Assembly: GCF_001887355.1 (NCBI RefSeq)
Contig: NZ_MPIN01000007.1
Coordinates: forward strand, 332,888-396,887
From: Cystobacter ferrugineus
GTDB lineage: Bacteria > Myxococcota > Myxococcia > Myxococcales > Myxococcaceae
Length of the DNA stretch: 64,000 bases
Direction of reading: 5' to 3'
In this document: one piece after another, positions 1-64,000 of the stretch
Layout: the number at the start of each line of letters is the position of its first letter
How positions within the stretch are numbered: position 1 is the stretch's first letter
The notes under the pieces: generated by a model
What the model was told of the DNA's origin: nothing
What the model saw: the letters and a program-made list of their open reading frames with translations, nothing else
Databases searched by the model: none
Made by a program: the position numbers and the translations under genes

Positions 1-497
1 ACGAAGCCGCGCTCGCTCATCTTGCCCTGTTGAGTCTCCCCGGCCGGTGCCTCCGGGATGAGGGAGAAGGGCAGGGCGCCCGCGGTGGGCGTGCTCCCGC
101 GCAGCAGGAAGAAGGTGGAGCTCTGGGCAACGGGGGCGGCGGAGCTTTCCTCGGGGGGCGGGGGCGCGCCGCGCTTGCGGCTCTTCTTGGTGGCGCGGGT
201 CTTCTTCTTGCCCGCGGCCGAAGACTTGGGCGCGGGGGCGGAGCCGGGGGCGGCGGACAGGGTGAGCTGGTAGGCGGTGGGCGCGTCGAGCTTCCAGCGC
301 AGCAGCACCTTGGAGGGGTCCACCGGAGCCGGCGGCGCGGGAGTGGGCGCGGGGGCGGGAGCCTGGGAGGGCGGGGGCAGGTTGACGGGCGCGCCGCGAG
401 GGCGGCCGATGGGCTCGAGCCCGCCCACGGACTCTTCCTTCTTGCAGGCGGAGATCAGGCAGAAGGCGGCGAGCAGGCCAACGAGGCGCCGGTTCAC
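1..497 (-). CDS. Pro/Ala/Lys-rich lipoprotein, 3' end outside window
   Basis: The minus strand reads openly from a GTG at 497 to the window edge, so the C-terminus is missing. The product starts VNRRLVGLLAAF and reaches a lipobox I-S-A-C with the lipidated Cys at residue 18, so it should be an exported lipoprotein. A Pro/Ala-rich linker (about residues 30-60) follows, then a segment that may begin a beta-rich domain, then a very basic Lys/Arg patch (about residues 92-105). I do not recognise the family. The overlapping plus-strand readings are GC-rich shadow frames without a signal or domain. Confidence 0.6.
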   Translation of the reverse strand, partial: MNRRLVGLLAAFCLISACKKEESVGGLEPIGRPRGAPVNLPPPSQAPAPAPTPAPPAPVDPSKVLLRWKLDAPTAYQLTLSAAPGSAPAPKSSAAGKKKTRATKKSRKRGAPPPPEESSAAPVAQSSTFFLLRGSTPTAGALPFSLIPEAPAGETQQGKMSERGF

Positions 498-603
498 GGG
501 GGCTGGCTCCTGGGGGAGGGCGGCGAGGGGACTCCGGAAGTGGAGCCCCGCGCACTCTACGGCAGTGTGTCCGGAGCCTGAAATCGGCGTCCGGGGCGGG
601 GTG

Positions 604-1575
604 CTACTCGCCTGGAGTCCGAGGCGCTGCGGCGCGGTTCAACCGGTCCCTCACGGCGAGGCCCAGGCCCTCGGCCCGGGGCAGGCAGGCCACGAGCACG
701 TCATGGCCCTGCTCGTCCGCCTCGCGCAGCCGCGTGTACAGGACGCGTGCCGCCGCGGAGGGCTCTTCCGGGACGTCATAGCGGGGGATGCCGGGGGGAA
801 GCGCCAGGCCCGGCGGGCCCAGCACGCCCACGCGCTGGCCCCGGGCGCGCAGGGACTCCACGCGCGCGGCGGCCTCCGAGGGCTCGGCGAGGACGACGCC
901 CGCCCGGGGCGCGTAGTGCGAGGCGAGGCTGCCCGAGACGCGCACCGTGGACGAGACGCGCACCGGCACCGGTCGCCCGAGGACGCGCGAGAGCTCCTCC
1001 ACCGCGAGGCCCCCGGGGCGCAGCACCGCGGGCTCCCCCTGGCTCAGGTCGACGATGGTGGACTCCACGCCCACCGTGCACGGGCCGCCGTCGAGCACCA
1101 GGTCCACGTCCGCGCCGAGGTCCGCCCGGACGTGCTCGGCGGTGGTGGGGCTCACCCGGCCGAAACGGTTGGCGCTCGGCGCGGCCACGCCCCCGCCGAG
1201 GGCCTCCAGCACCGCGCGGGCGAGGGGGTGGTGGGGGACGCGCAGGGCCACCGTGTCCTGTCCGCCCGTCACCGCGTCCGTGGCGCGAGGGGAGCGGGGC
1301 AGCACGAGGGTGAGGGGGCCGGGCCAGAAGGCCTCGGCGAGGCGCCAGGCGTCCTCGGGGACGTGACGGGCCCAGGAGGAGAGCGCCTGGGCCTCGGCCA
1401 CGTGGACGATGAGCGGGTGGGTGGCGGGGCGGCCCTTGATGGCGAAGACGCGGCGCACGGCCAGCTCGTCCTCGGCGTTGGCGGCGAGGCCGTAGACGGT
1501 TTCCGTTGGCAAGGCGATGACACCGCCGCGCCGCAGCAATTCCACTGCCCGTATGAGGAGGTCCGAGGTAAGCAT
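604..1575 (-). CDS. L-threonylcarbamoyladenylate synthase (Sua5/YrdC/YwlC family)
   Basis: Predicted to make threonylcarbamoyl-AMP from threonine, bicarbonate and ATP, the first step of the universal t6A37 modification of ANN-decoding tRNAs in the cytoplasm. The 323-residue product begins MLTSDLLIRAVELL and has the family signature G-G-V-I-A-L-P-T-E-T-V-Y-G-L-A at about residues 17-31, KGRP near 49, and the S-A-N-R-F-G substrate-pocket segment. About 200 residues of YrdC domain are followed by a C-terminal Sua5-type domain, so this is the long Sua5/YwlC form rather than short TsaC. The ATG at 1575 is preferred over an upstream in-frame start because the YrdC fold begins there. It is divergent from the next gene, with only 35 bases between starts. 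Confidence 0.9.
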   Translation of the reverse strand: MLTSDLLIRAVELLRRGGVIALPTETVYGLAANAEDELAVRRVFAIKGRPATHPLIVHVAEAQALSSWARHVPEDAWRLAEAFWPGPLTLVLPRSPRATDAVTGGQDTVALRVPHHPLARAVLEALGGGVAAPSANRFGRVSPTTAEHVRADLGADVDLVLDGGPCTVGVESTIVDLSQGEPAVLRPGGLAVEELSRVLGRPVPVRVSSTVRVSGSLASHYAPRAGVVLAEPSEAAARVESLRARGQRVGVLGPPGLALPPGIPRYDVPEEPSAAARVLYTRLREADEQGHDVLVACLPRAEGLGLAVRDRLNRAAAPRTPGE

Positions 1576-1610
1576 TCCTATGGGGCGCAATGTGGCCCCC
1601 GGAGGGGACG

Positions 1611-3020
1611 ATGGGCAAGTCGCAGGTGTTCGAGGCGCGCAGTCAGGTGCCGGTGAGTGCGGAGGAGCTCTTCGCCTGGCACGCGCGCGAGGGGGCCTTC
1701 CAGCGCCTGACACCTCCCTGGGAGCCCGTCGAGGTGGTGTCCCAACACGGCGAGGGCATCCACGAGGGGACGCGCATCCAGTTGCGCATGCGGTTGGGGC
1801 CGCTGTCGCTGCCCTACACGGCGCGGCACACCCGCTATGTGCCCGGCTCGCTCTTCCAGGACGTGCAGGAGTCGGGGCCCTTCTCGCGCTGGGTGCACAC
1901 GCACCGGATGTGGAACGAGGCCGCGGGCGGCTCGGTGCTGGAGGACGAGGTGGAGTACGCGCTGCCAGTGGGGGTGCTCGGGAGGGTGGCGGGTGGCGGC
2001 TACGCGCGGTACCGGCTGGAGCGGATGTTCGCCTACCGCCACGCGGTGACGCGCGCGGATGTCCGGAGGCACGCGGCCTTCGCGGGGGAGCCCCGGCTGA
2101 CGGTGGCGCTCAGTGGTGCGTCGGGACTGGTGGGCAGCGCGCTCAGGCCCTTCCTCACGACGGGAGGCCACCGGGTGCGGCGGCTGGTGCGGGGCCAGCC
2201 CGAGGCGGGGGACATCGCCTTCGCGCCCGGACTCGGGGAGATGGACGTGGCGGCGCTGGAGGGAGTGGACGCGGTGGTGCACCTGGCCGGAGCGCCCATC
2301 GCCGAGGGGCGGTGGACGCCCGAGCGCAAGGAGCTCATCCGCCGCAGCCGGGTGGAGGGCACGCGGGTGTTGTGCGAGTCGCTCGCGCGGCTGGCGCGTC
2401 CTCCGCGCGTGCTGGTGAGCGCGTCGGCGGTGGGTTTCTACGGCGGCCGAGGAGACGAGGAGCTGTCGGAGCCCAGCGCGCCGGGCACGGGCTTCCTCGC
2501 CGACGTCACGCGCGAGTGGGAGGCGGCGACGGCGCCGGCGGAGGCGGCGGGCATCCGGGTGGTGCACCTGCGGCTGGGGGTGGTGTTGGGGGCGAGTGGG
2601 GGCGCGCTGGCGAAGATGCTGCCGGCCTTCCAGGCGGGAGCCGGAGGGCGCATCGGCACGGGCCAGCAGTGGATGAGCTGGGTGTCGCTGGAGGACGTGC
2701 TCGGGCTGGTGAACTTCGCCCTGTTCACGCCGGAGCTGCGCGGGGCGGTGAACGCGGTGGCCCCCACGCCGGTGCGCCAGGAGGAGTTCGCCCGGACGCT
2801 GGGGCGGGTGCTGTTGCGGCCCACGGTGGTTCCGCTGCCCGGCGCCGCCGTTCGCGCGCTCTTCGGGGAGATGGGCGAGGCGACGCTGCTGGAGGGCGCG
2901 CGTGTCCTTCCTCGAGTGGCCGTGCGCCAGGGGTTCTCCTTCCTTCATCCCACGTTGGAGGAGACGCTGCGCTTCACGCTGGGCGAGACGACCGAGGGTC
3001 CCCGCTTCCGTCATGGGTGA
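1611..3020 (+). CDS. SRPBCC (START-like) domain fused to TIGR01777-type SDR epimerase
   Basis: The 469-residue product has two parts. Residues 1 to about 155 look like an SRPBCC/START-type lipid- or ligand-binding fold (starts MGKSQVFEARSQVPVSAEELF). From about residue 163 a nucleotide-binding Rossmann domain begins with S-G-A-S-G-L-V-G-S-A, as in the YfcH/SDR39U1 (TIGR01777) epimerase family, including HLAGAPI, the R-R-S-R-V-E-G-T segment, an SASAVGFYG active-site stretch and a C-terminal DUF1731-like end. The fusion of the two domains is known in the family; substrate unknown. I chose the ATG at 1611 over one at 1590 because the SRPBCC similarity begins there. Confidence 0.85.
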   Translation: MGKSQVFEARSQVPVSAEELFAWHAREGAFQRLTPPWEPVEVVSQHGEGIHEGTRIQLRMRLGPLSLPYTARHTRYVPGSLFQDVQESGPFSRWVHTHRMWNEAAGGSVLEDEVEYALPVGVLGRVAGGGYARYRLERMFAYRHAVTRADVRRHAAFAGEPRLTVALSGASGLVGSALRPFLTTGGHRVRRLVRGQPEAGDIAFAPGLGEMDVAALEGVDAVVHLAGAPIAEGRWTPERKELIRRSRVEGTRVLCESLARLARPPRVLVSASAVGFYGGRGDEELSEPSAPGTGFLADVTREWEAATAPAEAAGIRVVHLRLGVVLGASGGALAKMLPAFQAGAGGRIGTGQQWMSWVSLEDVLGLVNFALFTPELRGAVNAVAPTPVRQEEFARTLGRVLLRPTVVPLPGAAVRALFGEMGEATLLEGARVLPRVAVRQGFSFLHPTLEETLRFTLGETTEGPRFRHG

Positions 3021-3026
3021 GTTCCA

Positions 3027-3053
3027 GCGGCGGTTTCGATTCCCGCCGCCTCC
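3027..3053 (+). other. decayed tRNA/tmRNA 3'-end-like sequence, possible attachment-site remnant
   Basis: The stretch resembles a T-arm plus 3' acceptor strand of a tRNA or tmRNA: a GC-rich stem flanks TTCGATT and is followed by CCGCCTCCA. The base before the T-loop is T where G53 is expected, and no matching 5' half lies upstream, so it is not a functional gene. The 3' ends of tRNA and tmRNA genes are common integration sites. The DUF5953/DUF6310 cassette starts about 110 bases away, so a remnant att site is possible but unproven. Confidence 0.3.
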
Positions 3054-3163
3054 AAACGAGGTTGCCCGCCGCCTTGAGTCGAACCCACTCCTAAAAGTGC
3101 GGGAGAGCCACGAAACCGGGGCAGGCTCACCCTGAGCACGTCCACCGCGAGCTGTGCCGAGCC

Positions 3164-3925
3164 TCAAGGGGCCGAGCGCCCGCCGATCTCCGGGAAGCGC
3201 TCGTAAGCTCGTTTAAGCGCGTCCAGGTGGGCGGGGTTGTCCAGGTCGAGCGGCGCATCCGTGAGCTTGACCACCCACCCGCCCGTCGCGGTGCGCCGCG
3301 CCCGTGAGAGCAGCTCGGCGTCGCGGGCCGGGTCCGGGAAGCCGATGGTCCGTGCTGCGGCGTCTGACCAGTAGTTCAGCCACCCGAGGCGATGCGGAAT
3401 CTCTGGCGAGCGCATGGTACTAGGGGACCTGATCACCGGCAGGCCACGGGGAGGCGGCTCCAGGTCGTCTGGCCGATTCTTCGTCTGGCGTGCAATGTCC
3501 ACCCCCGCGCTGAACGGCGTCGCGTGCCCCCAGAACGCGCATGCGTCCTCCCCCGCGGCCTCTAGCAAAGCCGCCGCAGCCGTGATGCCGTCTGCGGACA
3601 GCGGCACTGACACATGGAATTCAAATTGTGCCCGACCGCCAGGGGACACCCCCGCCGGTTTCCCCCATCCCATTATGCGCACTCGGAAGTTGTCATCGAT
3701 GCTGCGCAGAGTCGGAAATTTCCCGCGCTGACTCTCACGGGCAACGAGTGCATCACGATCCTGTAACGGGACAAGTTGTCCCTCGTCAGAAATCATAAGC
3801 CCGATGCACAAGCCAGGAACTGCGCGTTCCATTCCATGAACAACAGCCAATGGACGGCCATCATCGACCACAAGCGCAGGCGCGTAGACGATCATGGTCA
3901 TCTGGTCTTTTCGTGTGGCGGACAT
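3164..3925 (-). CDS. DUF5953-type protein, candidate immunity partner
   Basis: The 253-residue product has no signal peptide or membrane segment and should be cytoplasmic. Its sequence resembles the DUF5953 family found in myxobacteria (VVDDGRPLAVVHGMERAVPGL near the N-terminus, DxDNPAHL near the C-terminus); the function of that family is not established. The start at 3925 (MSATRKDQ) sits one base after the stop of the upstream DUF6310-type gene, so the two are surely co-transcribed and probably coupled. Sequence before it is less GC-rich than the neighbouring housekeeping genes, as in accessory cassettes. A role as immunity protein to the upstream gene is inference from the order effector-then-partner. 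Confidence 0.7.
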   Translation of the reverse strand: MSATRKDQMTMIVYAPALVVDDGRPLAVVHGMERAVPGLCIGLMISDEGQLVPLQDRDALVARESQRGKFPTLRSIDDNFRVRIMGWGKPAGVSPGGRAQFEFHVSVPLSADGITAAAALLEAAGEDACAFWGHATPFSAGVDIARQTKNRPDDLEPPPRGLPVIRSPSTMRSPEIPHRLGWLNYWSDAAARTIGFPDPARDAELLSRARRTATGGWVVKLTDAPLDLDNPAHLDALKRAYERFPEIGGRSAP

Positions 3926-3926
3926 T

Positions 3927-4841
3927 TCAGCACCAATCCATGAGGACGATAACGCCCTGGAGTTGGGGTTCCTCGATTTCCAGCATGGCCTTGTGCGTTG
4001 CGCTTCGCACACCGACCCGGAAGTCAAATCCACATGCCCTCGCAAGCTCACGCTCGATCAGAAAATCATGCACATTTTTTCTGATCACAATGTCTTGAAG
4101 TTCTAGCGGGTACGAGTCGAAGTTGTCAGTCTTCACCTCCCAAAGCACGCCCGCGACAACCTGCAACGCGTCGAAAGCCTTGCCGTTCACCAGCGCGTTG
4201 GCCCCACGGTAGGCGTTGAACTTGATTCCGTCAGCGCACTTGTTGTGCAGCTTATTTCCACCCTTGGGCGGCACCCGGCGAGGCTTGCACTCCGGACGGC
4301 GCTCTCGTTCCGTGACTTCGGTTGGCCCCACGGGAGGGAGATCCGGTCCTTTGGGCTCCGGCGAAGGTTTCTGCGGCGCTGGCGTCGTTTCTGGCACGGG
4401 TCGCGTTTCTGGCGCGGGCCTCACTTTCTCGGGATCGCCCCAGCTCAGCTCATACGCATCCAGTGCTTCCTTGATGGCGAAGCCCACCATCACCACGCCC
4501 GCGACGATCACCGCTCCCACGACGATCTCCGGCGCCGCGAGGACGCAGACCCCGAGCCCCACGGCAGCGGCGCCAGCAGAGGCCACCGCGCATCGTCCCG
4601 TGAGGTCGTGAAACTCGATCCGGTCATGGTCGAGGGCATGAAAGCACCGCTCCGCCAGCACGGGCCAGGGCTCAGACGCTTCGCGGACAGCGCACCGCCC
4701 CCCGTCCGTCCAGGGCAGCGTTGTCGCTCGCTGAAGGTTGGCGAGCCTTGGGTCCCGAGCCGCTGACTCTCTTGGGGTGGGCGGTGTCGTCGTACAGGCT
4801 GAGAGAAAGAGCAGAAGTGCGATGCACGCTCGGAGACGCAT
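3927..4841 (-). CDS. DUF6310-type lipoprotein with possible C-terminal PD-(D/E)xK nuclease domain
   Basis: The 304-residue product starts MRLRACIALLLFLSAC, a lipoprotein signal with lipobox L-S-A-C (Cys16). The start at 4841 is supported by a GGAGGAG sequence eight bases upstream. A Gly/Ala/Val-rich hydrophobic region covers about residues 86-124, then a Pro-rich linker (135-195), then a C-terminal domain (about 195-304) resembling DUF6310. That domain contains F-D-A-L (D224) and, eleven residues on, E235-V-K237, the spacing of a PD-(D/E)xK nuclease core. This, the linker architecture and the immediately following DUF5953 gene suggest an effector/immunity pair. The nuclease assignment is my inference; the family itself has no assigned function that I know. 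Confidence 0.7.
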   Translation of the reverse strand: MRLRACIALLLFLSACTTTPPTPRESAARDPRLANLQRATTLPWTDGGRCAVREASEPWPVLAERCFHALDHDRIEFHDLTGRCAVASAGAAAVGLGVCVLAAPEIVVGAVIVAGVVMVGFAIKEALDAYELSWGDPEKVRPAPETRPVPETTPAPQKPSPEPKGPDLPPVGPTEVTERERRPECKPRRVPPKGGNKLHNKCADGIKFNAYRGANALVNGKAFDALQVVAGVLWEVKTDNFDSYPLELQDIVIRKNVHDFLIERELARACGFDFRVGVRSATHKAMLEIEEPQLQGVIVLMDWC

Positions 4842-5170
4842 GGTCGGCTCCTCCATTCGGGCTAGGATCTAGAGGGTCCTGGCAAGGCTGTTGGGAGTAT
4901 GGCAGCGCGCCCTGATTGCCACGAACGAGCGCGCCGGGGGGCTCGGCACGGGGTCAGGGTGCAGCAGCCGCAGTTCGGGCCTGTGGAGGGCTCCCAGGGA
5001 GGTAGCGGTGCCAGCGAGCGCGCTCTCGCGGACAGTGCTGGGACAGGCGACCGCTTGCCCGTACCTGGAAGCCAGGACCGCTGTCATCAAGGGACGAACC
5101 CCGCGCATCCCGCCACCGGAAGTTCTCCGGTAGAGTGCTTCGCTCTCTCCGCCCGTGCGACCTGGAGTCC
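4842..5170. other. intergenic region between divergent genes
   Basis: These 329 bases separate the minus-strand DUF6310-type gene from the plus-strand YfhO-type gene. Open frames on both strands lack ribosome-binding sites, signals or recognisable motifs. The two promoters should lie here, but I see no confident promoter or repeat. Confidence 0.4.
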
Positions 5171-7591
5171 ATGTCTTCCGCCTCCCCAGAGCCCCTCCAG
5201 CCCGAAGCCGCCCCACCCCGATGGCTCCTCCCCACCCTGAGTGTGGGACTCACCCTCCTCTTCTTCCATCGGGCGGTCTTCTCCGCCAACGTCTTCTTCC
5301 TGCGCGACGTGCAGCAGGTCTATGTACCGCTGTGGGAGTACTGGCGTGAGCGGGTGCTCGGGGGGGAGTTTCCCCAGTGGTATCCCTTCGATGGGCTCGG
5401 GCAGCCCTATGTGGGCATGGTCGTCTCCGGGGCCTTCCACCCGGCCCAGGCGCTGTCGCTGGTGTTGCCGGGGGCCCAGGGCCTCAAGTGGCTCATGCTG
5501 CTGTGCTTCCCGGTGGCGTTCCTCGGCATGAGCGCGCTGGGGAGGCGGCTCGGGTGGGGGCTCGGGGCCGCGCTGCTCGCGGCGGTGAGCTACACCTTCA
5601 GTGGCTACCTCGTCAGCATCACCAACAACACGCTGTACCTCCTGGCGGCCGTCACCGTGCCCTGGGTGTTCTGGGCGCTGGAGGGCTTTCTCAGGGCGCC
5701 CACGGTGGGACGGGGGCTCGGGGTCTCCGTGCTGCTCGGGCTCGTGCTGCTCGCCGGCGACGTGCAGGGCTACGCGGTCTGTCTGGGCGGGGCGCTGCTG
5801 TGGAGCGTGAGCCGCCCGGCGTCCGGCGGCATGCCCCGCGCGCTGCTGGGGATGCTGGGGGTGGGGGCCGTCTCCGTGCTGTTGTGCGCGGTGCAGATCC
5901 TCCCGACGCTGGCGGGGCTGGGCGAGGTGCGCGCCTCGAATCAGCCGCTGGAGCAGGCGATGGTGTGGTCCGTCCATCCCCTGCGGCTGGTGGAGCTGCT
6001 GCTCGGGCCCCTGTTCGCGGGCGAGTCCGGCGAGCGCGTCCAGGTGGCCATCAGTGCGTGGCTGCTGGCCACGTCGAAGACCGAGTTGTGGGCGGATTCG
6101 CTCTATCTCGGCGCGCCCGCGCTCGCTCTGGCGGGCGTGGCGGTGACCCGGGTGCGGGGGCCGCGCGCGGCCTTGTTGCTCGCCGCCGCCCTGGGGGTGG
6201 TGCTGCTGGCGCTCGGCAAGCACACGCCGCTCTACCGCTGGGTGTTCGACTGGGTGCCGCCGTGGCGGACCTTCCGCTACCCCGAGAAGCTGATGACGTT
6301 CGTCACCTTCGCGGTGTGTCTGGCGGCGGGCGTGGGGTGGGAGCGGCTCGAGCACGCGCCCGACGTCCGGCGCCTCGTGGGGCGCGGCCTGCTCGGGCTG
6401 GGCGGACTGGTGCTCGCGGTGGGCGGCGCGGAGTGGCTCGGCCACGTGTTCTCCGAGGGGCTGCTGTCCGGCATGTGGATGGGGCCGCCGTGGCCCGAGG
6501 CCCAGCGGCGCATTGGCGAGCACTTCGTGCGGGGCTGTGGGCTGGCGGGCGGGAGCCTGCTCGCGTTGGGGGGCATCCTCGGCGCGGTGCGCTCGGCGGG
6601 GGCGCGGGCCGGGCTCGTGGGGGTGGTGGGCTTCGGGGGGATGCTGCTGGCCAATGGTGGCATCTACAAGGTGGGGGAGCCGGAGCTGTTCGACGAGCCG
6701 ACGCCCTTCGTCTTGCGCATCCAGGAGGAGCTGCGCGAGCAGGGCGGGCCGCCGCCGCGGGTGTACCGGCTGATGGGCCGCTACTACACGCCGCGCCCCT
6801 TGCCGCTGCCCACCATCGAGGAGACGAACGCGCTCGTCATGGGGGCCTCGCTGATGCCGCTCGTGCCGGCGCTCTTCGGCCTGGAGAGCTCGAGCGCGTT
6901 CATGCCCGCCGTGTCGCGGCGGGTGGCGGACGTGCAGGCGGAGACGATCTCCTGGGTGCGTCACACCGCGGGCCTGTTCCACACGCGTTACTTCGTCCTC
7001 TCGACCGAGTCGAGCGAGGTCACCGCGCACCTGGTGGCGGAGCCGCTCCGGGTGCTGGATCGGCTGGACGCCTTCGGGCTGTGGCTGGTGGAGGACCCGA
7101 ACGCGCTGCCGCGCGTGTACCTCTCCCACCCGCGCTGTGTGGCGGGTCCGCGGGAGGCGCTGCGGCGGCTCGGGAGCGTCCAGGCGCCGCGCGAGGTGGT
7201 GGTGGAGTGCGTGGAGCCCCTGCCCGAGCCGCCGCTGGAGGCGCCCCGGGGCGAGGTCACCGCCGCCCGGTTCGCGCCGGAGCGGGTGGAGGTGGAGGTG
7301 CGGGCGCGGGGCGGGGAGGTGCTGGTGCTCAACGACGCCTACTACGGGGGGTGGACGGCGAGCGTGGACGGGGAGCCGGTGCCCATCCTGCCCGCCAATG
7401 GGGCGGTGCGCGCGGTGGCGGTGCCCCCGGGGGAGCATCAGGTGGTCTTCCGCTACCGCACGCCCGGGTTGGCGTTGGGCGCCGGGGTGAGCCTGGGCAC
7501 GCTGCTCGTGCTGCTCGGCGTGGACGGGGTGCTGCGGCGGCGCCTCACGCCAGGGGCCGGGCGGAAGGGGCCGCGGGCAGCACCAGGGTGA
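5171..7591 (+). CDS. YfhO-family polytopic membrane protein
   Basis: An 806-residue integral membrane protein. It starts with a hydrophobic segment after MSSASPEPLQPE, then shows the early luminal signature F-F-L-R-D-V-Q-Q-V-Y-V-P-L and G-E-F-P-Q-W-Y-P, typical of GT-C-like YfhO membrane proteins. Roughly twelve hydrophobic helices lie between residues 25 and 500. The C-terminal third is extracytoplasmic and ends in a beta domain with VLNDAYYGGWTASVDG and F-R-Y-R-T-P-G. Bacillus YfhO is implicated in sugar modification of lipoteichoic acid; the substrate here is unknown. The ATG at 5171 is chosen over one at 5135 because the upstream residues are atypical. It appears monocistronic. Confidence 0.8.
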   Translation: MSSASPEPLQPEAAPPRWLLPTLSVGLTLLFFHRAVFSANVFFLRDVQQVYVPLWEYWRERVLGGEFPQWYPFDGLGQPYVGMVVSGAFHPAQALSLVLPGAQGLKWLMLLCFPVAFLGMSALGRRLGWGLGAALLAAVSYTFSGYLVSITNNTLYLLAAVTVPWVFWALEGFLRAPTVGRGLGVSVLLGLVLLAGDVQGYAVCLGGALLWSVSRPASGGMPRALLGMLGVGAVSVLLCAVQILPTLAGLGEVRASNQPLEQAMVWSVHPLRLVELLLGPLFAGESGERVQVAISAWLLATSKTELWADSLYLGAPALALAGVAVTRVRGPRAALLLAAALGVVLLALGKHTPLYRWVFDWVPPWRTFRYPEKLMTFVTFAVCLAAGVGWERLEHAPDVRRLVGRGLLGLGGLVLAVGGAEWLGHVFSEGLLSGMWMGPPWPEAQRRIGEHFVRGCGLAGGSLLALGGILGAVRSAGARAGLVGVVGFGGMLLANGGIYKVGEPELFDEPTPFVLRIQEELREQGGPPPRVYRLMGRYYTPRPLPLPTIEETNALVMGASLMPLVPALFGLESSSAFMPAVSRRVADVQAETISWVRHTAGLFHTRYFVLSTESSEVTAHLVAEPLRVLDRLDAFGLWLVEDPNALPRVYLSHPRCVAGPREALRRLGSVQAPREVVVECVEPLPEPPLEAPRGEVTAARFAPERVEVEVRARGGEVLVLNDAYYGGWTASVDGEPVPILPANGAVRAVAVPPGEHQVVFRYRTPGLALGAGVSLGTLLVLLGVDGVLRRRLTPGAGRKGPRAAPG

Positions 7592-7874
7592 CACGCCACG
7601 GTGGAGCGGGCGGACGTGCCGCGCTGGGTGTATGTCATTGACAGATGATCGCGCCGGTGATGCAGCCCCTTTGTCCGACCAGCACCCGGTAAAACATTAT
7701 TTCCCTGTTTAAATCGATAAACATATTGACACTCCGATTTCGGTGCTCGCAATGTTGGCCCGTCGCCGAGGCCGGCGACAGGGAGCGCGCGATCGCGCCG
7801 TGGGCGGTCCCGCGGCTTGTACGGCGCGCATCGATGCCATCGCGTCCACGACGCTCATTGCAGGGGAGCACACC
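7592..7874 (+). promoter_or_regulatory. AT-rich upstream region of the secreted glycosidase-like gene
   Basis: About 280 bases without a gene. The part near 7690-7735 is strikingly AT-rich for this genome and contains TTGACA at 7726-7731, a possible -35 element, with a poor -10 match about 18 bases on. A long 5' leader precedes the ATG at 7875. The promoter call is tentative. Confidence 0.3.
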
Positions 7875-9479
7875 ATGCCGAAGTCGAAGCAACTCGCATC
7901 CCGCCTCCATCCCGCCCGCCGAGCCTGGCCGGCGCTCGCCGCCCTCGCCCTGGCCGCGAGCGCGCCGGCGGCCCATGCCGATTCGGCGGTCTACGGCGGC
8001 GGCCCGTTCTATTCCGGCGGCACCGCGGTGATGGACGACCTGCGCAACTCGGGCTTCACCACCGTGATTTTGTGGAGCTTCCACATCGAGGACAACGGCG
8101 ACCTCGTCTACAACGACATCCCGGTGGTCAAGAACGGCGCCTACATCGGCGACCCGGCCTGGCCGACGCGGCTGGCCACGCTCAAGACCGCGCCGACCTC
8201 GGTCAACCGCATCGAAGTGTCGACCGGCGCCTGGAGCGTTCCCGATTTCGAGCGCATGGCCAGGCTGGTCAACGGCACCGCCGCCGGCTGCGGCAGCACC
8301 CTCGTCTGCGGCACTGGCAGCAACAGCATCCTGTACCGCAACTTCCAGGTGCTGAAGACCGTCACCGGCGCCGACGCGGTCAACTTCGACGACGAGAGCG
8401 CCTACGACCTCGCCCCGACCACCCAGTTCGGGCAGATGCTGATCGGCCTGGGCTACAAGATCACCTTCGCGCCCTATACCAATCAGAGCTTCTGGAGGAA
8501 CCTCAAGAACAACCTCGGCGGTGCGGTCGACAACATCTACCTCCAGGTGTACGACGGTGGTGCCGGCAACAATCCGGCGAGCTGGAACACCGCGATGGGC
8601 ATGAGCGTCGACCCGGGCCTGTGGTCGCGCCACGGCAGCGGCTGCGGTAGCGGCGACAGTCCGGCCACGGTGCAGAGCAAGATGAGCAACTGGAAGGCCA
8701 CCGCTGGCATCGGCGGCGGCTTCATGTGGCTGTATGACGATTTCCAGAAGTGCTGGTCGCAGGGCACGACCGCGCAGTACGCGGCGGCGATCAACACCGC
8801 GGTCAGCGGCAACACCCCGCCGGTGGCCAATTTCGGCGTCAACGTGAGCGGACTGACCGCGACCTTCAGCGACTCCTCCAGCGACAGCGACGGCAGCATC
8901 GCCTCGCGCAGTTGGAGTTTCGGTGACGGCAGCGGCTCGACCACGACCAACCCCAGCCATGTCTACGCCAGCGCCGGCAACTACGACGTCGGCCTGACCG
9001 TGACCGACAACGGCGGCGCCAGCCACACCAAGACCCAGACCGTTTCGGTCGGCGCCGGCTACATCAACCTGGCGCTCAACAAACCGGCGACCGGCTCCAG
9101 CGCCTGCAACAGCAGCGAAACGCCGGCCAAGGCGGTCAACGGCAGCGTCTCCGGCGGCGGCACCGACAAGTTCTGCTCGTTGACCTCTCCGTCCTGGCTG
9201 CAGGTCGATCTCGGCTCGGTGCAGACGGTCCGCAGCTTCGTGGTCAAGCATGCCGGCGCGGGCGGAGAATCGAGCACCTGGAACACCAAGGCCTTCACCA
9301 TCCAGACCTCCAGCAACGGCACCACCTGGAGCACCCCGGTGACGGTGACCAACAACACCGCCAACACCTCGACCCACTCGATCAGCGCGACCTCGGCGCG
9401 CTACATCAAGTTCAACGCGACCACTCCGACCCAGAACGGCGACCCGGCGACGCGCATCTACGAATTCGAGGTGCGCTGA
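7875..9479 (+). CDS. secreted GH18-like protein with PKD and F5/8 type C (discoidin) domains
   Basis: A 534-residue exported protein. The start at MPKSKQLA precedes a basic n-region, a hydrophobic core and an A-H-A-D cleavage site near residue 36. Residues 37 to about 305 look like a TIM-barrel glycosidase domain; D167-A-V-N-F-D-D-E174 resembles the GH18 DxxDxDxE motif with Asn in place of the second Asp. A PKD domain (about 312-390, with WSFGDGS) and a discoidin-like carbohydrate-binding domain (about 396-534, beginning NLALNKPATGSSACN) follow. Domain content suggests binding and cleavage of an insoluble amino-sugar polymer. Codon style and protein sequence look like Lysobacter/Xanthomonadaceae rather than the neighbours, suggesting transfer. 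Confidence 0.8.
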   Translation: MPKSKQLASRLHPARRAWPALAALALAASAPAAHADSAVYGGGPFYSGGTAVMDDLRNSGFTTVILWSFHIEDNGDLVYNDIPVVKNGAYIGDPAWPTRLATLKTAPTSVNRIEVSTGAWSVPDFERMARLVNGTAAGCGSTLVCGTGSNSILYRNFQVLKTVTGADAVNFDDESAYDLAPTTQFGQMLIGLGYKITFAPYTNQSFWRNLKNNLGGAVDNIYLQVYDGGAGNNPASWNTAMGMSVDPGLWSRHGSGCGSGDSPATVQSKMSNWKATAGIGGGFMWLYDDFQKCWSQGTTAQYAAAINTAVSGNTPPVANFGVNVSGLTATFSDSSSDSDGSIASRSWSFGDGSGSTTTNPSHVYASAGNYDVGLTVTDNGGASHTKTQTVSVGAGYINLALNKPATGSSACNSSETPAKAVNGSVSGGGTDKFCSLTSPSWLQVDLGSVQTVRSFVVKHAGAGGESSTWNTKAFTIQTSSNGTTWSTPVTVTNNTANTSTHSISATSARYIKFNATTPTQNGDPATRIYEFEVR

Positions 9480-9577
9480 CCCCGGAGAAGGTGCCAGAGG
9501 AATCGCATGAGGGCGGGTCGAAACGAATCCTTTGGCACCATCCATCGCTTCCAGGGCCATCTCAACCTGGCATCGCT

Positions 9578-10723
9578 CTAGGGAGCACTCCGTGTGTTCG
9601 TGGTGGCGTCCGTGCGCAGGAACGCCGCCACCCGCTCGGCCGCATTGCGGCGGATGTTCATGTAGAAGAGCTGGAACTCCACGGGATGGTGGTTGCCCTG
9701 GCCCAGCGCGTGGTCGAGCAGCCGGCTCATGAAGTCTCGCGGCAGGTCTCCTCCGACGAGGATCTCCAGCTTCCCCTCCTTGCAGTGCGCACCGGTGAGA
9801 CCTGGCATGACCTGGGGTGGGGTTGTTTCGAGGAACACGGCTCCTTCGTTCCGCTCTGGCGGGGCCGGTTCCGTGTCGTGCCGCCAGGTCAGGGGGTTCA
9901 CGCAGAGGGTGGGGCCCATCGCGGGCGCCGTGTCCATCACGGAATCCCATACCTGGATGCGCTCCGTGTAGCCGGCACTGCGTGCGTTCCAGCTGATGAG
10001 ACATCCGGTCTGCTCGGGTGATGCGCAGAAGGGAATGTCGGGGAGGCTCTGCCGGAGCGCACCTTCTGGCATCGGAATCCCAATGAGATACGCGGCGACG
10101 AGCCGGTGCCGGAGGGGTGTTCCGCTCACGAACTCACGCAGGAGGCGCCTGGCATGCACGGTTCCCTGGCTGTGTGCCGCGAGGATGAAGGGCCGTCCGT
10201 GATTGTATGTCTCCCTCCAGTAGCGGAACGCCGCGGCGACGTCCTGGTAGGCGAGGTCCACCGCTGCCAGCCCCTCCTCGCTCCGCTGGGTGAAGGCGGT
10301 CAGGTTCGCCTGCCGGTAGCGAGGCGCGTAGATGGCGCAACAGGCGTTGAAGGCGCTTGCTTGAATGAGTGTCGCCACCCGGTCGGTCGCCGTGTTGAGG
10401 GAGACATCATCGACAGGGCCGTTCCACTCGCCGCCGACATACGTGGTGGGGTGGATGTAGAAGACATCCACGGGCGCCTGGGATTGCTCGAGGCCCGGGC
10501 TCGACGGGAGCGCTATGTCCGCGAGGTCATGGCGCTCGGGAAGTGCGCTCCAGGCGGAGGGCAGGGTGTAGTCGGGCGGTGCCGGGGGACGCGCCTCGTT
10601 GAAGGGCGTCCCGGGGGTGATCGACCACAGGAAGATGGACGCGAACTTCATCACCAGCAACACCCCCAACAGGGTGCACGCAGAGAGCGTAGCGACGATG
10701 ACGCGCTGAAGCCTGTTCCTCAT
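9578..10723 (-). CDS. DUF3089 alpha/beta-hydrolase, membrane-anchored
   Basis: The 381-residue product starts MRNRLQRVIVATLSACTLLGVLL, an N-terminal membrane anchor, so the hydrolase domain should face the periplasm. It has the DUF3089 features V-F-Y-I-H-P-T-T-Y near the N-terminus, a nucleophile elbow A-H-S-Q-G, and DRV segments; these form an alpha/beta-hydrolase of unknown substrate. The long open frame extends upstream through the tRNA-like genes, but the start at 10723 is the only one with a plausible signal. The gene is last in the minus-strand order peptide, tRNA array, hydrolase, with 75 bases to the nearest tRNA. Confidence 0.8.
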   Translation of the reverse strand: MRNRLQRVIVATLSACTLLGVLLVMKFASIFLWSITPGTPFNEARPPAPPDYTLPSAWSALPERHDLADIALPSSPGLEQSQAPVDVFYIHPTTYVGGEWNGPVDDVSLNTATDRVATLIQASAFNACCAIYAPRYRQANLTAFTQRSEEGLAAVDLAYQDVAAAFRYWRETYNHGRPFILAAHSQGTVHARRLLREFVSGTPLRHRLVAAYLIGIPMPEGALRQSLPDIPFCASPEQTGCLISWNARSAGYTERIQVWDSVMDTAPAMGPTLCVNPLTWRHDTEPAPPERNEGAVFLETTPPQVMPGLTGAHCKEGKLEILVGGDLPRDFMSRLLDHALGQGNHHPVEFQLFYMNIRRNAAERVAAFLRTDATTNTRSAP

Positions 10724-10798
10724 CCTGGAACGATAAGGAGGCCGGGCGGAACCTGTCAAAGACGCCTTCCGCCCCTGAAACGTCCGCATGTCGTGGAG

Positions 10799-10872
10799 TG
10801 CCGCGGGCGGGATTCGAACCCGCAACCCCTGCGTTCTGAACGCAGTGCCTCTACCAGTTGGGCTACCGCGGC
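10799..10872 (-). tRNA. tRNA-like gene 1, short class I body with Leu anticodon CAG
   Basis: Reads on the minus strand as a full cloverleaf: 7-bp acceptor GCCGCGG/CCGCGGC, D-arm with GGTAGA, anticodon stem CTGCG/CGCAG around loop TTCAGAA, five-base variable loop, T-arm GCGGG-TTCGAAT-CCCGC, discriminator A73, no encoded CCA. The anticodon is CAG, which reads the leucine codon CUG, and A73 fits leucine. Canonical bacterial tRNA-Leu, however, has a long variable arm (class II), which is absent here. The body looks more like tRNA-Gln. It may be functional, non-canonical or specialised. Confidence 0.65.
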
Positions 10873-10890
10873 GTGTGTTTGGACTGCGAG

Positions 10891-10965
10891 TGCCGGAGGC
10901 GGGATTCGAACCCGCAACCACCAGACTCTCGATCTGGGGCCTCTACCAGGTTGGGCTACTCCGGC
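10891..10965 (-). tRNA. tRNA-like gene 2, short class I body with anticodon GAG and C33
   Basis: Minus-strand cloverleaf with acceptor GCCGGAG/CTCCGGC, a D-arm almost identical to tRNA-like gene 1, anticodon stem CCAGA/TCTGG, a five-base variable loop, the same T-arm as gene 1 and A73. The anticodon loop is TCGAGAG, so the anticodon is GAG (Leu CUC/CUU) and position 33 is C instead of the near-universal U. Shared D- and T-arms show it is a paralogue of gene 1 with different acceptor and anticodon stems. The spacer to gene 1 is 18 bases. C33 and the short variable loop make ordinary decoding doubtful. Confidence 0.6.
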
Positions 10966-10992
10966 GTGGAGCACTGTTGAGACGGTGAAGAG

Positions 10993-11063
10993 CGCTCCTG
11001 CAGGGAATCGAACCCAGTTCACACGGTAGACGGCCGTGCTGCGATCCAATCGCATCCAGGAGC
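10993..11063 (-). tRNA. tRNA-like gene 3, anticodon GUC-like with C33
   Basis: Minus-strand fold: acceptor GCTCCTG/CAGGAGC, D-stem TGCG/CGCA with a seven-base loop containing GG, anticodon stem CACGG/CCGTG around loop CCGTCTA, four-base variable region, T-arm CTGGG-TTCGATT-CCCTG with one T-T mismatch, and G73. Anticodon GTC would read Asp codons, and G73 is the Asp discriminator, but position 33 is C and the D-loop is short. About 71 bases, 27 bases from gene 2. It is unrelated in sequence to genes 1 and 2. It could be a degenerate or specialised tRNA. Confidence 0.5.
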
Positions 11064-11097
11064 TTGTGTTGCGAGAGCAGGAGCCGGAAAGGCAAGA

Positions 11098-11123
11098 GGC
11101 CGGTCCCTTTCGGGATCCCGGCC
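11098..11123 (-). terminator. GC-rich hairpin with GAAA tetraloop after the peptide gene
   Basis: On the minus strand GGCCGG pairs with CCGGCC and TCCC with GGGA around a GAAA tetraloop, with a two-base bulge. It lies between the stop of the 51-residue peptide gene (11167) and tRNA-like gene 3, and a short T-rich stretch follows. It may terminate the peptide transcript or act as a processing site ahead of the tRNAs. Confidence 0.5.
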
Positions 11124-11166
11124 CCTTGAGTCCCGTGCCTCGTCGTGAGACGGGGACGCGGTGGGT

Positions 11167-11322
11167 TCAGGGTCCGGGTAGTCGGCCGCCCAGCGACTCC
11201 ATGCCGCCGAGCAGAAGGTTCAGGGCGGAGTCCAGACCGGTACGCGAGAGCGCGTCGATGCCAGTGTTAGTGTCGTTGTGGGACTCGAGGTTCATCGGGC
11301 TCTGCTTCGTCACCAGGCTCAT
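11167..11322 (-). CDS. 51-residue peptide of unknown function with Gly-Gly motifs
   Basis: A small gene with a strong ribosome-binding site: AAAGGAG ends 8 bases before the ATG at 11322. The product begins MSLVTKQSPMNLESH and ends L-N-L-L-L-G-G-M-E-S-L-G-G-R-L-P-G-P. The Leu-rich segment ending in Gly39-Gly40 resembles a double-glycine leader cleavage site, which would leave an 11-residue core (MESLGGRLPGP). No modifying enzyme or transporter is adjacent. The AT-rich region upstream (about 11430-11480) is a likely promoter. The gene is followed on the same strand by the three tRNA-like genes. An in-frame upstream ATG exists, but without a comparable ribosome-binding site. Confidence 0.5.
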   Translation of the reverse strand: MSLVTKQSPMNLESHNDTNTGIDALSRTGLDSALNLLLGGMESLGGRLPGP

Positions 11323-11594
11323 GGTCACCGCTCCTTTCATCGAGAAAAGACGCGGCCCGAAATCGTTCCTGACAACTTCTGCGTGGAGATGGCCGCGGAG
11401 CCGCTTCCGGGCGCTTGCGTTGCGTGAGAGCAGCATGATGACATTTTTTTGTTGGATGAATTGTTTGAACTGTTTTTGCCTGGAGTCATGGTCATGAGCT
11501 TGCCTCCACGCCTCACGCACGCGAACGCCTCATGGAGCTGATGGCGCGGGATCCCCCTTGCCGTCGCGTCGTCCGGCTGCTAGCCATGAGTCAT
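11323..11594 (-). promoter_or_regulatory. leader and promoter region of the small peptide gene
   Basis: No gene is evident in these 272 bases. The segment around 11435-11480 is AT-rich with runs of T and A, unlike its surroundings, and lies about 110-160 bases upstream of the peptide start, where a minus-strand promoter would be expected. The plus-strand thi promoter should also lie here, upstream of the riboswitch. Confidence 0.35.
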
Positions 11595-11680
11595 TCCGTT
11601 GGGGTGCCCCTTCCCGGGGCTGAGAGGCCGAGCGCCAACCCATCGAACCTGATCCGGCTAGGACCGGCGTAGGGAACGGA
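11595..11680 (+). ncRNA. TPP (thiamine pyrophosphate) riboswitch, THI element
   Basis: Contains the conserved THI-box blocks in order: GGGGTGCC, GGCTGAGA, a variable hairpin, ACCC, GAACCTGATC, and ACCGGCGTAGGGAA. The P1 helix closes between 11595-11600 and 11675-11680 (TCCGTT with AACGGA). It lies 85 bases upstream of thiO and should sense TPP to repress the thiazole operon. Confidence 0.93.
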
Positions 11681-11720
11681 GAGCAGCGAGGGCGCGCGAT
11701 CTCTCGGTCGTGGCCCTGGA

Positions 11721-11761
11721 GCTTCCTCTGAACCCCCCGCCGGTTCTCCAAGAGAGGAAGC
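11721..11761 (+). promoter_or_regulatory. hairpin that can sequester the thiO ribosome-binding site
   Basis: GCTTCCTCT at 11721-11729 is perfectly complementary to AGAGGAAGC at 11753-11761, which contains the thiO Shine-Dalgarno sequence three bases before the ATG at 11765. The 9-bp stem spans a 23-base loop and follows the TPP aptamer by 40 bases. This is the arrangement expected for translational control by a TPP riboswitch; no clear intrinsic terminator with a T run is seen. Confidence 0.6.
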
Positions 11762-11764
11762 ACG

Positions 11765-12742
11765 ATGCGGACGCCTACGACCAGCGGCTACACGATCCTC
11801 GGTGCCGGGGTCATGGGCCTCTGCACCGCCGTCGAGCTCGCGAGCCGTGGCGGTCGGGTGACGCTGGTCGATCCCCAGCCCGAACCGGGCCCCCATGCCT
11901 GTTCCTGGTGGGCGGGCGGGATGCTCGCTCCCTTCTGCGAGGGCGAGACGGCCGAAGAGCCGGTGATCCGGCTCGGCCAGACCGCCGCCGACTGGTGGGC
12001 GGCGCAGGGGGTGGAGGTCATCCGCCGTGGCACGTTGGTGCTCGCCCTGGGCCGCGACCGGGCCGAACTCGACCGCTTCGCCGCCCGGACGCGGGAGCAC
12101 CGGTGGATGGGGGGCGAGGAGCTCGCCGCGCTCGAACCCGATCTCGACGGCCGCTTCCATCGCGGGCTCTTCTTCCCGACCGAGGCGCATCTGACGCCGC
12201 GCGTGGCCCTCTGCACCCTGCGCGCCCGTGCCGCGGCGCTCGGCGTCGCCTTCGCGCGGACCGCGCCCGAGGGCCAGCGTATCGACTGCCGGGGCCTTGC
12301 CGCGCGCGACGCGCTCCCCGAACTGCGCGGCGTGAAGGGCGAGATGCTCGTGCTGCGCCTCCCCGACCTCGCGCTCTCTCGCCCGATCCGGCTCCTCCAC
12401 CCGCGGATCCCCGTCTACCTCGTCCCCCGCGGCGGCGGCATCTACATGCTCGGCGCCACGATGATCGAAAGCGCCCAGCGCGGGCGCGCGAGCGTCCGCT
12501 CGGTCATGGAACTGCTCAGCGCCGTCTATGCGCTGCACCCGGCCTTCGGCGAGGCCGAGATCCTCGAGATCGGCACCGATGCGCGGCCTGCCTTTCCCGA
12601 CAACGTCCCGCGCCTCATCCGGCGCGACGGCACGCTCTTCCTCAATGGCCTCTACCGCCATGGCTATCTGATGGCGCCGGCTCTGGCTCGGATGGCGGCC
12701 GACCACCTTCTGTCCGGCGAACCCGTGGAGCTCCTGCAATGA
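11765..12742 (+). CDS. thiO: glycine oxidase ThiO
   Basis: A 325-residue FAD-dependent oxidase that oxidises glycine to dehydroglycine (iminoglycine) for thiazole assembly in aerobic bacteria. The dinucleotide-binding motif G-A-G-V-M-G-L follows the N-terminus (about residues 12-18), E/D at the end of beta-2 is D in V-D-P-Q-P-E-P-G, and W-A-G-G-M-L-A-P matches the ThiO signature. It is first in the operon behind the TPP riboswitch, with GAGGAAG as ribosome-binding site. Its TGA overlaps the ATG of thiS by four bases (ATGA), implying translational coupling. Sequence and gene order look like Rhodobacterales. Confidence 0.9.
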   Translation: MRTPTTSGYTILGAGVMGLCTAVELASRGGRVTLVDPQPEPGPHACSWWAGGMLAPFCEGETAEEPVIRLGQTAADWWAAQGVEVIRRGTLVLALGRDRAELDRFAARTREHRWMGGEELAALEPDLDGRFHRGLFFPTEAHLTPRVALCTLRARAAALGVAFARTAPEGQRIDCRGLAARDALPELRGVKGEMLVLRLPDLALSRPIRLLHPRIPVYLVPRGGGIYMLGATMIESAQRGRASVRSVMELLSAVYALHPAFGEAEILEIGTDARPAFPDNVPRLIRRDGTLFLNGLYRHGYLMAPALARMAADHLLSGEPVELLQ

Positions 12743-12936
12743 AGATCACCGTGAATGGCGAGACACGCGAGACGGCGAGCAAGACGCTCGGCGCGCTCCT
12801 CCTTGAACTGGGCCATGGCGATGCCAGGGTCGCGACCGCTGTGAACGAGGCCTTCGTGCCCGCCGCCGCGCGCGACGGGCTGCACCTCGCCGCGGGCGAC
12901 CGGGTGGAGATCGTGACGCCCCGGCAGGGAGGCTGA
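12739..12936 (+). CDS. thiS: sulfur carrier protein ThiS
   Basis: A 65-residue ubiquitin-like sulfur carrier beginning [12 protein letters not shown] and ending in the required Gly-Gly. ThiF adenylates the C-terminus, which becomes a thiocarboxylate and donates sulfur to the thiazole. The ATG overlaps the thiO stop by four bases, and thiG starts four bases after its stop. The length matches the family (about 65). Confidence 0.93.
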
Positions 12937-12940
12937 GCCC

Positions 12941-13711
12941 ATGCCGGTCTTCTACGGAACCGAGGTCGCCTCGCCCCTGATGCTCGGCACCGCGCAATAT
13001 CCCTCGCCCGCCGTTCTGGCCGAGGCCTTCCGCCGTTCGGGGGCGGGTGTCGCCACCGTTTCGGTCCGCCGCGAGGCGGGGGGCGAGCGGGCGGGGCAGG
13101 ATTTCTGGCGCCTGATCGCGGGGCTCGGCGTGCGGGTGCTCCCCAACACCGCTGGCTGCCACAGTGTCCGCGAGGCCATCACCACCGCCCGGATGGCGCG
13201 CGAGCTCTTCGAGACCGACTGGATCAAGCTCGAGGTGATCGGCAATACCGACACGCTGCAGCCAGACCCCTTCGGCCTGGTCGAGGCGGCGCGGCTCCTC
13301 GTGGCCGAGGGCTTCAAGGTCTTCCCCTACATGACCGAGGATCTGGTGCTCGCCGACCGCCTCTTGCAGGCGGGCTGCGAGGTGCTGATGCCCTGGGGCG
13401 CGCCGATCGGGACGGGGCTGGGGCTGCTCAATCCCTACGGCCTGCGCAGCCTGCGCGCGCACTTCCCCGACGTGCCGATGGTGATCGACGCGGGGCTGGG
13501 TCTGCCGAGCCAGGCGGCCGCGGCGATGGAGATGGGCTTCGACGCGGTGCTCCTGAACACCGCCGTCGCCAAGGCGGGAGAGCCCGCGGCGATGGCCGAG
13601 GGCTTCGCGAAGGCGCTGGAGGCCGGGCGCCTCGCTCGTGGTGCCGGCCCGATGCCGCCGCGCGACATGGCCGCACCCTCCACCCCCGTGATGGGAAAGG
13701 CCTTCCTGTGA
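12941..13711 (+). CDS. thiG: thiazole synthase ThiG
   Basis: A 256-residue TIM-barrel enzyme that condenses 1-deoxy-D-xylulose 5-phosphate, dehydroglycine and ThiS-thiocarboxylate into the thiazole moiety. The Schiff-base lysine is K96 in W-I-K-L-E-V-I-G. Other family blocks are LPNTAGC (about 67-73), [20 protein letters not shown]-(T)-G and [10 protein letters not shown]. It overlaps thiE by four bases. Confidence 0.95.
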
Positions 13712-14304
13712 CGCTCGACCGCTTCTACCCGATCTTCGACGACGTGGCCTGGCTGCCCCGGGCGCTCCCCTTGGGCGTGAAGCTCGTCCAGCTCCGGCTC
13801 AAGGACCGTGCGCCGGACGACCTGCGCCGCCAGATCGCCGCCGCCCGCGACCTCTGCCGCGAGGCTGGTGCCGTGCTGGTGGTCAACGACCACTGGCAGC
13901 TCGCCATCGAGGAGGGCTGCGACTGGCTGCATCTGGGGCAGGAGGATCTGGACGGTGCCGACCTCCCCGCCATCCGCCGCGCGGGGCTGCGCCTCGGCAT
14001 CAGCACCCATGACCCCGCCGAGCTCGATCGCGCCCTCTCGCTTTCGCCAGACTATGTCGCGCTGGGGCCGGTCTATCCCACCGTCCTCAAGCAGATGAAG
14101 TGGCACCAGCAGGGGCTGGAGCGGGTGACGGAATGGAAACGCCTGATCGGCGACCTCCCCCTCGTGGCCATCGGCGGCATGAGCACCGCCCGCGCCCCAG
14201 GCGTCTTCGCGGCGGGGGCCGACATCGTCTCGGTCGTGACCGACATCACGCGCAACCCCAATCCCGAGGCGCGGATCTCCGAATGGATCGAGGTGACGCG
14301 ATGA
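13708..14304 (+). CDS. thiE: thiamine phosphate synthase ThiE
   Basis: A 198-residue TIM-barrel enzyme joining HMP-pyrophosphate and thiazole phosphate to thiamine phosphate. Signature segments are Q-L-R-L-K-D, V-V-N-D-H-W, H-L-G-Q-E-D-L, G-I-S-T-H, L-G-P-V-Y-P-T and A-I-G-G-M. It overlaps both thiG and thiF by four bases, so the operon is translated in a coupled chain. Slightly shorter than many ThiE proteins (about 210). Confidence 0.92.
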
Positions 14305-15275
14305 GCCGCTATGCCCGCCAGACCGCGGTGCTGGGGGAGGGCGCTCAGGAGCGGCTCCGGGCGGCGCGGATCCTCGTCGTGGGGGCGGGGGGCCTCGGCG
14401 CGCCGGTGCTGCAATACCTCGTCGGGGCGGGGGTGGGGCACATCCGCCTCGTCGATCCCGACCGGGTGGAGGAGAGCAACCTGCACCGCCAGACGCTCTT
14501 CCGCATGAGCGACCTCGGCCAGCCCAAGGCCGAAGCCTGTGCCCGCCACCTCGCCGGGCTCAACCCGGAGAGCGTGGTGGAGCCCGTGGTGGCCGCGCTG
14601 GAGCCCGCCAATGCCCCCAAGCTCATCGAGGGCCGCGAGCTGATCCTCGACTGCGCCGACAGTTTCGCGGTCAGCTACATCCTCTCGGACCTGTGCCTCG
14701 CGTGGGGCCTGCCGTTCCTCTCCGCCTCCGTCACGGGGCGCGAGGGCCATGCGGGCGGCTTCTGCGGCGGCGCGCCGAGCCTGCGCGCGGTCTTCCCCGA
14801 GCTGCCGCAGCGGGTGGGTAGCTGTGCCGACACCGGCGTTCTCGGCCCGGTCGTGGGGGTGATCGGTGCGTTGCAGGCGCAGATGGCGCTGGCGTTGCTG
14901 GCGGGGGAGGCGGGTGTCCTCGGGCGGCTCGTCACCTTCGACGCCGCGACCTTCCGCGCGGGCGGCTTCCGCTTCGACGGGGCGGAGGAGCCCGCGCATG
15001 CGCCGCGCTTCGTCTCTCCCTCGGAGATCGAGCCAGGAGACCTGACCATCGACCTGCGTGGGGCGGAGGAGGCCCCGCTGATCCACCCCGCCGCGCGGCG
15101 TCTGAGCGTGGCCCAGGTCGGCCCTGGCATGGACCTGCCCGAACCCGGCCAGCGTGCCGTGCTCGTCTGCCGCTCCGGCCTGCGTGCCTGGCGGGCGGCG
15201 GAACGCCTCGCCGCGATCTGGCCCGGAGACATCGCCCTCGTCGCGGCGGGCGAGCCCGTTGGAACTCCATCATGA
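14301..15275 (+). CDS. thiF: ThiF-type adenylyltransferase with C-terminal rhodanese-like domain
   Basis: A 324-residue E1-like enzyme predicted to adenylate ThiS. The ATP-binding loop is V-G-A-G-G-L-G, followed by V-D-P-D-R-V-E-E-S-N-L-H-R-Q. The Cys in G-S-C-A-D-T-G-V-L-G-P is in the catalytic-cysteine position. The paired CxxC zinc motifs of MoeB/ThiF are not evident. Residues about 245-324 form a short rhodanese-like tail with V-C-R-S-G, so adenylation and sulfur transfer may be combined. It is the last gene of the operon; thiC and thiD are not in this window. Confidence 0.88.
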   Translation: MSRYARQTAVLGEGAQERLRAARILVVGAGGLGAPVLQYLVGAGVGHIRLVDPDRVEESNLHRQTLFRMSDLGQPKAEACARHLAGLNPESVVEPVVAALEPANAPKLIEGRELILDCADSFAVSYILSDLCLAWGLPFLSASVTGREGHAGGFCGGAPSLRAVFPELPQRVGSCADTGVLGPVVGVIGALQAQMALALLAGEAGVLGRLVTFDAATFRAGGFRFDGAEEPAHAPRFVSPSEIEPGDLTIDLRGAEEAPLIHPAARRLSVAQVGPGMDLPEPGQRAVLVCRSGLRAWRAAERLAAIWPGDIALVAAGEPVGTPS

Positions 15276-15306
15276 AAATCGAGCCCGCTCGGGCCCGCCG
15301 CGGCCC

Positions 15307-15319
15307 GTCCGGCGCGGAC
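15307..15319 (-). terminator. small hairpin 3' of the truncated gene copy
   Basis: GTCCG-GCG-CGGAC. The same 5-bp stem with a different loop (CAG) occurs at 17796-17808 behind the intact paralogue, so this 3' element was duplicated along with the gene end. No T run is present, so its role as a terminator is uncertain. Confidence 0.35.
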
Positions 15320-15321
15320 GC

Positions 15322-15455
15322 TCAGTGGTCGAAGCGGGTGTTGGAGTCGAGATTTCCCATGATGGAGTAGGTCAGCGTGCCGCCGTTGTTGACGTATCCC
15401 TTGAGATACTCGGGGCTCGCGCCCGGGGAGGTCACGTAGATATGACCCTTGCATC
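15322..15455 (-). pseudogene. truncated second copy of the 17813-18298 gene (last about 44 codons)
   Basis: In the minus strand the frame reads G-C-K-G-H-I-Y-V-T-S-P-G-A-S-P-E-Y-L-K-G-Y and ends N-L-D-S-N-T-R-F-D-H with a stop at 15322-15324. This closely parallels the C-terminus of the intact gene at 17813-18298 (ending N-L-D-P-N-T-R-Y-D-E). A stop codon interrupts the frame immediately upstream (about 15459), and no start or 5' half is present. It is a decayed 3' fragment lying between the thi operon and nfeD. Confidence 0.75.
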
Positions 15456-15616
15456 CGGCTCGTCAGTCCCTGGTCCACGGGTGTGTCGCATCGCTGACGC
15501 TTATCCCTCGAGACGTGCTCGGCTGGAGCAATGACCTCCAGGGAGGGGCGACGGGGTAGGGCGCGGTGGATATCTCCTCCGGACGGATTCACGGAAGAGG
15601 CGAAGGAGGAGGCGCC

Positions 15617-16957
15617 ATGGGGGGGATTGGGCATTCGCTTTGGGGCGTGCTCGTGCTGGGGGTGGTGCTGCTCGGGCAGGCAACCAGCCGCGCGGAGGCG
15701 CTCGCTCCCGCCGTCGTCTCGCACTGCGTCCTCGAGGGCACCGTCGATGCCGGCTCCAGTGCCTTCCTCATCGATTGTGTCCGCCGCGCCCAGGAAGCCG
15801 GTCATCAGGCGCTCCTCATCCGGATCGACACTCCCGGTGGAGAGCTCGAGTCCACCCGCGACATCGTCCGGGCCTTCCTCGGTGCCCGGGTCCCCGTGCT
15901 CGTGTGGGTCGGCCCTTCTGGCGCCAGGGCCGGCAGCGCCGGAGTCTTCATCACGCTGGCTTCCCACCTCGCGGCCATGGCGCCCGGCACCAACATCGGC
16001 GCCGCCCACCCCATCGTCGGTCTCTCCGGGCAGGATCCCGAGGTGGCCGGGGGCAAGGAGATGGCCCGGAAGATCGAGAACGACGCGGTCGCTTTCGTCG
16101 AGGCCATTGCCAGACAGCGTGGCCGCAACGTCGAGTGGGCCATCAGCGCCGTGAAACAGAGCGAGAGCATCCCCGCCGAGAAGGCCCTCGAGCTCCACGT
16201 CATCGAGCACGTCGCCTCCACGCGGGAAGCCTTGCTCGAGTGGGCCGATGGCCGCTCCGTCACCGTCGCCGATAAGTCCGTCAAGCTGCGCACCGCCAAC
16301 GCCCAGCTCGTGGAACTGGCACCCTCCTTCTCCCAGCGCCTCCTCCACGCCCTGGCCCAGCCGGCCGTCGTCTACATCCTCTTCCTCCTCTCCGGCCTGG
16401 GAATCGCCGTGGAGCTCACCCATCCCGGCCTCTTCGCCCCCGGCCTCCTCGGCGTGGTGTGCCTCGTGCTGGCCCTGCTCGCCTCCTCCGTCCTGCCCGT
16501 GCGCACCGGCGCCATCGTCCTGCTGCTGCTCGGTGTCGCCCTGCTCGTGGCCGAGCTCTTCGTCACCAGTGGCCTGCTCGGCGCCGCCGGCCTGGGGCTG
16601 CTCGTGCTCGGCGGCGTGTTCCTCATGGACCGCTTCGACCCGAGGTGGTTCCTCGACAGCCCCTTGCGGGTTCCCCTTCGCACGATGCTCCCCACTGCCG
16701 TCTTCGTCGCCGGGGCCGCCGTCTACCTCGCCTTCCGTGCCGCCGAGACCCGCCGCAAACCCCAGCTCGCTGGAGACATGGGCCTCGTTGGCGAGGTGGG
16801 CCATGCGCTCGACAACGTCTCGCCCTCCGGGGGCGAGGTGTTCGTTCATGGTGAGCGCTGGTCCGCCGTCTCCTCCACGCCCCTTCTCCCCGGCACCCGA
16901 GTGGTGGTGCGCCGCGTGGAGGGGCTCACCCTGTTCGTCGATGAGGTGAAGGCATGA
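15617..16957 (+). CDS. NfeD-family membrane-bound serine protease (ClpP class)
   Basis: A 446-residue long-form NfeD protein. A signal anchor precedes a ClpP-like protease domain (about residues 30-230) with IRIDTPGG and the nucleophile serine in A-G-S-A-G-V-F-I; four to five membrane helices follow (about 255-370), then a C-terminal OB-fold domain ([12 protein letters not shown]). Such proteins cleave stomatin-like partners (known for Pyrococcus PH1510), and the next gene is a slipin that overlaps it by four bases. The ATG at 15617 directly precedes the signal peptide. Confidence 0.88.
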
Positions 16958-17712
16958 ACGATTTCTTCGGAACCCTCGGACTGCTCATTCCCCTGGGCAT
17001 CTTCCTGCTCGCCTTCCTCTCCGGCGCGCGCATCGTGAATGAGTATGAGAACGGCGTCGTCTTCCGGCTCGGCCGCTTCGTGGGTATCAAGCGCGCCGGC
17101 TTCCGGTGGATCATCCCCTTCGTCGAGCGCATCGTCATCATCGACCTGCGCACCGTCGCGCGTGACGTGCCTCCGCAGGACGTCATCACCAAGGACAATG
17201 TCAGCGTGAAGGTGAACGCCGTCGTCTACTTCCGCGTCATCCACGCCGACAAGGCCGTGCTCCAGGTGGAGGACTTCCTCTACGCCACCAGCCAGCTCGC
17301 ACAGACCACCCTGCGCGCCATCCTTGGCCAGGTGGAGCTGGACCAGCTCCTCTCCGAGCGCGAGCGCGTCAACCGCGACATCCAGAAGGTGCTCGATGCG
17401 CACACCGACCCGTGGGGCATCAAGGTCTCCAACGTGGAGGTGAAGCACATCGATCTGCCCGTGGAGATGCAGCGCGCCATCGCCCGTCAGGCCGAGGCCG
17501 AGCGCGAGCGCCGCGCCAAGATCATCGCCGCCGAGGGCGAGCACCAGGCCGCCGAGAAGCTCGGGCTGGCCGCCGAGGTGCTCAGCCGCAATCCCATCAC
17601 CCTCCAGTTGCGCTACCTGCAGACGCTGGTGGAGATCACCGGCGGGGGCAACCAGACCATCATCCCCATCCCCTTGGATCTGATGCGCGCGCTCGGCCTG
17701 CAGCCGAAGTGA
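16954..17712 (+). CDS. slipin family SPFH/stomatin-like protein
   Basis: A 252-residue protein with an N-terminal membrane hairpin (about residues 1-25) and an SPFH/PHB domain: [44 protein letters not shown] coiled coil rich in A-E-A-E-R-E-R-R follows near residues 180-195. The length matches slipins. It is translationally coupled to the NfeD protease, its probable processing partner; the two are expected to organise membrane microdomains. Confidence 0.92.
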
Positions 17713-17795
17713 CTGGACGCCCTGGCTCGGCGGCGCCGGGTCGCAGGGGCCTGCGTGGCGGAGATTCCAGTTCGTGGGAACCCACGCCGCGGCCC

Positions 17796-17808
17796 GTCCG
17801 CAGCGGAC
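17796..17808 (-). terminator. small hairpin behind the 161-residue gene
   Basis: GTCCG-CAG-CGGAC lies just past the stop codon at 17813 of the minus-strand gene. It is conserved, with a changed loop, behind the truncated copy at 15307-15319. It may be part of a terminator or processing site. Confidence 0.35.
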
Positions 17809-17812
17809 CCGC

Positions 17813-18298
17813 TCACTCGTCGTAGCGGGTGTTGGGGTCGAGATTTGCAGTGAAGCCGTAGGACACGAGGCCGTTGCTGACGTAGCCCTTGAGATACTCG
17901 GGGCTCGCTCCCGGGGAGGTCACGTAGACATAACCCTTGCACCCAGCGCACGTGGGAACCTGATCCTTGAACACGTCCCACTCACCGTTGATCGAATTGG
18001 CGTCGCTGGAGGAGATGCGCACCAACTTGAGTTGGAAGAACTCGCCTTTTCCGTTCACGGCGACCTTCGCGTTGATGTGGCCGAAGCCGTGCATCGTGTT
18101 CTCCTGCCAGACGAACGTCGAGGGGCCCGAGACGACCGGGTAGTCGATATGCCGGTTCTGGGCGTAGTCGTCCTCTCGGAAGGAGGTGAGGGACGACGAG
18201 CGGACGTTGTGGACCCGCTCGTAGCTCCAGGCCAGGAGCGGAATCGCCACCGTGCCGTGAGCGGTGCCGCTGCCTATCGGCCGAAGCTGAAGTGACAT
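17813..18298 (-). CDS. 161-residue protein of unknown family, coupled to GDSL esterase
   Basis: I do not recognise this family. There is no signal peptide or membrane segment. The protein looks like an all-beta fold (alternating hydrophobic strands), with a C-A-G-C pair near residue 115 and a C-terminal segment GYVYVTSPGASPEYLKGYV that is also preserved in the broken copy at 15322-15455. Its start lies 25 bases inside the end of the upstream GDSL esterase gene, so the two are co-expressed. A role as ligand-binding, regulatory or effector partner of the esterase is inferred only from that coupling. Confidence 0.65.
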   Translation of the reverse strand: MSLQLRPIGSGTAHGTVAIPLLAWSYERVHNVRSSSLTSFREDDYAQNRHIDYPVVSGPSTFVWQENTMHGFGHINAKVAVNGKGEFFQLKLVRISSSDANSINGEWDVFKDQVPTCAGCKGYVYVTSPGASPEYLKGYVSNGLVSYGFTANLDPNTRYDE

Positions 18299-19284
18299 TC
18301 CTTCGAGAGGAACGCCGTCACGACGTCCGAGATCGTCGAGTAGACCCCCTCGGTGGGGTGCAGGAGATCGGAGACGCTGCCGAAGTCGAAGTCCTCGTCC
18401 AGTGCGGTGTCGGTGTACTGGAGGAGGGGGGCCGTCTCGATCAGATTGCCGACCTTGTCTCCCTTCTTGAACTTCTTCGGTTGAGCGAACGGGGCGAAGC
18501 CCTCCTCGGCGAGGAACTTCGGACCCAGGACCTGCCCGATATCGAAGAACTCGATCGTCGAGCGGGTGGGGAGGTAGTTGAACTTGACGTCGGTGTCGAC
18601 GAGCTGCGACAGCCGGTTGTTGAAGTTGCGCGCGCCCGTCGAGATCTTGTTTCGAAGCGCGGCCGAGTCCTTGGGGGCGAAGCGCGGCATGTACTGCGGA
18701 TCGGGAAGGCCGATGATGACCACGTGGGAACCCCTGGCTTCATCGAGGAGGGAGCACGCCTGGCTGAAGATGTACTCCGCGACTCCCGGCATCGCCTCGG
18801 GCTCCCGATTGACGGTGACGACGTCATTCGCGCCAATCCAGATGATGAAGAGTGTCTCCTTGTCGAGGAAGACACTGTCCCACTTCTTCTTGCGCTCGGC
18901 CTCGTACTTCTTCACCTGCTCCTTCAGCGTCGAGAGGAGGGAGGACGTGAAGTAGCCTCCCCAGCTCTCACCGTCGGACTTGTGCCACCCGACGGCGCCC
19001 CCCTCGGCGTAATTGACGAGTTCCATCTTCCTCTTCCCGCCGGAGCCGGCGGTCGCCAGGCTCATGTGCCGCTTGGACTCCGCCAGGGTGGCCTTCACAT
19101 CGTTCGGGTCGAACATCTTCCCGCCGAGGGACTCCCAGAAGTAGTCGACCCAGTTCCTCCCGTCGGAGAAGCGGCCCCACTTGTTGAGCTGCACCATGGG
19201 GAGCTTGGACAGGTTGCGCGCCTTCATGTTGCCGATATCGGAGACGCTGTCCCCGAAGATGATGACCCTGCTGATGGTGGGCAT
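18274..19284 (-). CDS. SGNH/GDSL-family lipase/esterase
   Basis: A 336-residue protein with the three diagnostic SGNH blocks: block I F-G-D-S-V-S-D-I-G-N (catalytic Ser, about residues 10-19), block III W-I-G-A-N-D-V-V (oxyanion Asn), and block V D-L-L-H-P-T (catalytic Asp and His). Similarity is closest to the thermolabile haemolysin/phospholipase branch with FGDSxSDxGN. No signal peptide is seen at the chosen start (MPTISRVIIFGDS), which begins directly at block I as is common for cytosolic or non-classically exported members. It overlaps the following unknown gene by 25 bases. Confidence 0.85.
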   Translation of the reverse strand: MPTISRVIIFGDSVSDIGNMKARNLSKLPMVQLNKWGRFSDGRNWVDYFWESLGGKMFDPNDVKATLAESKRHMSLATAGSGGKRKMELVNYAEGGAVGWHKSDGESWGGYFTSSLLSTLKEQVKKYEAERKKKWDSVFLDKETLFIIWIGANDVVTVNREPEAMPGVAEYIFSQACSLLDEARGSHVVIIGLPDPQYMPRFAPKDSAALRNKISTGARNFNNRLSQLVDTDVKFNYLPTRSTIEFFDIGQVLGPKFLAEEGFAPFAQPKKFKKGDKVGNLIETAPLLQYTDTALDEDFDFGSVSDLLHPTEGVYSTISDVVTAFLSKECHFSFGR

Positions 19285-19642
19285 GTCTGGACCTTGGGCG
19301 GTGGCGTGAGGCTGGCGGCCCGAGTGTAGGTGAGAGCCGCCAGCCCTGTCCAAGCGCGGGGGCCAGCGCACGGGGCACTCATCGGGGGGATTTGACCAGA
19401 TGCGTGGTGAGCGCTTGATTTTATTCTCCGGAGCCGTTCTCCCCGTGGGCCCGTGACTGTGCAGCGGCCGGCCTGCCGAGGCACGCGTGGCCACCCGTTG
19501 CCGCCCGGCGAGGAGGGCCCAGTTTGCCCTGGACTCGCGAGGCCTCCGGGCATCGCGAGCCCCACGTGACACCGAGAGGTAGCTGCAACGGAAACGTCAC
19601 CGTCACGTGACACGTACGCGCAACCACGAGGAGACACACGTC
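19285..19642. promoter_or_regulatory. divergent intergenic region with two CACGTGACAC boxes
   Basis: These 358 bases separate the esterase operon (minus) and the BON gene (plus). CACGTGACAC occurs twice as a direct repeat, at 19563-19572 and 19604-19613, 41 bases apart or about four helical turns. The second copy is part of a perfect 10-base palindrome, GTCACGTGAC (19602-19611), ending 31 bases before the BON start codon. This looks like an operator pair. No gene or tRNA was found. Confidence 0.45.
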
Positions 19643-20413
19643 ATGGCGAACAGGGACTACGAGACACGCCGGTACCTGGGAGAAGACCGGGAGCGCTGGG
19701 CAGGCCGGGAGCGGGACTTCGACGAGGGCTTCCGGAGCAGTGACATGGGGCCGAGGCAGGAGCGCGCTCCGTGGCAGGGCGGCCAGGGGTACTCGGGCGG
19801 CAGCCGCGGGTCCGAGGATTACGGCCGGGGTCTCCGCGAGGACTCCAGCCGTTATTCCCGTGACTTCGGCCAGGGCAATTACAACCAGGGAAGTTACAAC
19901 CAGGGCGATTACAACCAAGGCCACTACAACCCTCCGGGCTACTCCACCTCGCGGGGCAACTTCGGAGGCGGGTACTCCGAGCGCGACCTCGGGTACGACC
20001 GGGACTACGGGACCTACGGAGCGCGCGACAGGCTCGAGGGCATCTCCGGCCGCCGCGACATCAACGAGCGCGGCCCGCTCGAGCGGCTCGGCGACCGGTT
20101 CCGCGAGGGACTGCGCAGGCTGGGCAAGGGGCCCAAGGCGTACACGCGCTCGGATGACCGGATCCGTGAGGACGTCTACGACCGGCTCATGCACGGGTGG
20201 GTGAACGCCGAACACGTGGAGGTGCAGGTGAAGAACGGAGAAGTCACGCTGACCGGCCTGGTCGAGGAGCGCCGCGACAAGCGCATCATCGAGGACATCA
20301 TCGAGGATGTCCTCGGCGTGAAGGACGTGCACAACCAACTCAAGGTGGGCAGTCCCGAGCAATTCAACACCGGGATCTCCGGCACCTCGGTGACGAAGGT
20401 CGCCCGCTCGTAG
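19643..20413 (+). CDS. BON-domain protein with Gly/Tyr/Arg-rich repeat region
   Basis: A 256-residue soluble protein. Residues 1 to about 170 are low complexity, rich in Arg, Gly, Tyr and Asp, with imperfect repeats of Y-N-Q-G (about residues 77-94). From about residue 172 a BON domain follows (DDRIREDVYDRL, V-E-V-Q-V-K-N-G-E-V-T-L-T-G, IIEDIIEDVLGVKDVHNQL). BON domains bind phospholipids or surfaces, and several are stress-induced. The start at MANRDYETRR is preferred because upstream residues do not fit; the paired CACGTGACAC boxes sit just upstream. Confidence 0.8.
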   Translation: MANRDYETRRYLGEDRERWAGRERDFDEGFRSSDMGPRQERAPWQGGQGYSGGSRGSEDYGRGLREDSSRYSRDFGQGNYNQGSYNQGDYNQGHYNPPGYSTSRGNFGGGYSERDLGYDRDYGTYGARDRLEGISGRRDINERGPLERLGDRFREGLRRLGKGPKAYTRSDDRIREDVYDRLMHGWVNAEHVEVQVKNGEVTLTGLVEERRDKRIIEDIIEDVLGVKDVHNQLKVGSPEQFNTGISGTSVTKVARS

Positions 20414-20433
20414 CGCGGGAGGCATGGCGGGCT

Positions 20434-20451
20434 CCCCGCGAGCGCGCGGGG
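20434..20451 (+). terminator. GC hairpin after the BON gene
   Basis: CCCCGCG-AGCG-CGCGGGG, a 7-bp perfect stem 20 bases after the BON stop. No T run follows, so termination efficiency is uncertain. Confidence 0.35.
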
Positions 20452-20552
20452 GGCCGTCGTGTGACTGCCTGGGGGCTGGCCGGGATGCGCTCGGGCAACC
20501 CCGCGGAGTATAAAGGGTTCTCCACTGCTGGAGCTTCGGAGGGCCATGGCGG

Positions 20553-21416
20553 ATGACACCAGGACACATGCGAGAGAAGGTCTGCCTCATCACGGGTGCC
20601 ACCTCGGGCATCGGGCTGGAGTCCGCACGGGGGCTCGCGGGCCAGGGGGCCACGGTGGTGCTGGCGGGACGGGATCCGGGCCGCGGTGAGGCCGCGCTCG
20701 CGGAGATCCGCCGGACCGTCCCCGACGCGAAGCTGGACCTGATGCTCGCGGACCTCACCTCGCTGGCCTCCGTCCGCAAGCTCGCGGAGGACTTCCAGCG
20801 CAAGTACTCGCGGCTGGATGTGCTGCTCAACAACGCGGGCCTCATCATCGACCGGCGCAAGGTGACCCCGGATGGCTTCGAGGCCACCTTCGCCACCAAC
20901 CACCTCGCGCATTTCCTGCTCACCCATCAACTGCTGGAACTGCTCAAGGCCAGCGGCGCCTCTCGCGTGGTGAACGTCTCCTCCGAGGCCCATCGCATGG
21001 GTTCGCTCGGCTTCCTCGACGATCCGCAGGCGGAGCGGGGCGGCTATAGCGGAATGAGGGTCTACGGCAACTCGAAGCTGGCCAACATCCTCTTCACGCG
21101 TGGCCTGAAGCGGCGGCTGGAGGGCACGAAGGTGACCACCAACAGCCTGCACCCGGGCGTGGTGCGCACCGGCTTCGGCCTCAACTCCGAGGGCATCCTG
21201 AAGTACCTGGTGAAGCTGTCCTCGCCCTTCATGCTCACGGTCGAGGGTGGCGCCCGCACGTCGGTGTATCTGGCCTCCTCGCCCGAGGTGGAGGGCGTGA
21301 GTGGCAGGTACTTCATCAAGAGCAAGGTGGCCAGGGAGTCCCGGGCCGCCCAGGACGACGCCGCCACCGAGAAGCTGTGGCAGAAGAGCGCCGAGCTGAC
21401 AGGCGTTGGAAGCTGA
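20553..21416 (+). CDS. short-chain dehydrogenase/reductase, retinol-dehydrogenase-like
   Basis: A 287-residue classical SDR. The NAD(P)-binding motif is T-G-A-T-S-G-I-G near the N-terminus, followed by N-N-A-G, a serine in V-N-V-S-S, and Y-x-x-x-K as Y-G-N-S-K. The basic residue in A-G-R-D after beta-2 suggests NADP. Overall sequence resembles the RDH11-14/WWOX-like group; substrate unknown. An internal ATG at 20568 (MREKVCLITG) is an equally good start. Confidence 0.87.
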   Translation: MTPGHMREKVCLITGATSGIGLESARGLAGQGATVVLAGRDPGRGEAALAEIRRTVPDAKLDLMLADLTSLASVRKLAEDFQRKYSRLDVLLNNAGLIIDRRKVTPDGFEATFATNHLAHFLLTHQLLELLKASGASRVVNVSSEAHRMGSLGFLDDPQAERGGYSGMRVYGNSKLANILFTRGLKRRLEGTKVTTNSLHPGVVRTGFGLNSEGILKYLVKLSSPFMLTVEGGARTSVYLASSPEVEGVSGRYFIKSKVARESRAAQDDAATEKLWQKSAELTGVGS

Positions 21417-21510
21417 GCACCTGAGCCGGGCGCGCATGGCCTTGCTCGTGGCACCTGTGTCACGGTGGGCTCGTGGTTTCCGACCCGACCCGGAGTGCGA
21501 CCTCGACCTC

Positions 21511-21569
21511 GCCGTCCCGTGTGCGCCTGCTCGGACTGCTGCTCCAACATCGGAGGAATTGGCACGAAG
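21511..21569 (+). pseudogene. internally deleted scar copy of the downstream DASS transporter 5' region
   Basis: Positions 21511-21540 match 22562-22591 (translation-start region of the transporter) at 29 of 30 bases. Positions 21541-21569 match 23128-23156 (codons of its S-N-I-G-G-I-G-T-K motif) at 29 of 29. The two parts abut directly, so about 536 bases are missing from this copy. The ATG is mutated to GTG. The small cassette at 21693-22543 lies between this scar and the intact gene. Confidence 0.8.
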
Positions 21570-21739
21570 CACATGTCTTCCTCGGAACAAACTCCTTGAC
21601 CCCCGTTCTCTTCGCGAGCCTCCTCATGTACCTTGGGGGTTGTTGAGCAGGAACAGCCAGGTAGAACGGAAGAGTACGCGGCGGACAAGGAGATGAGACT
21701 GATTGTTCTGATGACCGCCATGGTGGTGCTCAGCGCCGG

Positions 21740-22153
21740 ATGCGCTCACGGGCAACGGCCAGAAACCGAATCTACGTCATCTCCGAGGATGCGCGTGGAT
21801 TCGGTACTGCACTCGGAACTGGCGGCGCTGGCTTCCGCGATTGCGATGCGGAGCATGTCAAGTGCTTCAATGAGTGTTGGAACGCCCGTACTCTGCCATG
21901 GCCTCACACGAAACGGGACGAATGGTATAACGAGTATTGCACCAGGGAATGCCGCAAGCAGTATATGGAATGCGAAAAGGAGAATGAGAAGGCGAAGGGG
22001 CTGAAGTTCTCGCGCGTTGAGGACGCGGTTGGATGGATCAGGACGCACAAGGCCGAAGTGGCGCTTGGTACGGTCGTCATCATCGCTGGCGTTGCCTTCG
22101 TCATTACGACTGGCGGCTCTGGCGCGCTGATTCTGGCTCCTCTTGCCCCCTAA
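21740..22153 (+). CDS. Cys-rich small protein with C-terminal membrane helix; lipoprotein signal lies in another frame
   Basis: This frame gives 137 residues: a Cys-rich segment (D-C-D-A-E-H-V-K-C-F-N-E-C, YCTRECRKQYMEC) and a C-terminal hydrophobic Gly/Val/Ile helix (about residues 110-137). A perfect lipoprotein signal, MRLIVLMTAMVVLSAGC, begins at 21693 in a different frame and runs into it, so the original gene was probably 21693-22153 and a frameshift near 21750-21765 separates signal from body. It and the next gene resemble a small pair I recall from other myxobacteria; function unknown. A single base error could explain the break. Confidence 0.55.
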   Translation: MRSRATARNRIYVISEDARGFGTALGTGGAGFRDCDAEHVKCFNECWNARTLPWPHTKRDEWYNEYCTRECRKQYMECEKENEKAKGLKFSRVEDAVGWIRTHKAEVALGTVVIIAGVAFVITTGGSGALILAPLAP

Positions 22154-22165
22154 CCTGGTGCACCA

Positions 22166-22543
22166 ATGACCTATCATTCAAACTTCGATGTTGACATCGT
22201 TATGAAGACGCTCGGCACCGTGGGCGCGAAGTACCCGGAGGGCACGCCGGAAGACGAGGCGCTCCGAATTGCCTCGGTAGCGTTGCTTTACCTCCGCGAC
22301 ATCCAGAAACTGGATGAATACCGCGATTATTTTCGGAGGTTCTTCACCTATAAGCCGGTGACCATTGCTCAAACGTTCGCGACGAGAGAGGAAGCGGACA
22401 AGTGGCTCGCCAGAGGAAATGCCAAAGATGGCGATCTCGTCAAAATCGCTGACCAGGGTTTTGTCGTGTACGAGATGCCGAAGGGATTGAAGTTCGTCCC
22501 GAGGCCCCTGCCGGAAGAACTGGAACCTCCAGACTCGAAGTAG
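22166..22543 (+). CDS. 125-residue cytosolic partner of the small lipoprotein
   Basis: A soluble, slightly acidic, mostly helical 125-residue protein of unrecognised family starting MTYHSNFDVDIVMKTL. It has no signal peptide, Cys cluster or membrane segment. It follows the Cys-rich lipoprotein gene by 12 bases in what is clearly one transcription unit and has the same lower GC content. The order lipoprotein then small cytosolic protein recalls the DUF6310/DUF5953 pair at 3164-4841; an immunity-type role is speculative. Confidence 0.6.
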   Translation: MTYHSNFDVDIVMKTLGTVGAKYPEGTPEDEALRIASVALLYLRDIQKLDEYRDYFRRFFTYKPVTIAQTFATREEADKWLARGNAKDGDLVKIADQGFVVYEMPKGLKFVPRPLPEELEPPDSK

Positions 22544-22571
22544 GCCCCGCCTACGGAAACCGCCGTCCCGT

Positions 22572-24011
22572 ATGCGCCTGCTCGGACTGCTCGCCGGGCC
22601 GCTCGCCGCCGCGGCCCTGCTGCTCATCCCCTCGGGGCTCCACGAGGTCCCCGGTGCCGGTCACCGCCCGGCCGCCGCCGCCGCCGTGGCCGCCTGGATG
22701 GCCCTCTGGTGGTTCACCGAGGCCGTCCCCATGGCCTGGACCTCCCTGCTCCCGCTCGTCCTCTTCCCCTCGCTGGGCGTCTTCGGCGTGCGCGGCCTTC
22801 CCTCCGCCGTGGGCCGCTCCGCCTTGCCCTACGTCGACCCCTACATCTTCCTCTTCCTCGGGGGCATGGCCCTGGGCGCCGCCCTGGAGCAGTGGCACCT
22901 GCACCGGCGCATCGCCCTGCTCATCATGCGCACCATCGGCACCGAGCCCCAGCGGCTGCTGCTCGGCATGCTCCTGGCCACCGCGTCCGTCTCGCTGTGG
23001 ATCTCCAACACCGCCACCGCCGTGATGATGGTGCCCATTGGCATGGCGCTCGTCTCCCAGCTCGAGTCCGTCGAGGGCCGCCGGCTCCGGCACTTCGGCG
23101 CCGCGCTGATGCTCTCGGTCGCCTACGGCTCCAACATCGGAGGAATTGGCACGAAGATCGGCAGTCCCACCAACTCCGTCTTCGCGGGCGTGGCCTCGCG
23201 ACGGCTGGCCATCGAAGTGGGCTTCCTCGAGTACATGGCGGCGGCCCTGCCCTTCGTCCTCCTCCTCCTGCCGCTCGTCTGGCGGGTGCTGTGGCGCGAG
23301 GGCCGCCTGGACGCGCTCGGCCCCGGGCAGGGCTCGGACCTCATTCAGCGGGAACTGGCCGCGCTCGGGCCACTGTCGAGGGGCGAGAAGGTGGTGGGCA
23401 CCGTCTTCCTGGTGGCCGCGGCGCTGTGGATGGGCGGGGACTTCGTGCGCGACGTGCTGACCCCGTGGGTGGCCTCGACCTTCGGGGGATTCAAGCTGCT
23501 GGGAAAGCACTACGAGGCGGCCGTGGCGATGCTCGCCGCCGGGACGCTGGTGTTGCTGGGGCGGCTGTCCCGAGGGGCGCTGGCCCGGGTGCCCTGGGAC
23601 ACACTGCTGCTGCTGGGAGGAGGCTTCGCGCTCGCCGCTGGCATCGAGGGCAGTGGCCTGTCCACCTACCTGGGCGTGCGCCTGGCGGGTCTGGAGTCCC
23701 TGGGTCTCCTCGCGCAGTACGGCGCCGTGGCCCTGTCCACCGTGGCCCTGTCCGCCGTGGCCTCCAACACCGCCACCGTGAACGTGCTGCTCAACGTGCT
23801 GCCCGGCTCGCTGCCCCTGCTCGCGGTGAGCACCTTCGCCTCATCATGCGACTTCGCCCTGCCCGCGGGCACTCCGCCCAACGCCATCGTCTTCGGCAGT
23901 GGCTACGTGCGCCTGCCCACGATGATGAAGCTCGGCGGGGCGTTGGATCTGCTCGCCACCGCCGTGCTCACCGTCTACGGGCTCGTCTGGGTGCGCTTCG
24001 TGCTCGGCTGA
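22572..24011 (+). CDS. DASS/SLC13-family sodium-coupled anion symporter
   Basis: A 479-residue transporter with about 11 membrane helices. Both inverted-repeat substrate/sodium loops are present: S-N-T-A-T-A with V-A-Y-G-S-N-I-G-G-I-G-T, and S-N-T-A-T-V with P-A-G-T-P-P-N-A-I-V-F-G-S-G. These are the signatures of VcINDY-like importers of di- and tricarboxylates with Na+. A partial scar copy of its first and internal segments lies about 1 kb upstream (21511-21569). Confidence 0.9.
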   Translation: MRLLGLLAGPLAAAALLLIPSGLHEVPGAGHRPAAAAAVAAWMALWWFTEAVPMAWTSLLPLVLFPSLGVFGVRGLPSAVGRSALPYVDPYIFLFLGGMALGAALEQWHLHRRIALLIMRTIGTEPQRLLLGMLLATASVSLWISNTATAVMMVPIGMALVSQLESVEGRRLRHFGAALMLSVAYGSNIGGIGTKIGSPTNSVFAGVASRRLAIEVGFLEYMAAALPFVLLLLPLVWRVLWREGRLDALGPGQGSDLIQRELAALGPLSRGEKVVGTVFLVAAALWMGGDFVRDVLTPWVASTFGGFKLLGKHYEAAVAMLAAGTLVLLGRLSRGALARVPWDTLLLLGGGFALAAGIEGSGLSTYLGVRLAGLESLGLLAQYGAVALSTVALSAVASNTATVNVLLNVLPGSLPLLAVSTFASSCDFALPAGTPPNAIVFGSGYVRLPTMMKLGGALDLLATAVLTVYGLVWVRFVLG

Positions 24012-24064
24012 GCACGGATGGCGAGCGGAGCGGTATCGCCGCGTCCGCTCGCCGGCATCGGCCG

Positions 24065-25996
24065 CTACGGCCGCCAGGCGTAGGGCGGCGCGATCGTGAC
24101 GTCCGTCGGATTGGAGAGGGACGGGGTGCTCGAGTCGACGAAACCGGAGTAGGAGCCGCTCGACTTGTTCAGGCCCACGCCCCGGTATTCGACATCACCG
24201 AAGATCTGCGCCGTGCCCGAGGCCGACTGCTGGCCCTCGTAGAAGCCGAGCGGGTAGAACGTGGAGGCGACCCTGGCCGAGCCGCTCACGCCGAAGCCGT
24301 TCGTCAGCACCGACAGCCCGGTGACGGTGCCGCCGGAGACGTTGCCCGACAGGACCACCGCGTGATCCTCGATGCGCGCCGAGCCGCTCACGGTTCCGCC
24401 GAGCACCTGCGCGTAGGGGCCGACGTACACGCTCGCCGGAACGCTGTTGGTGACGCAGCCGCCGCCGTTGGAGTGGCGCTTCGTTCCCGTGGGGCAGGCG
24501 TCCTGGGTGCCGTTCTTGAACCCGTCGGGCCAGGCATTCGCGAGCTGCACCATCCACGGGTAGCGATGGATGGTGTTGTACATCTGATCCCAGACGATCT
24601 GCTTCTGCACCGAGGGCGTTCCGACCACGACGAGGAAGAGCGATTCGCCGGGATTGATGCAGAACTCGAGCGCGCCGTCCGAGCCGCGCTGCATGGCGCT
24701 ATAGCGTGGCGTGGTGATGGCGCTGTCCGTGGCGACGAGCCCCCAGCGCCAATCGGAGTTGGCGCCGCTCTGCGTCACGCCGCGGAAGGTCACGGTCACG
24801 CTCGTGGCGCCCGCCTCCGGGTAGAGCCGCACGATGTTGTAGCCCCAGCGCTGCGGCGCCCAGCCGGTCGGCGTCACGAAGCGCCGGTTGGTCGCGTAGT
24901 TCCCATCCAGCGGTTCGAGCTGGGTCAACCGCAGGCGCTGCTCCGGCCTCGACTTCGTCGTGATCGAGCCATACCGGGCGCGGTAGGTCGGACCCTGGTT
25001 GCCTCCGCTGGTGGGGGGCGGATCCTTGTAATCCCAGGTCACGTTGTGCATCGCCCACTCGCCGAAGAAGTCGTTGAGCTGGCTGATGTTCCAGCCGCGC
25101 GTCTTCATGATTTGCGAGAAGGGATCGTTGCTCGGGCTGCTCGTCCAGATTTCGTTGACCGCGCTGTAGCAGTATTTGTCCTTCAAGAACTCCATGAACT
25201 GCCAGTTGCAGTAGCGATCACGCGTCGAGCCCAGATAGACGTGCGGCGCGTTCACGGACATCTCCGAGCAGTGCACCTCGCCGCGGTACTCGGGGAGCTG
25301 GTGTGGCATGAAGTTGGCGTGGCTCTCGTAGATCCAGCCGCAGGTGTTCGACTGGTTGCACGTCATGCCGCCGCTCACGCTCTGCACGGCGTGCATGAAC
25401 TCGTGTCCGAGTCCCCAGTGGTCATTGAGCGCGCCGGGGCCGATCCACATGCCCATCCGCGTCGAGGACCAGGCGCCGCCGGAGAGGCCCCATCCGGAAT
25501 GGACGTGGATGCTGGCCTTGGTCTTGTTCGTCAGGTTGCAGAGCGGTTCCTTGAAGAAGATCGGCGAGCCGAAGTAGAACTTCCAGATCGTGTTCTCGAG
25601 CGTGTCGAGCGCGCTCTGGGCCGTGGCGTCGGAGATGGCCTCGTCCGAATAGATGGCGAAGTGCGCGGACTCCTTGATCAGCTTGAAGTTGGTGTGATCC
25701 GGATCCGGTCCGCCCGCCCTCCAGGTTCCCGCGGTACAGGCTGGCGGTGAGGTCGGACAGTTCGTCGCCCAGGTCGTCGTCGTGGTTCCGGGATCACACG
25801 CGGTCGCCAGCTTGCTTTCGCCGCTGCCGCTGGACTCGCTGCTGCCTTCCGTGTCGCTGCTGTTACATTCACCGCTGGTGCATTCGCCGGAGACGCCCTC
25901 TTCCCGCGTCATCCCTCCGTCCGGAACGCACCCGGTGCCGAGGATACCCATCGCGAGCAGCAGGGCTGGGGAACGCAAGTTCCTATGGATACTCAT
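24065..25996 (-). CDS. secreted DUF6055/Svx-like zinc metalloprotease lipoprotein
   Basis: A 643-residue exported lipoprotein (signal MSIHRNLRSPALLLAMG, lipobox near L-G-T-G-C). A Ser/Glu/Gly linker (about 35-65) leads to a catalytic region with H198-E-F-M-H202, a zincin HExxH motif, followed by C-G-W-I-Y-E-S-H-A-N-F. The sequence resembles DUF6055 proteins and the Svx/AvrXca virulence family. The C-terminal about 130 residues carry short repeats such as VSGSARIEDHAVVLSGNVSGG, suggesting a left-handed beta-helix-like tail. Predicted role is extracellular proteolysis, plausible for a predatory bacterium. Confidence 0.75.
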   Translation of the reverse strand: MSIHRNLRSPALLLAMGILGTGCVPDGGMTREEGVSGECTSGECNSSDTEGSSESSGSGESKLATACDPGTTTTTWATNCPTSPPACTAGTWRAGGPDPDHTNFKLIKESAHFAIYSDEAISDATAQSALDTLENTIWKFYFGSPIFFKEPLCNLTNKTKASIHVHSGWGLSGGAWSSTRMGMWIGPGALNDHWGLGHEFMHAVQSVSGGMTCNQSNTCGWIYESHANFMPHQLPEYRGEVHCSEMSVNAPHVYLGSTRDRYCNWQFMEFLKDKYCYSAVNEIWTSSPSNDPFSQIMKTRGWNISQLNDFFGEWAMHNVTWDYKDPPPTSGGNQGPTYRARYGSITTKSRPEQRLRLTQLEPLDGNYATNRRFVTPTGWAPQRWGYNIVRLYPEAGATSVTVTFRGVTQSGANSDWRWGLVATDSAITTPRYSAMQRGSDGALEFCINPGESLFLVVVGTPSVQKQIVWDQMYNTIHRYPWMVQLANAWPDGFKNGTQDACPTGTKRHSNGGGCVTNSVPASVYVGPYAQVLGGTVSGSARIEDHAVVLSGNVSGGTVTGLSVLTNGFGVSGSARVASTFYPLGFYEGQQSASGTAQIFGDVEYRGVGLNKSSGSYSGFVDSSTPSLSNPTDVTIAPPYAWRP

Positions 25997-26386
25997 AATT
26001 ACACTCCTCCTCGCCTGTTTGGTGACTTGAATCCCTGGCGCATCCGGCCAAAGAAGGACGGTGCTGCCTTGAGATGGATGTATACCTCATCATAATCTGC
26101 AAAACGTGTATAAAAAGCTTATATGATAAATTGAGAAAACGAGAACGCACCCCCCACGGCTCCAGGAGTGGTCTCCGCGAAGAGTTTGGGATGTGGAACG
26201 CACGGTTTTCGCGGAAGTGTAGGCAATTGTAACGACTCGCCGCACTCCGGCCTGGTCGGGTGGGCATGACTTCGCGTGGCATCGAAGAAAGGTGAGGCGG
26301 AGTCAGTCGGATGGGTCGGAGGAGTGGCGGGCAGCGCGTCTATGTCGGCACTCAATCGAATTCAGAGGCATGGATGATGCCATTGA
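25997..26386. other. AT-rich intergenic region
   Basis: About 390 bases without a convincing gene. The part 26070-26140 is AT-rich (TATACCTCATCATAAT, TATAAAAAGCTTATAT) and lies upstream of the minus-strand metalloprotease gene, whose promoter it probably contains. Open frames crossing the rest show no ribosome-binding site or motif. Confidence 0.4.
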
Positions 26387-26665
26387 TTGGCTGAAACACC
26401 ATCGGAAGGAAATCCTCGTGGGAAGTATCCTGGCAAACGGGCGGATGTGATTGCCGTGACACCCCGGCGCCTGAACATGGGCGTGGTGTGGGAGCCCGTG
26501 AACCTCGTGAGCGAGGCGGCCCAGCCGGAGAACATCGACACGGTCGTCGTGGCCGGCCGGGTGCTCAAGCGCCACGGCCGGCTGACTGCCCTGGAACCCG
26601 AGCACATCATCTCCGAGTCCGCGGCCGCCGCGCGGGCGCTCCGCGCTCGTACGGGCTGGAGATGA
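26387..26665 (+). pseudogene. C-terminal remnant of an amidohydrolase
   Basis: The frame contains G-K-R-A-D-V-I-A-V, W-E-P-V-N-L-V, A-Q-P-E-N-I-D-T-V-V-V-A-G-R-V-L-K, the usual end of cytosine-deaminase/SAH-deaminase-type amidohydrolases (closing beta-sandwich). The metal-binding HxH, His, His and Asp residues of the barrel are all missing, because nothing upstream of about 26415 matches the family. Only about 75 of the expected 400-450 residues remain, so this is a truncated gene. Confidence 0.65.
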
Positions 26666-26670
26666 ATTCC

Positions 26671-27141
26671 CTACGCCTTCCGAGCGTGCGCCGCGGGTGT
26701 GTATCCGCCTGGGAGCGTGCGGGAGGCGATGGCGAGCCGGTTCCACGCGTTGATGGCGGCCACGGCGAGCGTCAGGTCGGCCAGTTCCTGTTCGGAGAAA
26801 TGCGGCTTCACGGCCTCATAGACGGAATCCGGCACGTGCCCCTCCCCAAGGTTCGTGAGGGACTCCGTCCATGAGAAGGCCGCTCGCTCGCGATCCGTGT
26901 AGTAGGGGCTCTCTTCCCAGGCATTCAGCCCGTACAGGCGCTGCTCCGTCTCTCCGAGCGCACGTGCGTCCTTCCAGTGCATGTCGATGCAGTAGGCGCA
27001 GCCGTTGAGCTGAGAGGCTCGCAGCTTGATGAGGTGGAGCAACCCCTCCTCCAGACTGCACTCGCTCAGGTACTTCTCGAGGCCCAGCATGGCCCGGTAC
27101 GCCCCAGGGGAGACAGCCGCGACGTTGATGCGTGCTTTCAT
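26671..27141 (-). CDS. carboxymuconolactone decarboxylase / AhpD-like protein
   Basis: A 156-residue all-helical protein beginning MKARINVAAVSPG. It has the AhpD-type redox motif in N-G-C-A-Y-C-I-D-M-H (about residues 46-55) with conserved E and H context, followed by the family segments RLYGLNAWEES and F-S-E-Q-E-L-A-D-L. Such proteins reduce peroxides or act as disulfide-exchange partners. It is monocistronic, with a purine-rich ribosome-binding site (GGGAG) upstream of the ATG at 27141. Confidence 0.88.
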   Translation of the reverse strand: MKARINVAAVSPGAYRAMLGLEKYLSECSLEEGLLHLIKLRASQLNGCAYCIDMHWKDARALGETEQRLYGLNAWEESPYYTDRERAAFSWTESLTNLGEGHVPDSVYEAVKPHFSEQELADLTLAVAAINAWNRLAIASRTLPGGYTPAAHARKA

Positions 27142-27351
27142 GTGCTTCCTCCTGGGAGATTTTTAATGATGGGTACCTGCCCGGACGAGAGCCACTTGCA
27201 CGCGAAGTCATGGGGCCACTTTGGGGAGCGAGGCGTCAGCGGAGGGCCTGGGCCAACCCACGCCGGGCCTCTTCGACGAGCAGGGCCTGCCTCTCTCTCG
27301 GCGTAGAGGGTTCTCCTCGTCGATCAGGATGGGGCGGAGGCTTGGAGCAAG

Positions 27352-28044
27352 TCAGCGCCACGTGAGTGACGGAGGCTCAGGGCGTGCCGGCAGGGGCGGG
27401 AAGTCCTCCGGACGCTCCACCGTGAGGGCCTCTTCCACCGAGCGCAGGACCCGCCCATCGCGCAGCATCAGCGGGTGGAGGATGACGGGGATGGTGCGCT
27501 CCCTCGCCCCGGCGAGCTGAGAGGAGCGCGCGGGGAGGATCATCAGGTCGAGCGGCGTCCAGAGGGTGAAGACCTGGACGTCCCCGAAGGGGGCCTCATC
27601 GGCGGCGAGCGCCCGCAGCAGCTCGCTCCCGGGCCGCATGTCACGTGCCCCGGGATTGGCTCTCAGCCACCCCATCAGCGTTCCCTCGTGGGGGCCGGAA
27701 ATGGACACGAAGCGGCGCACGTGGTTCCGGCCCTCCAGTCGTTGCAGGTAGTAGCGGCTGACGAGTGCCCCCATGCTGAAGGCCACCACGTCGACTCGTG
27801 CGCTGCCCGTGCGCGAGCGCAGGTTGTTGGCCGCTTCGGCCACCTGCTCGGCCAGGACGGAGATGGGTGCCGCCCCGTTGTTGGGCTTCAGCTCGACGGG
27901 CCGCACCTCCTGGAAACCGGCCCGCGTCAACCCGTCCGCGAGCGGCGCCAGGGAGCGCGCATCGTCATCGATGCCATGCACCAGCAGCACGGGCAACCGT
28001 CCGCGTGATGCCGTGGTGGCGTGCATCAACTGGTTCTTCATCAT
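27352..28044 (-). CDS. alpha/beta-hydrolase, lipase/triacylglycerol-lipase type
   Basis: A 230-residue hydrolase with L-V-H-G-I-D-D-D as the oxyanion loop and a nucleophile elbow A-F-S-M-G-A (Ser about residue 96). S-I-S-G-P-H-E-G-T and a late TPLDL/H segment complete a lipase-class layout like the PGAP1/LipA-type lipases. No signal peptide is evident at the chosen start (MMKNQLMHAT); a GGGGGA ribosome-binding site directly precedes it, favouring initiation at the second Met. Substrate unknown. Confidence 0.75.
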   Translation of the reverse strand: MMKNQLMHATTASRGRLPVLLVHGIDDDARSLAPLADGLTRAGFQEVRPVELKPNNGAAPISVLAEQVAEAANNLRSRTGSARVDVVAFSMGALVSRYYLQRLEGRNHVRRFVSISGPHEGTLMGWLRANPGARDMRPGSELLRALAADEAPFGDVQVFTLWTPLDLMILPARSSQLAGARERTIPVILHPLMLRDGRVLRSVEEALTVERPEDFPPLPARPEPPSLTWR

Positions 28045-28250
28045 TCCCCCAGTGAGAGGTGTCACTCTACCGGGGCCTATCGTTTCCGGCGTGGAACAAG
28101 TCCATCCGCCATCGATGACTCCCCGTGATGAGTCAAGAGGCGTGGGACGCAGCGGACTCCCCAGTGCCCGCCTCGTTCCTCGGGACGGGAGGAACAACGG
28201 CCACGGGGCGTTGTTGATCCTGTGGGAGTGCTCCTGATCACGGGGTCCGA

Positions 28251-30872
28251 TTGAGTGAGATGCGGCAGCGGGCGGCGCGGCAATCGATGGAGCGGCTGCT
28301 GCGGTTGCAGGCGGTGACGAGCGAGCTGTCGCAGGCGCTCACGCCCGAGCAGGTGGCCAGTGTCATCGTCGGGCAGGCGGGGCCGGCCATGGGCGCGTGC
28401 GAGGCTTGCATCTATCTCCTCTCGGAGCCCGGGATGCTGCGCCTCGTTCAATCGATAGGGCTGTCCGAGAAGGCCATCGCGCGCTGGCAGTGGCTGCCCG
28501 TGACCGCGCCTGTCCCCATTGCTCAGGCCGCGCGCACGGAGAAGCCCGTCTGGGTCGAGTCGCTGGAGTCCTTCCGCCAGCGCTATCCGGCTCTCGACGA
28601 CATGCCCTTGAGCCAGAATGGCGCGTGGGCGTTCCTGCCACTGTACGTGGAGCGACGGTTGCTCGGCGTGTTGGCGATGGGCTTTCCGTTGGGGCGGGGC
28701 TTCGTGGCGGAGGACAAGGACTTCGCCTGTCTCATCTCCAGGCAATGCGCGCAGGCGTTGGAGCGTGCCCTCTTCTATGCGCGCGAGCGGGAGCTGCGCG
28801 AGGCGGCGGAGCGGGCGCGGGCCGAGGCCGAGGAGCACCGCCGCCTGCTGGAATTGGAGCATCGCCGTCTCCAGGCCGTGCTCCAGCAACTGCCGCAGGG
28901 CGTCCTGCTCGCCGAGGCCCCGAGTGGCCGGATGGTGATGGCCAATGACCGGGCGCTGCGACTCGGGAAATGCTCCGTCCCCGTGTATCTCGACTGGCTC
29001 CTGAAGGAGTACTCCTCCACCCGTGGTTTCCACCCGGACGGGCGGCCCTATCTTCCGAGCGAGTGGCCCCTGGTTCGTGCTCTCTCCGGGGAGGAGGTGC
29101 ACGGCGATGTCATGGAATTTCCCGACACCGAGGGCCCCTCGCTCACGCTCGAGGTGAACGCCGGACCGGTGCGCGACGCGGAGGGCCGGGTGACGGCAGC
29201 GGTGGCCGTCATCGAGGACATCACCGAGCGGCTGCGGATGGAGCGGGCCCTGCGCGAGGGGGAGTGCGTGTTCCGCCGCATCATGGAGTCCGACATGATG
29301 GGGTTGTCCTTCTGCGACCGGGACGGCGTCCTGCTCGAGGCCAATGACGCCTTCCTCTCGCTCGTCGGCCACGACCGGGAGGAGGTGCGGCGGGGCGATC
29401 TGCACTGGCGCGAGCTGTTGCCTCCGGAGAGCGAGGCGGTCGCTGGCAAGCTGCGCGAGCTGTGGATGCGCGGCGCGTCCCCCACCTTCGAGCTGGAGCT
29501 GCTGCGCGGGGATGGTGGCCGCGTGCCGGTGCTGACGGGCGCGGCGTGGGTGGAGGAGCAGAACCGCATCCTCACCTTCGTGTTGGATCTGTCTGACCTC
29601 AAGCGGGCGGAAGGTGCGCTGCGCTTCCTCGCCACGGCCAGCCGCGTCCTGGGCCAGTCGCTGGAGGTGTCCGACGCCACGCTCCAGGACGTGGCGGGTC
29701 TCGCGAGTCTCTCGGTGGCCTCCTGGTGTGTCATCGACCTGGCCACGCCCGAGGGGCTCCTGCGCAGGGCGGCCGTGGCCCACCGGGAGGAGGCGCGCGC
29801 GGAGCGGCTGCGGCGGGGGTGGCCGTTGCCCCCGCTGAGTGATTCGGGGGGACCCCTGCTGGACGCGATGCACTCGGGTGAGCCGCTGCTCTTCCAGGAC
29901 TTCGGCGTGGAGACGTGGCGCTACCTGGCCCCGGGCTCCGTGCCCGAGGCCGAGGACATGCCGGACGAGGTCTGCTCGGTGCTGGTGGTGCCGCTGCGCT
30001 CGCACGAGCGCACCCTGGGCCTCATCACCCTGGGCTCCTGTTCGCAGCGGCGGCACTTCGGCATCGAGGACATCTCCCTGGGTCAGGAGTTGGCGCACCG
30101 TGTGGCGGCGGCGCTGGAGAGCGCGCGGCTCTTCACGGATTCGCAGCGCGCGGTGCGTCTGCGCGACGAGTTCCTCGCGGTGGCATCGCACGAGCTGAAG
30201 ACGCCGCTCACGCCGCTGCGGCTGCAACTCCAGGGACTGCGGCGGGTGGTCGAGTCGCTGGGGGGCCGGTCCGTGGACCCAGAGCGCGTGCTCCGGGCCG
30301 CGCGGATCTGCGAGGCCCAGGTGCGCAAGCTGTCGGGGCTGGTGAATGATTTGCTGGACGTTTCCCGGATGGCTCAGGGCCGGCTCCTGTTGCGCCTGGA
30401 GCAGGTGGACCTGGTGACGATCGCGCGGGACGTGCTCGCGCAGTTCTCGGACGAGGCCTCGCGCGCGGGTTGCGCGGTGGAGCTGTGGGCCGGAGCGCCC
30501 GTGGTGGGTCAGTGGGACCGGGTGCGACTGGAGCAGGTGGTGATCAACCTGCTGACCAACGCGCTCAAATACGGCGCGGGCCGGCCCGTGCACGTGCGTG
30601 TCTGGGTGGAAGGAGGCGTGGCGCGGTTGTCGGTGCGGGACGAGGGCATCGGCATCGCGCCGGAGCACCGCTCGCGCATCTTCGGCAAGTTCGAGCGCGC
30701 CGTGTCCGAGCGCCACTATGGCGGGCTGGGCCTGGGGCTCCACATCACGCAGCAGATCGTCCAGGCGTTCGGGGGCTCCATCCGGGTGGAGAGCGAGCCG
30801 GGCCGGGGCTCGACCTTCACCGTGGAGCTCCCCACCGGGGTGCATGCCATGCTCGCGCACCCCGCCACCTGA
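28251..30872 (+). CDS. multi-domain sensor histidine kinase (GAF-PAS-PAS-GAF-HisKA-HATPase)
   Basis: An 873-residue soluble kinase. A GAF domain occupies about residues 20-180, then a coiled coil (about 180-215), two PAS-like domains (about 215-330 and 335-450), a second GAF (about 455-630), and HisKA with phospho-acceptor H647 in V-A-S-H-E-L-K-T-P. The HATPase ends the protein, with N-L-L-T-N-A-L-K (N box), D-E-G-I-G-I and G-L-G-L-G-L-H-I. No receiver domain or adjacent response regulator is present, so it is an orphan kinase. The start is TTG at 28251, with ATG at 28260 as alternative. Confidence 0.87.
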   Translation: MSEMRQRAARQSMERLLRLQAVTSELSQALTPEQVASVIVGQAGPAMGACEACIYLLSEPGMLRLVQSIGLSEKAIARWQWLPVTAPVPIAQAARTEKPVWVESLESFRQRYPALDDMPLSQNGAWAFLPLYVERRLLGVLAMGFPLGRGFVAEDKDFACLISRQCAQALERALFYARERELREAAERARAEAEEHRRLLELEHRRLQAVLQQLPQGVLLAEAPSGRMVMANDRALRLGKCSVPVYLDWLLKEYSSTRGFHPDGRPYLPSEWPLVRALSGEEVHGDVMEFPDTEGPSLTLEVNAGPVRDAEGRVTAAVAVIEDITERLRMERALREGECVFRRIMESDMMGLSFCDRDGVLLEANDAFLSLVGHDREEVRRGDLHWRELLPPESEAVAGKLRELWMRGASPTFELELLRGDGGRVPVLTGAAWVEEQNRILTFVLDLSDLKRAEGALRFLATASRVLGQSLEVSDATLQDVAGLASLSVASWCVIDLATPEGLLRRAAVAHREEARAERLRRGWPLPPLSDSGGPLLDAMHSGEPLLFQDFGVETWRYLAPGSVPEAEDMPDEVCSVLVVPLRSHERTLGLITLGSCSQRRHFGIEDISLGQELAHRVAAALESARLFTDSQRAVRLRDEFLAVASHELKTPLTPLRLQLQGLRRVVESLGGRSVDPERVLRAARICEAQVRKLSGLVNDLLDVSRMAQGRLLLRLEQVDLVTIARDVLAQFSDEASRAGCAVELWAGAPVVGQWDRVRLEQVVINLLTNALKYGAGRPVHVRVWVEGGVARLSVRDEGIGIAPEHRSRIFGKFERAVSERHYGGLGLGLHITQQIVQAFGGSIRVESEPGRGSTFTVELPTGVHAMLAHPAT

Positions 30873-30979
30873 ACGCGGGCGGTCTGTCTAAGGGGTTGTA
30901 TTGACTGGTTAATTGGCGAATACAGAGTAAACTTGAATTTGGCTTGAGACATGGACCCGATCGACGCAGGATGCGGGCC

Positions 30980-32884
30980 ATGAAATCAACGCGTAATGAT
31001 GAACGTGCAGGCCGTCGTGTGGAGACAAGCTCGGTGAGGGCGTTGGCGCTGGCGCCGCTGCTCCTGGCCGCCACGCTCCATTGCGGCGATGGGGCGACGC
31101 CATCCCAGAGCACTGGAGGGGACAACGGCCCAAGCGGCGGTAGCGGTGGCACGGACGTGTTGCCCGCCCCCGCTCCCGGCACTGAGGGAGCAGGCCCTGG
31201 TCATGAATCTCCGGGGGGGGAGGCCCTCGCGGCGGAGTGTTTGCCCGGCACTTCCGGTAATCCTTTCGTGAGCGGCCGGTACGCCGACCCGGACATGAAG
31301 TTCTACAATGGCCGGTACTGGGTCTATCCGACGTACTCCGCCCCGTATAACGAGCAGACCTATCTGGATGCCTTTTCGTCCCCGGATCTCATCAACTGGA
31401 CGAAGCACTCCAAGGTGTTGGACAAGGTGAACGTGTCCTGGGCCACCCGGGCGATCTGGGCGCCGTCGCCCATCTTCCGCAACAACACCTATTATCTCTA
31501 TTTCGGGGCCAACGACATCCAGAACGACGGACAGCTCGGCGGTATCGGGGTCGCGAAGTCGGACAATCCCGCCGGGCCCTTCGTCGACGCGATTGGCCGT
31601 CCCCTGATCGGCAAGTTCGTCAACGGAGCGCAGCCGATCGATCAGAACATCTTCATCGACGATGACGGCCAGGCGTATCTCTATTATGGCGGTCACGGCC
31701 ACTGCAACGTCGTCAAGGTCAACGCTGACATGATCAGCCTGGACAGCTCCTCCTTCAAGGAGATCACGCCGTCGGGCTACGTCGAGGGCGCGCTGATGTT
31801 CAAGCGCCAGGGGAAGTATTACCTGATGTGGTCCGAGGGCGGGTGGACGGGACCGGACTACCGCGTGTCGTATGCCATTGCCAACTCGCCGCTGGGGCCC
31901 TTCCCCAAGCTGGGGACGATCCTCAGCCAGAACGCGGCCATCGGCACCGGATCGGGTCACAACACGGTGATCAACGTTCCTGGGACGGACGATTGGTACA
32001 TCTTCTACCACCGCCGTCCACTCGGGGAGACGGACGGGAATCACCGCGTGCTCGCCTACGATCGCATGTATTTCAACAGCGACGGGACGATCAAGCCGGT
32101 GGAGATGAGCAGCCAGGACAACTTCTGCGATGGCAACGCGCTGGGCTGGAGCACCTACGGTGCGACGTGGTCCGTAGCGAATGGCCGGTATGTCACTCCG
32201 CAGGTGCCCGACGCGAAGGCCTTGTTGAACACCAACTTCTCCGCGCTGATCTACGAAGCCGACGTCACGCCGGGCGCCTCCGGGGACGCGGGCTTGATGT
32301 TCCGGGTGAGCAGCCCGGGCGCCGGGCTCGACGCCTACAAGGGGTACTACGCTGGCATCGCCGCGGGCAGCGACAGGGTGGTGCTGGGCAAGGCGGGTGG
32401 GGGGACCTGGACCGAGCTCGCGAGTGCCGCCGCGACGATCGATCCGAACGTCACCTACCACCTCTCGGTCCAGGCCATTGGCAGCCGCATCTCGGTCTAT
32501 CTGAACCGTTCGACGACCCCCATCGTCACGGCCATCGACTCCACGTATGCCTCGGGTGCGATTGGACTCCGGGCTCATGACAGCGCGGCCGCATTCGACA
32601 ACGTGAATACCTCGAAGCCGCCCGGGGCCACCTTCTACGCGGACGGCGGGTTCGGCGGTCTCGGGATCTCGCTGAGCCCCGGGAACTACACGCTCACGCA
32701 GCTCAACGCGGCGGGCATCCCCAACGACTGGATGAGCTCGCTCAGGGTCCCCGCCGGCTGGACGGTGGATGTCTATGCGGACGACAACTTCACCGGGACG
32801 ATGTGGAAGTTCACGGCGGATGCGTCGCTGATCCCGCCGGAAGCCAACGACAAGATGTCCTCGGTGAAGATCTTCGCGCCGTAG
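30980..32884 (+). CDS. GH43-family lipoprotein with C-terminal beta/gamma-crystallin-like domain
   Basis: A 634-residue exported protein with signal peptide and lipobox-like A-T-L-H-C. After a Gly/Pro linker, a five-bladed GH43 domain runs from about residue 90 to 375: A-D-P-D-M (catalytic base Asp), W-A-P-S-P (modulator region) and V-E-G-A (acid Glu), as in arabinan/xylan-degrading arabinofuranosidases and xylosidases. A concanavalin-like lectin domain (about 380-545) follows. The last 85 residues resemble a beta/gamma-crystallin repeat (F-Y-A-D-G-G-F-G-G and Y-A-D-D-N-F). Predicted plant-polysaccharide degradation at the cell surface. Confidence 0.83.
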   Translation: MKSTRNDERAGRRVETSSVRALALAPLLLAATLHCGDGATPSQSTGGDNGPSGGSGGTDVLPAPAPGTEGAGPGHESPGGEALAAECLPGTSGNPFVSGRYADPDMKFYNGRYWVYPTYSAPYNEQTYLDAFSSPDLINWTKHSKVLDKVNVSWATRAIWAPSPIFRNNTYYLYFGANDIQNDGQLGGIGVAKSDNPAGPFVDAIGRPLIGKFVNGAQPIDQNIFIDDDGQAYLYYGGHGHCNVVKVNADMISLDSSSFKEITPSGYVEGALMFKRQGKYYLMWSEGGWTGPDYRVSYAIANSPLGPFPKLGTILSQNAAIGTGSGHNTVINVPGTDDWYIFYHRRPLGETDGNHRVLAYDRMYFNSDGTIKPVEMSSQDNFCDGNALGWSTYGATWSVANGRYVTPQVPDAKALLNTNFSALIYEADVTPGASGDAGLMFRVSSPGAGLDAYKGYYAGIAAGSDRVVLGKAGGGTWTELASAAATIDPNVTYHLSVQAIGSRISVYLNRSTTPIVTAIDSTYASGAIGLRAHDSAAAFDNVNTSKPPGATFYADGGFGGLGISLSPGNYTLTQLNAAGIPNDWMSSLRVPAGWTVDVYADDNFTGTMWKFTADASLIPPEANDKMSSVKIFAP

Positions 32885-33010
32885 CGCTCTTCCTGGGGCC
32901 CTGTGCTCGATGGGTTCGCTCTCCTTCGACCGTCAGGGCTCCAGGAGCTGTCTCGCTGGAGCCCTGCCTCAAGTGTCGACCCGGACGGCGTTGGCACCGG
33001 GGGAGGGCCG

Positions 33011-35098
33011 CTAGAAGGTCGCCGTGGTGGAGACGTAGAAGGAGCGCCCGTCGGCGGGGTTGTAGAGGACGGCGTCGGCCTCGAAGTCCCGGTACCAGAC
33101 GGAGGAGGAGTAGCGGGCGTCGAGCAGGTTCTTCACCTGGACGGCCACCTGGAGCCAGGACGTCAGCTCGTAGGACAGATCCAGGTTGAGCGTCAGGTAG
33201 TCGCCGTACTGGCCGAGGGTGTTCTCCTTGTCCAGGTAGTAGTCGCCCTGCGCGTACATCCAGAGCGAGGTGCGCAGGGCGGGCAGGGGCCGGTAGTCCA
33301 CGCCCGCCTTGGCGCTGAAGTCCGGCACGTGATTCAACTCCTTGCCCTTGCGCTCGGGGAAGGCCGGCCCGGGCTCCACCTGCTCGGAGACATGGCGGCT
33401 GAAGGCCCCCCACACCAGGAGCGGCTCCAGCGGCTGGAGGGTGAGCTCCACATCGAAGCCCCGGCGCAACGTCTGGCCCAGGTTCTCCGAGTCACCCGAG
33501 TTGTCGAACTTGAGCTGCACCTCGTTGCTCGCGTGCTGCTGCCAGTAGGACACGCGCCCGGTGAGCCAGGAGAGCGGGTTGCTCTTGTAACCCACCTCCC
33601 AGCCGTCGTTGAGCGAGGGGGCCAGGCGCTCGGCCTGGGTCTGATAGGCGCCGATGCCCACTCCCGTCTGGAAGGTGCGGCCATAGTTGGCGTACAGGTT
33701 GTGGCCGTACAGTGGAGTGAAGACGGCGCTCAGCTTGGGCTGCCAGATGGGGCCGGAGTCGTTGATGCCGTACTCCTGCCCGGAGAGCCGGTCGCGTAAG
33801 CGGCCCGCCAGTCCGTCCACCCGCAAGCCGGCCACGAGCTTGAGCATGTCCAGGGGCCAGGCACGCGCCTGCACGTAGGTGCCGAAGGAGTGGAAGCCGA
33901 AGTCGTGATGGCGTACCGGGCCCCCGGTGCGCTCGCGCTCGCGGGTGCGGTAGCGCTGGTGGAGATTGTCCTGGAACTGGTAGTCCACGCCCCACTCGGC
34001 GGAGAAGCCCTGGAGGCCCAGCTCATCGGTGCGCAGCGTGAGCACGGAGATGGCGCCGTACTGCTTCTCGTTCTCGATGCGCTCCTGCTGGCTGGACTCG
34101 GAGCTCTGGCGTACCCAGCGGGTTCGCCGGAAGCCCTGCCCGTAGGCCTTGAGGGACCAGGAGAGTGACGAGGAGAAGTCGTGGTCCACGTGCAGGCTGG
34201 CGTGCAGGTTGCGCTGCGTGCCCCCGTCGCTGGTCGCGTAGTCCACCGAGGCGGTGGGGTCCAGGCGCGACTCGTCGAGCGTGAGGTAGCCGGGGGCCTG
34301 GGCCGCCAGGTTCATGCCCCGGAGGACGAGACCCACCCGCCAGCGCTCATCGAGCTCGAGGAACCACTTGCCGGAGGCGGCCAGCCGGTTCGTGTCCGAG
34401 TTCGCGCGGTAGCCGTTGGCGTGGCGGTACGCGGCGAAGTACGTCTGCGCCAGCCGTCCATCGTCGAACCCCGCCATGACCTGGGGCTCCAGCGTGACGA
34501 AGCTGCCGCCCAGCAGGCGCACCTTGCGCTCGTTGCCACTGCGCCGGGTGTGTACGTTGACGTTGCCGGCCACGTTGTTGAGGCCGTAGCGCGGATCATT
34601 CGTTCCCTTGACCACCTCCATGCGCTCGATCTCCATCGGGAAGACCGACTTGAGCTCGCTCACACCGATGTGCAGGTTGCTGGGAATGCCGTCGATGAGC
34701 AGCCGGGTGTGTGCCGTCTCCCCCTGGGTGCTGAATCCACGGATGCCCAGCTCGGAGCCGACGATGCCCTGGTTGTAGGTGTCCACGTAGACGGCCGGAG
34801 CACGTCGCAGCAGCTCCAGGGGCTCGTTGGCGTTCTCCTGCTCGAGCTGCTCCCGGCCCAGGATGTTGACGGAGGTGAGCACCTCGGCGCTGGAGAGCGG
34901 GCCCACACCCCGGCCCTGCACCTGGACGACCTCTCCCAGGGAGAGGGCCGTGTCCTCACTGCCCTCGGGCGGCGGCTCCTGGGCGGGCGTGGAGGAGGGC
35001 TGCTGGGGTGGAAGCGGCTCCGCTGGCTGGGACGCGGCGAGTGCCGGCCACGCCAGCAGCAGCGTGGCCACGACAGGGGATGGGGTTCTTCGCTTCAC
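33011..35098 (-). CDS. TonB-dependent outer-membrane receptor
   Basis: A 695-residue receptor. The GTG at 35098 gives VKRRTPSPVVATLLLAWPALAAS, a clean signal peptide, with AGGA nine bases upstream; upstream ATGs would bury it. After a Pro-rich segment the plug domain contains V-N-I-L-G-R-E-Q-L-E and S-E-L-G-I-R-G-F-S-T; the 22-stranded barrel ends in S-F-Y-V-S-T-T-A-T-F with terminal Phe. The family (related to FecA/iron or carbohydrate receptors) imports ferric chelates or vitamins. No iron-responsive site was recognised. Confidence 0.87.
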   Translation of the reverse strand: MKRRTPSPVVATLLLAWPALAASQPAEPLPPQQPSSTPAQEPPPEGSEDTALSLGEVVQVQGRGVGPLSSAEVLTSVNILGREQLEQENANEPLELLRRAPAVYVDTYNQGIVGSELGIRGFSTQGETAHTRLLIDGIPSNLHIGVSELKSVFPMEIERMEVVKGTNDPRYGLNNVAGNVNVHTRRSGNERKVRLLGGSFVTLEPQVMAGFDDGRLAQTYFAAYRHANGYRANSDTNRLAASGKWFLELDERWRVGLVLRGMNLAAQAPGYLTLDESRLDPTASVDYATSDGGTQRNLHASLHVDHDFSSSLSWSLKAYGQGFRRTRWVRQSSESSQQERIENEKQYGAISVLTLRTDELGLQGFSAEWGVDYQFQDNLHQRYRTRERERTGGPVRHHDFGFHSFGTYVQARAWPLDMLKLVAGLRVDGLAGRLRDRLSGQEYGINDSGPIWQPKLSAVFTPLYGHNLYANYGRTFQTGVGIGAYQTQAERLAPSLNDGWEVGYKSNPLSWLTGRVSYWQQHASNEVQLKFDNSGDSENLGQTLRRGFDVELTLQPLEPLLVWGAFSRHVSEQVEPGPAFPERKGKELNHVPDFSAKAGVDYRPLPALRTSLWMYAQGDYYLDKENTLGQYGDYLTLNLDLSYELTSWLQVAVQVKNLLDARYSSSVWYRDFEADAVLYNPADGRSFYVSTTATF

Positions 35099-35214
35099 GG
35101 ATGTCCTCGCGCGCCCTGGCTGGCGCGCGCGGAACCTAGGCCGGCGGATTTCTTCAATGCAATTACTTTTGTAGCCGGATTGCATCTAGCCAGAGGCCGC
35201 GGGCCCCGGGCGGC

Positions 35215-36123
35215 TCATCGCTGGCAGTAGCTCGGCATGGTGCTCGGCAGTCCGCCCGCGTAGGGCGACGGGACGGTGCCGAACGGGTGCGCCTGGAGGA
35301 ACTGCCAGACCGCCGCGCGCGCGTCCGTGGGGATGGTGTGACCCCTGCCGTGGTTGCACAGCATGGCGAACTGGGACTTGGACTTCAGATCGTTGTAGTA
35401 GTTCTGGCTCACCGTCTGGAAGTTGATGACGACCTGGTCGGACGAGCCTCCATGGAAGATCATGGCGGCGAACTTGTTCGTCGAATCCTGCGTCGGGATG
35501 GTGGAGGTCCTTCCACCCGAGTAGGTCGCCACGCTCGCGATGTAGCCAGAGCGGCGGTAGCTCATCTGCGTGGTGTTCAGGCCTCCCGCGCTCATGCCCA
35601 TGCTGTGGATGCGGCTCACATTGATGCCGATCTTCTGGATGGCACAGGCCAGGACCTCGTCCGCCACGCGGAAGTCATCGTCACGTGAGGTGGACGAGAC
35701 ATAGAACCAGGGGAAGGTGCCCGCGGCGGGATCGCGCGTCGGCGCCGCGACGATTCCACCCTGGGCCTTGATGGCTTCGATCTGCGTCGTGCCGATGCCC
35801 GTGGTGGCCTCCGTCGGTTGGCTGCCCGTGCCGTGCCAGTAGAAGACGAGCGGGCCATCCAATGTCTTGGCCGCGTCCGACATCCAGATGCGAACCGCGC
35901 GGGCCGGGATTCCCGCCGGCTGGAAGGTCAGCGTTCCGTCCTTGAACTCGGGACAGGGCCCGGTGGGCTTGGGCAGGAACGTGGGGGAGGGCTGGGCCAG
36001 ACTGGCGCTCGTGCCCACCAGCGTGCCGGAGGCACTGTCCTCCGCGCCGCTCCACGGGCCTCCTTCTTCACCGCCACATGCGGAAACGGTCACGATGAGC
36101 GCGGTGGCGAGAACTCTCTTCAT
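35215..36123 (-). CDS. PHB-depolymerase/feruloyl-esterase-like lipoprotein
   Basis: A 302-residue exported lipoprotein, with signal MKRVLATALIVTVSAC and lipobox ending at Cys15. The alpha/beta-hydrolase has the oxyanion strand F-Y-W-H-G-T-G, a nucleophile motif G-M-S-A-G-G and a late H-G-R-G-H-T histidine, as in polyhydroxybutyrate depolymerase/esterase D-type (CE1) enzymes. The AT-rich upstream region and the GH43/receptor genes nearby suggest scavenging of plant or storage polyesters. Substrate not determined. Confidence 0.78.
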   Translation of the reverse strand: MKRVLATALIVTVSACGGEEGGPWSGAEDSASGTLVGTSASLAQPSPTFLPKPTGPCPEFKDGTLTFQPAGIPARAVRIWMSDAAKTLDGPLVFYWHGTGSQPTEATTGIGTTQIEAIKAQGGIVAAPTRDPAAGTFPWFYVSSTSRDDDFRVADEVLACAIQKIGINVSRIHSMGMSAGGLNTTQMSYRRSGYIASVATYSGGRTSTIPTQDSTNKFAAMIFHGGSSDQVVINFQTVSQNYYNDLKSKSQFAMLCNHGRGHTIPTDARAAVWQFLQAHPFGTVPSPYAGGLPSTMPSYCQR

Positions 36124-36638
36124 GGCAGACAACCTCCGGGTAGGGCTGCGGTCAATGGGAAGACAGCATTTGAGCACCTCTCCATCCGAATAGAAAGCAA
36201 AACGCTATAAACGTAAAAATCGAGTAATCCATGTGTGGCGATGACGTGTCGCGTCTGTGATGTCATGCGTGGCCCGCTCATATCCTGGCCCATTCCACAT
36301 CGGGCAGCCGCCGTGAGGCGGCCCGGACGTGAGCCAGGATTGGGTGTAGAAGTGGTCGCTATGGCCCCACGGTTCCTGCACGTCCTCCAGCGGTGCGAGA
36401 CGCCCTCCGGGCCGGACACACGGGGCCTGGAGTGCAATGACCCCTCTGTGAGGGAGTTCCTCGCCCTGCTGACTCCCTGAGAGCGTGTCGAGCTGGGAGG
36501 GGGCGTGGTGCCCTCCTGGGAAGCTCTCCCTGCCTTGCCTGGAGTGGCTCCGGACATGGGCGCGAATCAGCGGACGGGCCGAAGTGCTTAGCGTGAACCT
36601 TGAACGGAGCGGCTCGCTCCACTTCAAGGAGAGCGACA
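36124..36638. other. intergenic region without a convincing gene
   Basis: About 515 bases. An AT-rich stretch near 36175-36230 lies upstream of the minus-strand esterase and may contain its promoter. A 39-codon frame at 36361-36480 lacks a clear ribosome-binding site, and I do not call it. Nothing else recognisable was seen. Confidence 0.4.
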
Positions 36639-38333
<1,695 letters not shown>

Positions 38334-38347
38334 GGAGAAGGTGAGAA

Positions 38348-38372
38348 GGGGGCCTTGTCGTGGGAGGCCCCC
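38348..38372 (+). terminator. rho-independent-type hairpin after hflX
   Basis: GGGGGCCT at 38348-38355 pairs with AGGCCCCC at 38365-38372 across a nine-base loop, starting 14 bases after the hflX stop. TCCTT follows, a weak T tract. Confidence 0.6.
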
Positions 38373-38436
38373 TCCTTGCCGCCCCACATGATGGCTGTGT
38401 AGGGTCCCGTCTCCCAGTGAACAGAAGGGGGTTGGG

Positions 38437-39255
38437 ATGAAGCTCGTATCGAGCAGTGCCATTGTGACAGGGGCGGCGCAGGGAATCGGGTTGGCGATCG
38501 CCGCGCGTCTCATGCGGGACGGGGCCAATGTCCTGCTCTTCGGCCGTACCCGGGAGAAGGTGGAGGCCGCCGCCGAGGAACTCAATCGGACGCTGGAGGG
38601 GCGTGCGCGGGCCGTGCCCTTCGTGGGGGACGTGGTCCAGGCCGCGGACGTGTCCCGGGCGATCGAGACGGCCACGCGTGAGCTCGGTCTGCCGGGCATC
38701 CTGGTGAACAACGCCGGCACGGGCGCCCTCTCTCCGATCATCGACATGGCGGAGGAGGACTTCGACCGGATCCTGGCCATCAACCTCAAGGGGCCGTTCC
38801 TCTTCACCAAGGCCCTGGGGCGGGCGCTCGTGGACGCGAAGCAGCCCGGCTCCATCGTCAACATCTCGTCGTTGAACCAGACGAACGTGACGGATGGGCT
38901 CGCCCACTACTGCGCCTCCAAGGCGGGGCTCGCCAACTTCACGAAGGTCACGGCCTCGGAGCTGGGCCGCTACGGCATCCGGGCCAACATCGTCGCGCCG
39001 GGTGTCATCCGCACGCCCCTGGCCGAGGGGGCCGGTCTGCAGTCGGAGGCCATGACCCGGGCGTTCCTCGAGCGGACGCCGCTCGGCAAGGCGATTGGCG
39101 AGCCGGAGGACGTGGCCAAGGTGGTGTCGTTCTTGTGCAGTGATCTCGCGTCGTGGGTCACCGGTGAGACCATCGCCGTCGACGGGGGCAACCACATCCG
39201 CGGAGTCCACAGCTACCTGGACACGCTGGGCATCACCAGCCCCAAGGTGGGCTGA
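38437..39255 (+). CDS. SDR family oxidoreductase (FabG/glucose-1-dehydrogenase-like)
   Basis: A 272-residue classical short-chain dehydrogenase. T-G-A-A-Q-G-I-G is the cofactor loop; N-N-A-G, an active-site serine in N-I-S-S-L-N and Y-C-A-S-K (YxxxK) follow, and T-G-E-T-I-A-V-D-G-G ends the domain. Arg in F-G-R-T after beta-2 suggests NADP preference. Substrate unknown. A 23-residue C-terminal extension lies beyond the usual end. Seems monocistronic, with its own GGGGGTTGGG leader. Confidence 0.88.
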   Translation: MKLVSSSAIVTGAAQGIGLAIAARLMRDGANVLLFGRTREKVEAAAEELNRTLEGRARAVPFVGDVVQAADVSRAIETATRELGLPGILVNNAGTGALSPIIDMAEEDFDRILAINLKGPFLFTKALGRALVDAKQPGSIVNISSLNQTNVTDGLAHYCASKAGLANFTKVTASELGRYGIRANIVAPGVIRTPLAEGAGLQSEAMTRAFLERTPLGKAIGEPEDVAKVVSFLCSDLASWVTGETIAVDGGNHIRGVHSYLDTLGITSPKVG

Positions 39256-39280
39256 GGCGCGTTCTCTCCTGGGGTGCCGC

Positions 39281-40645
39281 ATGCTGCTGATTCGGACGAT
39301 GTGGACAGGGGTCCTGGTGGCCTCGCTGGTCACGGCCGCGGCCCGGGCGGAGGGTTCGTCTCCGGCGCCCCTCCCCGAGTCCACCCAGGAGCCCGCCGAG
39401 GAGTTGACGCCCACGCCCCCTCCGCCGCGCACGGGCTGGGGGGTCCAGGGCCTGCCGCTCATCAACTACAACAGCGACGAGGGCCTGGGGTACGGCGCGC
39501 GGCTGCTGGTGGTGGACTCGGGCGACGGCACGATCCGGCCCTACCGCTACGCCTTCATGGCGCAGTTCTTCCAGACGACGGTGGGGGTGGCCATCCACCG
39601 CTTCGCCCTGGATGCGCCCCGCTTCCTGGACTCGCCCTGGCGGGTGGTCCTGGATGTGGCGCTGCTCGACGATCGCTTCTCGCCGTACTACGGCCCGCCC
39701 GAGGACACGCGCTACGTGCCCTCCTTCGGCATCTGCGACGACCGCGACGCGCTGAAGTCCAACCCCAATGTCTGCCCGGGCAACCCGGACTTCCGCGGCG
39801 CGCGCTACTACACCTTCGATCAACGCACCTTCCCGAGCATCATGCTCAACCTGCGCCGCTCGCTCAGTGGCCCCTGGCAGGTGGCGGCTGGCTACCGGTT
39901 CCGCCTCACCACGTTGCGCACCCGCTACGCCGCGGATGACCTGGGACAGGCGCGGGACTCGCTCCTGGAAGAGGACGTGCGGGCCGGACGCATCTCCGGC
40001 TTGACGGTCGACCACCTGGACGGGGTGAGTACCTTCCGCACGGCCGAGGTGACGGCGAGCCTGCTGCTGGACCTGCGCGACAACGAGCCCGCCCCCGTGC
40101 GGGGCATGTTCCACGAGCTCGCGGTGCGTGGAGCCGCGGGCGTGACGGGGAGTGCCTTCGATTACTTCGGTGTCACGGCCAGCCTGCGCTTCTACCACCC
40201 GCTGGGCACGGACCGGTTGGTGGCCGCCTTGCGGATCCTCGCGGACGTGATGGGCGGCGATGTGCCGTTTCCGCAGCTCACGTCCTTTGGCGGCGTGGAG
40301 TGGCGCGAAACCATGAGTGGCATCGGCGGCGTGAGCACCGCGCGCGGCATCCTCAAGAACCGGCTGCGCGGACAGGTGAAGGCGCTGGCCAACGGGGAGC
40401 TGCGCTGGAAGTTCCTCTCGGTCGCACCGTGGAATCAGCACCTGGACTTCACCCTGCTGGCCTTCATGGACATGGGCCAGGCGTGGGCGGACCTGGACTC
40501 CCTGGACGCCCGGGCCCCGAGCTACTCGGGTGGTGGTGGCCTGCGCATCGCGTGGGAGGACAACTTCATCGTCCGGCTCGATTACGGCGTGAGCCCCCAG
40601 GACGGCACCACCGGCTTCTACCTGGACTTCAACCACGTTTTCTGA
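39281..40645 (+). CDS. outer-membrane barrel of the Omp85/BamA (surface antigen D15) type
   Basis: A 454-residue protein with signal peptide (MLLIRTMWTGVLVASLVTAAARA) and a short Pro/Glu linker instead of POTRA domains. The rest is a 16-strand-type barrel: G-L-G-Y-G near the first strand, S-F-G-G-V-E-W-R-E-T in the conserved loop-6-like region with R-G-I, and a C-terminal strand ending in Phe (Y-L-D-F-N-H-V-F), the BAM signal. Such single-barrel Omp85 proteins act in transport or patatin-like systems; the client is unknown. It precedes the M20 peptidase by 14 bases and is probably in an operon with it. Confidence 0.75.
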   Translation: MLLIRTMWTGVLVASLVTAAARAEGSSPAPLPESTQEPAEELTPTPPPPRTGWGVQGLPLINYNSDEGLGYGARLLVVDSGDGTIRPYRYAFMAQFFQTTVGVAIHRFALDAPRFLDSPWRVVLDVALLDDRFSPYYGPPEDTRYVPSFGICDDRDALKSNPNVCPGNPDFRGARYYTFDQRTFPSIMLNLRRSLSGPWQVAAGYRFRLTTLRTRYAADDLGQARDSLLEEDVRAGRISGLTVDHLDGVSTFRTAEVTASLLLDLRDNEPAPVRGMFHELAVRGAAGVTGSAFDYFGVTASLRFYHPLGTDRLVAALRILADVMGGDVPFPQLTSFGGVEWRETMSGIGGVSTARGILKNRLRGQVKALANGELRWKFLSVAPWNQHLDFTLLAFMDMGQAWADLDSLDARAPSYSGGGGLRIAWEDNFIVRLDYGVSPQDGTTGFYLDFNHVF

Positions 40646-40659
40646 AGGGGAGGGCGGTG

Positions 40660-42135
40660 ATGAGGAGCCTGGCGAGGATCGGCCTTGGCGCCGGTGGTGC
40701 ACTGGTGTTGTTGGCCGCGGTGATAGGAGTTCGCACGGCGAGGCTCGAGGCCCCTGCCGCGGCGGCCCTGGACGGGGGCCCGCTGGCCGCGCCCGTCACG
40801 GTGGATGTGGACGCGGCCGCCCAGCGCCTGTCCCAGGCCATCCGCTTCCGCACCGTCAGCCACCAGGACAAGGCCGAGGATCAACCCGCCGAGTGGGATC
40901 GGCTCCATGCCTGGCTCGTGAGCGCCTATCCCGCCGCGCACGCCGCCATGACGCGCGAGGTGATCTCCGGCCATACGCTCATCTACACCTGGAAGGGCTC
41001 CGATCCCACGCTGGCCCCCATCGTCCTCATGGCCCACCAGGACGTGGTGCCGGTGACCTCTGGCACCGAGAAGGACTGGCGCCATCCGCCCTTCGACGGC
41101 GTGGTCGCCGAGGGCGCCGTCTGGGGTCGCGGGGCGATTGACGACAAGGGCTCGTTGATCACCCTGTTCGAGGGCGCCGAGCTGCTCGCCACCCAGGGCT
41201 TCACGCCTCGCCGCACGGTGCTCATCGTCTCCAGCCACGACGAGGAGGCGCGCGGCCAGGGCGCTCCCGCGGCGGCGGAGTGGATGAAGGCTCGCGGGCT
41301 CAAGGCCGAGTTCGTGCTCGACGAAGGCATGGCGGTGATCTCGGACAATCCGATCACCGGTGGCGCGGTCGTCCTGATTGGCATCGCCGAGAAGGGTTAC
41401 GGGACGTTGAACGTCGTGGCCCGGGCACTCGGGGGCCACTCGTCCTCTCCGCCCAAGGACGCCGGGGGCGCCGTCCTCCTGTCCAGGGCCGTCGTCGCGA
41501 TCGCCGAGCACCCCTTTCCCTTGGAGTTCAAGGGGCCGGGAGCGGCCCTGCTGGAGACGCTCGCGCCCTCGGGGCCCTGGGCGCTGCGCATGGCCGTGGC
41601 CAACCGTTGGTTGTTCGAGCCGCTCATCATCCAGCAGGTCGCGGCCACCCCCACGGGCGCGGCCCTGCTGCACACCACCATCGCGCCCACCATGTTGAGG
41701 GGCAGCCCCAAGGAGAACGTGCTGCCGCAGGACGCCACGGCGTGGATCAACTACCGCATCGCGCCCGGTGACACCTCGGACAAGGTCCTGGCCCACGCCC
41801 GCGCGGCCGTGGGCGATCTGCCCGTGGAGCTCTCCTGGGAGAAGACTCCGGATGAGCCCACCCCCATCTCCTCGACGCGCTCGCGCGGGTGGAACGTGCT
41901 GGCCGCGCTCGCCGGGGAGATGAGCCGGGCACCCGTGTCACCCGGGCTGGTCACCGCGGCGACCGACAGCCGCTCCCTGCAGTCGGTGGCCACGGACGTC
42001 TACCGCTTCCAGCCGATGAACCTCTCGCTCTCCAGCCTCCAGATGATTCATGGGACGAACGAGCACCTGACGCTCGAGAACCTGGAGTTCGCCGTGCAGT
42101 TCTACGCGCGTTTGATCGCGACCGCGGCCCGCTGA
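40660..42135 (+). CDS. M20 family metallopeptidase (carboxypeptidase S/CPS1-like)
   Basis: A 491-residue zinc peptidase with an N-terminal membrane anchor (MRSLARIGLGAGGALVLLAAV). Metal ligands and catalytic residues follow the M20 order: A-H-Q-D-V-V-P, G-R-G-A-I-D-D-K-G (bridging Asp), H-D-E-E (base Glu and ligand Glu) and a late H-G-T-N-E-H. The insertion/dimerisation domain contains G-G-H-S-S-S-P-P. The ATG at 40660 follows a GGGGAGGG ribosome-binding site. It is likely membrane-anchored, facing the periplasm, trimming peptides or N-acyl amino acids. Confidence 0.88.
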   Translation: MRSLARIGLGAGGALVLLAAVIGVRTARLEAPAAAALDGGPLAAPVTVDVDAAAQRLSQAIRFRTVSHQDKAEDQPAEWDRLHAWLVSAYPAAHAAMTREVISGHTLIYTWKGSDPTLAPIVLMAHQDVVPVTSGTEKDWRHPPFDGVVAEGAVWGRGAIDDKGSLITLFEGAELLATQGFTPRRTVLIVSSHDEEARGQGAPAAAEWMKARGLKAEFVLDEGMAVISDNPITGGAVVLIGIAEKGYGTLNVVARALGGHSSSPPKDAGGAVLLSRAVVAIAEHPFPLEFKGPGAALLETLAPSGPWALRMAVANRWLFEPLIIQQVAATPTGAALLHTTIAPTMLRGSPKENVLPQDATAWINYRIAPGDTSDKVLAHARAAVGDLPVELSWEKTPDEPTPISSTRSRGWNVLAALAGEMSRAPVSPGLVTAATDSRSLQSVATDVYRFQPMNLSLSSLQMIHGTNEHLTLENLEFAVQFYARLIATAAR

Positions 42136-42161
42136 GACGGGAGGTGGGGTGAGGCCCTCGC

Positions 42162-43736
42162 CTACCGGACGTCACGCGGCCGCAGGCGCGGCGGAAGGTG
42201 CGGTGCGAACTCCTCGAATCGAGGCTCCACCCGGATCGGGGCGCGCTTCATTCCGGTGACACCCGCCCAGCGGAGCACGGTGCTGAAGGCCTCCGAGTAC
42301 TGTTCATCGGGAAGTCTGCTGATGTTGCTCGAGTGGTTTCCGCCCGGCACCATGTACAGGTAGGAGTCCCTGGCGCCTCCCAGCGAGTAGGCCGCCGCGG
42401 TCCACGGATCGAACTCACCGTAGATGAACATCAACCGCTCGCCCTGCGTGGACACCCAGTCCTGGATGTCCTGCATGGCCTCGTCACGGAAAGGCGCCAG
42501 GGGGACGCCAGGCGGCGCATGCACCAGCGAGTTGTTTGTCCCCGGGAAGTGGATGAGGTCTCCCAGGAAAGCCTCGTGCGACTGGGGCCAGCCCAATTCC
42601 ACCGCCGCCTGGTAGAAGTAGGGGGCGTAGTAGGAGAGGCTGCCGATGCCCGTATCGGCCAACGAGGACAGGCCCACCTGCTGGCTCAGCGTCGTCAGCA
42701 GTTCGTCGATGGTCGCCTCGGGCCCCGGGAACTGGTCGCAGTTTTCTGGTTTGTCATACTGCCAGAACGCGAAGTAGGTATCGATGACGGCATGCTCCAG
42801 CGCCTTCTCGAAGCCGAGTTGCTCGTACGTCAACTTGTTAATCTGTGCGAATTCGCGCCATAGCTGCACCATCTCCTCGCGCCGCTCGAGCACCGTCCTC
42901 TGGAAGGTGTGGATGCGCTCGCGGCACTCCGCGAGGGCGGGGCCTCCGAGCGTGTCCTGGAAGGCGGGGAAGCGCGCGTCGTCCCGGTGCGCGAGGGGCG
43001 CCACATAGGCCACCGTCGCGTCCACGTCCTGTGGGTAGAAGCGCCGGAAGAACACCACCGTTTCGCCGCCCTTGCTGGCCCCCGTGGACAGCCAACGAGC
43101 GCTGTAGATGGGCTTGAAGGCCTGGACGATGCGGTGGAAGTCCGCGGCGGACTGCTTGACGGTCAGCAGGCTCCAGTCCGCTGGCTCCGGGCGACTCGGT
43201 GGGAAGAAGCGGTGCTCGATGGAGAGCTGGTTGGCGCCCAGGAACAGCGTCAGCTCACTCCGGCTCACTCTCGTGGAGACATAGTAGCCGCTGGCGTAGA
43301 GGACCATGGGGGCCGTGTCCGACGTGTGCAGCAGGGTGATGCGCTGTTTGAAGCGCTGGCACTCCGGGCGGGAATGATCGGCCGGCTGGTCGTACTCCAT
43401 GACGAAGAAGCGATGGCCGTTGGGCACTGGCGACCCATTGGGGTTCTCCTGCACGGTGAGCCCGGGGATGGCGCGCAGCCGGTCCAGGATGTCCGCCGTC
43501 GGATCCTCGATGAGGGCCTGGTTCACCGGTGCCGCGGCGCGCGTCAACGCCGAGCCGGTGCCACACAGAGGAGACGTCGTGCCTCCATCCGTTTCGCTGG
43601 TGCCGGCGTCCGGCGGGGTCGTGCCGGCATCTTCGACCTGGGTTCCAGCATCCGGGGAGGGGGAGGGTTTATCGCCGCATGCCGTATGGACGAGCAACGA
43701 CACGAGGAGGGCGGGAAGGAAAGGCGAGTGTCTCAT
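42162..43736 (-). CDS. S28 family serine peptidase, secreted lipoprotein
   Basis: A 524-residue exported peptidase. Signal MRHSPFLPALLVSLLVHTAC with lipobox Cys20 is followed by a D-A-G-T repeat linker (about 28-57). The S28 alpha/beta-hydrolase core (prolyl carboxypeptidase/DPP7-like) has E-H-R-F-F near the start, nucleophile serine in G-A-S-K-G-G, and late D (G-E-F-D-P-W) and H (P-G-G-N-H-S-S) residues of the triad. It should cleave proline-containing peptides outside the cell, consistent with predatory protein degradation. Confidence 0.85.
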   Translation of the reverse strand: MRHSPFLPALLVSLLVHTACGDKPSPSPDAGTQVEDAGTTPPDAGTSETDGGTTSPLCGTGSALTRAAAPVNQALIEDPTADILDRLRAIPGLTVQENPNGSPVPNGHRFFVMEYDQPADHSRPECQRFKQRITLLHTSDTAPMVLYASGYYVSTRVSRSELTLFLGANQLSIEHRFFPPSRPEPADWSLLTVKQSAADFHRIVQAFKPIYSARWLSTGASKGGETVVFFRRFYPQDVDATVAYVAPLAHRDDARFPAFQDTLGGPALAECRERIHTFQRTVLERREEMVQLWREFAQINKLTYEQLGFEKALEHAVIDTYFAFWQYDKPENCDQFPGPEATIDELLTTLSQQVGLSSLADTGIGSLSYYAPYFYQAAVELGWPQSHEAFLGDLIHFPGTNNSLVHAPPGVPLAPFRDEAMQDIQDWVSTQGERLMFIYGEFDPWTAAAYSLGGARDSYLYMVPGGNHSSNISRLPDEQYSEAFSTVLRWAGVTGMKRAPIRVEPRFEEFAPHLPPRLRPRDVR

Positions 43737-43823
43737 GGAGTTTGGCGCGATGGGGCCTGCCCGTTCGTTGGGCGGCGCGGCGGGTGAGGTTACAGCAGAA
43801 GCCGTCAGTTCCGCGCGCGCACC

Positions 43824-44663
43824 TCACGGCCGGGGCCATCCCAAGAGCACGGCTCCGAGCATCACCAGTCCCGCACCGGCGATCCTCCGCCGATCCATCC
43901 GCTCGTTCTGGAGCGCGCCGAGCACCAGCGCGAACACGATGGACGTGTTGCGCAGGGTGAGCACGGCCCCCGTTCCACTGTTGCTGAGCGCGAGGAGCAA
44001 CAGCGAGAACGACAGGGTGCACAGGACTCCCGCCGTCACGAGCAGCAAGGGCCGGGTCCTGATCTTCCGGAGCAGCGCGCCCCAGTCCGTCTCCTCCCGG
44101 CGGCGCATGAGGATGAGCAGGGGGAGGGCCACGCCGAGCGACAAGGTGAACAGGGCCGGAGGCTGCGCGCCCTCTCCCAGGGCGCGTTTGTAGCTGAGGT
44201 TGTACCCGGCGATGCACGCGGCGCTCGCGAGGGCCCAGAGCACGCCCTCCTTCTCCCTGCCTCGAGGCAGCACGAGGTTCATCCCCGCCATGCCCACGGC
44301 CACCAGGGCCGCGCCAGCCATGGCCGCGAGCGTGAGCTGCTCGTCCAACCACAGCACGGACACGGGCCACACGAGCAACACCGCTCCGCCACGGGACACC
44401 GTGTACGCCAGCCCCAAGGGGGCACGGCTCAGCGCCTTGGCGAGTGTCACCAGGTATCCGCTCTCCAGCACGCCAGCCATGAGGCTCCAGAACAAGGCTT
44501 CGGACGTGGGAAAGGCCGCGCCCCGGAGTCCGAGCGCCCAGAGCCCTCCGCACGCCACGGTGACGGTGATGACGCCCACCACGGCGGATTCCGGATCCTC
44601 GTGCCGCTTGAGGAGCGCGTTCCACGACGCGTGGAAGAAGGCGGACGACAGGACCAACATCAT
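43824..44663 (-). CDS. EamA/DMT-superfamily transporter
   Basis: A 279-residue protein with about ten membrane helices in two repeats, each an EamA domain; the N-terminal F-F-H-A-S-W-N-A-L-L-K-R motif and a late A-L-V-L-G-A-L-Q-N-E-R segment match drug/metabolite exporters. The start is set at 44663 (MMLVLSSAFF), where the first helix begins; residues encoded further upstream are atypical. Substrate unknown. It is divergent from the next lipoprotein gene. Confidence 0.82.
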   Translation of the reverse strand: MMLVLSSAFFHASWNALLKRHEDPESAVVGVITVTVACGGLWALGLRGAAFPTSEALFWSLMAGVLESGYLVTLAKALSRAPLGLAYTVSRGGAVLLVWPVSVLWLDEQLTLAAMAGAALVAVGMAGMNLVLPRGREKEGVLWALASAACIAGYNLSYKRALGEGAQPPALFTLSLGVALPLLILMRRREETDWGALLRKIRTRPLLLVTAGVLCTLSFSLLLLALSNSGTGAVLTLRNTSIVFALVLGALQNERMDRRRIAGAGLVMLGAVLLGWPRP

Positions 44664-44766
44664 GGCGACGGGACTCAATGGTGCTCCAAGGGACGCACGC
44701 GGCTCCGCCCGGAGGGCGCATGGCGCGGCTCCGCGTGCTCCCATGTTGGTCTACAACGCGTGCACC

Positions 44767-45444
44767 ATGAACCGCACCCTCTTGCTGTCTGCCTGTGCCC
44801 TCACCATGAGTATCGCGTGCACGGACTCGCGCCGTTCCCCCCCGCCGCCCGAGCATCGGGACCCGCCTCCCAGTGCCGGGAAGACCGACGCGGCGCCCAC
44901 GGATGCCGGAGCCGGTGATGCGGGAGAGCCAGACGCGGGGCTCGCGGACGCGGGGTCTCCCGTGCCCACCCAGGACGGAGGCACCGCCTGCTCGGCCCAG
45001 GGACTGAGCCCCACGCGCTCTCTCGCGGACCCACCCCTGCCTCCGGCGGTGGACTCCATGCGCCGCCGCATCGTCGCCGCGGCGGTGGCGTGTGACTACG
45101 CGGCGCTCGCCGCGCTCGGGGACGAGCAGGGCAAGAGCCTGCGCTTCTCCTTCGGTCCCGATGAGGACCTGGCCCTCTTCTGGCGCAAGGCGGAGCAGGA
45201 GCAGGGCCAGCCGGTGCTCGCCCGGTTGGTGAAGATCCTGAACCTGCCCTACACGAAGCAGGGTGAGCTCTACGTCTGGCCCACGGCGTTCCGCGACAAC
45301 GCCACCGCCCAGGACTTCGATGCCCTCGAGGGGATCCTCCCGGACGCGCAGCTCCAGGCGATGAAGCGCGAGCGCAGCTATTACGGACTGCGCGTCGGCA
45401 TCTCCGGCAACGGGGACTGGCAGATGGCCGTCAGTGGGGACTGA
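44767..45444 (+). CDS. lipoprotein of unknown function with Asp/Ala/Gly linker
   Basis: A 225-residue lipoprotein starting MNRTLLLSACALTMSIAC. A D-A-G-A-G-D-A-G-E-P-D-A-G type linker (about 40-75) is typical of myxobacterial surface lipoproteins. The folded part (about 90-225) contains repeated R-x-x-I and L-Y-V-W-P segments, with S-G-D at the C-terminus; I do not recognise the family. Its last 14 bases overlap the 3' end of the convergent gene 45431-46207. Confidence 0.7.
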   Translation: MNRTLLLSACALTMSIACTDSRRSPPPPEHRDPPPSAGKTDAAPTDAGAGDAGEPDAGLADAGSPVPTQDGGTACSAQGLSPTRSLADPPLPPAVDSMRRRIVAAAVACDYAALAALGDEQGKSLRFSFGPDEDLALFWRKAEQEQGQPVLARLVKILNLPYTKQGELYVWPTAFRDNATAQDFDALEGILPDAQLQAMKRERSYYGLRVGISGNGDWQMAVSGD

Positions 45445-46207
45445 CCATCGCGTCGTACTTCGCCTTGATCTCCCCCTGGAGCACGTAGCCAGAGCCCCAG
45501 TTGTACTCGCCCCGGTAGCGGGCGAAGACCGCCGACACGAGCGAGGAGCCACCCACCGTGTCCTTTCCACATTGCCAGGCATACGCGCCCACCCAGGGCG
45601 TGTACGTGTAGAGCGCGGCGGTGGCCTTGGTGGCGGGGGTCACCGTGCAGGGGTCCAGCGTCTGTTTGGTGACACCGACCTTCCACCCGCTGACCGTGGG
45701 CCTGCCCGCGTCCAGATCCTTCAGGTAGTTGCGGATCTTCGCGGCGCCGCACTCCACCTGGTTGCCAAAGCCCGCGTAGCTCGTGTTGCAGCCACCGCTG
45801 TCCGGACAGCCGCAGCCGGTGGCCTTGCTCAGGTTGTTCGAGGTTCCGCTCTGGATGAGGCCGGATTCGATCTGGATCCGCGCCAGCATGTAGAGCGGGC
45901 TGATGCCATGCGCCCGGGAGCGAGCGACGATGAGGGTGGCGGCCGTCTGGTTGCTCCACGCGGGATCCCTGTACCCGGCCAGGTAGGAGCCCTTCTGCTG
46001 GAGGAACTGCTGCACCTGCGCGGCGGTGATCGTGCTTCCACCCGTCAGGTCGGCATCCTCCATCAGCCGATGCATGTCGTAGGTCGCGGCCAGATCGAGC
46101 AGGACCTCGCCGGTCAGCTCATCCACGGGACGCGGTTCATCGTCGGGACCACCACAACCGAAGGCGGTCAGGGTGCACAGCAGCATCAAACGGTGGGACA
46201 GGCGCAT
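45431..46207 (-). CDS. secreted lipoprotein with lysozyme/transglycosylase-like fold
   Basis: A 258-residue exported protein. The start at 46207 (MRLSHRLMLLCTLTAFGC) gives a lipoprotein signal ending at Cys18, and residues upstream of it are not signal-like. The segment LYMLARIQIESGLIQ has the conserved glutamate context of SLT/glucosaminidase-type muramidases, and several Cys residues (CGCPDSGGC) suggest disulfides. It may hydrolyse peptidoglycan of prey or self; the assignment is tentative. Its stop overlaps the end of the plus-strand lipoprotein gene by 14 bases. Confidence 0.65.
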   Translation of the reverse strand: MRLSHRLMLLCTLTAFGCGGPDDEPRPVDELTGEVLLDLAATYDMHRLMEDADLTGGSTITAAQVQQFLQQKGSYLAGYRDPAWSNQTAATLIVARSRAHGISPLYMLARIQIESGLIQSGTSNNLSKATGCGCPDSGGCNTSYAGFGNQVECGAAKIRNYLKDLDAGRPTVSGWKVGVTKQTLDPCTVTPATKATAALYTYTPWVGAYAWQCGKDTVGGSSLVSAVFARYRGEYNWGSGYVLQGEIKAKYDAMVSPH

Positions 46208-46316
46208 GCGTCTTCTCGGGGTAAGGGCCCATCGAGCAGAGCCCACCCAGGAGAGGCGCCGGGCCGGACCGCGTCCCAGGAATCGACACGAGGAGCCCCC
46301 AGAAGGGGGCAAGTGC

Positions 46317-47120
46317 TCACTCCAAGGAGGAGAGGGCGGAGGGGGAACGCCCCTCCTGTCCGCGCTCGGCGATGGCCTGGGGCACGCCGCCTGGTCCGCC
46401 GATCTCCCGGTGGAGCTGGATGACGGTGCCGCGTACCTGACGCAGCAGGGCGTCGCGGTCCGCCTTGCCGAGCCCCTTCGTCTCGATGGGCTGCCCCACC
46501 TTCACGCGGATGTCGTGTTTGCGCAGCCAGATGCCGCCCCGGGGAAGCACTTGCAGGGCGCCCTCGATGGCCACGGGGACGATGGGCACCTGGGCCTCGA
46601 TGGCGAGCACGAAGGGGCCCTTCTTGAAGGGGAGGATGAGCCCGTCACGCGAGCGGGTGCCCTCGGGGAAGGCCAGGATGGACTTGCCCGCGCGGATGCG
46701 CTCGCCGGCGAGCGCCAGGCTCCTCACGGCCTCGCGGTGGTGGGAGCGGTTGATGAAGATCATCCCCGTCAGTGCCATGTACCAACCGAGGAGGGGCACG
46801 TACTTGAGGACGTGCTTGGCGATGAAGCGGAGGTTCACCGGCAGCGCCGCGAACGCGCAGGGGATGTCCATCGCCGACTGATGGTTCATGATGAAGATGT
46901 GGGGTTTGCTCCAGTCGATGTCGGGCAGCGGCTCCACGAGCATTCGCGAGCCGGTGATGCGCCAGTGCATCGGGGCCCAGAAGCGCCGCGCCATCATCAG
47001 CGGCACATTGCCGTCGAGGGTCAGGATCGCCCCCACTCCAGCCAGGGTGATCCAGAAGGCCCCCCACACCAACAGGAAGAGGGCCTGGAGCACGTTGAGC
47101 AGAGGGTAGAGGAGCTTCAT
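46317..47120 (-). CDS. 1-acyl-sn-glycerol-3-phosphate acyltransferase (PlsC family)
   Basis: A 267-residue membrane-associated acyltransferase that makes phosphatidic acid from lysophosphatidate. An N-terminal helix (about 5-40) is followed by the catalytic M-N-H-Q-S-A-M-D (HX4D) and the substrate-binding F-P-E-G-T-R-S-R-D-G, then V-P-V-A-I-E-G. The ATG at 47120 is the only start preceding the membrane helix. A C-terminal extension of about 30 residues is variable. Monocistronic. Confidence 0.9.
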   Translation of the reverse strand: MKLLYPLLNVLQALFLLVWGAFWITLAGVGAILTLDGNVPLMMARRFWAPMHWRITGSRMLVEPLPDIDWSKPHIFIMNHQSAMDIPCAFAALPVNLRFIAKHVLKYVPLLGWYMALTGMIFINRSHHREAVRSLALAGERIRAGKSILAFPEGTRSRDGLILPFKKGPFVLAIEAQVPIVPVAIEGALQVLPRGGIWLRKHDIRVKVGQPIETKGLGKADRDALLRQVRGTVIQLHREIGGPGGVPQAIAERGQEGRSPSALSSLE

Positions 47121-47242
47121 GGGCGGACATCTCCCGGTGAGGCGGAGCCTTTCCGGGAATGGCCCTCTATCACGCTCCAGGGACGGCGGGAGGGGGGGGC
47201 GCCCCCCTGTGCCAGGGGCCTCTCTCCAGCCGCCGTGTGGGC

Positions 47243-49517
<2,275 letters not shown>

Positions 49518-49525
<8 letters not shown>

Positions 49526-49979
49526 GGGGAAGACCCGCCGCCTTCTTGATGGCGCAGCGAATGCGCGTGTAGGTGCCACAGCGGCACAGGTTGCCGCTCA
49601 TCGATTGATCAATCTCGTTGTCCGTGGGCTTGGGCTTCTTCGCGAGCAGGGCCGCCGCGGTCATGATCTGCCCGGACTGGCAGAAGCCGCACTGGGGCAC
49701 GGCGAGCTCCACCCACGCCTTCTGCAGGGGGTGCGAGCCATCGGCGGACAGGCCCTCGATGGTGGTGACGTGGCGTCCCGCGGCGCGGCTCACCGGGGTG
49801 ACGCACGCGCGCACGGCCTCGCCGTCCAGGTGCACGACGCACGAGCCGCACAGCGCCTGTCCACAGCCGTACTTGGTGCCCGTCAGTCCGAGCACGTCCC
49901 GCAGGGCCCAGAGCAGCGGCATCTCCGGGTCGACCTCGAGCTCGCGCTCGGTTCCGTTCAACTTCAGGTGGATGCTCAT
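49518..49979 (-). CDS. 2Fe-2S small subunit, isoquinoline-1-oxidoreductase (IorA) type
   Basis: A 153-residue protein with the two [2Fe-2S] clusters of molybdenum hydroxylases: plant-ferredoxin type [13 protein letters not shown], and the helical C-G-F-C-Q-S-G ... C-R-C-G-T-Y. It passes electrons from the Mo subunit (47243-49525) and starts at MSIHLKLNG. There is no signal peptide, so it is probably exported as a complex with the Tat-bearing partner. Overlaps the cytochrome-type lipoprotein gene by four bases (ATGA). Confidence 0.93.
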
Positions 49980-50647
49980 GGCCGTGCCTCCTCGTCCGGA
50001 CACTCGGCGCCGTCCTTCGCCCACGCGGCGATCAGCGCCCCGAATTGTTCTTGCGTCCCGGGGGCGGGAACCCGATCCCCCCCCGGTTTCCACCCCCACC
50101 CGACGAGCTCATCGTGCGCGGAGTGCTCGATGATCTCCTCCAGGCTCTTGTTGCCGTTGCGCTGGCGATCCTTGAGCTGCTCGCACAGCGCGCGGGGCGT
50201 GACTCCCACCCACGCCATCGAGCGCGGCGCGAGGTGCCACTTGGGGGCACCCGGCACCCGCGCGTGCGCGAGGTTCTTGTCCTGATGGCAGGACGTGCAC
50301 TCGAGGCCAGGTACTCCCTGGTCCTTGGCACCGCGGAAGACGGGCGGATCATGCGCGAGCCCGTGCTCGCCCTGGGTGGGCGTGTCTCCGGCGGGGTGGC
50401 AGTTGGTGCAGCGCGGATGGAGCATCACGCGGCTGGCTTCCAGGAAGAGGGCCCGCGAGCGCTCCGGGCGGGAGGTGATGCGCGCGAACATGTCCGGCGT
50501 GCGCAACTGCTGGGCCGTCACGGGGGGGAGCTGCGTGGCGGGGCTCGCGTTCACGCCGCTACGGCCTGAACTACACGCCAGCGCGAGCACGGTGCACAGG
50601 GCTCCCGCTCCCAGGGAAGCGGTGAGGATGCCCGGGCGATGCATCAT
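49976..50647 (-). CDS. di-haem c-type lipoprotein linked to the Ior-type oxidoreductase
   Basis: A 223-residue protein with lipoprotein signal [18 protein letters not shown] (lipobox L-A-C near residue 25). Two C-x-x-C-H haem-binding motifs are present (C-T-N-C-H and C-T-S-C-H, about residues 80 and 117), and a C-terminal [17 protein letters not shown] follows. The four-base overlap with the Fe-S subunit shows it belongs to the complex; it likely delivers electrons from the hydroxylase to the respiratory chain. Confidence 0.82.
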
Positions 50648-50794
50648 GGAGACCTCCAGGCGGGGATGGGGGATGGCCCCGAGCCAGAGCGGGGCATTGT
50701 GCGCCTGGAGCTGTTTCTCCCCAAACCAGATGTAGTTAATGGGGTATGTAGGGATACTTCACAATGCCCGCGGCTCAGCCGCTCGGAGGGGGCT

Positions 50795-51198
50795 TCAGGC
50801 CACCGGTTTCACGGTGGCGAGCATGCGCCGCACCTCGCGCAGCAGGGCGTCGGGCAGGCACGGCTTGGTGACGTACGAGTCACAGCCCGCGTCCTGGGCC
50901 TCGCGCGAGTGCCCATCCAGCGCGTGCCCGGTGAGCGCCACCACGGGGATGGCCTTGGTGCGCTCGTCGCCCTTGAGCCGGCGCGTGGCCTCCCAGCCAT
51001 CCATCACCGGCAGGGACAGGTCCATGAGGATGACGGCGGGCAGGAACTCCATGGCCTTCTCCACCGCCTCCAGCCCGTTGCGCGCCTCGATGACGCGGTA
51101 GCCGGAGAACTCCAGGTACTCGGCGTACATCTCCCGGGCGTCCTGGTAGTCATCCACGATGAGGATGAGGGGTGCGGATTCGTTTCCCATGTCCTGGC

Positions 51199-51202
<4 letters not shown>
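50795..51202 (-). CDS. single-domain response regulator (receiver only)
   Basis: A 135-residue CheY-like receiver with no output domain. The phospho-acceptor Asp is D61 in I-L-M-D-L-S-L-P; acidic pair D-D near residue 17-18, T in A-L-T-G-H and K in V-T-K-P complete the active site. Its start overlaps the upstream histidine kinase stop by four bases, so the kinase is its probable phosphodonor; it likely controls behaviour or relays phosphate. Confidence 0.92.
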
Positions 51203-52512
<1,310 letters not shown>

Positions 52513-52734
52513 GACGTAGCGCTCCGGTATCCGTGGGGTTCAGAGGTCTCGGGTGCGGATCATGGAGTCGAATGACTCCATGGTAGTGTGTCCCCTCCGC
52601 GCCCCGGCCAACGCCCGCCAGGCTCGGTTGTTGGGTCTTATACAAAAAAAGGCTTCAATGGAGGACAGGCAGGCAGGCGTGCCCGGCCGCTCGTCCCCCC
52701 TGCCAGCCCTCGGCCGAGTCCCTAACCTTGGAAG

Positions 52735-54243
52735 ATGGTCGATGAGCGCGAGCATCAATCCTTGTGGACGGTGTCGGCCCCGGCGCGGCGCTACCCCTCG
52801 CTGCCGGGGGATCTCGAGGTCGACGTGGTGGTGGTGGGGGGAGGCATCGCGGGGCTCACCACGGCCTGGCTGCTCAAGCAGGAGGGCAAGCGGGTCGCGG
52901 TGGTGGAGATGCACCGCATCCTGACGGGACAGACGGGGCAGACGACGGCGCACCTCACGGAGCTGCTGGATGTCTCCTATGCCACGCTGGCGTCGGACTT
53001 CGGGGAGAAGGGAGCGCGGCTGGCGGCCGAGTCCGTGCGCGCCTCCATCGAGAAGATCTCCAGCCTGGTGGAGCGGCTGGGCATCGCGTGTGATTTCCAG
53101 CGGCTGCCCGGCTACCGCTACGCGGAAACGGATGACGAGGCGCAGCAGCTCGAGCGCGAGGCCACCGCGGCTCGGCAGGCGGGGTTGATGTGCTCGCTGA
53201 CCCAGGACGTGCCGCTGCCCTATCCAGTGAAGCTGGCGCTGCGGGTGGAGGATCAAGCGCAGTTGCACCCCCGTGCCTACCTCCAGGCGCTCGCGGAGCG
53301 GATCGTCGGGGAGGGCAGCCACGTCTTCGAGGAGACGCAGGTCACCGACATCCACGAGGGGGCGCCCTGCCGGGTGCAGACCACGCGCGGAGTGCTCCTC
53401 TGCCAGGAAGTGGTGGAGGCGACGACCACGCCCCTCAACCGCGTCCTGCTGCACACCAAGCTCATGCCCTACCGCTCCTATGCGCTGGCGGCGCGGCTCG
53501 AGGCTCCCCTGACGCCGGGGCTCTATTACGACAGCAAGGACCCCTACCATTACATCCGCACCCAGCGTCTGGACGGCGCGGACTACGTCATCGTCGGGGG
53601 CGAGGACCACAAGGTGGGCGCCGAGGAGGACACGGCCCGCCGCTACCTGGCCCTGGCGGAGTACGTGCGGCAGCGCTTCCCGGCGTCGCGGGTGGAGTAC
53701 CGCTGGTCGGGCCAGGTCATCGAGCCGGTGGACGGGCTCGCGTACATCGGCCGCAACAGCGGCTCGCGCCACGTGTGGGTGGCCACGGGCTTCTCGGGGA
53801 CGGGCATGACGTTCGGGACGCTGGCCGCGATGATCCTCTCGGATTTGATCCTCGGCCGGGACAACCGCTACGCCTCGCTCTATGACGCCACGCGGGTGAA
53901 GCCGGTGGCGGGGGCGCGGGACTTCGTCCACGAGAACGCGGAGGTGGCGTTCCACTTCGTGGCGGACCGGCTGGCGAGGCCGGACACGCACGACCTGTCC
54001 GACGTGCCGCCCGGCGAGGGCCGCATCGTGGAGGTGGAGGGCCGCAAGGTGGCCGTCTACCGGGAGGCCTCCGGCGGCGTCCACGCGCTCAGTCCGGTGT
54101 GCACCCACCTGGGCTGCCACGTGCACTGGAACAACGCCGAGCGCTCGTGGGACTGCCCGTGCCATGGCGGCCGCTACAGCCCCACGGGCGAGGTCCTCAA
54201 CGGCCCACCGGTGAAGGGGCTCGCGTCGAAGAAGATCCGCTGA
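52735..54243 (+). CDS. FAD-dependent oxidoreductase with C-terminal Rieske domain
   Basis: A 502-residue DAO/PuuB-like flavoprotein. V-V-V-V-G-G-G-I-A-G-L is the FAD loop (about residues 30-40), and A-T-G-F-S-G-T-G-M-T-F-G closes the fold. The last about 95 residues form a Rieske domain with C-T-H-L-G-C and C-P-C-H-G-G holding one [2Fe-2S]. Known family members are oxidoreductases with uncharacterised substrates. The AlkA-type gene starts 12 bases after its stop, so they are probably one transcription unit. Confidence 0.9.
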   Translation: MVDEREHQSLWTVSAPARRYPSLPGDLEVDVVVVGGGIAGLTTAWLLKQEGKRVAVVEMHRILTGQTGQTTAHLTELLDVSYATLASDFGEKGARLAAESVRASIEKISSLVERLGIACDFQRLPGYRYAETDDEAQQLEREATAARQAGLMCSLTQDVPLPYPVKLALRVEDQAQLHPRAYLQALAERIVGEGSHVFEETQVTDIHEGAPCRVQTTRGVLLCQEVVEATTTPLNRVLLHTKLMPYRSYALAARLEAPLTPGLYYDSKDPYHYIRTQRLDGADYVIVGGEDHKVGAEEDTARRYLALAEYVRQRFPASRVEYRWSGQVIEPVDGLAYIGRNSGSRHVWVATGFSGTGMTFGTLAAMILSDLILGRDNRYASLYDATRVKPVAGARDFVHENAEVAFHFVADRLARPDTHDLSDVPPGEGRIVEVEGRKVAVYREASGGVHALSPVCTHLGCHVHWNNAERSWDCPCHGGRYSPTGEVLNGPPVKGLASKKIR

Positions 54244-54255
54244 GACGATGGGGCC

Positions 54256-54954
54256 ATGCCCGCCTCTTCCCGCGCCGCTCCCGCGAGCGACTCCGTGCCC
54301 TCGCCCGACAGCCTCCTGCCCGAGGGCTTCACACCCGCCGCCCGCGGCGCCCTGGCCAGGGCGGATCCCCTCCTCGGCGCGTTGATGAAGCAGGTGGGGC
54401 CGTTGCGGCTGGAGGTGGAGGCCCTGCGCAACCCCTTCGTGGCGCTGGCGCGCTCCATCGCCTACCAGCAGCTCACGGGCAAGGCGGCGGCCACCATCTT
54501 CGCCCGGGTGTGCGAGCGCGTGGGCCAGGGCGCGCGCTTCACGCCGGAGGCGGTGCTGGCCGTGCCGGTGGAGGACTTGCGCGCGGCGGGACTGTCCGGG
54601 GCGAAGGCGGCGGCGATGAGGGACCTGGCGCTCAAGGCCCGGGAAGGGGAGGTGCCCACGCTGGCGAGGGCCCGGCGCATGAGCGATGCCGCGCTGGTGG
54701 AGCACCTGACGAAGGTGCGGGGCATCGGGCAGTGGACGGTGGAGATGATGCTCATCTTCCGGCTGGGCCGGCCGGACGTGCTGCCCGTGGATGACTACGG
54801 GGTGCGCAAGGGCTTCATGCTCACCTATGGGCTGGCGGAGATGCCCCGGGCCCGGGAGCTGCTGGCCCATGGGGAGCGCTGGAGGCCGTGGCGTTCGGTG
54901 GCGAGCTGGTACATGTGGCGGGCGCTCGAACTGCCGAAGACCCCGGCCCCCTGA
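54256..54954 (+). CDS. DNA-3-methyladenine glycosylase II family (AlkA-like, HhH-GPD)
   Basis: A 232-residue base-excision enzyme that removes alkylated bases from DNA. It has the helix-hairpin-helix V-R-G-I-G-Q-W-T-V-E and the catalytic Asp in L-P-V-D-D-Y-G-V. An N-terminal A-Y-Q-Q-L-T-G-K-A-A segment fits HhH-GPD glycosylases. Short (no N-terminal AlkA domain), like the MAG1/yeast-type group. It follows the FAD-Rieske gene by 12 bases. Confidence 0.9.
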   Translation: MPASSRAAPASDSVPSPDSLLPEGFTPAARGALARADPLLGALMKQVGPLRLEVEALRNPFVALARSIAYQQLTGKAAATIFARVCERVGQGARFTPEAVLAVPVEDLRAAGLSGAKAAAMRDLALKAREGEVPTLARARRMSDAALVEHLTKVRGIGQWTVEMMLIFRLGRPDVLPVDDYGVRKGFMLTYGLAEMPRARELLAHGERWRPWRSVASWYMWRALELPKTPAP

Positions 54955-54966
54955 TGCGCGCGGTGC

Positions 54967-55584
54967 CTAGCCCCGGCGGCGGCGCAGGCGCGTCAGCGTG
55001 GCCGCCGCGAGCGCGAAGGCGAGCATGGGCGAGCCGCCCGTGGCCGAGCAGCCCTTGCCCTCGTCCGTGTCCGGCTCGGGGGGGGGCGTCGTTCCATCGG
55101 AGACCGTCACGGTCTGGGTCGTGGCCACGGCGTAGTCCCCCGTGCTGTAGCTGTCCTTGTTAGCCGAGTTGCCCGCCGCGAAGATCTTGACGCTTCCGCT
55201 GGCGGGGGCGACCAGGGAGAAGTCGAAGCGGAGCTCGCCATTGGTGAAGGGCGTGCTCGCCTTGTGGGTGAGTTCACTGCCGATCTTCTTGCTCCCCTCG
55301 CCCGGCTGGAGGACCGCCGCCGCGTTGTTCACGGCGATGTTCATGCCGCCCACGTTCGCGGGGCCACCCTTGATGATGAGCGTGTACTGGCCCGTCGCGT
55401 TGGGCGCGAGCGTCGTGGGCCCGGAGATCTCGAGCACGGGGGCGGCGGCGCCGCCATTGTGGCAGGTGCTGCACGTCGCTCCATCCTTGCCCGATTGGCC
55501 GGTGATGCCCTCGCTGCTGGCGAGGGCCGACGTCGAGATCAAGCAAGCGGAGATCACACCCAGAGTACCGAGAGAAGCGCGCAT
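54967..55584 (-). CDS. MXAN_6652-like MYXO-CTERM-anchored protein with CxxCH motif
   Basis: A 205-residue exported protein: signal peptide MRASLGTLGVISACLISTSALA, then G-A-T-C-S-T-C-H-N-G-G, a haem-c-like CxxCH, then a reelin/cohesin-like beta-sandwich (about 50-160). The C-terminus is a MYXO-CTERM sorting signal: G-C-S-A plus a hydrophobic helix and R-L-R-R-R-R-G. Myxobacteria cleave such tails and attach the protein to the outer surface. The sequence matches what I recall as the MXAN_6652 family; function unknown. The gene is convergent with the alkA-like gene. Confidence 0.87.
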   Translation of the reverse strand: MRASLGTLGVISACLISTSALASSEGITGQSGKDGATCSTCHNGGAAAPVLEISGPTTLAPNATGQYTLIIKGGPANVGGMNIAVNNAAAVLQPGEGSKKIGSELTHKASTPFTNGELRFDFSLVAPASGSVKIFAAGNSANKDSYSTGDYAVATTQTVTVSDGTTPPPEPDTDEGKGCSATGGSPMLAFALAAATLTRLRRRRG

Positions 55585-55866
55585 TCAACCTCCAAGATGG
55601 GGGACTGTGCTGAAGGGGGCTTTCTTCGTAGCCCGGTTTGGGCCTCCGGGGGAGTGTCACGATTCAGTAGAGGAACGAATCTCCGGCGGGCCAGGCGCCG
55701 CTGGAGGTTGACGGGCGGGTGGGGAGCCGTTCCATACCGGTGGAGTGTCACTCGAAGAACGAGTGTTCCCACCGGACTCATACCAAGCGTCCGGTAGTGT
55801 TCCCGCGTGTGACCTGATGCGGATGGGCGGTGTGGCATCTGGTGCAGTGTCCCGGCGAGGAACACG

Positions 55867-57318
55867 ATGCGACTGGATTCACTCAAGGCCCGGGTCCGCG
55901 AGGCGGGAGGACCCGAACTGCTCGAGCGTTTGGAGTGGCTCGACGCGCAGGGGACCCGGCCACCCGTCGCGCCCCGTCTGGTTGGCAGGCCGGACGGGAA
56001 GCTCCGCCCGGATTTCGACGTCGTGCTCGCGGGTGGGGGGCTGTCGCTCCTGTACGCGCCCGTGCTGGCCGGCTTCGGCCTGAAGGTCGGCGTGTTCGAC
56101 CGGGCCCGGGCGGCGGTGGTGCATCGCGAGTGGAACATCAGCGGCTCGGAGCTGGCGCCCCTGACGGACAGTGGCCTCTTCACGCCGTCGGAGGTGGAGT
56201 CCCTCATCGTCGCCCGCTACGAGCGCGGCGTGTGCCGCTGGCACGGCGGAGGCGAATACCCGGTGCGAGGGGTGCTCGATCACGCCATCGACGCGGGCCG
56301 GTTCCTCTCCGAGGTGCGCCGCCGCGCCGAGCTGCGCGGTGTGTCCTTCCACGAGGGCCATACCCTGGTGGGTCTGCGCGAGGGCCCCCACTGTGTGCGC
56401 CTGCTGTTCGAGCGCGCCGGGGGCGGCTGGGGCGATGTGACGGCGCGCGTGGTGCTCGATGCGCGGGGCGCTTCCAGTCCCCATGCGACCGCGGATCTGA
56501 TCTGCCCCACGGTGGGCGGGGTGCTCTCCGGGTTGAAGCAGGGCCGTGCTCCGGACGAGGTGGATCCCCGGGTGGGCGACATCCTGGTGACGACCGAGGG
56601 CGTGGAGGGGGGACGCCAGTACATCTGGGAGGGCTTTCCCGGACGCGCGGGCGAGACCACGGTCTACCTCTTCTATTACGCGCGGGCGCGCCGGAGCCGG
56701 GAACATGGGCTGCTGCCGCTCTACGGGCGGTTCTTCGAGCGGCTCGGCCGCTACAAGCGGGGCGAGCCACGTCTGCTCCGGCCGACGTTCGGCTACATCC
56801 CGGGCTGGTCGCGGTTGACTCCCGCCCCGAGGGCACCGGAGCGCCGGGTGGTGCTGGTGGGGGACGCGGCCGCGCGCCACTCGCCCCTGACCTGCTGTGG
56901 CTTCGGGGGGATGATGCGCTCGTTCCTTCCCGGCTCCCGGGCGCTCGCGGAGGCGCTCTCGCGAGAGCGCTTTCCTCCGGGCCCCATCGTCCATGACACG
57001 CCCCTGCATTCCGTGACGGGGCTGCTGGCGCTCTCCATGGCCATTCCCTCGCGTGCTCCGGAGCGCCGCGACGAGGTGAATCACTTGCTGGATACGGCCT
57101 TCGCCGTCCTCCACTCCATGGGCAACGACTGCTACGCGGCCATGCTCAAGGATCAATTGGAGGGGCGCGACTTCGCGCGGTTCCTCGCGGGGATCGCGCG
57201 GCGGCGGCCCCAGGTGTTCCGGGAGTTGCGCACGCTCGCGCATACCGGTCCGTTCGCGCTCGCGCGCTGGCTGGAGGGGTTCTCCCGCCTGCTGCTCAAC
57301 CCGTTCCTCGCACGCTGA
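55867..57318 (+). CDS. FAD-dependent lycopene cyclase-like protein (CruA/CruP family)
   Basis: A 483-residue flavoprotein. A-G-G-G-L-S-L-L-Y near residue 55 is the dinucleotide loop. The R87-E-W-N-I-S92 segment followed by S-E-L and G-L-F-T-P-S-E-V-E matches the signature of CruA/CruP lycopene cyclases of green sulfur bacteria and cyanobacteria (E-W-N-I-S-R). G-D-A-A-A-R-H-S-P-L-T-C-C-G-F-G-G is the C-terminal FAD segment. It would close one or both ends of lycopene. The next gene, a CrtU-like desaturase, starts 15 bases after its stop, supporting a carotenoid role. Confidence 0.8.
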   Translation: MRLDSLKARVREAGGPELLERLEWLDAQGTRPPVAPRLVGRPDGKLRPDFDVVLAGGGLSLLYAPVLAGFGLKVGVFDRARAAVVHREWNISGSELAPLTDSGLFTPSEVESLIVARYERGVCRWHGGGEYPVRGVLDHAIDAGRFLSEVRRRAELRGVSFHEGHTLVGLREGPHCVRLLFERAGGGWGDVTARVVLDARGASSPHATADLICPTVGGVLSGLKQGRAPDEVDPRVGDILVTTEGVEGGRQYIWEGFPGRAGETTVYLFYYARARRSREHGLLPLYGRFFERLGRYKRGEPRLLRPTFGYIPGWSRLTPAPRAPERRVVLVGDAAARHSPLTCCGFGGMMRSFLPGSRALAEALSRERFPPGPIVHDTPLHSVTGLLALSMAIPSRAPERRDEVNHLLDTAFAVLHSMGNDCYAAMLKDQLEGRDFARFLAGIARRRPQVFRELRTLAHTGPFALARWLEGFSRLLLNPFLAR

Positions 57319-57333
57319 TGGGAGGTGGGCCCC

Positions 57334-58878
57334 ATGCGCCTGCCGTTCGAGTGGTCGAAGCTCTCCATTCCCCGGTTGTCTCCCGAGAAGCTCCCGCCCG
57401 CGCGCCTGGCGCTCCAGTCGAGTGCCCCTGGGGGCGTCACCGCGGCGGTGGTGGGCGGAGGGCTCGCGGGTCTGGCGGCCGCCACGGTGCTCGCCGAGCG
57501 CGGTGTCTCCGTCACGGTCATCGAGCGGAAGCCGTACCTGGGGGGACGGGTCGGCGGCTGGCGGGATTGGCTGGCGGATGGCGAGCCGTTCGACATGGAG
57601 CGCGGCTTCCACGCCTTCTTCCGGCAGTACTACAACCTGCGCGCGTTGTTGCGCCGGGTGGACCCACGCGGAGAGCGCCTGCTCGAGCTGGACGATTATC
57701 CCCTGTTGGGCCCGTGGGGGCGCCGGGAGTCCTTCGCGGGCCTTCCCACGCGGCCTCCCTTCAACCTGGTGGGGCTCGTGGCCCGCACGCCGTCGCTGCG
57801 GCTGAAGGATCTGCTCCACCTCGAGACGCGCTCGGGACTGGCGATGCTCACGTTCGACATGGAGCGCACGTATGCCCGGTTCGATCATCGCGATGCGCGC
57901 GAGTTCCTGGACTCGCTCCGCTTCCCGCCCCATGCCCGGCGCATGCTGTTCAGTGTCTTCGCGCACTCCTTCTTCAACCCGGAGGAGGAGATGTCGGCGG
58001 CCGAACTGCTGATGATGTTCCACTTCTACTTCATGGGGAATCCGGAGGGCCTCGTCTTCGACGTGCTCGATCAGCCCTTCTCGCTGGCGCTGTGGCATCC
58101 GCTGCGCCGCTATCTGGAGTCGCTTCGGGTGGGCTTCCGGTTGTCCCAGTCGGTCACCGCGGTGGAGCCCCGGGTGGATGGGAAGTTCCGGTTGCAGGTG
58201 GAGGGGGAGGAGCCGCTCGTCGCGGACGCGGTGGTGCTCGCCACGCCGGTGCCCGCGCTCCAGCGGATCGTCGCCCGGTCACCGGAACTGCTCGATCGCG
58301 CATGGCGCGCGCGGGTGGCGGGGCTCGCGTTGACGTCGCCGTTCGCGGTGTGGCGGCTGTGGTTGGATCGTCCGGCGCGGCCCGGGCGTGCGCCGTTCGC
58401 GGGGACGACGGGCGTGGGGATGATCGACAACATCTCGCTCTATCACCTGTTCGAGAGCGAGAGCCGGGACTGGGCGGCGCGCACGGGGGGCGCGGTGGTC
58501 GAACTGCATGCCTACGGTCTGTCCCGAGGGGTGGACGAGGCGGAGGTGCGGAGGGATCTGCTGGCCGGCCTGCACGAGTTCTACCCGGAGTTCCGCGACG
58601 CGCGCGTGCTGGAGGAGCGCTTCCTGTGGCGTCAGGACTGTCCGGCGTTCGCGCCGGGCTCCTTCGCCTCGCGGCCGGGGCCGGAGACGCCCTCGTCCCG
58701 GGTGGCGCTGGCGGGGGACTTCACGCGTCTGCCCATTCCCACGGCGTTGATGGAGCGGGCGGCCACCTCGGGCTTCCTGGCGGCCAATCACCTGCTCGCG
58801 GGCTGGAACGTCCAGGGCGAGGACATCTGGTCCGTTCCGCGACGAGGCCTGCTGGCCGGGCTGCCGCTGCTGGACTGA
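57334..58878 (+). CDS. CrtU/CruE-like carotene desaturase/methyltransferase
   Basis: A 514-residue phytoene-desaturase-superfamily FAD enzyme. V-V-G-G-G-L-A-G-L is the FAD loop, then E-R-K-P-Y-L-G-G-R. The central block R-G-F-H-A-F-F-R-Q-Y-Y-N-L-R, the A-H-S-F-F-N segment and M-F-H-F-Y-F-M-G closely follow CrtU-type beta-carotene desaturase/methyltransferases, which turn beta-ionone rings into aromatic rings (isorenieratene, chlorobactene). It starts at the ATG at 57334 with GGAGG 8 bases upstream. Together with the CruA/CruP-like cyclase this suggests aromatic carotenoids; other CrtI-like activities remain possible. Confidence 0.78.
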   Translation: MRLPFEWSKLSIPRLSPEKLPPARLALQSSAPGGVTAAVVGGGLAGLAAATVLAERGVSVTVIERKPYLGGRVGGWRDWLADGEPFDMERGFHAFFRQYYNLRALLRRVDPRGERLLELDDYPLLGPWGRRESFAGLPTRPPFNLVGLVARTPSLRLKDLLHLETRSGLAMLTFDMERTYARFDHRDAREFLDSLRFPPHARRMLFSVFAHSFFNPEEEMSAAELLMMFHFYFMGNPEGLVFDVLDQPFSLALWHPLRRYLESLRVGFRLSQSVTAVEPRVDGKFRLQVEGEEPLVADAVVLATPVPALQRIVARSPELLDRAWRARVAGLALTSPFAVWRLWLDRPARPGRAPFAGTTGVGMIDNISLYHLFESESRDWAARTGGAVVELHAYGLSRGVDEAEVRRDLLAGLHEFYPEFRDARVLEERFLWRQDCPAFAPGSFASRPGPETPSSRVALAGDFTRLPIPTALMERAATSGFLAANHLLAGWNVQGEDIWSVPRRGLLAGLPLLD

Positions 58879-58888
58879 CGGACGGGAG

Positions 58889-58917
58889 GCGCCTGCCCCC
58901 CTCACGAGAGCAGGCGC
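58889..58917. terminator. bidirectional-type hairpin between convergent genes
   Basis: GCGCCTGC at 58889-58896 pairs with GCAGGCGC at 58910-58917. It sits between the CrtU-like gene (ends 58878) and the EGF-repeat gene (ends 58932 on the minus strand). Confidence 0.5.
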
Positions 58918-58931
58918 GGACTCACCGGGGT

Positions 58932-60410
58932 TCAGGGATACGTGATGGACGTCACGTAGCCAGCCTTGTCCGGGCTGCACGCTCGCGGGTACGTGTAGGC
59001 GGTGCTCGTGAACGACCCCGCGAACGTCTGGGGCTCCTTGCCTGGCTTGTGCACCGTGATGGAGTAGGTGACGGGCGAGTCGGGGCTGGGCGAGGGAAAG
59101 AATTCCGCGGTCTCGAAGCAGACGTAGTAGGTGCCAGGGGGCGGAGTCACGCCCGAGGCCCAGAAGACGTTCTCCGGTCCCTGCCCCGTGTAATCATCCT
59201 GATCCTTCTGGCCCTGGTCCGTGCTGTCGCCCGGGCCCATGTTGTCGTTCGAGATCACGTTGCCAGTGGGCGTGGTGACAATCAGGTCCCCATCACCCGG
59301 GCGATCCCACGTCGCGCTGATCTGGAACTCGCTACCGCCGCCCCGGCACTGCGAATCCACACAGGACTGGCCTCCGCCGCAGGCCATGCCGCAGCCCCCG
59401 CAGTGGTTCGCATCCGACGTCGTATTCACGCACTCGGTTCCACAGATCGTCTTCGGGGCCTCGCAGGTAGGGGCATTGGGCGTGCAGACGTAGTGGCCCG
59501 GCGTGTTGGTGCACGTCTCGTCGTCGGCGCAGGTGGCGGTGCCGCTGGCGCACTCGTCGATGTCGGTGCACGTGACGCCATTGCCCGAGTACCCCACCTT
59601 GCACGCGCAGGTGAAGTTGCCCGACGTGTTGATGCAGGTGGCATTGGCATCGCAGTTGTCCGTGTTGTTGGTGCACTCGTCGACGTCGGTGCACGTGGTG
59701 CCATCGCCCGTGTAGCCGGACTTGCACGCACAGGTGAATCCACCCACCGTGTTGGTGCAGGTGGCATTGGCATCGCAGGTGTCCGTGTCGATGGCGCACT
59801 CGTCGATGTCCGTGCACGTGGTGCCATCGCCCGTGTAGCCGGACTTGCACGCACAGGTGAAGCTGCCCGGCGTGTTGGCGCAGGTGGCATTGGCATCGCA
59901 GGTGTCCGTGTCGATGGCGCACTCGTCGATGTCCGTGCACGTGGTGCCATCGCCCGTGTAGCCGGACTTGCACGCACAGGTGAAGCTGCCCGGCGTGTTG
60001 GCGCAGGTGGCATTGGCATCGCAGGTGTGCGTGTCGATGGCGCACTCGTCGACGTCCGTGCACGTGGTGCCATCGCCCGTGTAGCCAGGCTTGCAGGTAC
60101 AGACGGCGCTTCCAGACGTCTCGGTACAGAGGGCGTTGGCGTCGCACTGCGTCGAGCCGTCGGCACACGAACCCGTCTGTCGGGTACAGCGGCTCGGCGC
60201 CCCCGTGCACTGCCATCCCTGCTCTACCTGGCAGGCGCCGTCACACCCATCGCCCCCTTCGTGCAGACCATCGTCACAGGTCTCCTGCTGCTGGACGACT
60301 CCGTCGCCACATCTCCCCGAGGGGGGATTTTCACTGTTGGTGGGCCCGCACCCAGCCGCTCCCAAAACGAGCCCGAGAACACATACGAAGCGTCGCACTG
60401 CATCAACCAT
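58932..60410 (-). CDS. secreted lipoprotein with tandem calcium-binding EGF-like repeats
   Basis: A 492-residue surface protein. The ATG at 60410 is supported by AAGGAG eight bases upstream and gives signal [21 protein letters not shown] with lipobox Cys21. A Cys-rich segment ([14 protein letters not shown]) is followed by about five EGF_CA domains of 41 residues with the D-V/I-D-E-C calcium signature, then a Cys-rich stalk (C-G-G-C-G-M-A-C) and a C-terminal domain resembling pre-peptidase beta-sandwich domains ([15 protein letters not shown]). Probably adhesion or calcium-dependent matrix binding. Confidence 0.85.
59508..60122 (-). repeat. 123-bp in-frame tandem repeat encoding EGF-like domains
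   Basis: Period 123 bases (41 codons), with the marker GCAC(GTGGTG) at 59568, 59691, 59814, 59937 and 60060. The units starting at 59814 and 59937 differ at only 2 of 123 bases, while outer units have diverged more. This indicates recent unit duplication or gene conversion and makes the region prone to copy-number change and assembly error. Confidence 0.85.
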
Positions 60411-60612
60411 GGGTATTGCTCCTTGCGTGGCTTTCATCCTGCAAGCGACCCGTCCCGTTGTCTGCTCTCTTGCCGCCGAATCCCACGAGGCACCCCGGAC
60501 GCTGGTGGGTCCGGGGGAGGGCGAGGCGCACTCGCCTCGCACGCTAGACTCTCCTGGCGATGGATGGCCAGTGATGGGCCGGGTCCTGCGCGAGGCTGGA
60601 GGAGACAACGGG

Positions 60613-63600
60613 ATGAAATCCAGACACAACACGTGGAGTCGAGCGGTTCCTCATGGGCAGCGACGTGGGCGGCTCCTGATGGCGCTGTGGGTGGTGGCCG
60701 CGGGGGGCGCCTGTGGCACCACGGAGTCCCAGGAGCCGGAGCCTGTCAGGGGCGTGAGGCATCTGGCTGGGCACTGCGAAGTGCCGCCCCCCTTCACGGC
60801 CAACTTCGAGCCCGAGCTCCAGTGGGCGTGGACGGGCAGCGCGGTGCTGCCCGACTACAAGCAGGTGATGATGACCCCGTCGGTGGTGGACGTGAACGGG
60901 GATGGCACTCCGGACATCGTCTTCAGCTCCTTCGCCGGCGGCAACTACAGCTCGGATGGTGTGCTGCGGGCCATCAGTGGTGATGACGGCCATGCCTTGT
61001 GGACGGTGACGGACGCCTCGGCCCGGGTGAAGCCGGGCGCCAGCATCACGGCGGGTGATCTCGATGGCGATGGGCTGGTGGAGATCTGCGGCATCCCCGA
61101 GAACGGGCGCGGCATCATCTGCTTCGAGCATGATGGCACCTTCAAGTTCCGCTCGGCCGAGGCCGCGTACGACTACAACGAATGGGGCGGCCCCTCGCTG
61201 GCGGACCTGGACGGTGACGGCTCCGTGGAGATCCTCGATGGCAATCGCGTCTACAGCCACACCGGGCGGTTGTTGTGGGTGGGCGGCGATTCCATGGGCG
61301 GTGCACACTCCACCGGCCCCGTGTCCTTCGCGGTGGACCTCGACCAGGACGGCAAGCTGGAGGTGATCAACGGCCGCTCGGTCTACAACTCCGACGGAAC
61401 CACGCGGTGCGCCAACACGAACGTGCCGCACGGCTTCGCGGGCGTGGCCAACTTCGACGGCGACGCGGCGGGGGAGATCGTCGTGGCGGGCCGCGGGAAG
61501 GTGAGCCTGCTCGACGATGACTGCTCGCTGCTGTGGACCCGGGACGTGTATGTGACGGGCCACGCGCAGTCCGCGGCCGGTCACGGCGGCCCACCCACCC
61601 TCGCGGACTTCGATGGTGACGGCCAGCTCGAGATCGGCCTGCCCGGCGAGTGGAACTACACCGTCTATGGCTCCGACGGCGCCGTGAAGTGGTCCAACTC
61701 CATTCAGGACTACAGCTCGGGCCGCACCGCTTCCACCACGTTCGATTTCGAGGACGATGGCAGGCTCGAGGTCGTCTTCGCGGACGAGGAGTACCTGCGC
61801 ATCTACGATGGCCCCACGGGCGAGTTGCGCTGGGAGACGCGCAACAGCTCGGGCACCACGCACGAGTACCCGCTCGTCGTGGACGTGGATGGGGACAACG
61901 CCGCGGAGATCATCGTGGTGTCCAACAACCACGCGTACCCGGGCCAGAACGGCATCCGTGTGTTCCACGATGCCAGGGAGGGTTGGGCCAACACCCGGCG
62001 CGTCTGGAACCAGCACGCGTACTCGGTCACGAACGTCAACAACGACGGTGCCATCCCGGTGCACGCGGCTCCCCACTGGCTCCACCCGAAGCTCAACGTC
62101 TTCCGCGCCAACGTCGCCAACTACCTGGGTGAGGGCCCCAGCCCCTACGCCGCCCCGGACCTCGCCGCCTCCCGCGTGACCGCCACGTGTGATGGCGAGG
62201 GCCTGCTGGTACTCGGCGCGACCGTGCTCAACCAGGGAGAGGCCCCCGTGGGGGCGGGCGTGAAGGTGGCTTTCTACAAGGGCAACCCGGCCTCGGGCGG
62301 CACGCTGCTTGGCGTGACGGCCGTCGCGGAGCCTCTGCCCGTGGGGGGCAGCGCCACCGCCACGCTCCAGGTGTCCTCTTCCTTCACGGGCACCACCGAG
62401 GTGTGGGCCGTGGTGGACGATGATGGCGCGGGCCAGGGGAGCACCTCCGAGTGCATCGAGGACAACAACGGCTCCTCCGCGTCGGCGGAGCTGTCGTGTG
62501 AGGTGACTCCGGCGAACAAGCCGCCGGTGGCCCTGTGCCGTGACGTCACCGTCAACGCCGACGCGTCCTGCCTCGGCGGCGCCAGTGTGAACGGTGGCAG
62601 CTATGATCCGGACAACGGGCCGTCGCCGCTCGCCGTGACCGAGGTGCCCTCCGCGTCCTTTGGTCTGGGCACCCACCCGGTGACCCTGACGGCGTCGGAT
62701 GGAGAGGCGAGCGCCCAGTGCGTGGGTCACGTCACCGTGGTGGACACCACGAAGCCCGCGGTGGGCTGCCCCGACTCGCAGGTGCTCGACACGTGTTCGC
62801 TGGAGGGGGCCTCCGCCTCCTTCGAACTCTCCGCCACCGACAACTGCGGCTCACCCGCCGTCACCTGCTCGTATGATTCGGGCACCACCTTCCCGGTGGG
62901 CGAGACGTCCGTCACCTGCTCCGCGAAGGATGCTTCTGGCAACAGCGCGTCCTGCGGCTTCAAGGTGCAGGTGCGTGGGGACACGACGCCGCCCGTGCTG
63001 CACTGCCCCACGGCGCCGGTGGTGGTGGAGAGCTGCGCGGGAAGTGCCCAGGTCTCCTTCGAGGTCTCCGCCACGGACAACTGCGGCCCCGTGCCCGTCA
63101 CGTGCTCGAGGGCCTCCGGCTCCTCGTTCCCGGCGGGTAATACGTCCGTGTCCTGCTCGGCGACGGACGCCTGGGGCAACTCGGCCTCGTGTCTCTTCGC
63201 CGTCCAGGTGAGCGGCGCGGGCTCGTCCACGCCGCCCACCCCGGGCGCGGATCTGGGCCACGAGCTGTGGTCGCCCAACCACAAGTACGAGTACCTGCCC
63301 ATCTCCCTGTCGGAGTGCGCCGCCCCGGCGAAGGATGCGTGCGGCGGCTCGCTGCCCCTGGAGCAGTACGGGCGCATCCTGCGCATCACCTCGGACGAGG
63401 TGGAGGATGCCAACGGCAACGGTGATGGCCGCACGTGCGACGACATGGTCATCACCGGCCCCACGTCCATGCGGTTGCGCTCCGAGCGCGAGGGCACGGG
63501 GGACGGCCGCGTCTACACCGTGACCTACGTGGTCGCCGCGCCCGGCGGGGTGTCCACGCAGGGCACCTGCCACGTCTACGTGCCGCACGACCAGTCCGGC

Positions 63601-63687
63601 CGGGACGTGGTGGACAGCGGGGTGAAGTTCTGTGTCGGCGAGGGCTGCCCGCCGGGCACCTCGGAGCACAGCCCGCTGTGCAGGTGA
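60613..63687 (+). CDS. large secreted FG-GAP/VCBS and HYR-domain surface protein
   Basis: A 1024-residue exported protein. The start at 60613 ([12 protein letters not shown]) precedes a hydrophobic signal and a possible lipoprotein Cys (A-G-G-A-C). About residues 90-480 carry FG-GAP-type calcium repeats ([40 protein letters not shown]). A CARDB-like domain (about 515-640) and at least two HYR/immunoglobulin-like domains with D-N-C-G repeats (about 650-880) follow. The protein is divergent from the EGF-repeat gene. A role in surface adhesion or matrix is likely. Confidence 0.83.
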
Positions 63688-63710
63688 GCCGTTGACGCGC
63701 TGAAGCGCAC

Positions 63711-63753
63711 GAGGGCCCGGGACCGGATCCAACCGGTGCCCGGGCCCTCTTTT
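63711..63753 (+). terminator. strong rho-independent terminator
   Basis: GAGGGCCCGGG plus ACCGG pairs with CCGGT plus CCCGGGCCCTC around an ATCCAA-type loop with a one-base bulge, immediately followed by TTTT. It lies 24 bases after the stop of the FG-GAP/HYR gene. Confidence 0.85.
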
Positions 63754-63981
63754 GCGAGCCCGCCAACTGGTTGAGCGGGCACGCCAGCCTTGCCTGCCTT
63801 TGCTTCCGCCTTCCACCCGGCCTTGGCGCGTCTCTTGAGGAAGGCAGGGGCACCTCCAGGCCCTCGGGAGCGCCGGGCAGGTCAGGAAGGGGAAGAGCTG
63901 ACTTTGTGATGCCCCCGACCTGTTCCACATTGGATTGATGTGGCGCGGGGGCGCCTCGTCACCACGGAGGCAGGAGAGCCC
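63754..63981. other. intergenic region, no gene seen
   Basis: A further GC hairpin (GCCCGC/GCGGGC) occurs near 63758-63780. No convincing coding frame on either strand. The promoter of the gene starting at 63982 should be here. Confidence 0.35.
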
Positions 63982-64000
63982 ATGACGATGGCCGACGGGC
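63982..64000 (+). CDS. start of a gene cut by the window end
   Basis: ATG at 63982 preceded by AGGAGAG six bases upstream; only M-T-M-A-D-G is visible. The product cannot be named. Confidence 0.35.

Follow-up and report, generated by a model that had tools for sequence, protein, structure and literature searches.

Three supernumerary tRNA genes in Cystobacter ferrugineus

The window analysed here, 64 kb of the Cystobacter ferrugineus genome, contains three tRNA genes according to ARAGORN, all on the minus strand and in tandem, and no further tRNA genes (table 1). They are separated by gaps of 18 and about 26 bases, close to the spacing given in the initial annotation. Rfam recognised both Leu genes with scores far above its tRNA threshold of 29 bits, whereas the Asp(GUC) gene, though called by ARAGORN, fell below that threshold in the window scan. 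Each Leu gene has 7 of 7 acceptor-stem and 5 of 5 anticodon-stem pairs, a 5-base variable loop and A73, which bears out the class I body ascribed to both. As had also been remarked, they share D and T arms: the T arms are identical (GCGGG TTCGAAT CCCGC) and the D arms nearly so. The anticodon loops of Leu(GAG) (TCGAGAG) and Asp (CCGTCTA) carry the C33 that had been read there, and that of Leu(CAG) (TTCAGAA) has U33. In the Asp gene, G8 takes the place of U8 and the T stem has one mismatch.

Table 1. Positions of the features discussed, in window coordinates unless a contig is named.
Feature	Position	Strand	Evidence and description
tRNA-Leu(CAG)	10799-10872 (10798-10872 in ARAGORN)	minus	ARAGORN; Rfam 65.1 bits, E = 7e-12; class I, U33, A73
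tRNA-Leu(GAG)	10891-10965 (10890-10965 in ARAGORN)	minus	ARAGORN; Rfam 55.2 bits, E = 4e-9; class I, C33, A73
tRNA-Asp(GUC)	10992-11063	minus	ARAGORN; C33, G8, U37, variable loop of 4 bases
P2, terminator-like hairpin	11094-11127	minus	AAGGGGCCGGGATCCC-GAAA-GGGACCGGCCTCTT; moderately T-rich stretch after it
P1 hairpin	11132-11158	minus	Predicted; follows the stop codon immediately and lies inside the antiterminator pairing
Antiterminator 5' segment	11167-11178	minus	ORF end including the stop codon, CCCGGACCCTGA; predicted to pair with the 5' arm of P2
Leader ORF	11167-11322	minus	51 codons, MSLVTKQSPMNLESHNDTNTGIDALSRTGLDSALNLLLGGMESLGGRLPGP; its Leu and Asp codons correspond to the tRNAs behind it
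Promoter-like motif and RBS	11328-11373	minus	Conserved motif GTCAGG-N15-CGTC running into the RBS, GAAAGGAGCGG
TPP riboswitch	11590-11692	plus	Rfam 74.4 bits
Second (putative backup) array	contig 5, 191211-191826 (L123:9212-9788)		Pro-GGG, Pro-CGG, Trp-CCA, class I Leu-CAA

The remaining tRNAs of the genome (12.05 Mb in 42 contigs) were gathered by family search. Class II tRNA-Leu genes of the normal kind, with variable loops of 13-17 bases, are present for CAG and GAG, the two anticodons for which the initial annotation had advised looking, and also for CAA, UAG and UAA; a normal Asp-GUC gene exists as well. Since normal Leu and Asp genes exist elsewhere in the genome, the three window genes are supernumerary; their identity to the host genes with the same anticodon is 54%, 59% and 43%. 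The same genome holds a second array on another contig (table 1), and all 7 anticodons of the two arrays are also served by housekeeping genes.

A parallel tRNA set in the Myxococcaceae

About 115 homologous arrays, of 1 to about 25 tRNAs each, were found in Myxococcaceae genomes. Their hosts, in a scan of GTDB r220, include Myxococcus (among them M. xanthus AM003), Corallococcus, Pyxidicoccus, Archangium, Hyalangium and Citreicoccus. A public genome labelled 'Comamonas sp. KCTC 72670' (L289 and L301; BNCN01000002 and BNCN01000008) also carries myxobacterial arrays, a label that looks wrong because its matches correspond to contigs of a genome placed in Myxococcaceae (G067). Related arrays comprise specificities for about 20 amino acids in nearly complete sets; a DNA search of relatives, which showed the window tRNAs to recur in other genera and in dozens of related species, found a set of 26 tRNAs for 19 amino acids, with only His missing, in G016. 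Dense clusters of supernumerary tRNA genes stand beside a complete housekeeping set, the window array being one of three genes only.

The arrays contain 623 tRNAs in total, and 593 of these have at least 6 acceptor and at least 4 T-stem pairs. Among the 27 tRNA types tallied, 97.7% of stem cells are paired and double compensatory changes occur at 138 of 459 stem positions, a pattern indicating that the array tRNA folds are under selection. The initial annotation had offered degenerate copies as one explanation; conservation and compensatory stem changes rule this out for most array tRNAs, and the decayed Asp gene in the array of a relative, G003, shows that losses do occur. The unusual features of the window genes are widely shared. 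Each of the 83 array Leu genes, the 47 Leu(CAG) genes among them, has a class I body with a variable loop of 5-7 bases and no canonical class II arm, and C33 is present in 32 of 33 Asp, 40 of 43 Gly-GCC, 17 of 17 Leu-GAG and 12 of 15 Val-CAC genes. Because these oddities recur across relatives, they are best seen as conserved features of a parallel tRNA set. The alternative suggestion, specialised tRNAs or unusual isoacceptors, was right in kind.

The noncanonical bodies, C33, G8 and the poor D arms of the array Trp and Cys tRNAs might also suit decoys that absorb tRNA-cleaving toxins and act outside translation. A decoy, however, should resemble the target of the toxin, yet array tRNAs share 43-76% identity with their host counterparts of equal anticodon, and they mostly keep the discriminator base that is normal for their amino acid. 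We regard decoys as highly improbable.

At one locus (L246:3559-3644), behind an HNH gene, a class II tRNA scores 49.2 bits as tRNA-Sec (cut-off 47); ARAGORN assigns Ser (GGA, GCU) to the tRNAs located there.

A conserved leader precedes the arrays

The sequence of about 290 bp ahead of the tRNAs is conserved between loci and consists of the promoter-like motif, an RBS, a short ORF and hairpins. In the window it occupies 11373-11094, upstream of the tRNA genes, and was absent from the initial annotation; this leader ORF and its attenuator explain the window locus. Nearly every array is preceded by the same arrangement of promoter, RBS, leader ORF of 22-62 codons, small hairpin and terminator-like hairpin. 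A search for both motifs, together with reading of the fetched loci, gave 120 promoter-plus-RBS elements in Myxococcaceae, 116 of which have a recognised tRNA array directly behind them; one further element (L256) has an unrecognised Trp-like gene behind it. In a search with the RBS and start codon only, every exact match was a leader and the promoter motif was present in each, so the motif is no artefact of the later two-motif search. It resembles a promoter for an extracytoplasmic-function sigma factor and may be read by a factor of that class. Beyond Myxococcaceae the promoter/RBS pattern gave chance-like matches only, one in G148 (phylum search) and one in Caecibacteroides (GTDB scan). Two leader-like elements of the Archangium group (L192 and L200) have no detected array behind them and probably are decayed or have another target.

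The leader ORF is probably translated, judging from its RBS and conserved frame, and ends in TGA in 116 of 116 cases. It matches no Rfam family in the window or at four other array loci. The peptide has an N-terminus (TKQSPMNP) and a C-terminus (PPGx) that are conserved across genera, with a middle that varies with the array. In the leader of the contig-5 array the peptide is very different, with three Trp codons and one TTG, while promoter, RBS and hairpins are alike. Three loci (L185, L188 and L194) have leaders of 22 codons that end in RRLF and have a compact alternative hairpin in place of P2, before arrays of 1-2 genes (Tyr/Trp/Arg); these are perhaps a minimal form of the switch.

Could the peptide itself be the product, as a small regulator or RiPP-like precursor, perhaps one that the tRNAs modify in the manner of PEARL ligases? 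Its conserved ends and its position adjoining the tRNAs would fit such a role. Against it, the middle changes with the array, the paralogue in the same genome shares almost no peptide sequence, and pN/pS is 0.67, a sign of only moderate constraint on the peptide; pairing of the ORF end at the RNA level accounts for the conserved C-terminus (see below). We therefore consider a functional peptide very unlikely. No PEARL-type ligase was present among the flanking proteins scanned with Pfam, a limited sample. The use outside translation that had been proposed for the window tRNAs, in peptidoglycan synthesis or by PEARL ligases, likewise finds no partner enzyme in the scanned neighbours and fits poorly with near-complete sets of about 20 specificities, mostly normal discriminator bases and codon-matched leaders.

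Mutually exclusive hairpins are predicted behind the leader

P2 is a strong hairpin whose stem is nearly constant among arrays. Folding of the stretch before its 3' arm, as if that arm were not yet made, gave the antiterminator and P1 for the window leader and for 49 of the 52 other non-redundant leaders, 50 of 53 in all. The predicted duplex between the last 18 nt of the ORF and the 5' arm of P2 has an energy of −19.0 kcal/mol, compared with about −12 for stretches that do not overlap the ORF end and −11.6 after shuffling of the ORF ends (p = 3e-11), with a sharp minimum exactly at the stop codon. On the full inter-region RNAalifold returned P2 alone, since P2 is in competition with both the antiterminator and P1; antiterminator and terminator are thus mutually exclusive by prediction. 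P2 was not found in the 22-codon Archangium leaders, in L188 or in one L237 leader. The hairpin is present in nearly all arrays and a clear T-rich tail follows it in just 54 of 108; P2 might therefore work through Rho, pausing or RNA processing in place of intrinsic termination.

In the attenuators of the trp, his, leu and ilv operons, a short ORF with control codons precedes exclusive antiterminator and terminator hairpins, and the position of the ribosome is the switch. The leader, P1 and P2, as modelled, have the anatomy and logic of a trp- or his-type attenuator, with the same short ORF, exclusive hairpins and predicted ribosome switch. What differs is the output, which is tRNAs in place of biosynthetic enzymes, and the range of control codons: these cover many amino acids and correspond to the anticodons of the tRNAs supplied, so that the molecules sensed and supplied share one decoding specificity.

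Leader codons match the downstream anticodons

The tRNAs of the window array can exactly decode 12 of the 50 codons in their leader, whereas those of the contig-5 array could decode only 3 of these 50. Leaders ahead of Gly/Ala/Leu/Pro/Asp arrays abound in A, L, G, P and D, acidic residues are frequent in the leaders of arrays for Glu, Arg and Val, and Trp occurs in those of Trp-only arrays. Related leaders diverge as their arrays do; compare SFASFDAKCLVGFGQFGG, from L211 (Phe, Ala, Leu), with SIVSIGSKCIVGFGQIHG, from L230 (Tyr, Ile, Lys, Gln, Asn). Across 38 dissimilar leaders, the mean fraction of residues belonging to the amino-acid set of the array is 0.423, against 0.317 ± 0.012 on permutation (z = 8.9; 0 of 20 000 permutations). 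The match extends to the choice between synonymous codons. In the non-redundant set, 60 of 100 Leu codons are decodable by the array, where 40.5 ± 5.4 are expected (reached in 1 of 3000 permutations); for Gly, Pro and Arg the corresponding counts are 1, 13 and 23 of 3000, and Ala and Val show no significant match. Leaders contain on average 0.91 TTG codons where the sole Leu tRNA of the array is CAA and 0.13 where the array is without a Leu tRNA.

Since kinship could mislead such comparisons, leaders were also swapped within genomes only. The true leader-array pair was the best codon match in all 35 genomes with at least two arrays, where 11.0 were expected, and the total was reached in 0 of 20 000 permutations; these genomes are related and do not represent 35 independent events. 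As the arrays share descent, the tests are not fully independent, which the non-redundant and within-genome versions allow for in part. The match peaks (z = 6.6-6.8) at a distance of 6-19 codons ahead of the stop and is gone in the last 5 codons (z = 1.6). Its absence there fits the model of an attenuator, in which these codons form the antiterminator and must stay free of a stalled ribosome. The leaders thus carry the control codons expected of a leader-peptide attenuator.

Genomic context

The window array lies between a gene for a DUF3089 hydrolase downstream and the TPP riboswitch with a thiamine operon upstream; the ORFs behind the riboswitch (11765-15275) are thiO/S/G/E/F-like. G003 has its array at the same site, with an insert of about 8 kb just upstream of the leader. 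Within that insert is a TIR-NACHT-TPR gene with a ThsB-like TIR domain (L067:14347-17157). In a Pfam scan of a sample of neighbours the domains found were DUF3089, PKD, HNH, integrase, heparinase and TIR-NACHT. Behind 34 of 109 arrays, across genera, the same HNH endonuclease gene follows the last tRNA by about 20-45 nt. This HNH_5 gene (e.g. L070:10365-10907) is probably co-transcribed with the array and is weakly similar to PtuB-like nucleases.

Mobile elements, mycobacteriophages and giant linear plasmids among them, carry tRNA arrays (PMC12803027; PMC5966550), and the arrays described here could conceivably be remnants of a prophage, plasmid or ICE whose anti-defence tRNAs served the element and have no host function. 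A distant likeness of the tRNAs to phage tRNA-Leu genes would be in keeping with this, as would the tyrosine recombinase genes that adjoin the tRNAs at two array fragments (L071:10627-12210 and L229:13218-14381). The integrases, however, look like later insertions that used array tRNA genes as attachment sites, and the promoter/RBS element has no match in 2.9 million viral contigs. The window array sits between ordinary chromosomal genes at a site common to G003, and the downstream HNH gene is kept across genera. With chromosomal sites, conserved neighbours and no viral match, the arrays do not have the appearance of having spread on mobile elements, and codon-matched leaders imply that they are under current host control. 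A remnant of this kind is improbable in our estimation, and phage or plasmid origin was rejected as a source, having yielded just short tRNA-level matches and the leader in no viral contig.

A model for inducible backup tRNAs

Regulation of the arrays by a codon-matched leader is strongly supported by these comparisons. The sequences show a conserved architecture, a codon match with a positional profile, two competing predicted RNA structures and tRNA folds kept by selection; termination at P2, stalling as the signal, cognate charging and toxin resistance as the purpose are inferred. Near-complete sets, mostly normal discriminator bases and codon-matched leaders tie the array tRNAs to decoding, and since each sensor reads the codons that its own output serves, the signal is suggested to be a loss of housekeeping decoding. 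We think it probable that the arrays are inducible backup-tRNA operons, in which the attenuator senses failed decoding of given codons and lets replacement tRNAs be made, plausibly as a defence against tRNA-cleaving toxins. Such toxins do strike myxobacteria: M. xanthus delivers to its kin a toxin, SitA3, that cleaves tRNA-Ala(UGC) (PMC5562445), and 14 of the array tRNA genes are Ala(UGC).

At the window locus, the promoter near 11373 would start a transcript whose first product is the leader ORF, rich in Leu CTN and Asp GAY codons. If the leader is read to its stop, the ribosome would cover the ORF end, P2 would form and transcription would end before the tRNAs. If housekeeping tRNAs are cleaved or lost, ribosomes would stall on the Leu or Asp codons of the leader; the free ORF end could then pair with the 5' arm of P2 around P1, preventing the terminator, and the array would be made. 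Its tRNAs, with class I Leu bodies, C33 and altered positions 37 and 38, would probably go unrecognised by the destroying agent and, if charged with the cognate amino acid, would restore decoding of exactly the affected codons. One caveat for such a replacement role is that C33 could weaken decoding.

The signal might instead be amino-acid starvation or translation-inhibiting antibiotics, in which case codon-sensing attenuation would be real and would tune tRNA supply generally, as in the trn operon of Anabaena. That operon, of 26 genes, is off under normal conditions; translational stress induces it, and it then aids survival (PMC10272220). Starvation is less probable as a signal, since extra tRNA would do nothing to cure it; for a general stress signal, the specificity of each leader for particular codons would be pointless, and the altered anticodon loops would be left unexplained. 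On balance a starvation or antibiotic signal seems unlikely to us, if less so than the other alternatives considered above.

A more specific form of the backup-tRNA model is a distributed, codon-resolved immunity to tRNA destruction: each sub-array would have its own ribosome sensor that frees nuclease-resistant tRNAs of the specificities under attack, the leaders having been re-matched after an ancestral array was split. We put this forward tentatively, at somewhat short of an even chance. M. xanthus delivers to its kin a toxin, SitA3, that cleaves tRNA-Ala(UGC) (PMC5562445), and 14 of the array tRNA genes are Ala(UGC).

Comparison with known systems

The Anabaena trn operon and the array units of mycobacteria are likewise clusters of supernumerary tRNAs for nearly all amino acids, apart from the housekeeping set (PMC10272220; PMC12803027). 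The Anabaena operon has a repressor protein, TrcR, at its promoter, whereas each myxobacterial array has a codon-matched leader ORF and predicted attenuator; the myxobacterial arrays are chromosomal and split into sub-arrays with separate sensors. The mycobacterial study (PMC12803027), when searched, made no mention of a leader. Spare phage tRNAs with altered anticodon loops have been proposed to be replacements after cleavage by VapC, PrrC or colicins, in a paper (PMC10264068) where the word 'leader' does not occur. Those tRNAs are phage-borne, whereas the arrays studied here would be host-borne replacement tRNAs, made conditionally.

T-boxes bind uncharged tRNA by RNA alone. They too couple the state of a tRNA to downstream transcription, but the myxobacterial sensor would be a translated ORF, and no T-box was matched by Rfam in the window (tRNA and TPP only) or at four other array loci (tRNA, tRNA-Sec and cobalamin). 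We found no report of codon-matched leader-peptide attenuation of tRNA genes in the open-access papers searched. Arrays of tRNA genes and leader-peptide attenuators are each known; as far as we have found, their codon-matched combination would be the first of its kind.

If the model is correct, the debated purpose of supernumerary tRNA arrays in bacteria would gain a concrete and testable logic, and the sequence of a leader would predict both the tRNAs supplied and what turns the operon on. About 115 natural leader-array pairs are at hand as a comparative data set, and the system occurs in the tractable M. xanthus, whose kin-killing toxins include the tRNA-cleaving SitA3.

Follow-up and report, generated by a model that had tools for sequence, protein, structure and literature searches.

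Short leader frames as probable attenuators of extra tRNA gene arrays in Myxococcaceae

Attenuation is the textbook means of sensing charged tRNA in the control of amino-acid synthesis, and the trp, his and leu leaders are ribosome-mediated attenuators of amino-acid operons. T-box riboswitches bind uncharged tRNA directly. The locus analysed here lies in a 64,000-nucleotide stretch of the Cystobacter ferrugineus genome (assembly GCF_001887355.1, contig NZ_MPIN01000007.1, positions 332,888–396,887 of the forward strand; hereafter the window) and belongs to a family of units that resemble the amino-acid attenuators in having a short leader open reading frame (ORF) with putative control codons, a terminator-like hairpin and a predicted, mutually exclusive antiterminator. 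They differ in that they would control tRNA genes rather than biosynthesis, that one leader could sense many amino acids, that the antiterminator strand is formed by the leader's own last codons and stop, and that the promoter is ECF-like. With T-boxes the units would share an antitermination response to tRNA charging, but they would read an ORF instead, and a search of window positions 10700–11800 with Rfam returned no T-box match at E ≤ 1.

Extra tRNA genes have been described in other settings. The accessible part of the account of Mycobacterium tRNA array units (PMC5966550) likewise reports dense clusters of extra tRNA genes, and no leader-controlled attenuation is seen in that part. Phage arrays also carry extra tRNAs, some with changed anticodon loops, for which the available sections of two papers propose a role in replacing depleted tRNAs (PMC10264068, PMC11555353) and, through the loop changes, in evading host anticodon nucleases (PMC10264068); unlike these, the arrays described here reside in host genomes, match their leaders and cover up to 19 amino acids. 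Streptomyces tRNA-ProX (PMC11415595) shares with our arrays the divergence of extra tRNAs that lack U33 (A33 there, mostly C33 here), but, according to the accessible text, pairs with a dedicated synthetase, ProRSx, and mistranslates, whereas the identity elements here mostly fit the anticodon. The literature searched, which was mainly open-access, contained nothing on myxobacterial tRNA arrays under leader control, in line with the suggestion of a first-pass annotation of the window that such a system had not previously been described.

The unit in the window and its family

That annotation had proposed a small frame with a strong ribosome-binding site, followed on the same strand by odd tRNA genes. 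Both are present: the frame occupies 11167–11322 of the minus strand (51 codons), and the three tRNA genes after it include Leu genes without a long arm and an Asp gene with C33 and U37. The parts of the unit are as follows.

11349–11374 (G000:C7:344236-344261), minus strand: ECF-type promoter-like pair, TGTCAGG-N15-CGTC
11320–11338, minus strand: conserved ribosome-binding site and start codon, GAAAGGAGCGGTGACCATG
11167–11322, minus strand: leader ORF, 51 codons, end LNLLLGGMESLGGRLPGP; codon content matches downstream tRNAs across the family
11167–11178, minus strand: putative antiterminator 5′ strand, CCCGGACCCTGA, consisting of the last codons and stop; pairs with the terminator 5′ strand
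11130–11157, minus strand: hairpin H1, directly 3′ of the leader, fold −14.6 kcal/mol
11112–11129, minus strand: terminator 5′ strand, common to the antiterminator, TCAAGGGGCCGGGATCCC
11084–11127, minus strand: terminator-like hairpin (11094–11127, −24.2 kcal/mol) and short T tract (about 11084–11093)
10992–11063, minus strand: divergent tRNA-Asp(GTC), 72 nt, with C33 and U37
10890–10965, minus strand: divergent class-I tRNA-Leu(GAG), with C33 and without a long variable arm
10798–10872, minus strand: divergent class-I tRNA-Leu(CAG), without a long variable arm

The only Rfam matches above gathering score in this stretch of the window were tRNAs and a separate TPP riboswitch, and the Rfam tRNA model missed the Asp gene both in a search of its own genome (E ≤ 0.1) and in a search of the window (E ≤ 1). 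The riboswitch (74.4 bits; 11590–11692, plus strand) lies on the strand opposite to the unit and is followed by a thiamine operon (a ThiO-like oxidoreductase, ThiG and others) that extends to about 15275; it is ordinary and apparently unrelated to the unit. A second unit in the same genome (G000:C5:191211-191791; L095, L132) has a leader of 47 codons, many of them for Trp and Pro, with tRNAs Pro(GGG), Pro(CGG), Trp(CCA) and Leu(CAA) after it.

The family homologue search recovered homologous frames in relatives, with tRNA arrays downstream. Matches to the peptide at E ≤ 1 occurred in 55 of 96 family genomes, many of them weak, and larger stretches around the homologues often revealed two or more units per genome. 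The Shine–Dalgarno-plus-start pattern GAAAGGAGCGGTGNNNATG had 91 sites in 46 of the 96 genomes (none for a reversed control), so that frame and pattern recur far beyond chance. Across the phylum the pattern was found in 46 of 195 genomes, all within the family (control, one match); one of these 46, G049, owes its place to a single chance match inside a gene (L101). A stricter pattern yielded 43 stretches among GTDB species genomes. Re-examination of 19 loci from the GTDB and viral scans revealed no tRNA array in 13 GTDB stretches outside the known genera or in one viral stretch, which we took as chance matches, nor in the Corallococcus locus L191. From 98 ORF hits we retained 95 units, whose position upstream of an array is true of all 95 by construction; L087, L101 and L130 were left out for lack of an array, L101 and L130 lying inside long frames and L087, from Corallococcus carmarthensis, being an over-long frame. 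The units belong to a single family and occur in Myxococcus (including M. xanthus AM003), Pyxidicoccus, Corallococcus, Archangium, Hyalangium and the genus of the window. With 95 units across the family, the idea that frame and tRNAs are conserved together, raised in the first-pass annotation, is strongly supported.

When the array tRNA-Leu(CAG) was used as a DNA query against the phylum, matches of 84% identity or more that spanned most of the gene were confined to the same six genera, and weaker matches are probably ordinary tRNAs. In Corallococcus-like genomes (for example, G016:C6:240703-241150) the promoter pattern occurs about 350 bases from an array-type tRNA-Leu, and the exact Shine–Dalgarno pattern is absent, so there are probably additional units that use different ribosome-binding sites. 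Two loci labelled Comamonas sp. KCTC 72670 (L218 and L227) carry Myxococcus-type units, and the label is probably wrong, with a Myxococcus the likely source.

The 95 units share one layout: an ECF-like promoter, a fixed ribosome-binding site, a leader of 22–62 codons, a GC-rich terminator-like hairpin and then 1–19 divergent tRNA genes. The AAAGGAGCGG-type Shine–Dalgarno sequence is found in all 95, and its pattern is specific to the family. GTCAGG-N15/16-CGTC (CGTA in two) precedes it by 10 or 11 bases in 91 of 95 units, as against 20 occurrences of the pair in 19,000 shuffled upstream regions. This candidate ECF-dependent promoter resembles those of ECF sigma factors; it shares the TGTC...-N16-CGTC layout of the ECF41 promoter, given in the accessible part of PMC3426412 as TGTCACA-n16-CGTC, but has TGTCAGG rather than TGTCACA at −35. 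The promoter pattern taken alone has one further site in the window's genome, without a clear gene, and many scattered sites across the family.

A hairpin at the H1 position follows the stop codon in most units displayed, and a GC-rich hairpin, GGCCGGG...CCCGGCC, is present in 86 of 95 and absent from 9; the median distance from leader stop to first tRNA is 96 bases. The outer pairs of this hairpin vary in step (A-T in 68, G-C in 10 and G-T in 3 of 81). It is followed by a T-rich tail (5.06 T in 12 bases against a background of 1.56; 85 units), in which the T runs are short, the longest being four in 34 and three in 28 of the 85 and TTT in the window. The T tract is weak there, and a standard terminator scan of the window listed no terminator. 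In L046 and L174 (leader MVNPMSPMN...) the terminator seems truncated, with the first tRNA directly after its 5′ strand; these are possibly constitutive derivatives or recombination products.

Pairing of the leader end and matching of leader codons to arrays

The end of the leader (for example, CCCGGACTCTGA plus stop) has the potential to pair with the terminator 5′ strand (CCAGAGGCCGGG). Across 20 cluster representatives the mean duplex energy was −18.7 kcal/mol, against −11.5 kcal/mol for shuffled tails, and tails swapped among the 20 clusters reached the observed energy in 3 of 10,000 trials. The window's predicted duplex (−18.1 kcal/mol) is instructive, in that its tail CCCGGACCCTGA and partner TCAAGGGGCCGGG depart jointly from the common form; as judged from these comparisons, the tail–terminator pairing covaries. 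In 8 of the 20 representatives a different segment of the leader equals or surpasses the tail in pairing with the terminator 5′ strand, beyond what chance rounding would give, which means that partners other than the tail are possible. Many leaders end in a conserved PPG, and the conservation of these C-terminal codons can be explained by base pairing with the terminator, with no need for a peptide function. The weak amino-acid constraint on the leader (median dN/dS 0.56, 122 pairs) is consistent with this explanation.

Leader codons are matched to the tRNAs that follow. The share of leader codons for amino acids that the unit's own array serves was 0.424, against 0.319 after permutation of arrays, and at the level of individual codons 0.248 against 0.172 (22 clusters; none of 20,000 permutations reached either value). 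These figures include tRNAs missed by ARAGORN, taken from 29 tRNA-like copies found by BLAST and added where they lay within array limits; before the addition the values were 0.421 and 0.245. Permutation of 46 clusters again gave 0 of 20,000, as did that of 13 representatives from the largest leader group (71 units). Leaders and arrays that share ancestry do not count as independent cases, and kinship inflates simple leader–array counts; with only seven deep clusters, the observed match was reached in 22 of 20,000 permutations at the amino-acid level and in 403 of 20,000 at the codon level. Of 47 disjoint sister pairs whose arrays differ, 33 were concordant, 7 discordant and 7 tied. The window's own sister pair (L050 and L031) goes in the wrong direction, an array Asp gene accompanying fewer Asp codons; L031 may hold a tRNA-Asp remnant.

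All 19 array amino acids are commoner in leaders whose array carries their tRNA. Trp codons occur in 18 of 19 leaders with an array tRNA-Trp and 16 of 76 without, Tyr codons in 22 of 23 and 6 of 72, and Cys codons in 12 of 12 and 10 of 83, respectively. Matching extends to the choice among Leu codons: CTC accounts for 38 of 86 in leaders of units carrying tRNA-Leu(GAG), compared with 52 of 202 when the Leu tRNAs of the array are all of other types (Fisher 0.003, uncorrected for relatedness), and TTG for 7 of 36 with an array tRNA-Leu(CAA) and 11 of 408 without (Fisher 0.0002, likewise uncorrected). Two units of a single genome, G062, illustrate the point, as the leader of the Gly/Leu/Pro unit ends in VLAPVALLPAPVLLPGLPPGGRWPGL and that of the Asp/Arg unit contains TTARDSERGETSPWDCPPGR.

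A divergent and redundant tRNA set

Together, the arrays of the 95 units comprise 551 tRNAs with 31 anticodons, and a Ser tRNA is found in none of them. In one genome (G063), 36 array tRNAs cover every amino acid except serine, 19 in all; the window's genome has seven (Asp, Leu, Pro and Trp) in its two units, and anticodon choice varies by species. All seven share their anticodons with separate canonical genes in the same genome, including a canonical tRNA-Asp(GTC) elsewhere and long-armed Leu(GAG) (83 nt) and Leu(CAG) (85 nt) genes outside the unit. The array genes found by ARAGORN mostly retain cognate identity elements, and charging elements, which were parsed automatically with some rows out of register, were mostly as expected (G3:U70 in 33 of 37 Ala, U73 in 39 of 39 Gly and G73 in 23 of 23 Asp). 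U33 is missing from 63 of 400 unique sequences, including 15 of 16 Asp, 19 of 20 Gly(GCC), 10 of 10 Leu(GAG) and 7 of 7 Val(CAC); only two of the 60 tRNAs in the window's genome lack it, and we take these two to be the Asp and Leu(GAG) tRNAs of its own array. A CCA sequence is encoded by 13 of 452 array tRNAs, a smaller share than the 14 of 53 among canonical tRNAs. The nearest canonical tRNA serves the same amino acid for just 10 of 31 array types, suggesting that the array tRNAs are old or fast-changing. The body of the array tRNA-Gly(GCC) (for example, L033 9438-9510) most closely resembles a canonical tRNA-Ser that lacks its long arm but carries a Gly anticodon together with U73. In L155, the frame directly after the last tRNA of a large Myxococcus-type array resembles an HNH-type nuclease gene.

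A proposed circuit and its purpose

The architecture of the units, the covarying pairing, the codon–array match and the presence of redundant canonical tRNAs in the genome of the window constitute the sequence evidence from which we infer translation, stalling and termination at these units, and they make it very probable that the frame serves as leader in a ribosome-mediated transcription attenuator controlling an operon of extra tRNAs. RNA polymerase would start at the ECF-like promoter, just 5′ of the ribosome-binding site, with a ribosome trailing it and translating the leader. Where charged tRNAs suffice, the ribosome would get to the stop codon and mask the last codons, allowing the strong hairpin to form and transcription to end ahead of the tRNA genes. 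Where a tRNA is scarce, the ribosome would stall earlier, and the exposed last codons could pair with the 5′ strand of the hairpin as an antiterminator, so that the array is transcribed. A leader rich in codons of its own array's tRNAs would make the unit sense a shortage of what it produces and switch off once supply is restored; the predicted circuit closes on itself because the array supplies the tRNAs that the leader needs.

The purpose of such a circuit is less certain than its mechanism, because amino-acid starvation would also stall the leader and more tRNA would then be of no help. An extra tRNA helps if tRNA is missing, not if the amino acid is missing, so the likeliest purpose seems to be a reserve against the loss of canonical tRNAs, as might be caused by tRNA-cleaving toxins; we give it about an even chance, and the phage tRNAs introduced above, as far as those sources go, may offer a parallel. 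The fuller proposal of a conditional second tRNA set, silenced by attenuators and released on tRNA destruction or exhaustion as immunity to the tRNA-cleaving toxins of rivals, prey or phage defence, is a tentative one that we hold at slightly less than even.

Other explanations assign the arrays to starvation, to routine translation or to an unusual use of tRNA. An attenuator that senses amino-acid starvation could release array tRNAs that stay uncharged, boost the stringent response and help to start development. Starvation-triggered development is a hallmark of myxobacteria (as also stated in the accessible part of PMC4320627), attenuation detects uncharged as well as missing tRNA, and the arrays of one genome, with their leaders, cover up to 19 amino acids; however, the retained G3:U70 of Ala and U73 of Gly disfavour uncharged decoys, and anticodon choice differs by species, so that we consider such an amplifier unlikely. 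Similarly doubtful is a boost to translation of favoured G+C-rich codons, with the leader tuning dosage. Many array anticodons do read C- or G-ending codons (CTG, GCG, CCG and GGC), but canonical tRNAs already share the anticodons of all seven array tRNAs in the window's genome, conserved positions such as U33 are broken in array tRNAs, and large arrays also contain Trp, Cys, Met and His tRNAs.

The odd tRNA bodies—class-I Leu, C33 in Asp and a Gly(GCC) nearest to canonical Ser tRNAs—could instead point to mistranslation or non-ribosomal use, the array tRNAs carrying another amino acid or supplying a tRNA-dependent peptide ligase that would lengthen the small peptide, and dual-identity tRNAs are known in Streptomyces, according to the available part of PMC11415595. 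Against this, discriminators and first pairs mostly fit the named amino acid, the genes next to the units differ between genera, and RNA pairing accounts for the conserved peptide end; clustering the ORFs of 20 loci revealed no dedicated partner enzyme, neighbours being genus-dependent, and we regard such uses as very unlikely. The window leader alone, with its GG and strong ribosome-binding site, might suggest a double-glycine bacteriocin-like or RiPP precursor, and the first-pass annotation had envisaged a double-glycine leader with an 11-residue core. This did not hold across the family: of the 95 leaders, 3 contain LLGG and 7 have a GG with eight or more residues after it. The leader peptide had no match in Pfam, NCBIfam or PHROGs, its amino-acid constraint is weak, and Pfam identified no peptide-maturation or export families among eight neighbouring window proteins, all ordinary. 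A precursor peptide is therefore extremely improbable, and we rejected a peptide product because of the missing database matches and the unconserved GG.

If the attenuator reading is true, attenuation would be serving a new end, the control of tRNA genes themselves, with as many as 19 amino acids covered in a genome, and bacteria would gain an inducible spare decoding set. The presence of divergent extra tRNAs in some genomes, which phage work has linked to anticodon nucleases, would become testable. The match between leader and array would amount to a natural codebook, in which each leader should report a shortage of its predicted tRNA set.
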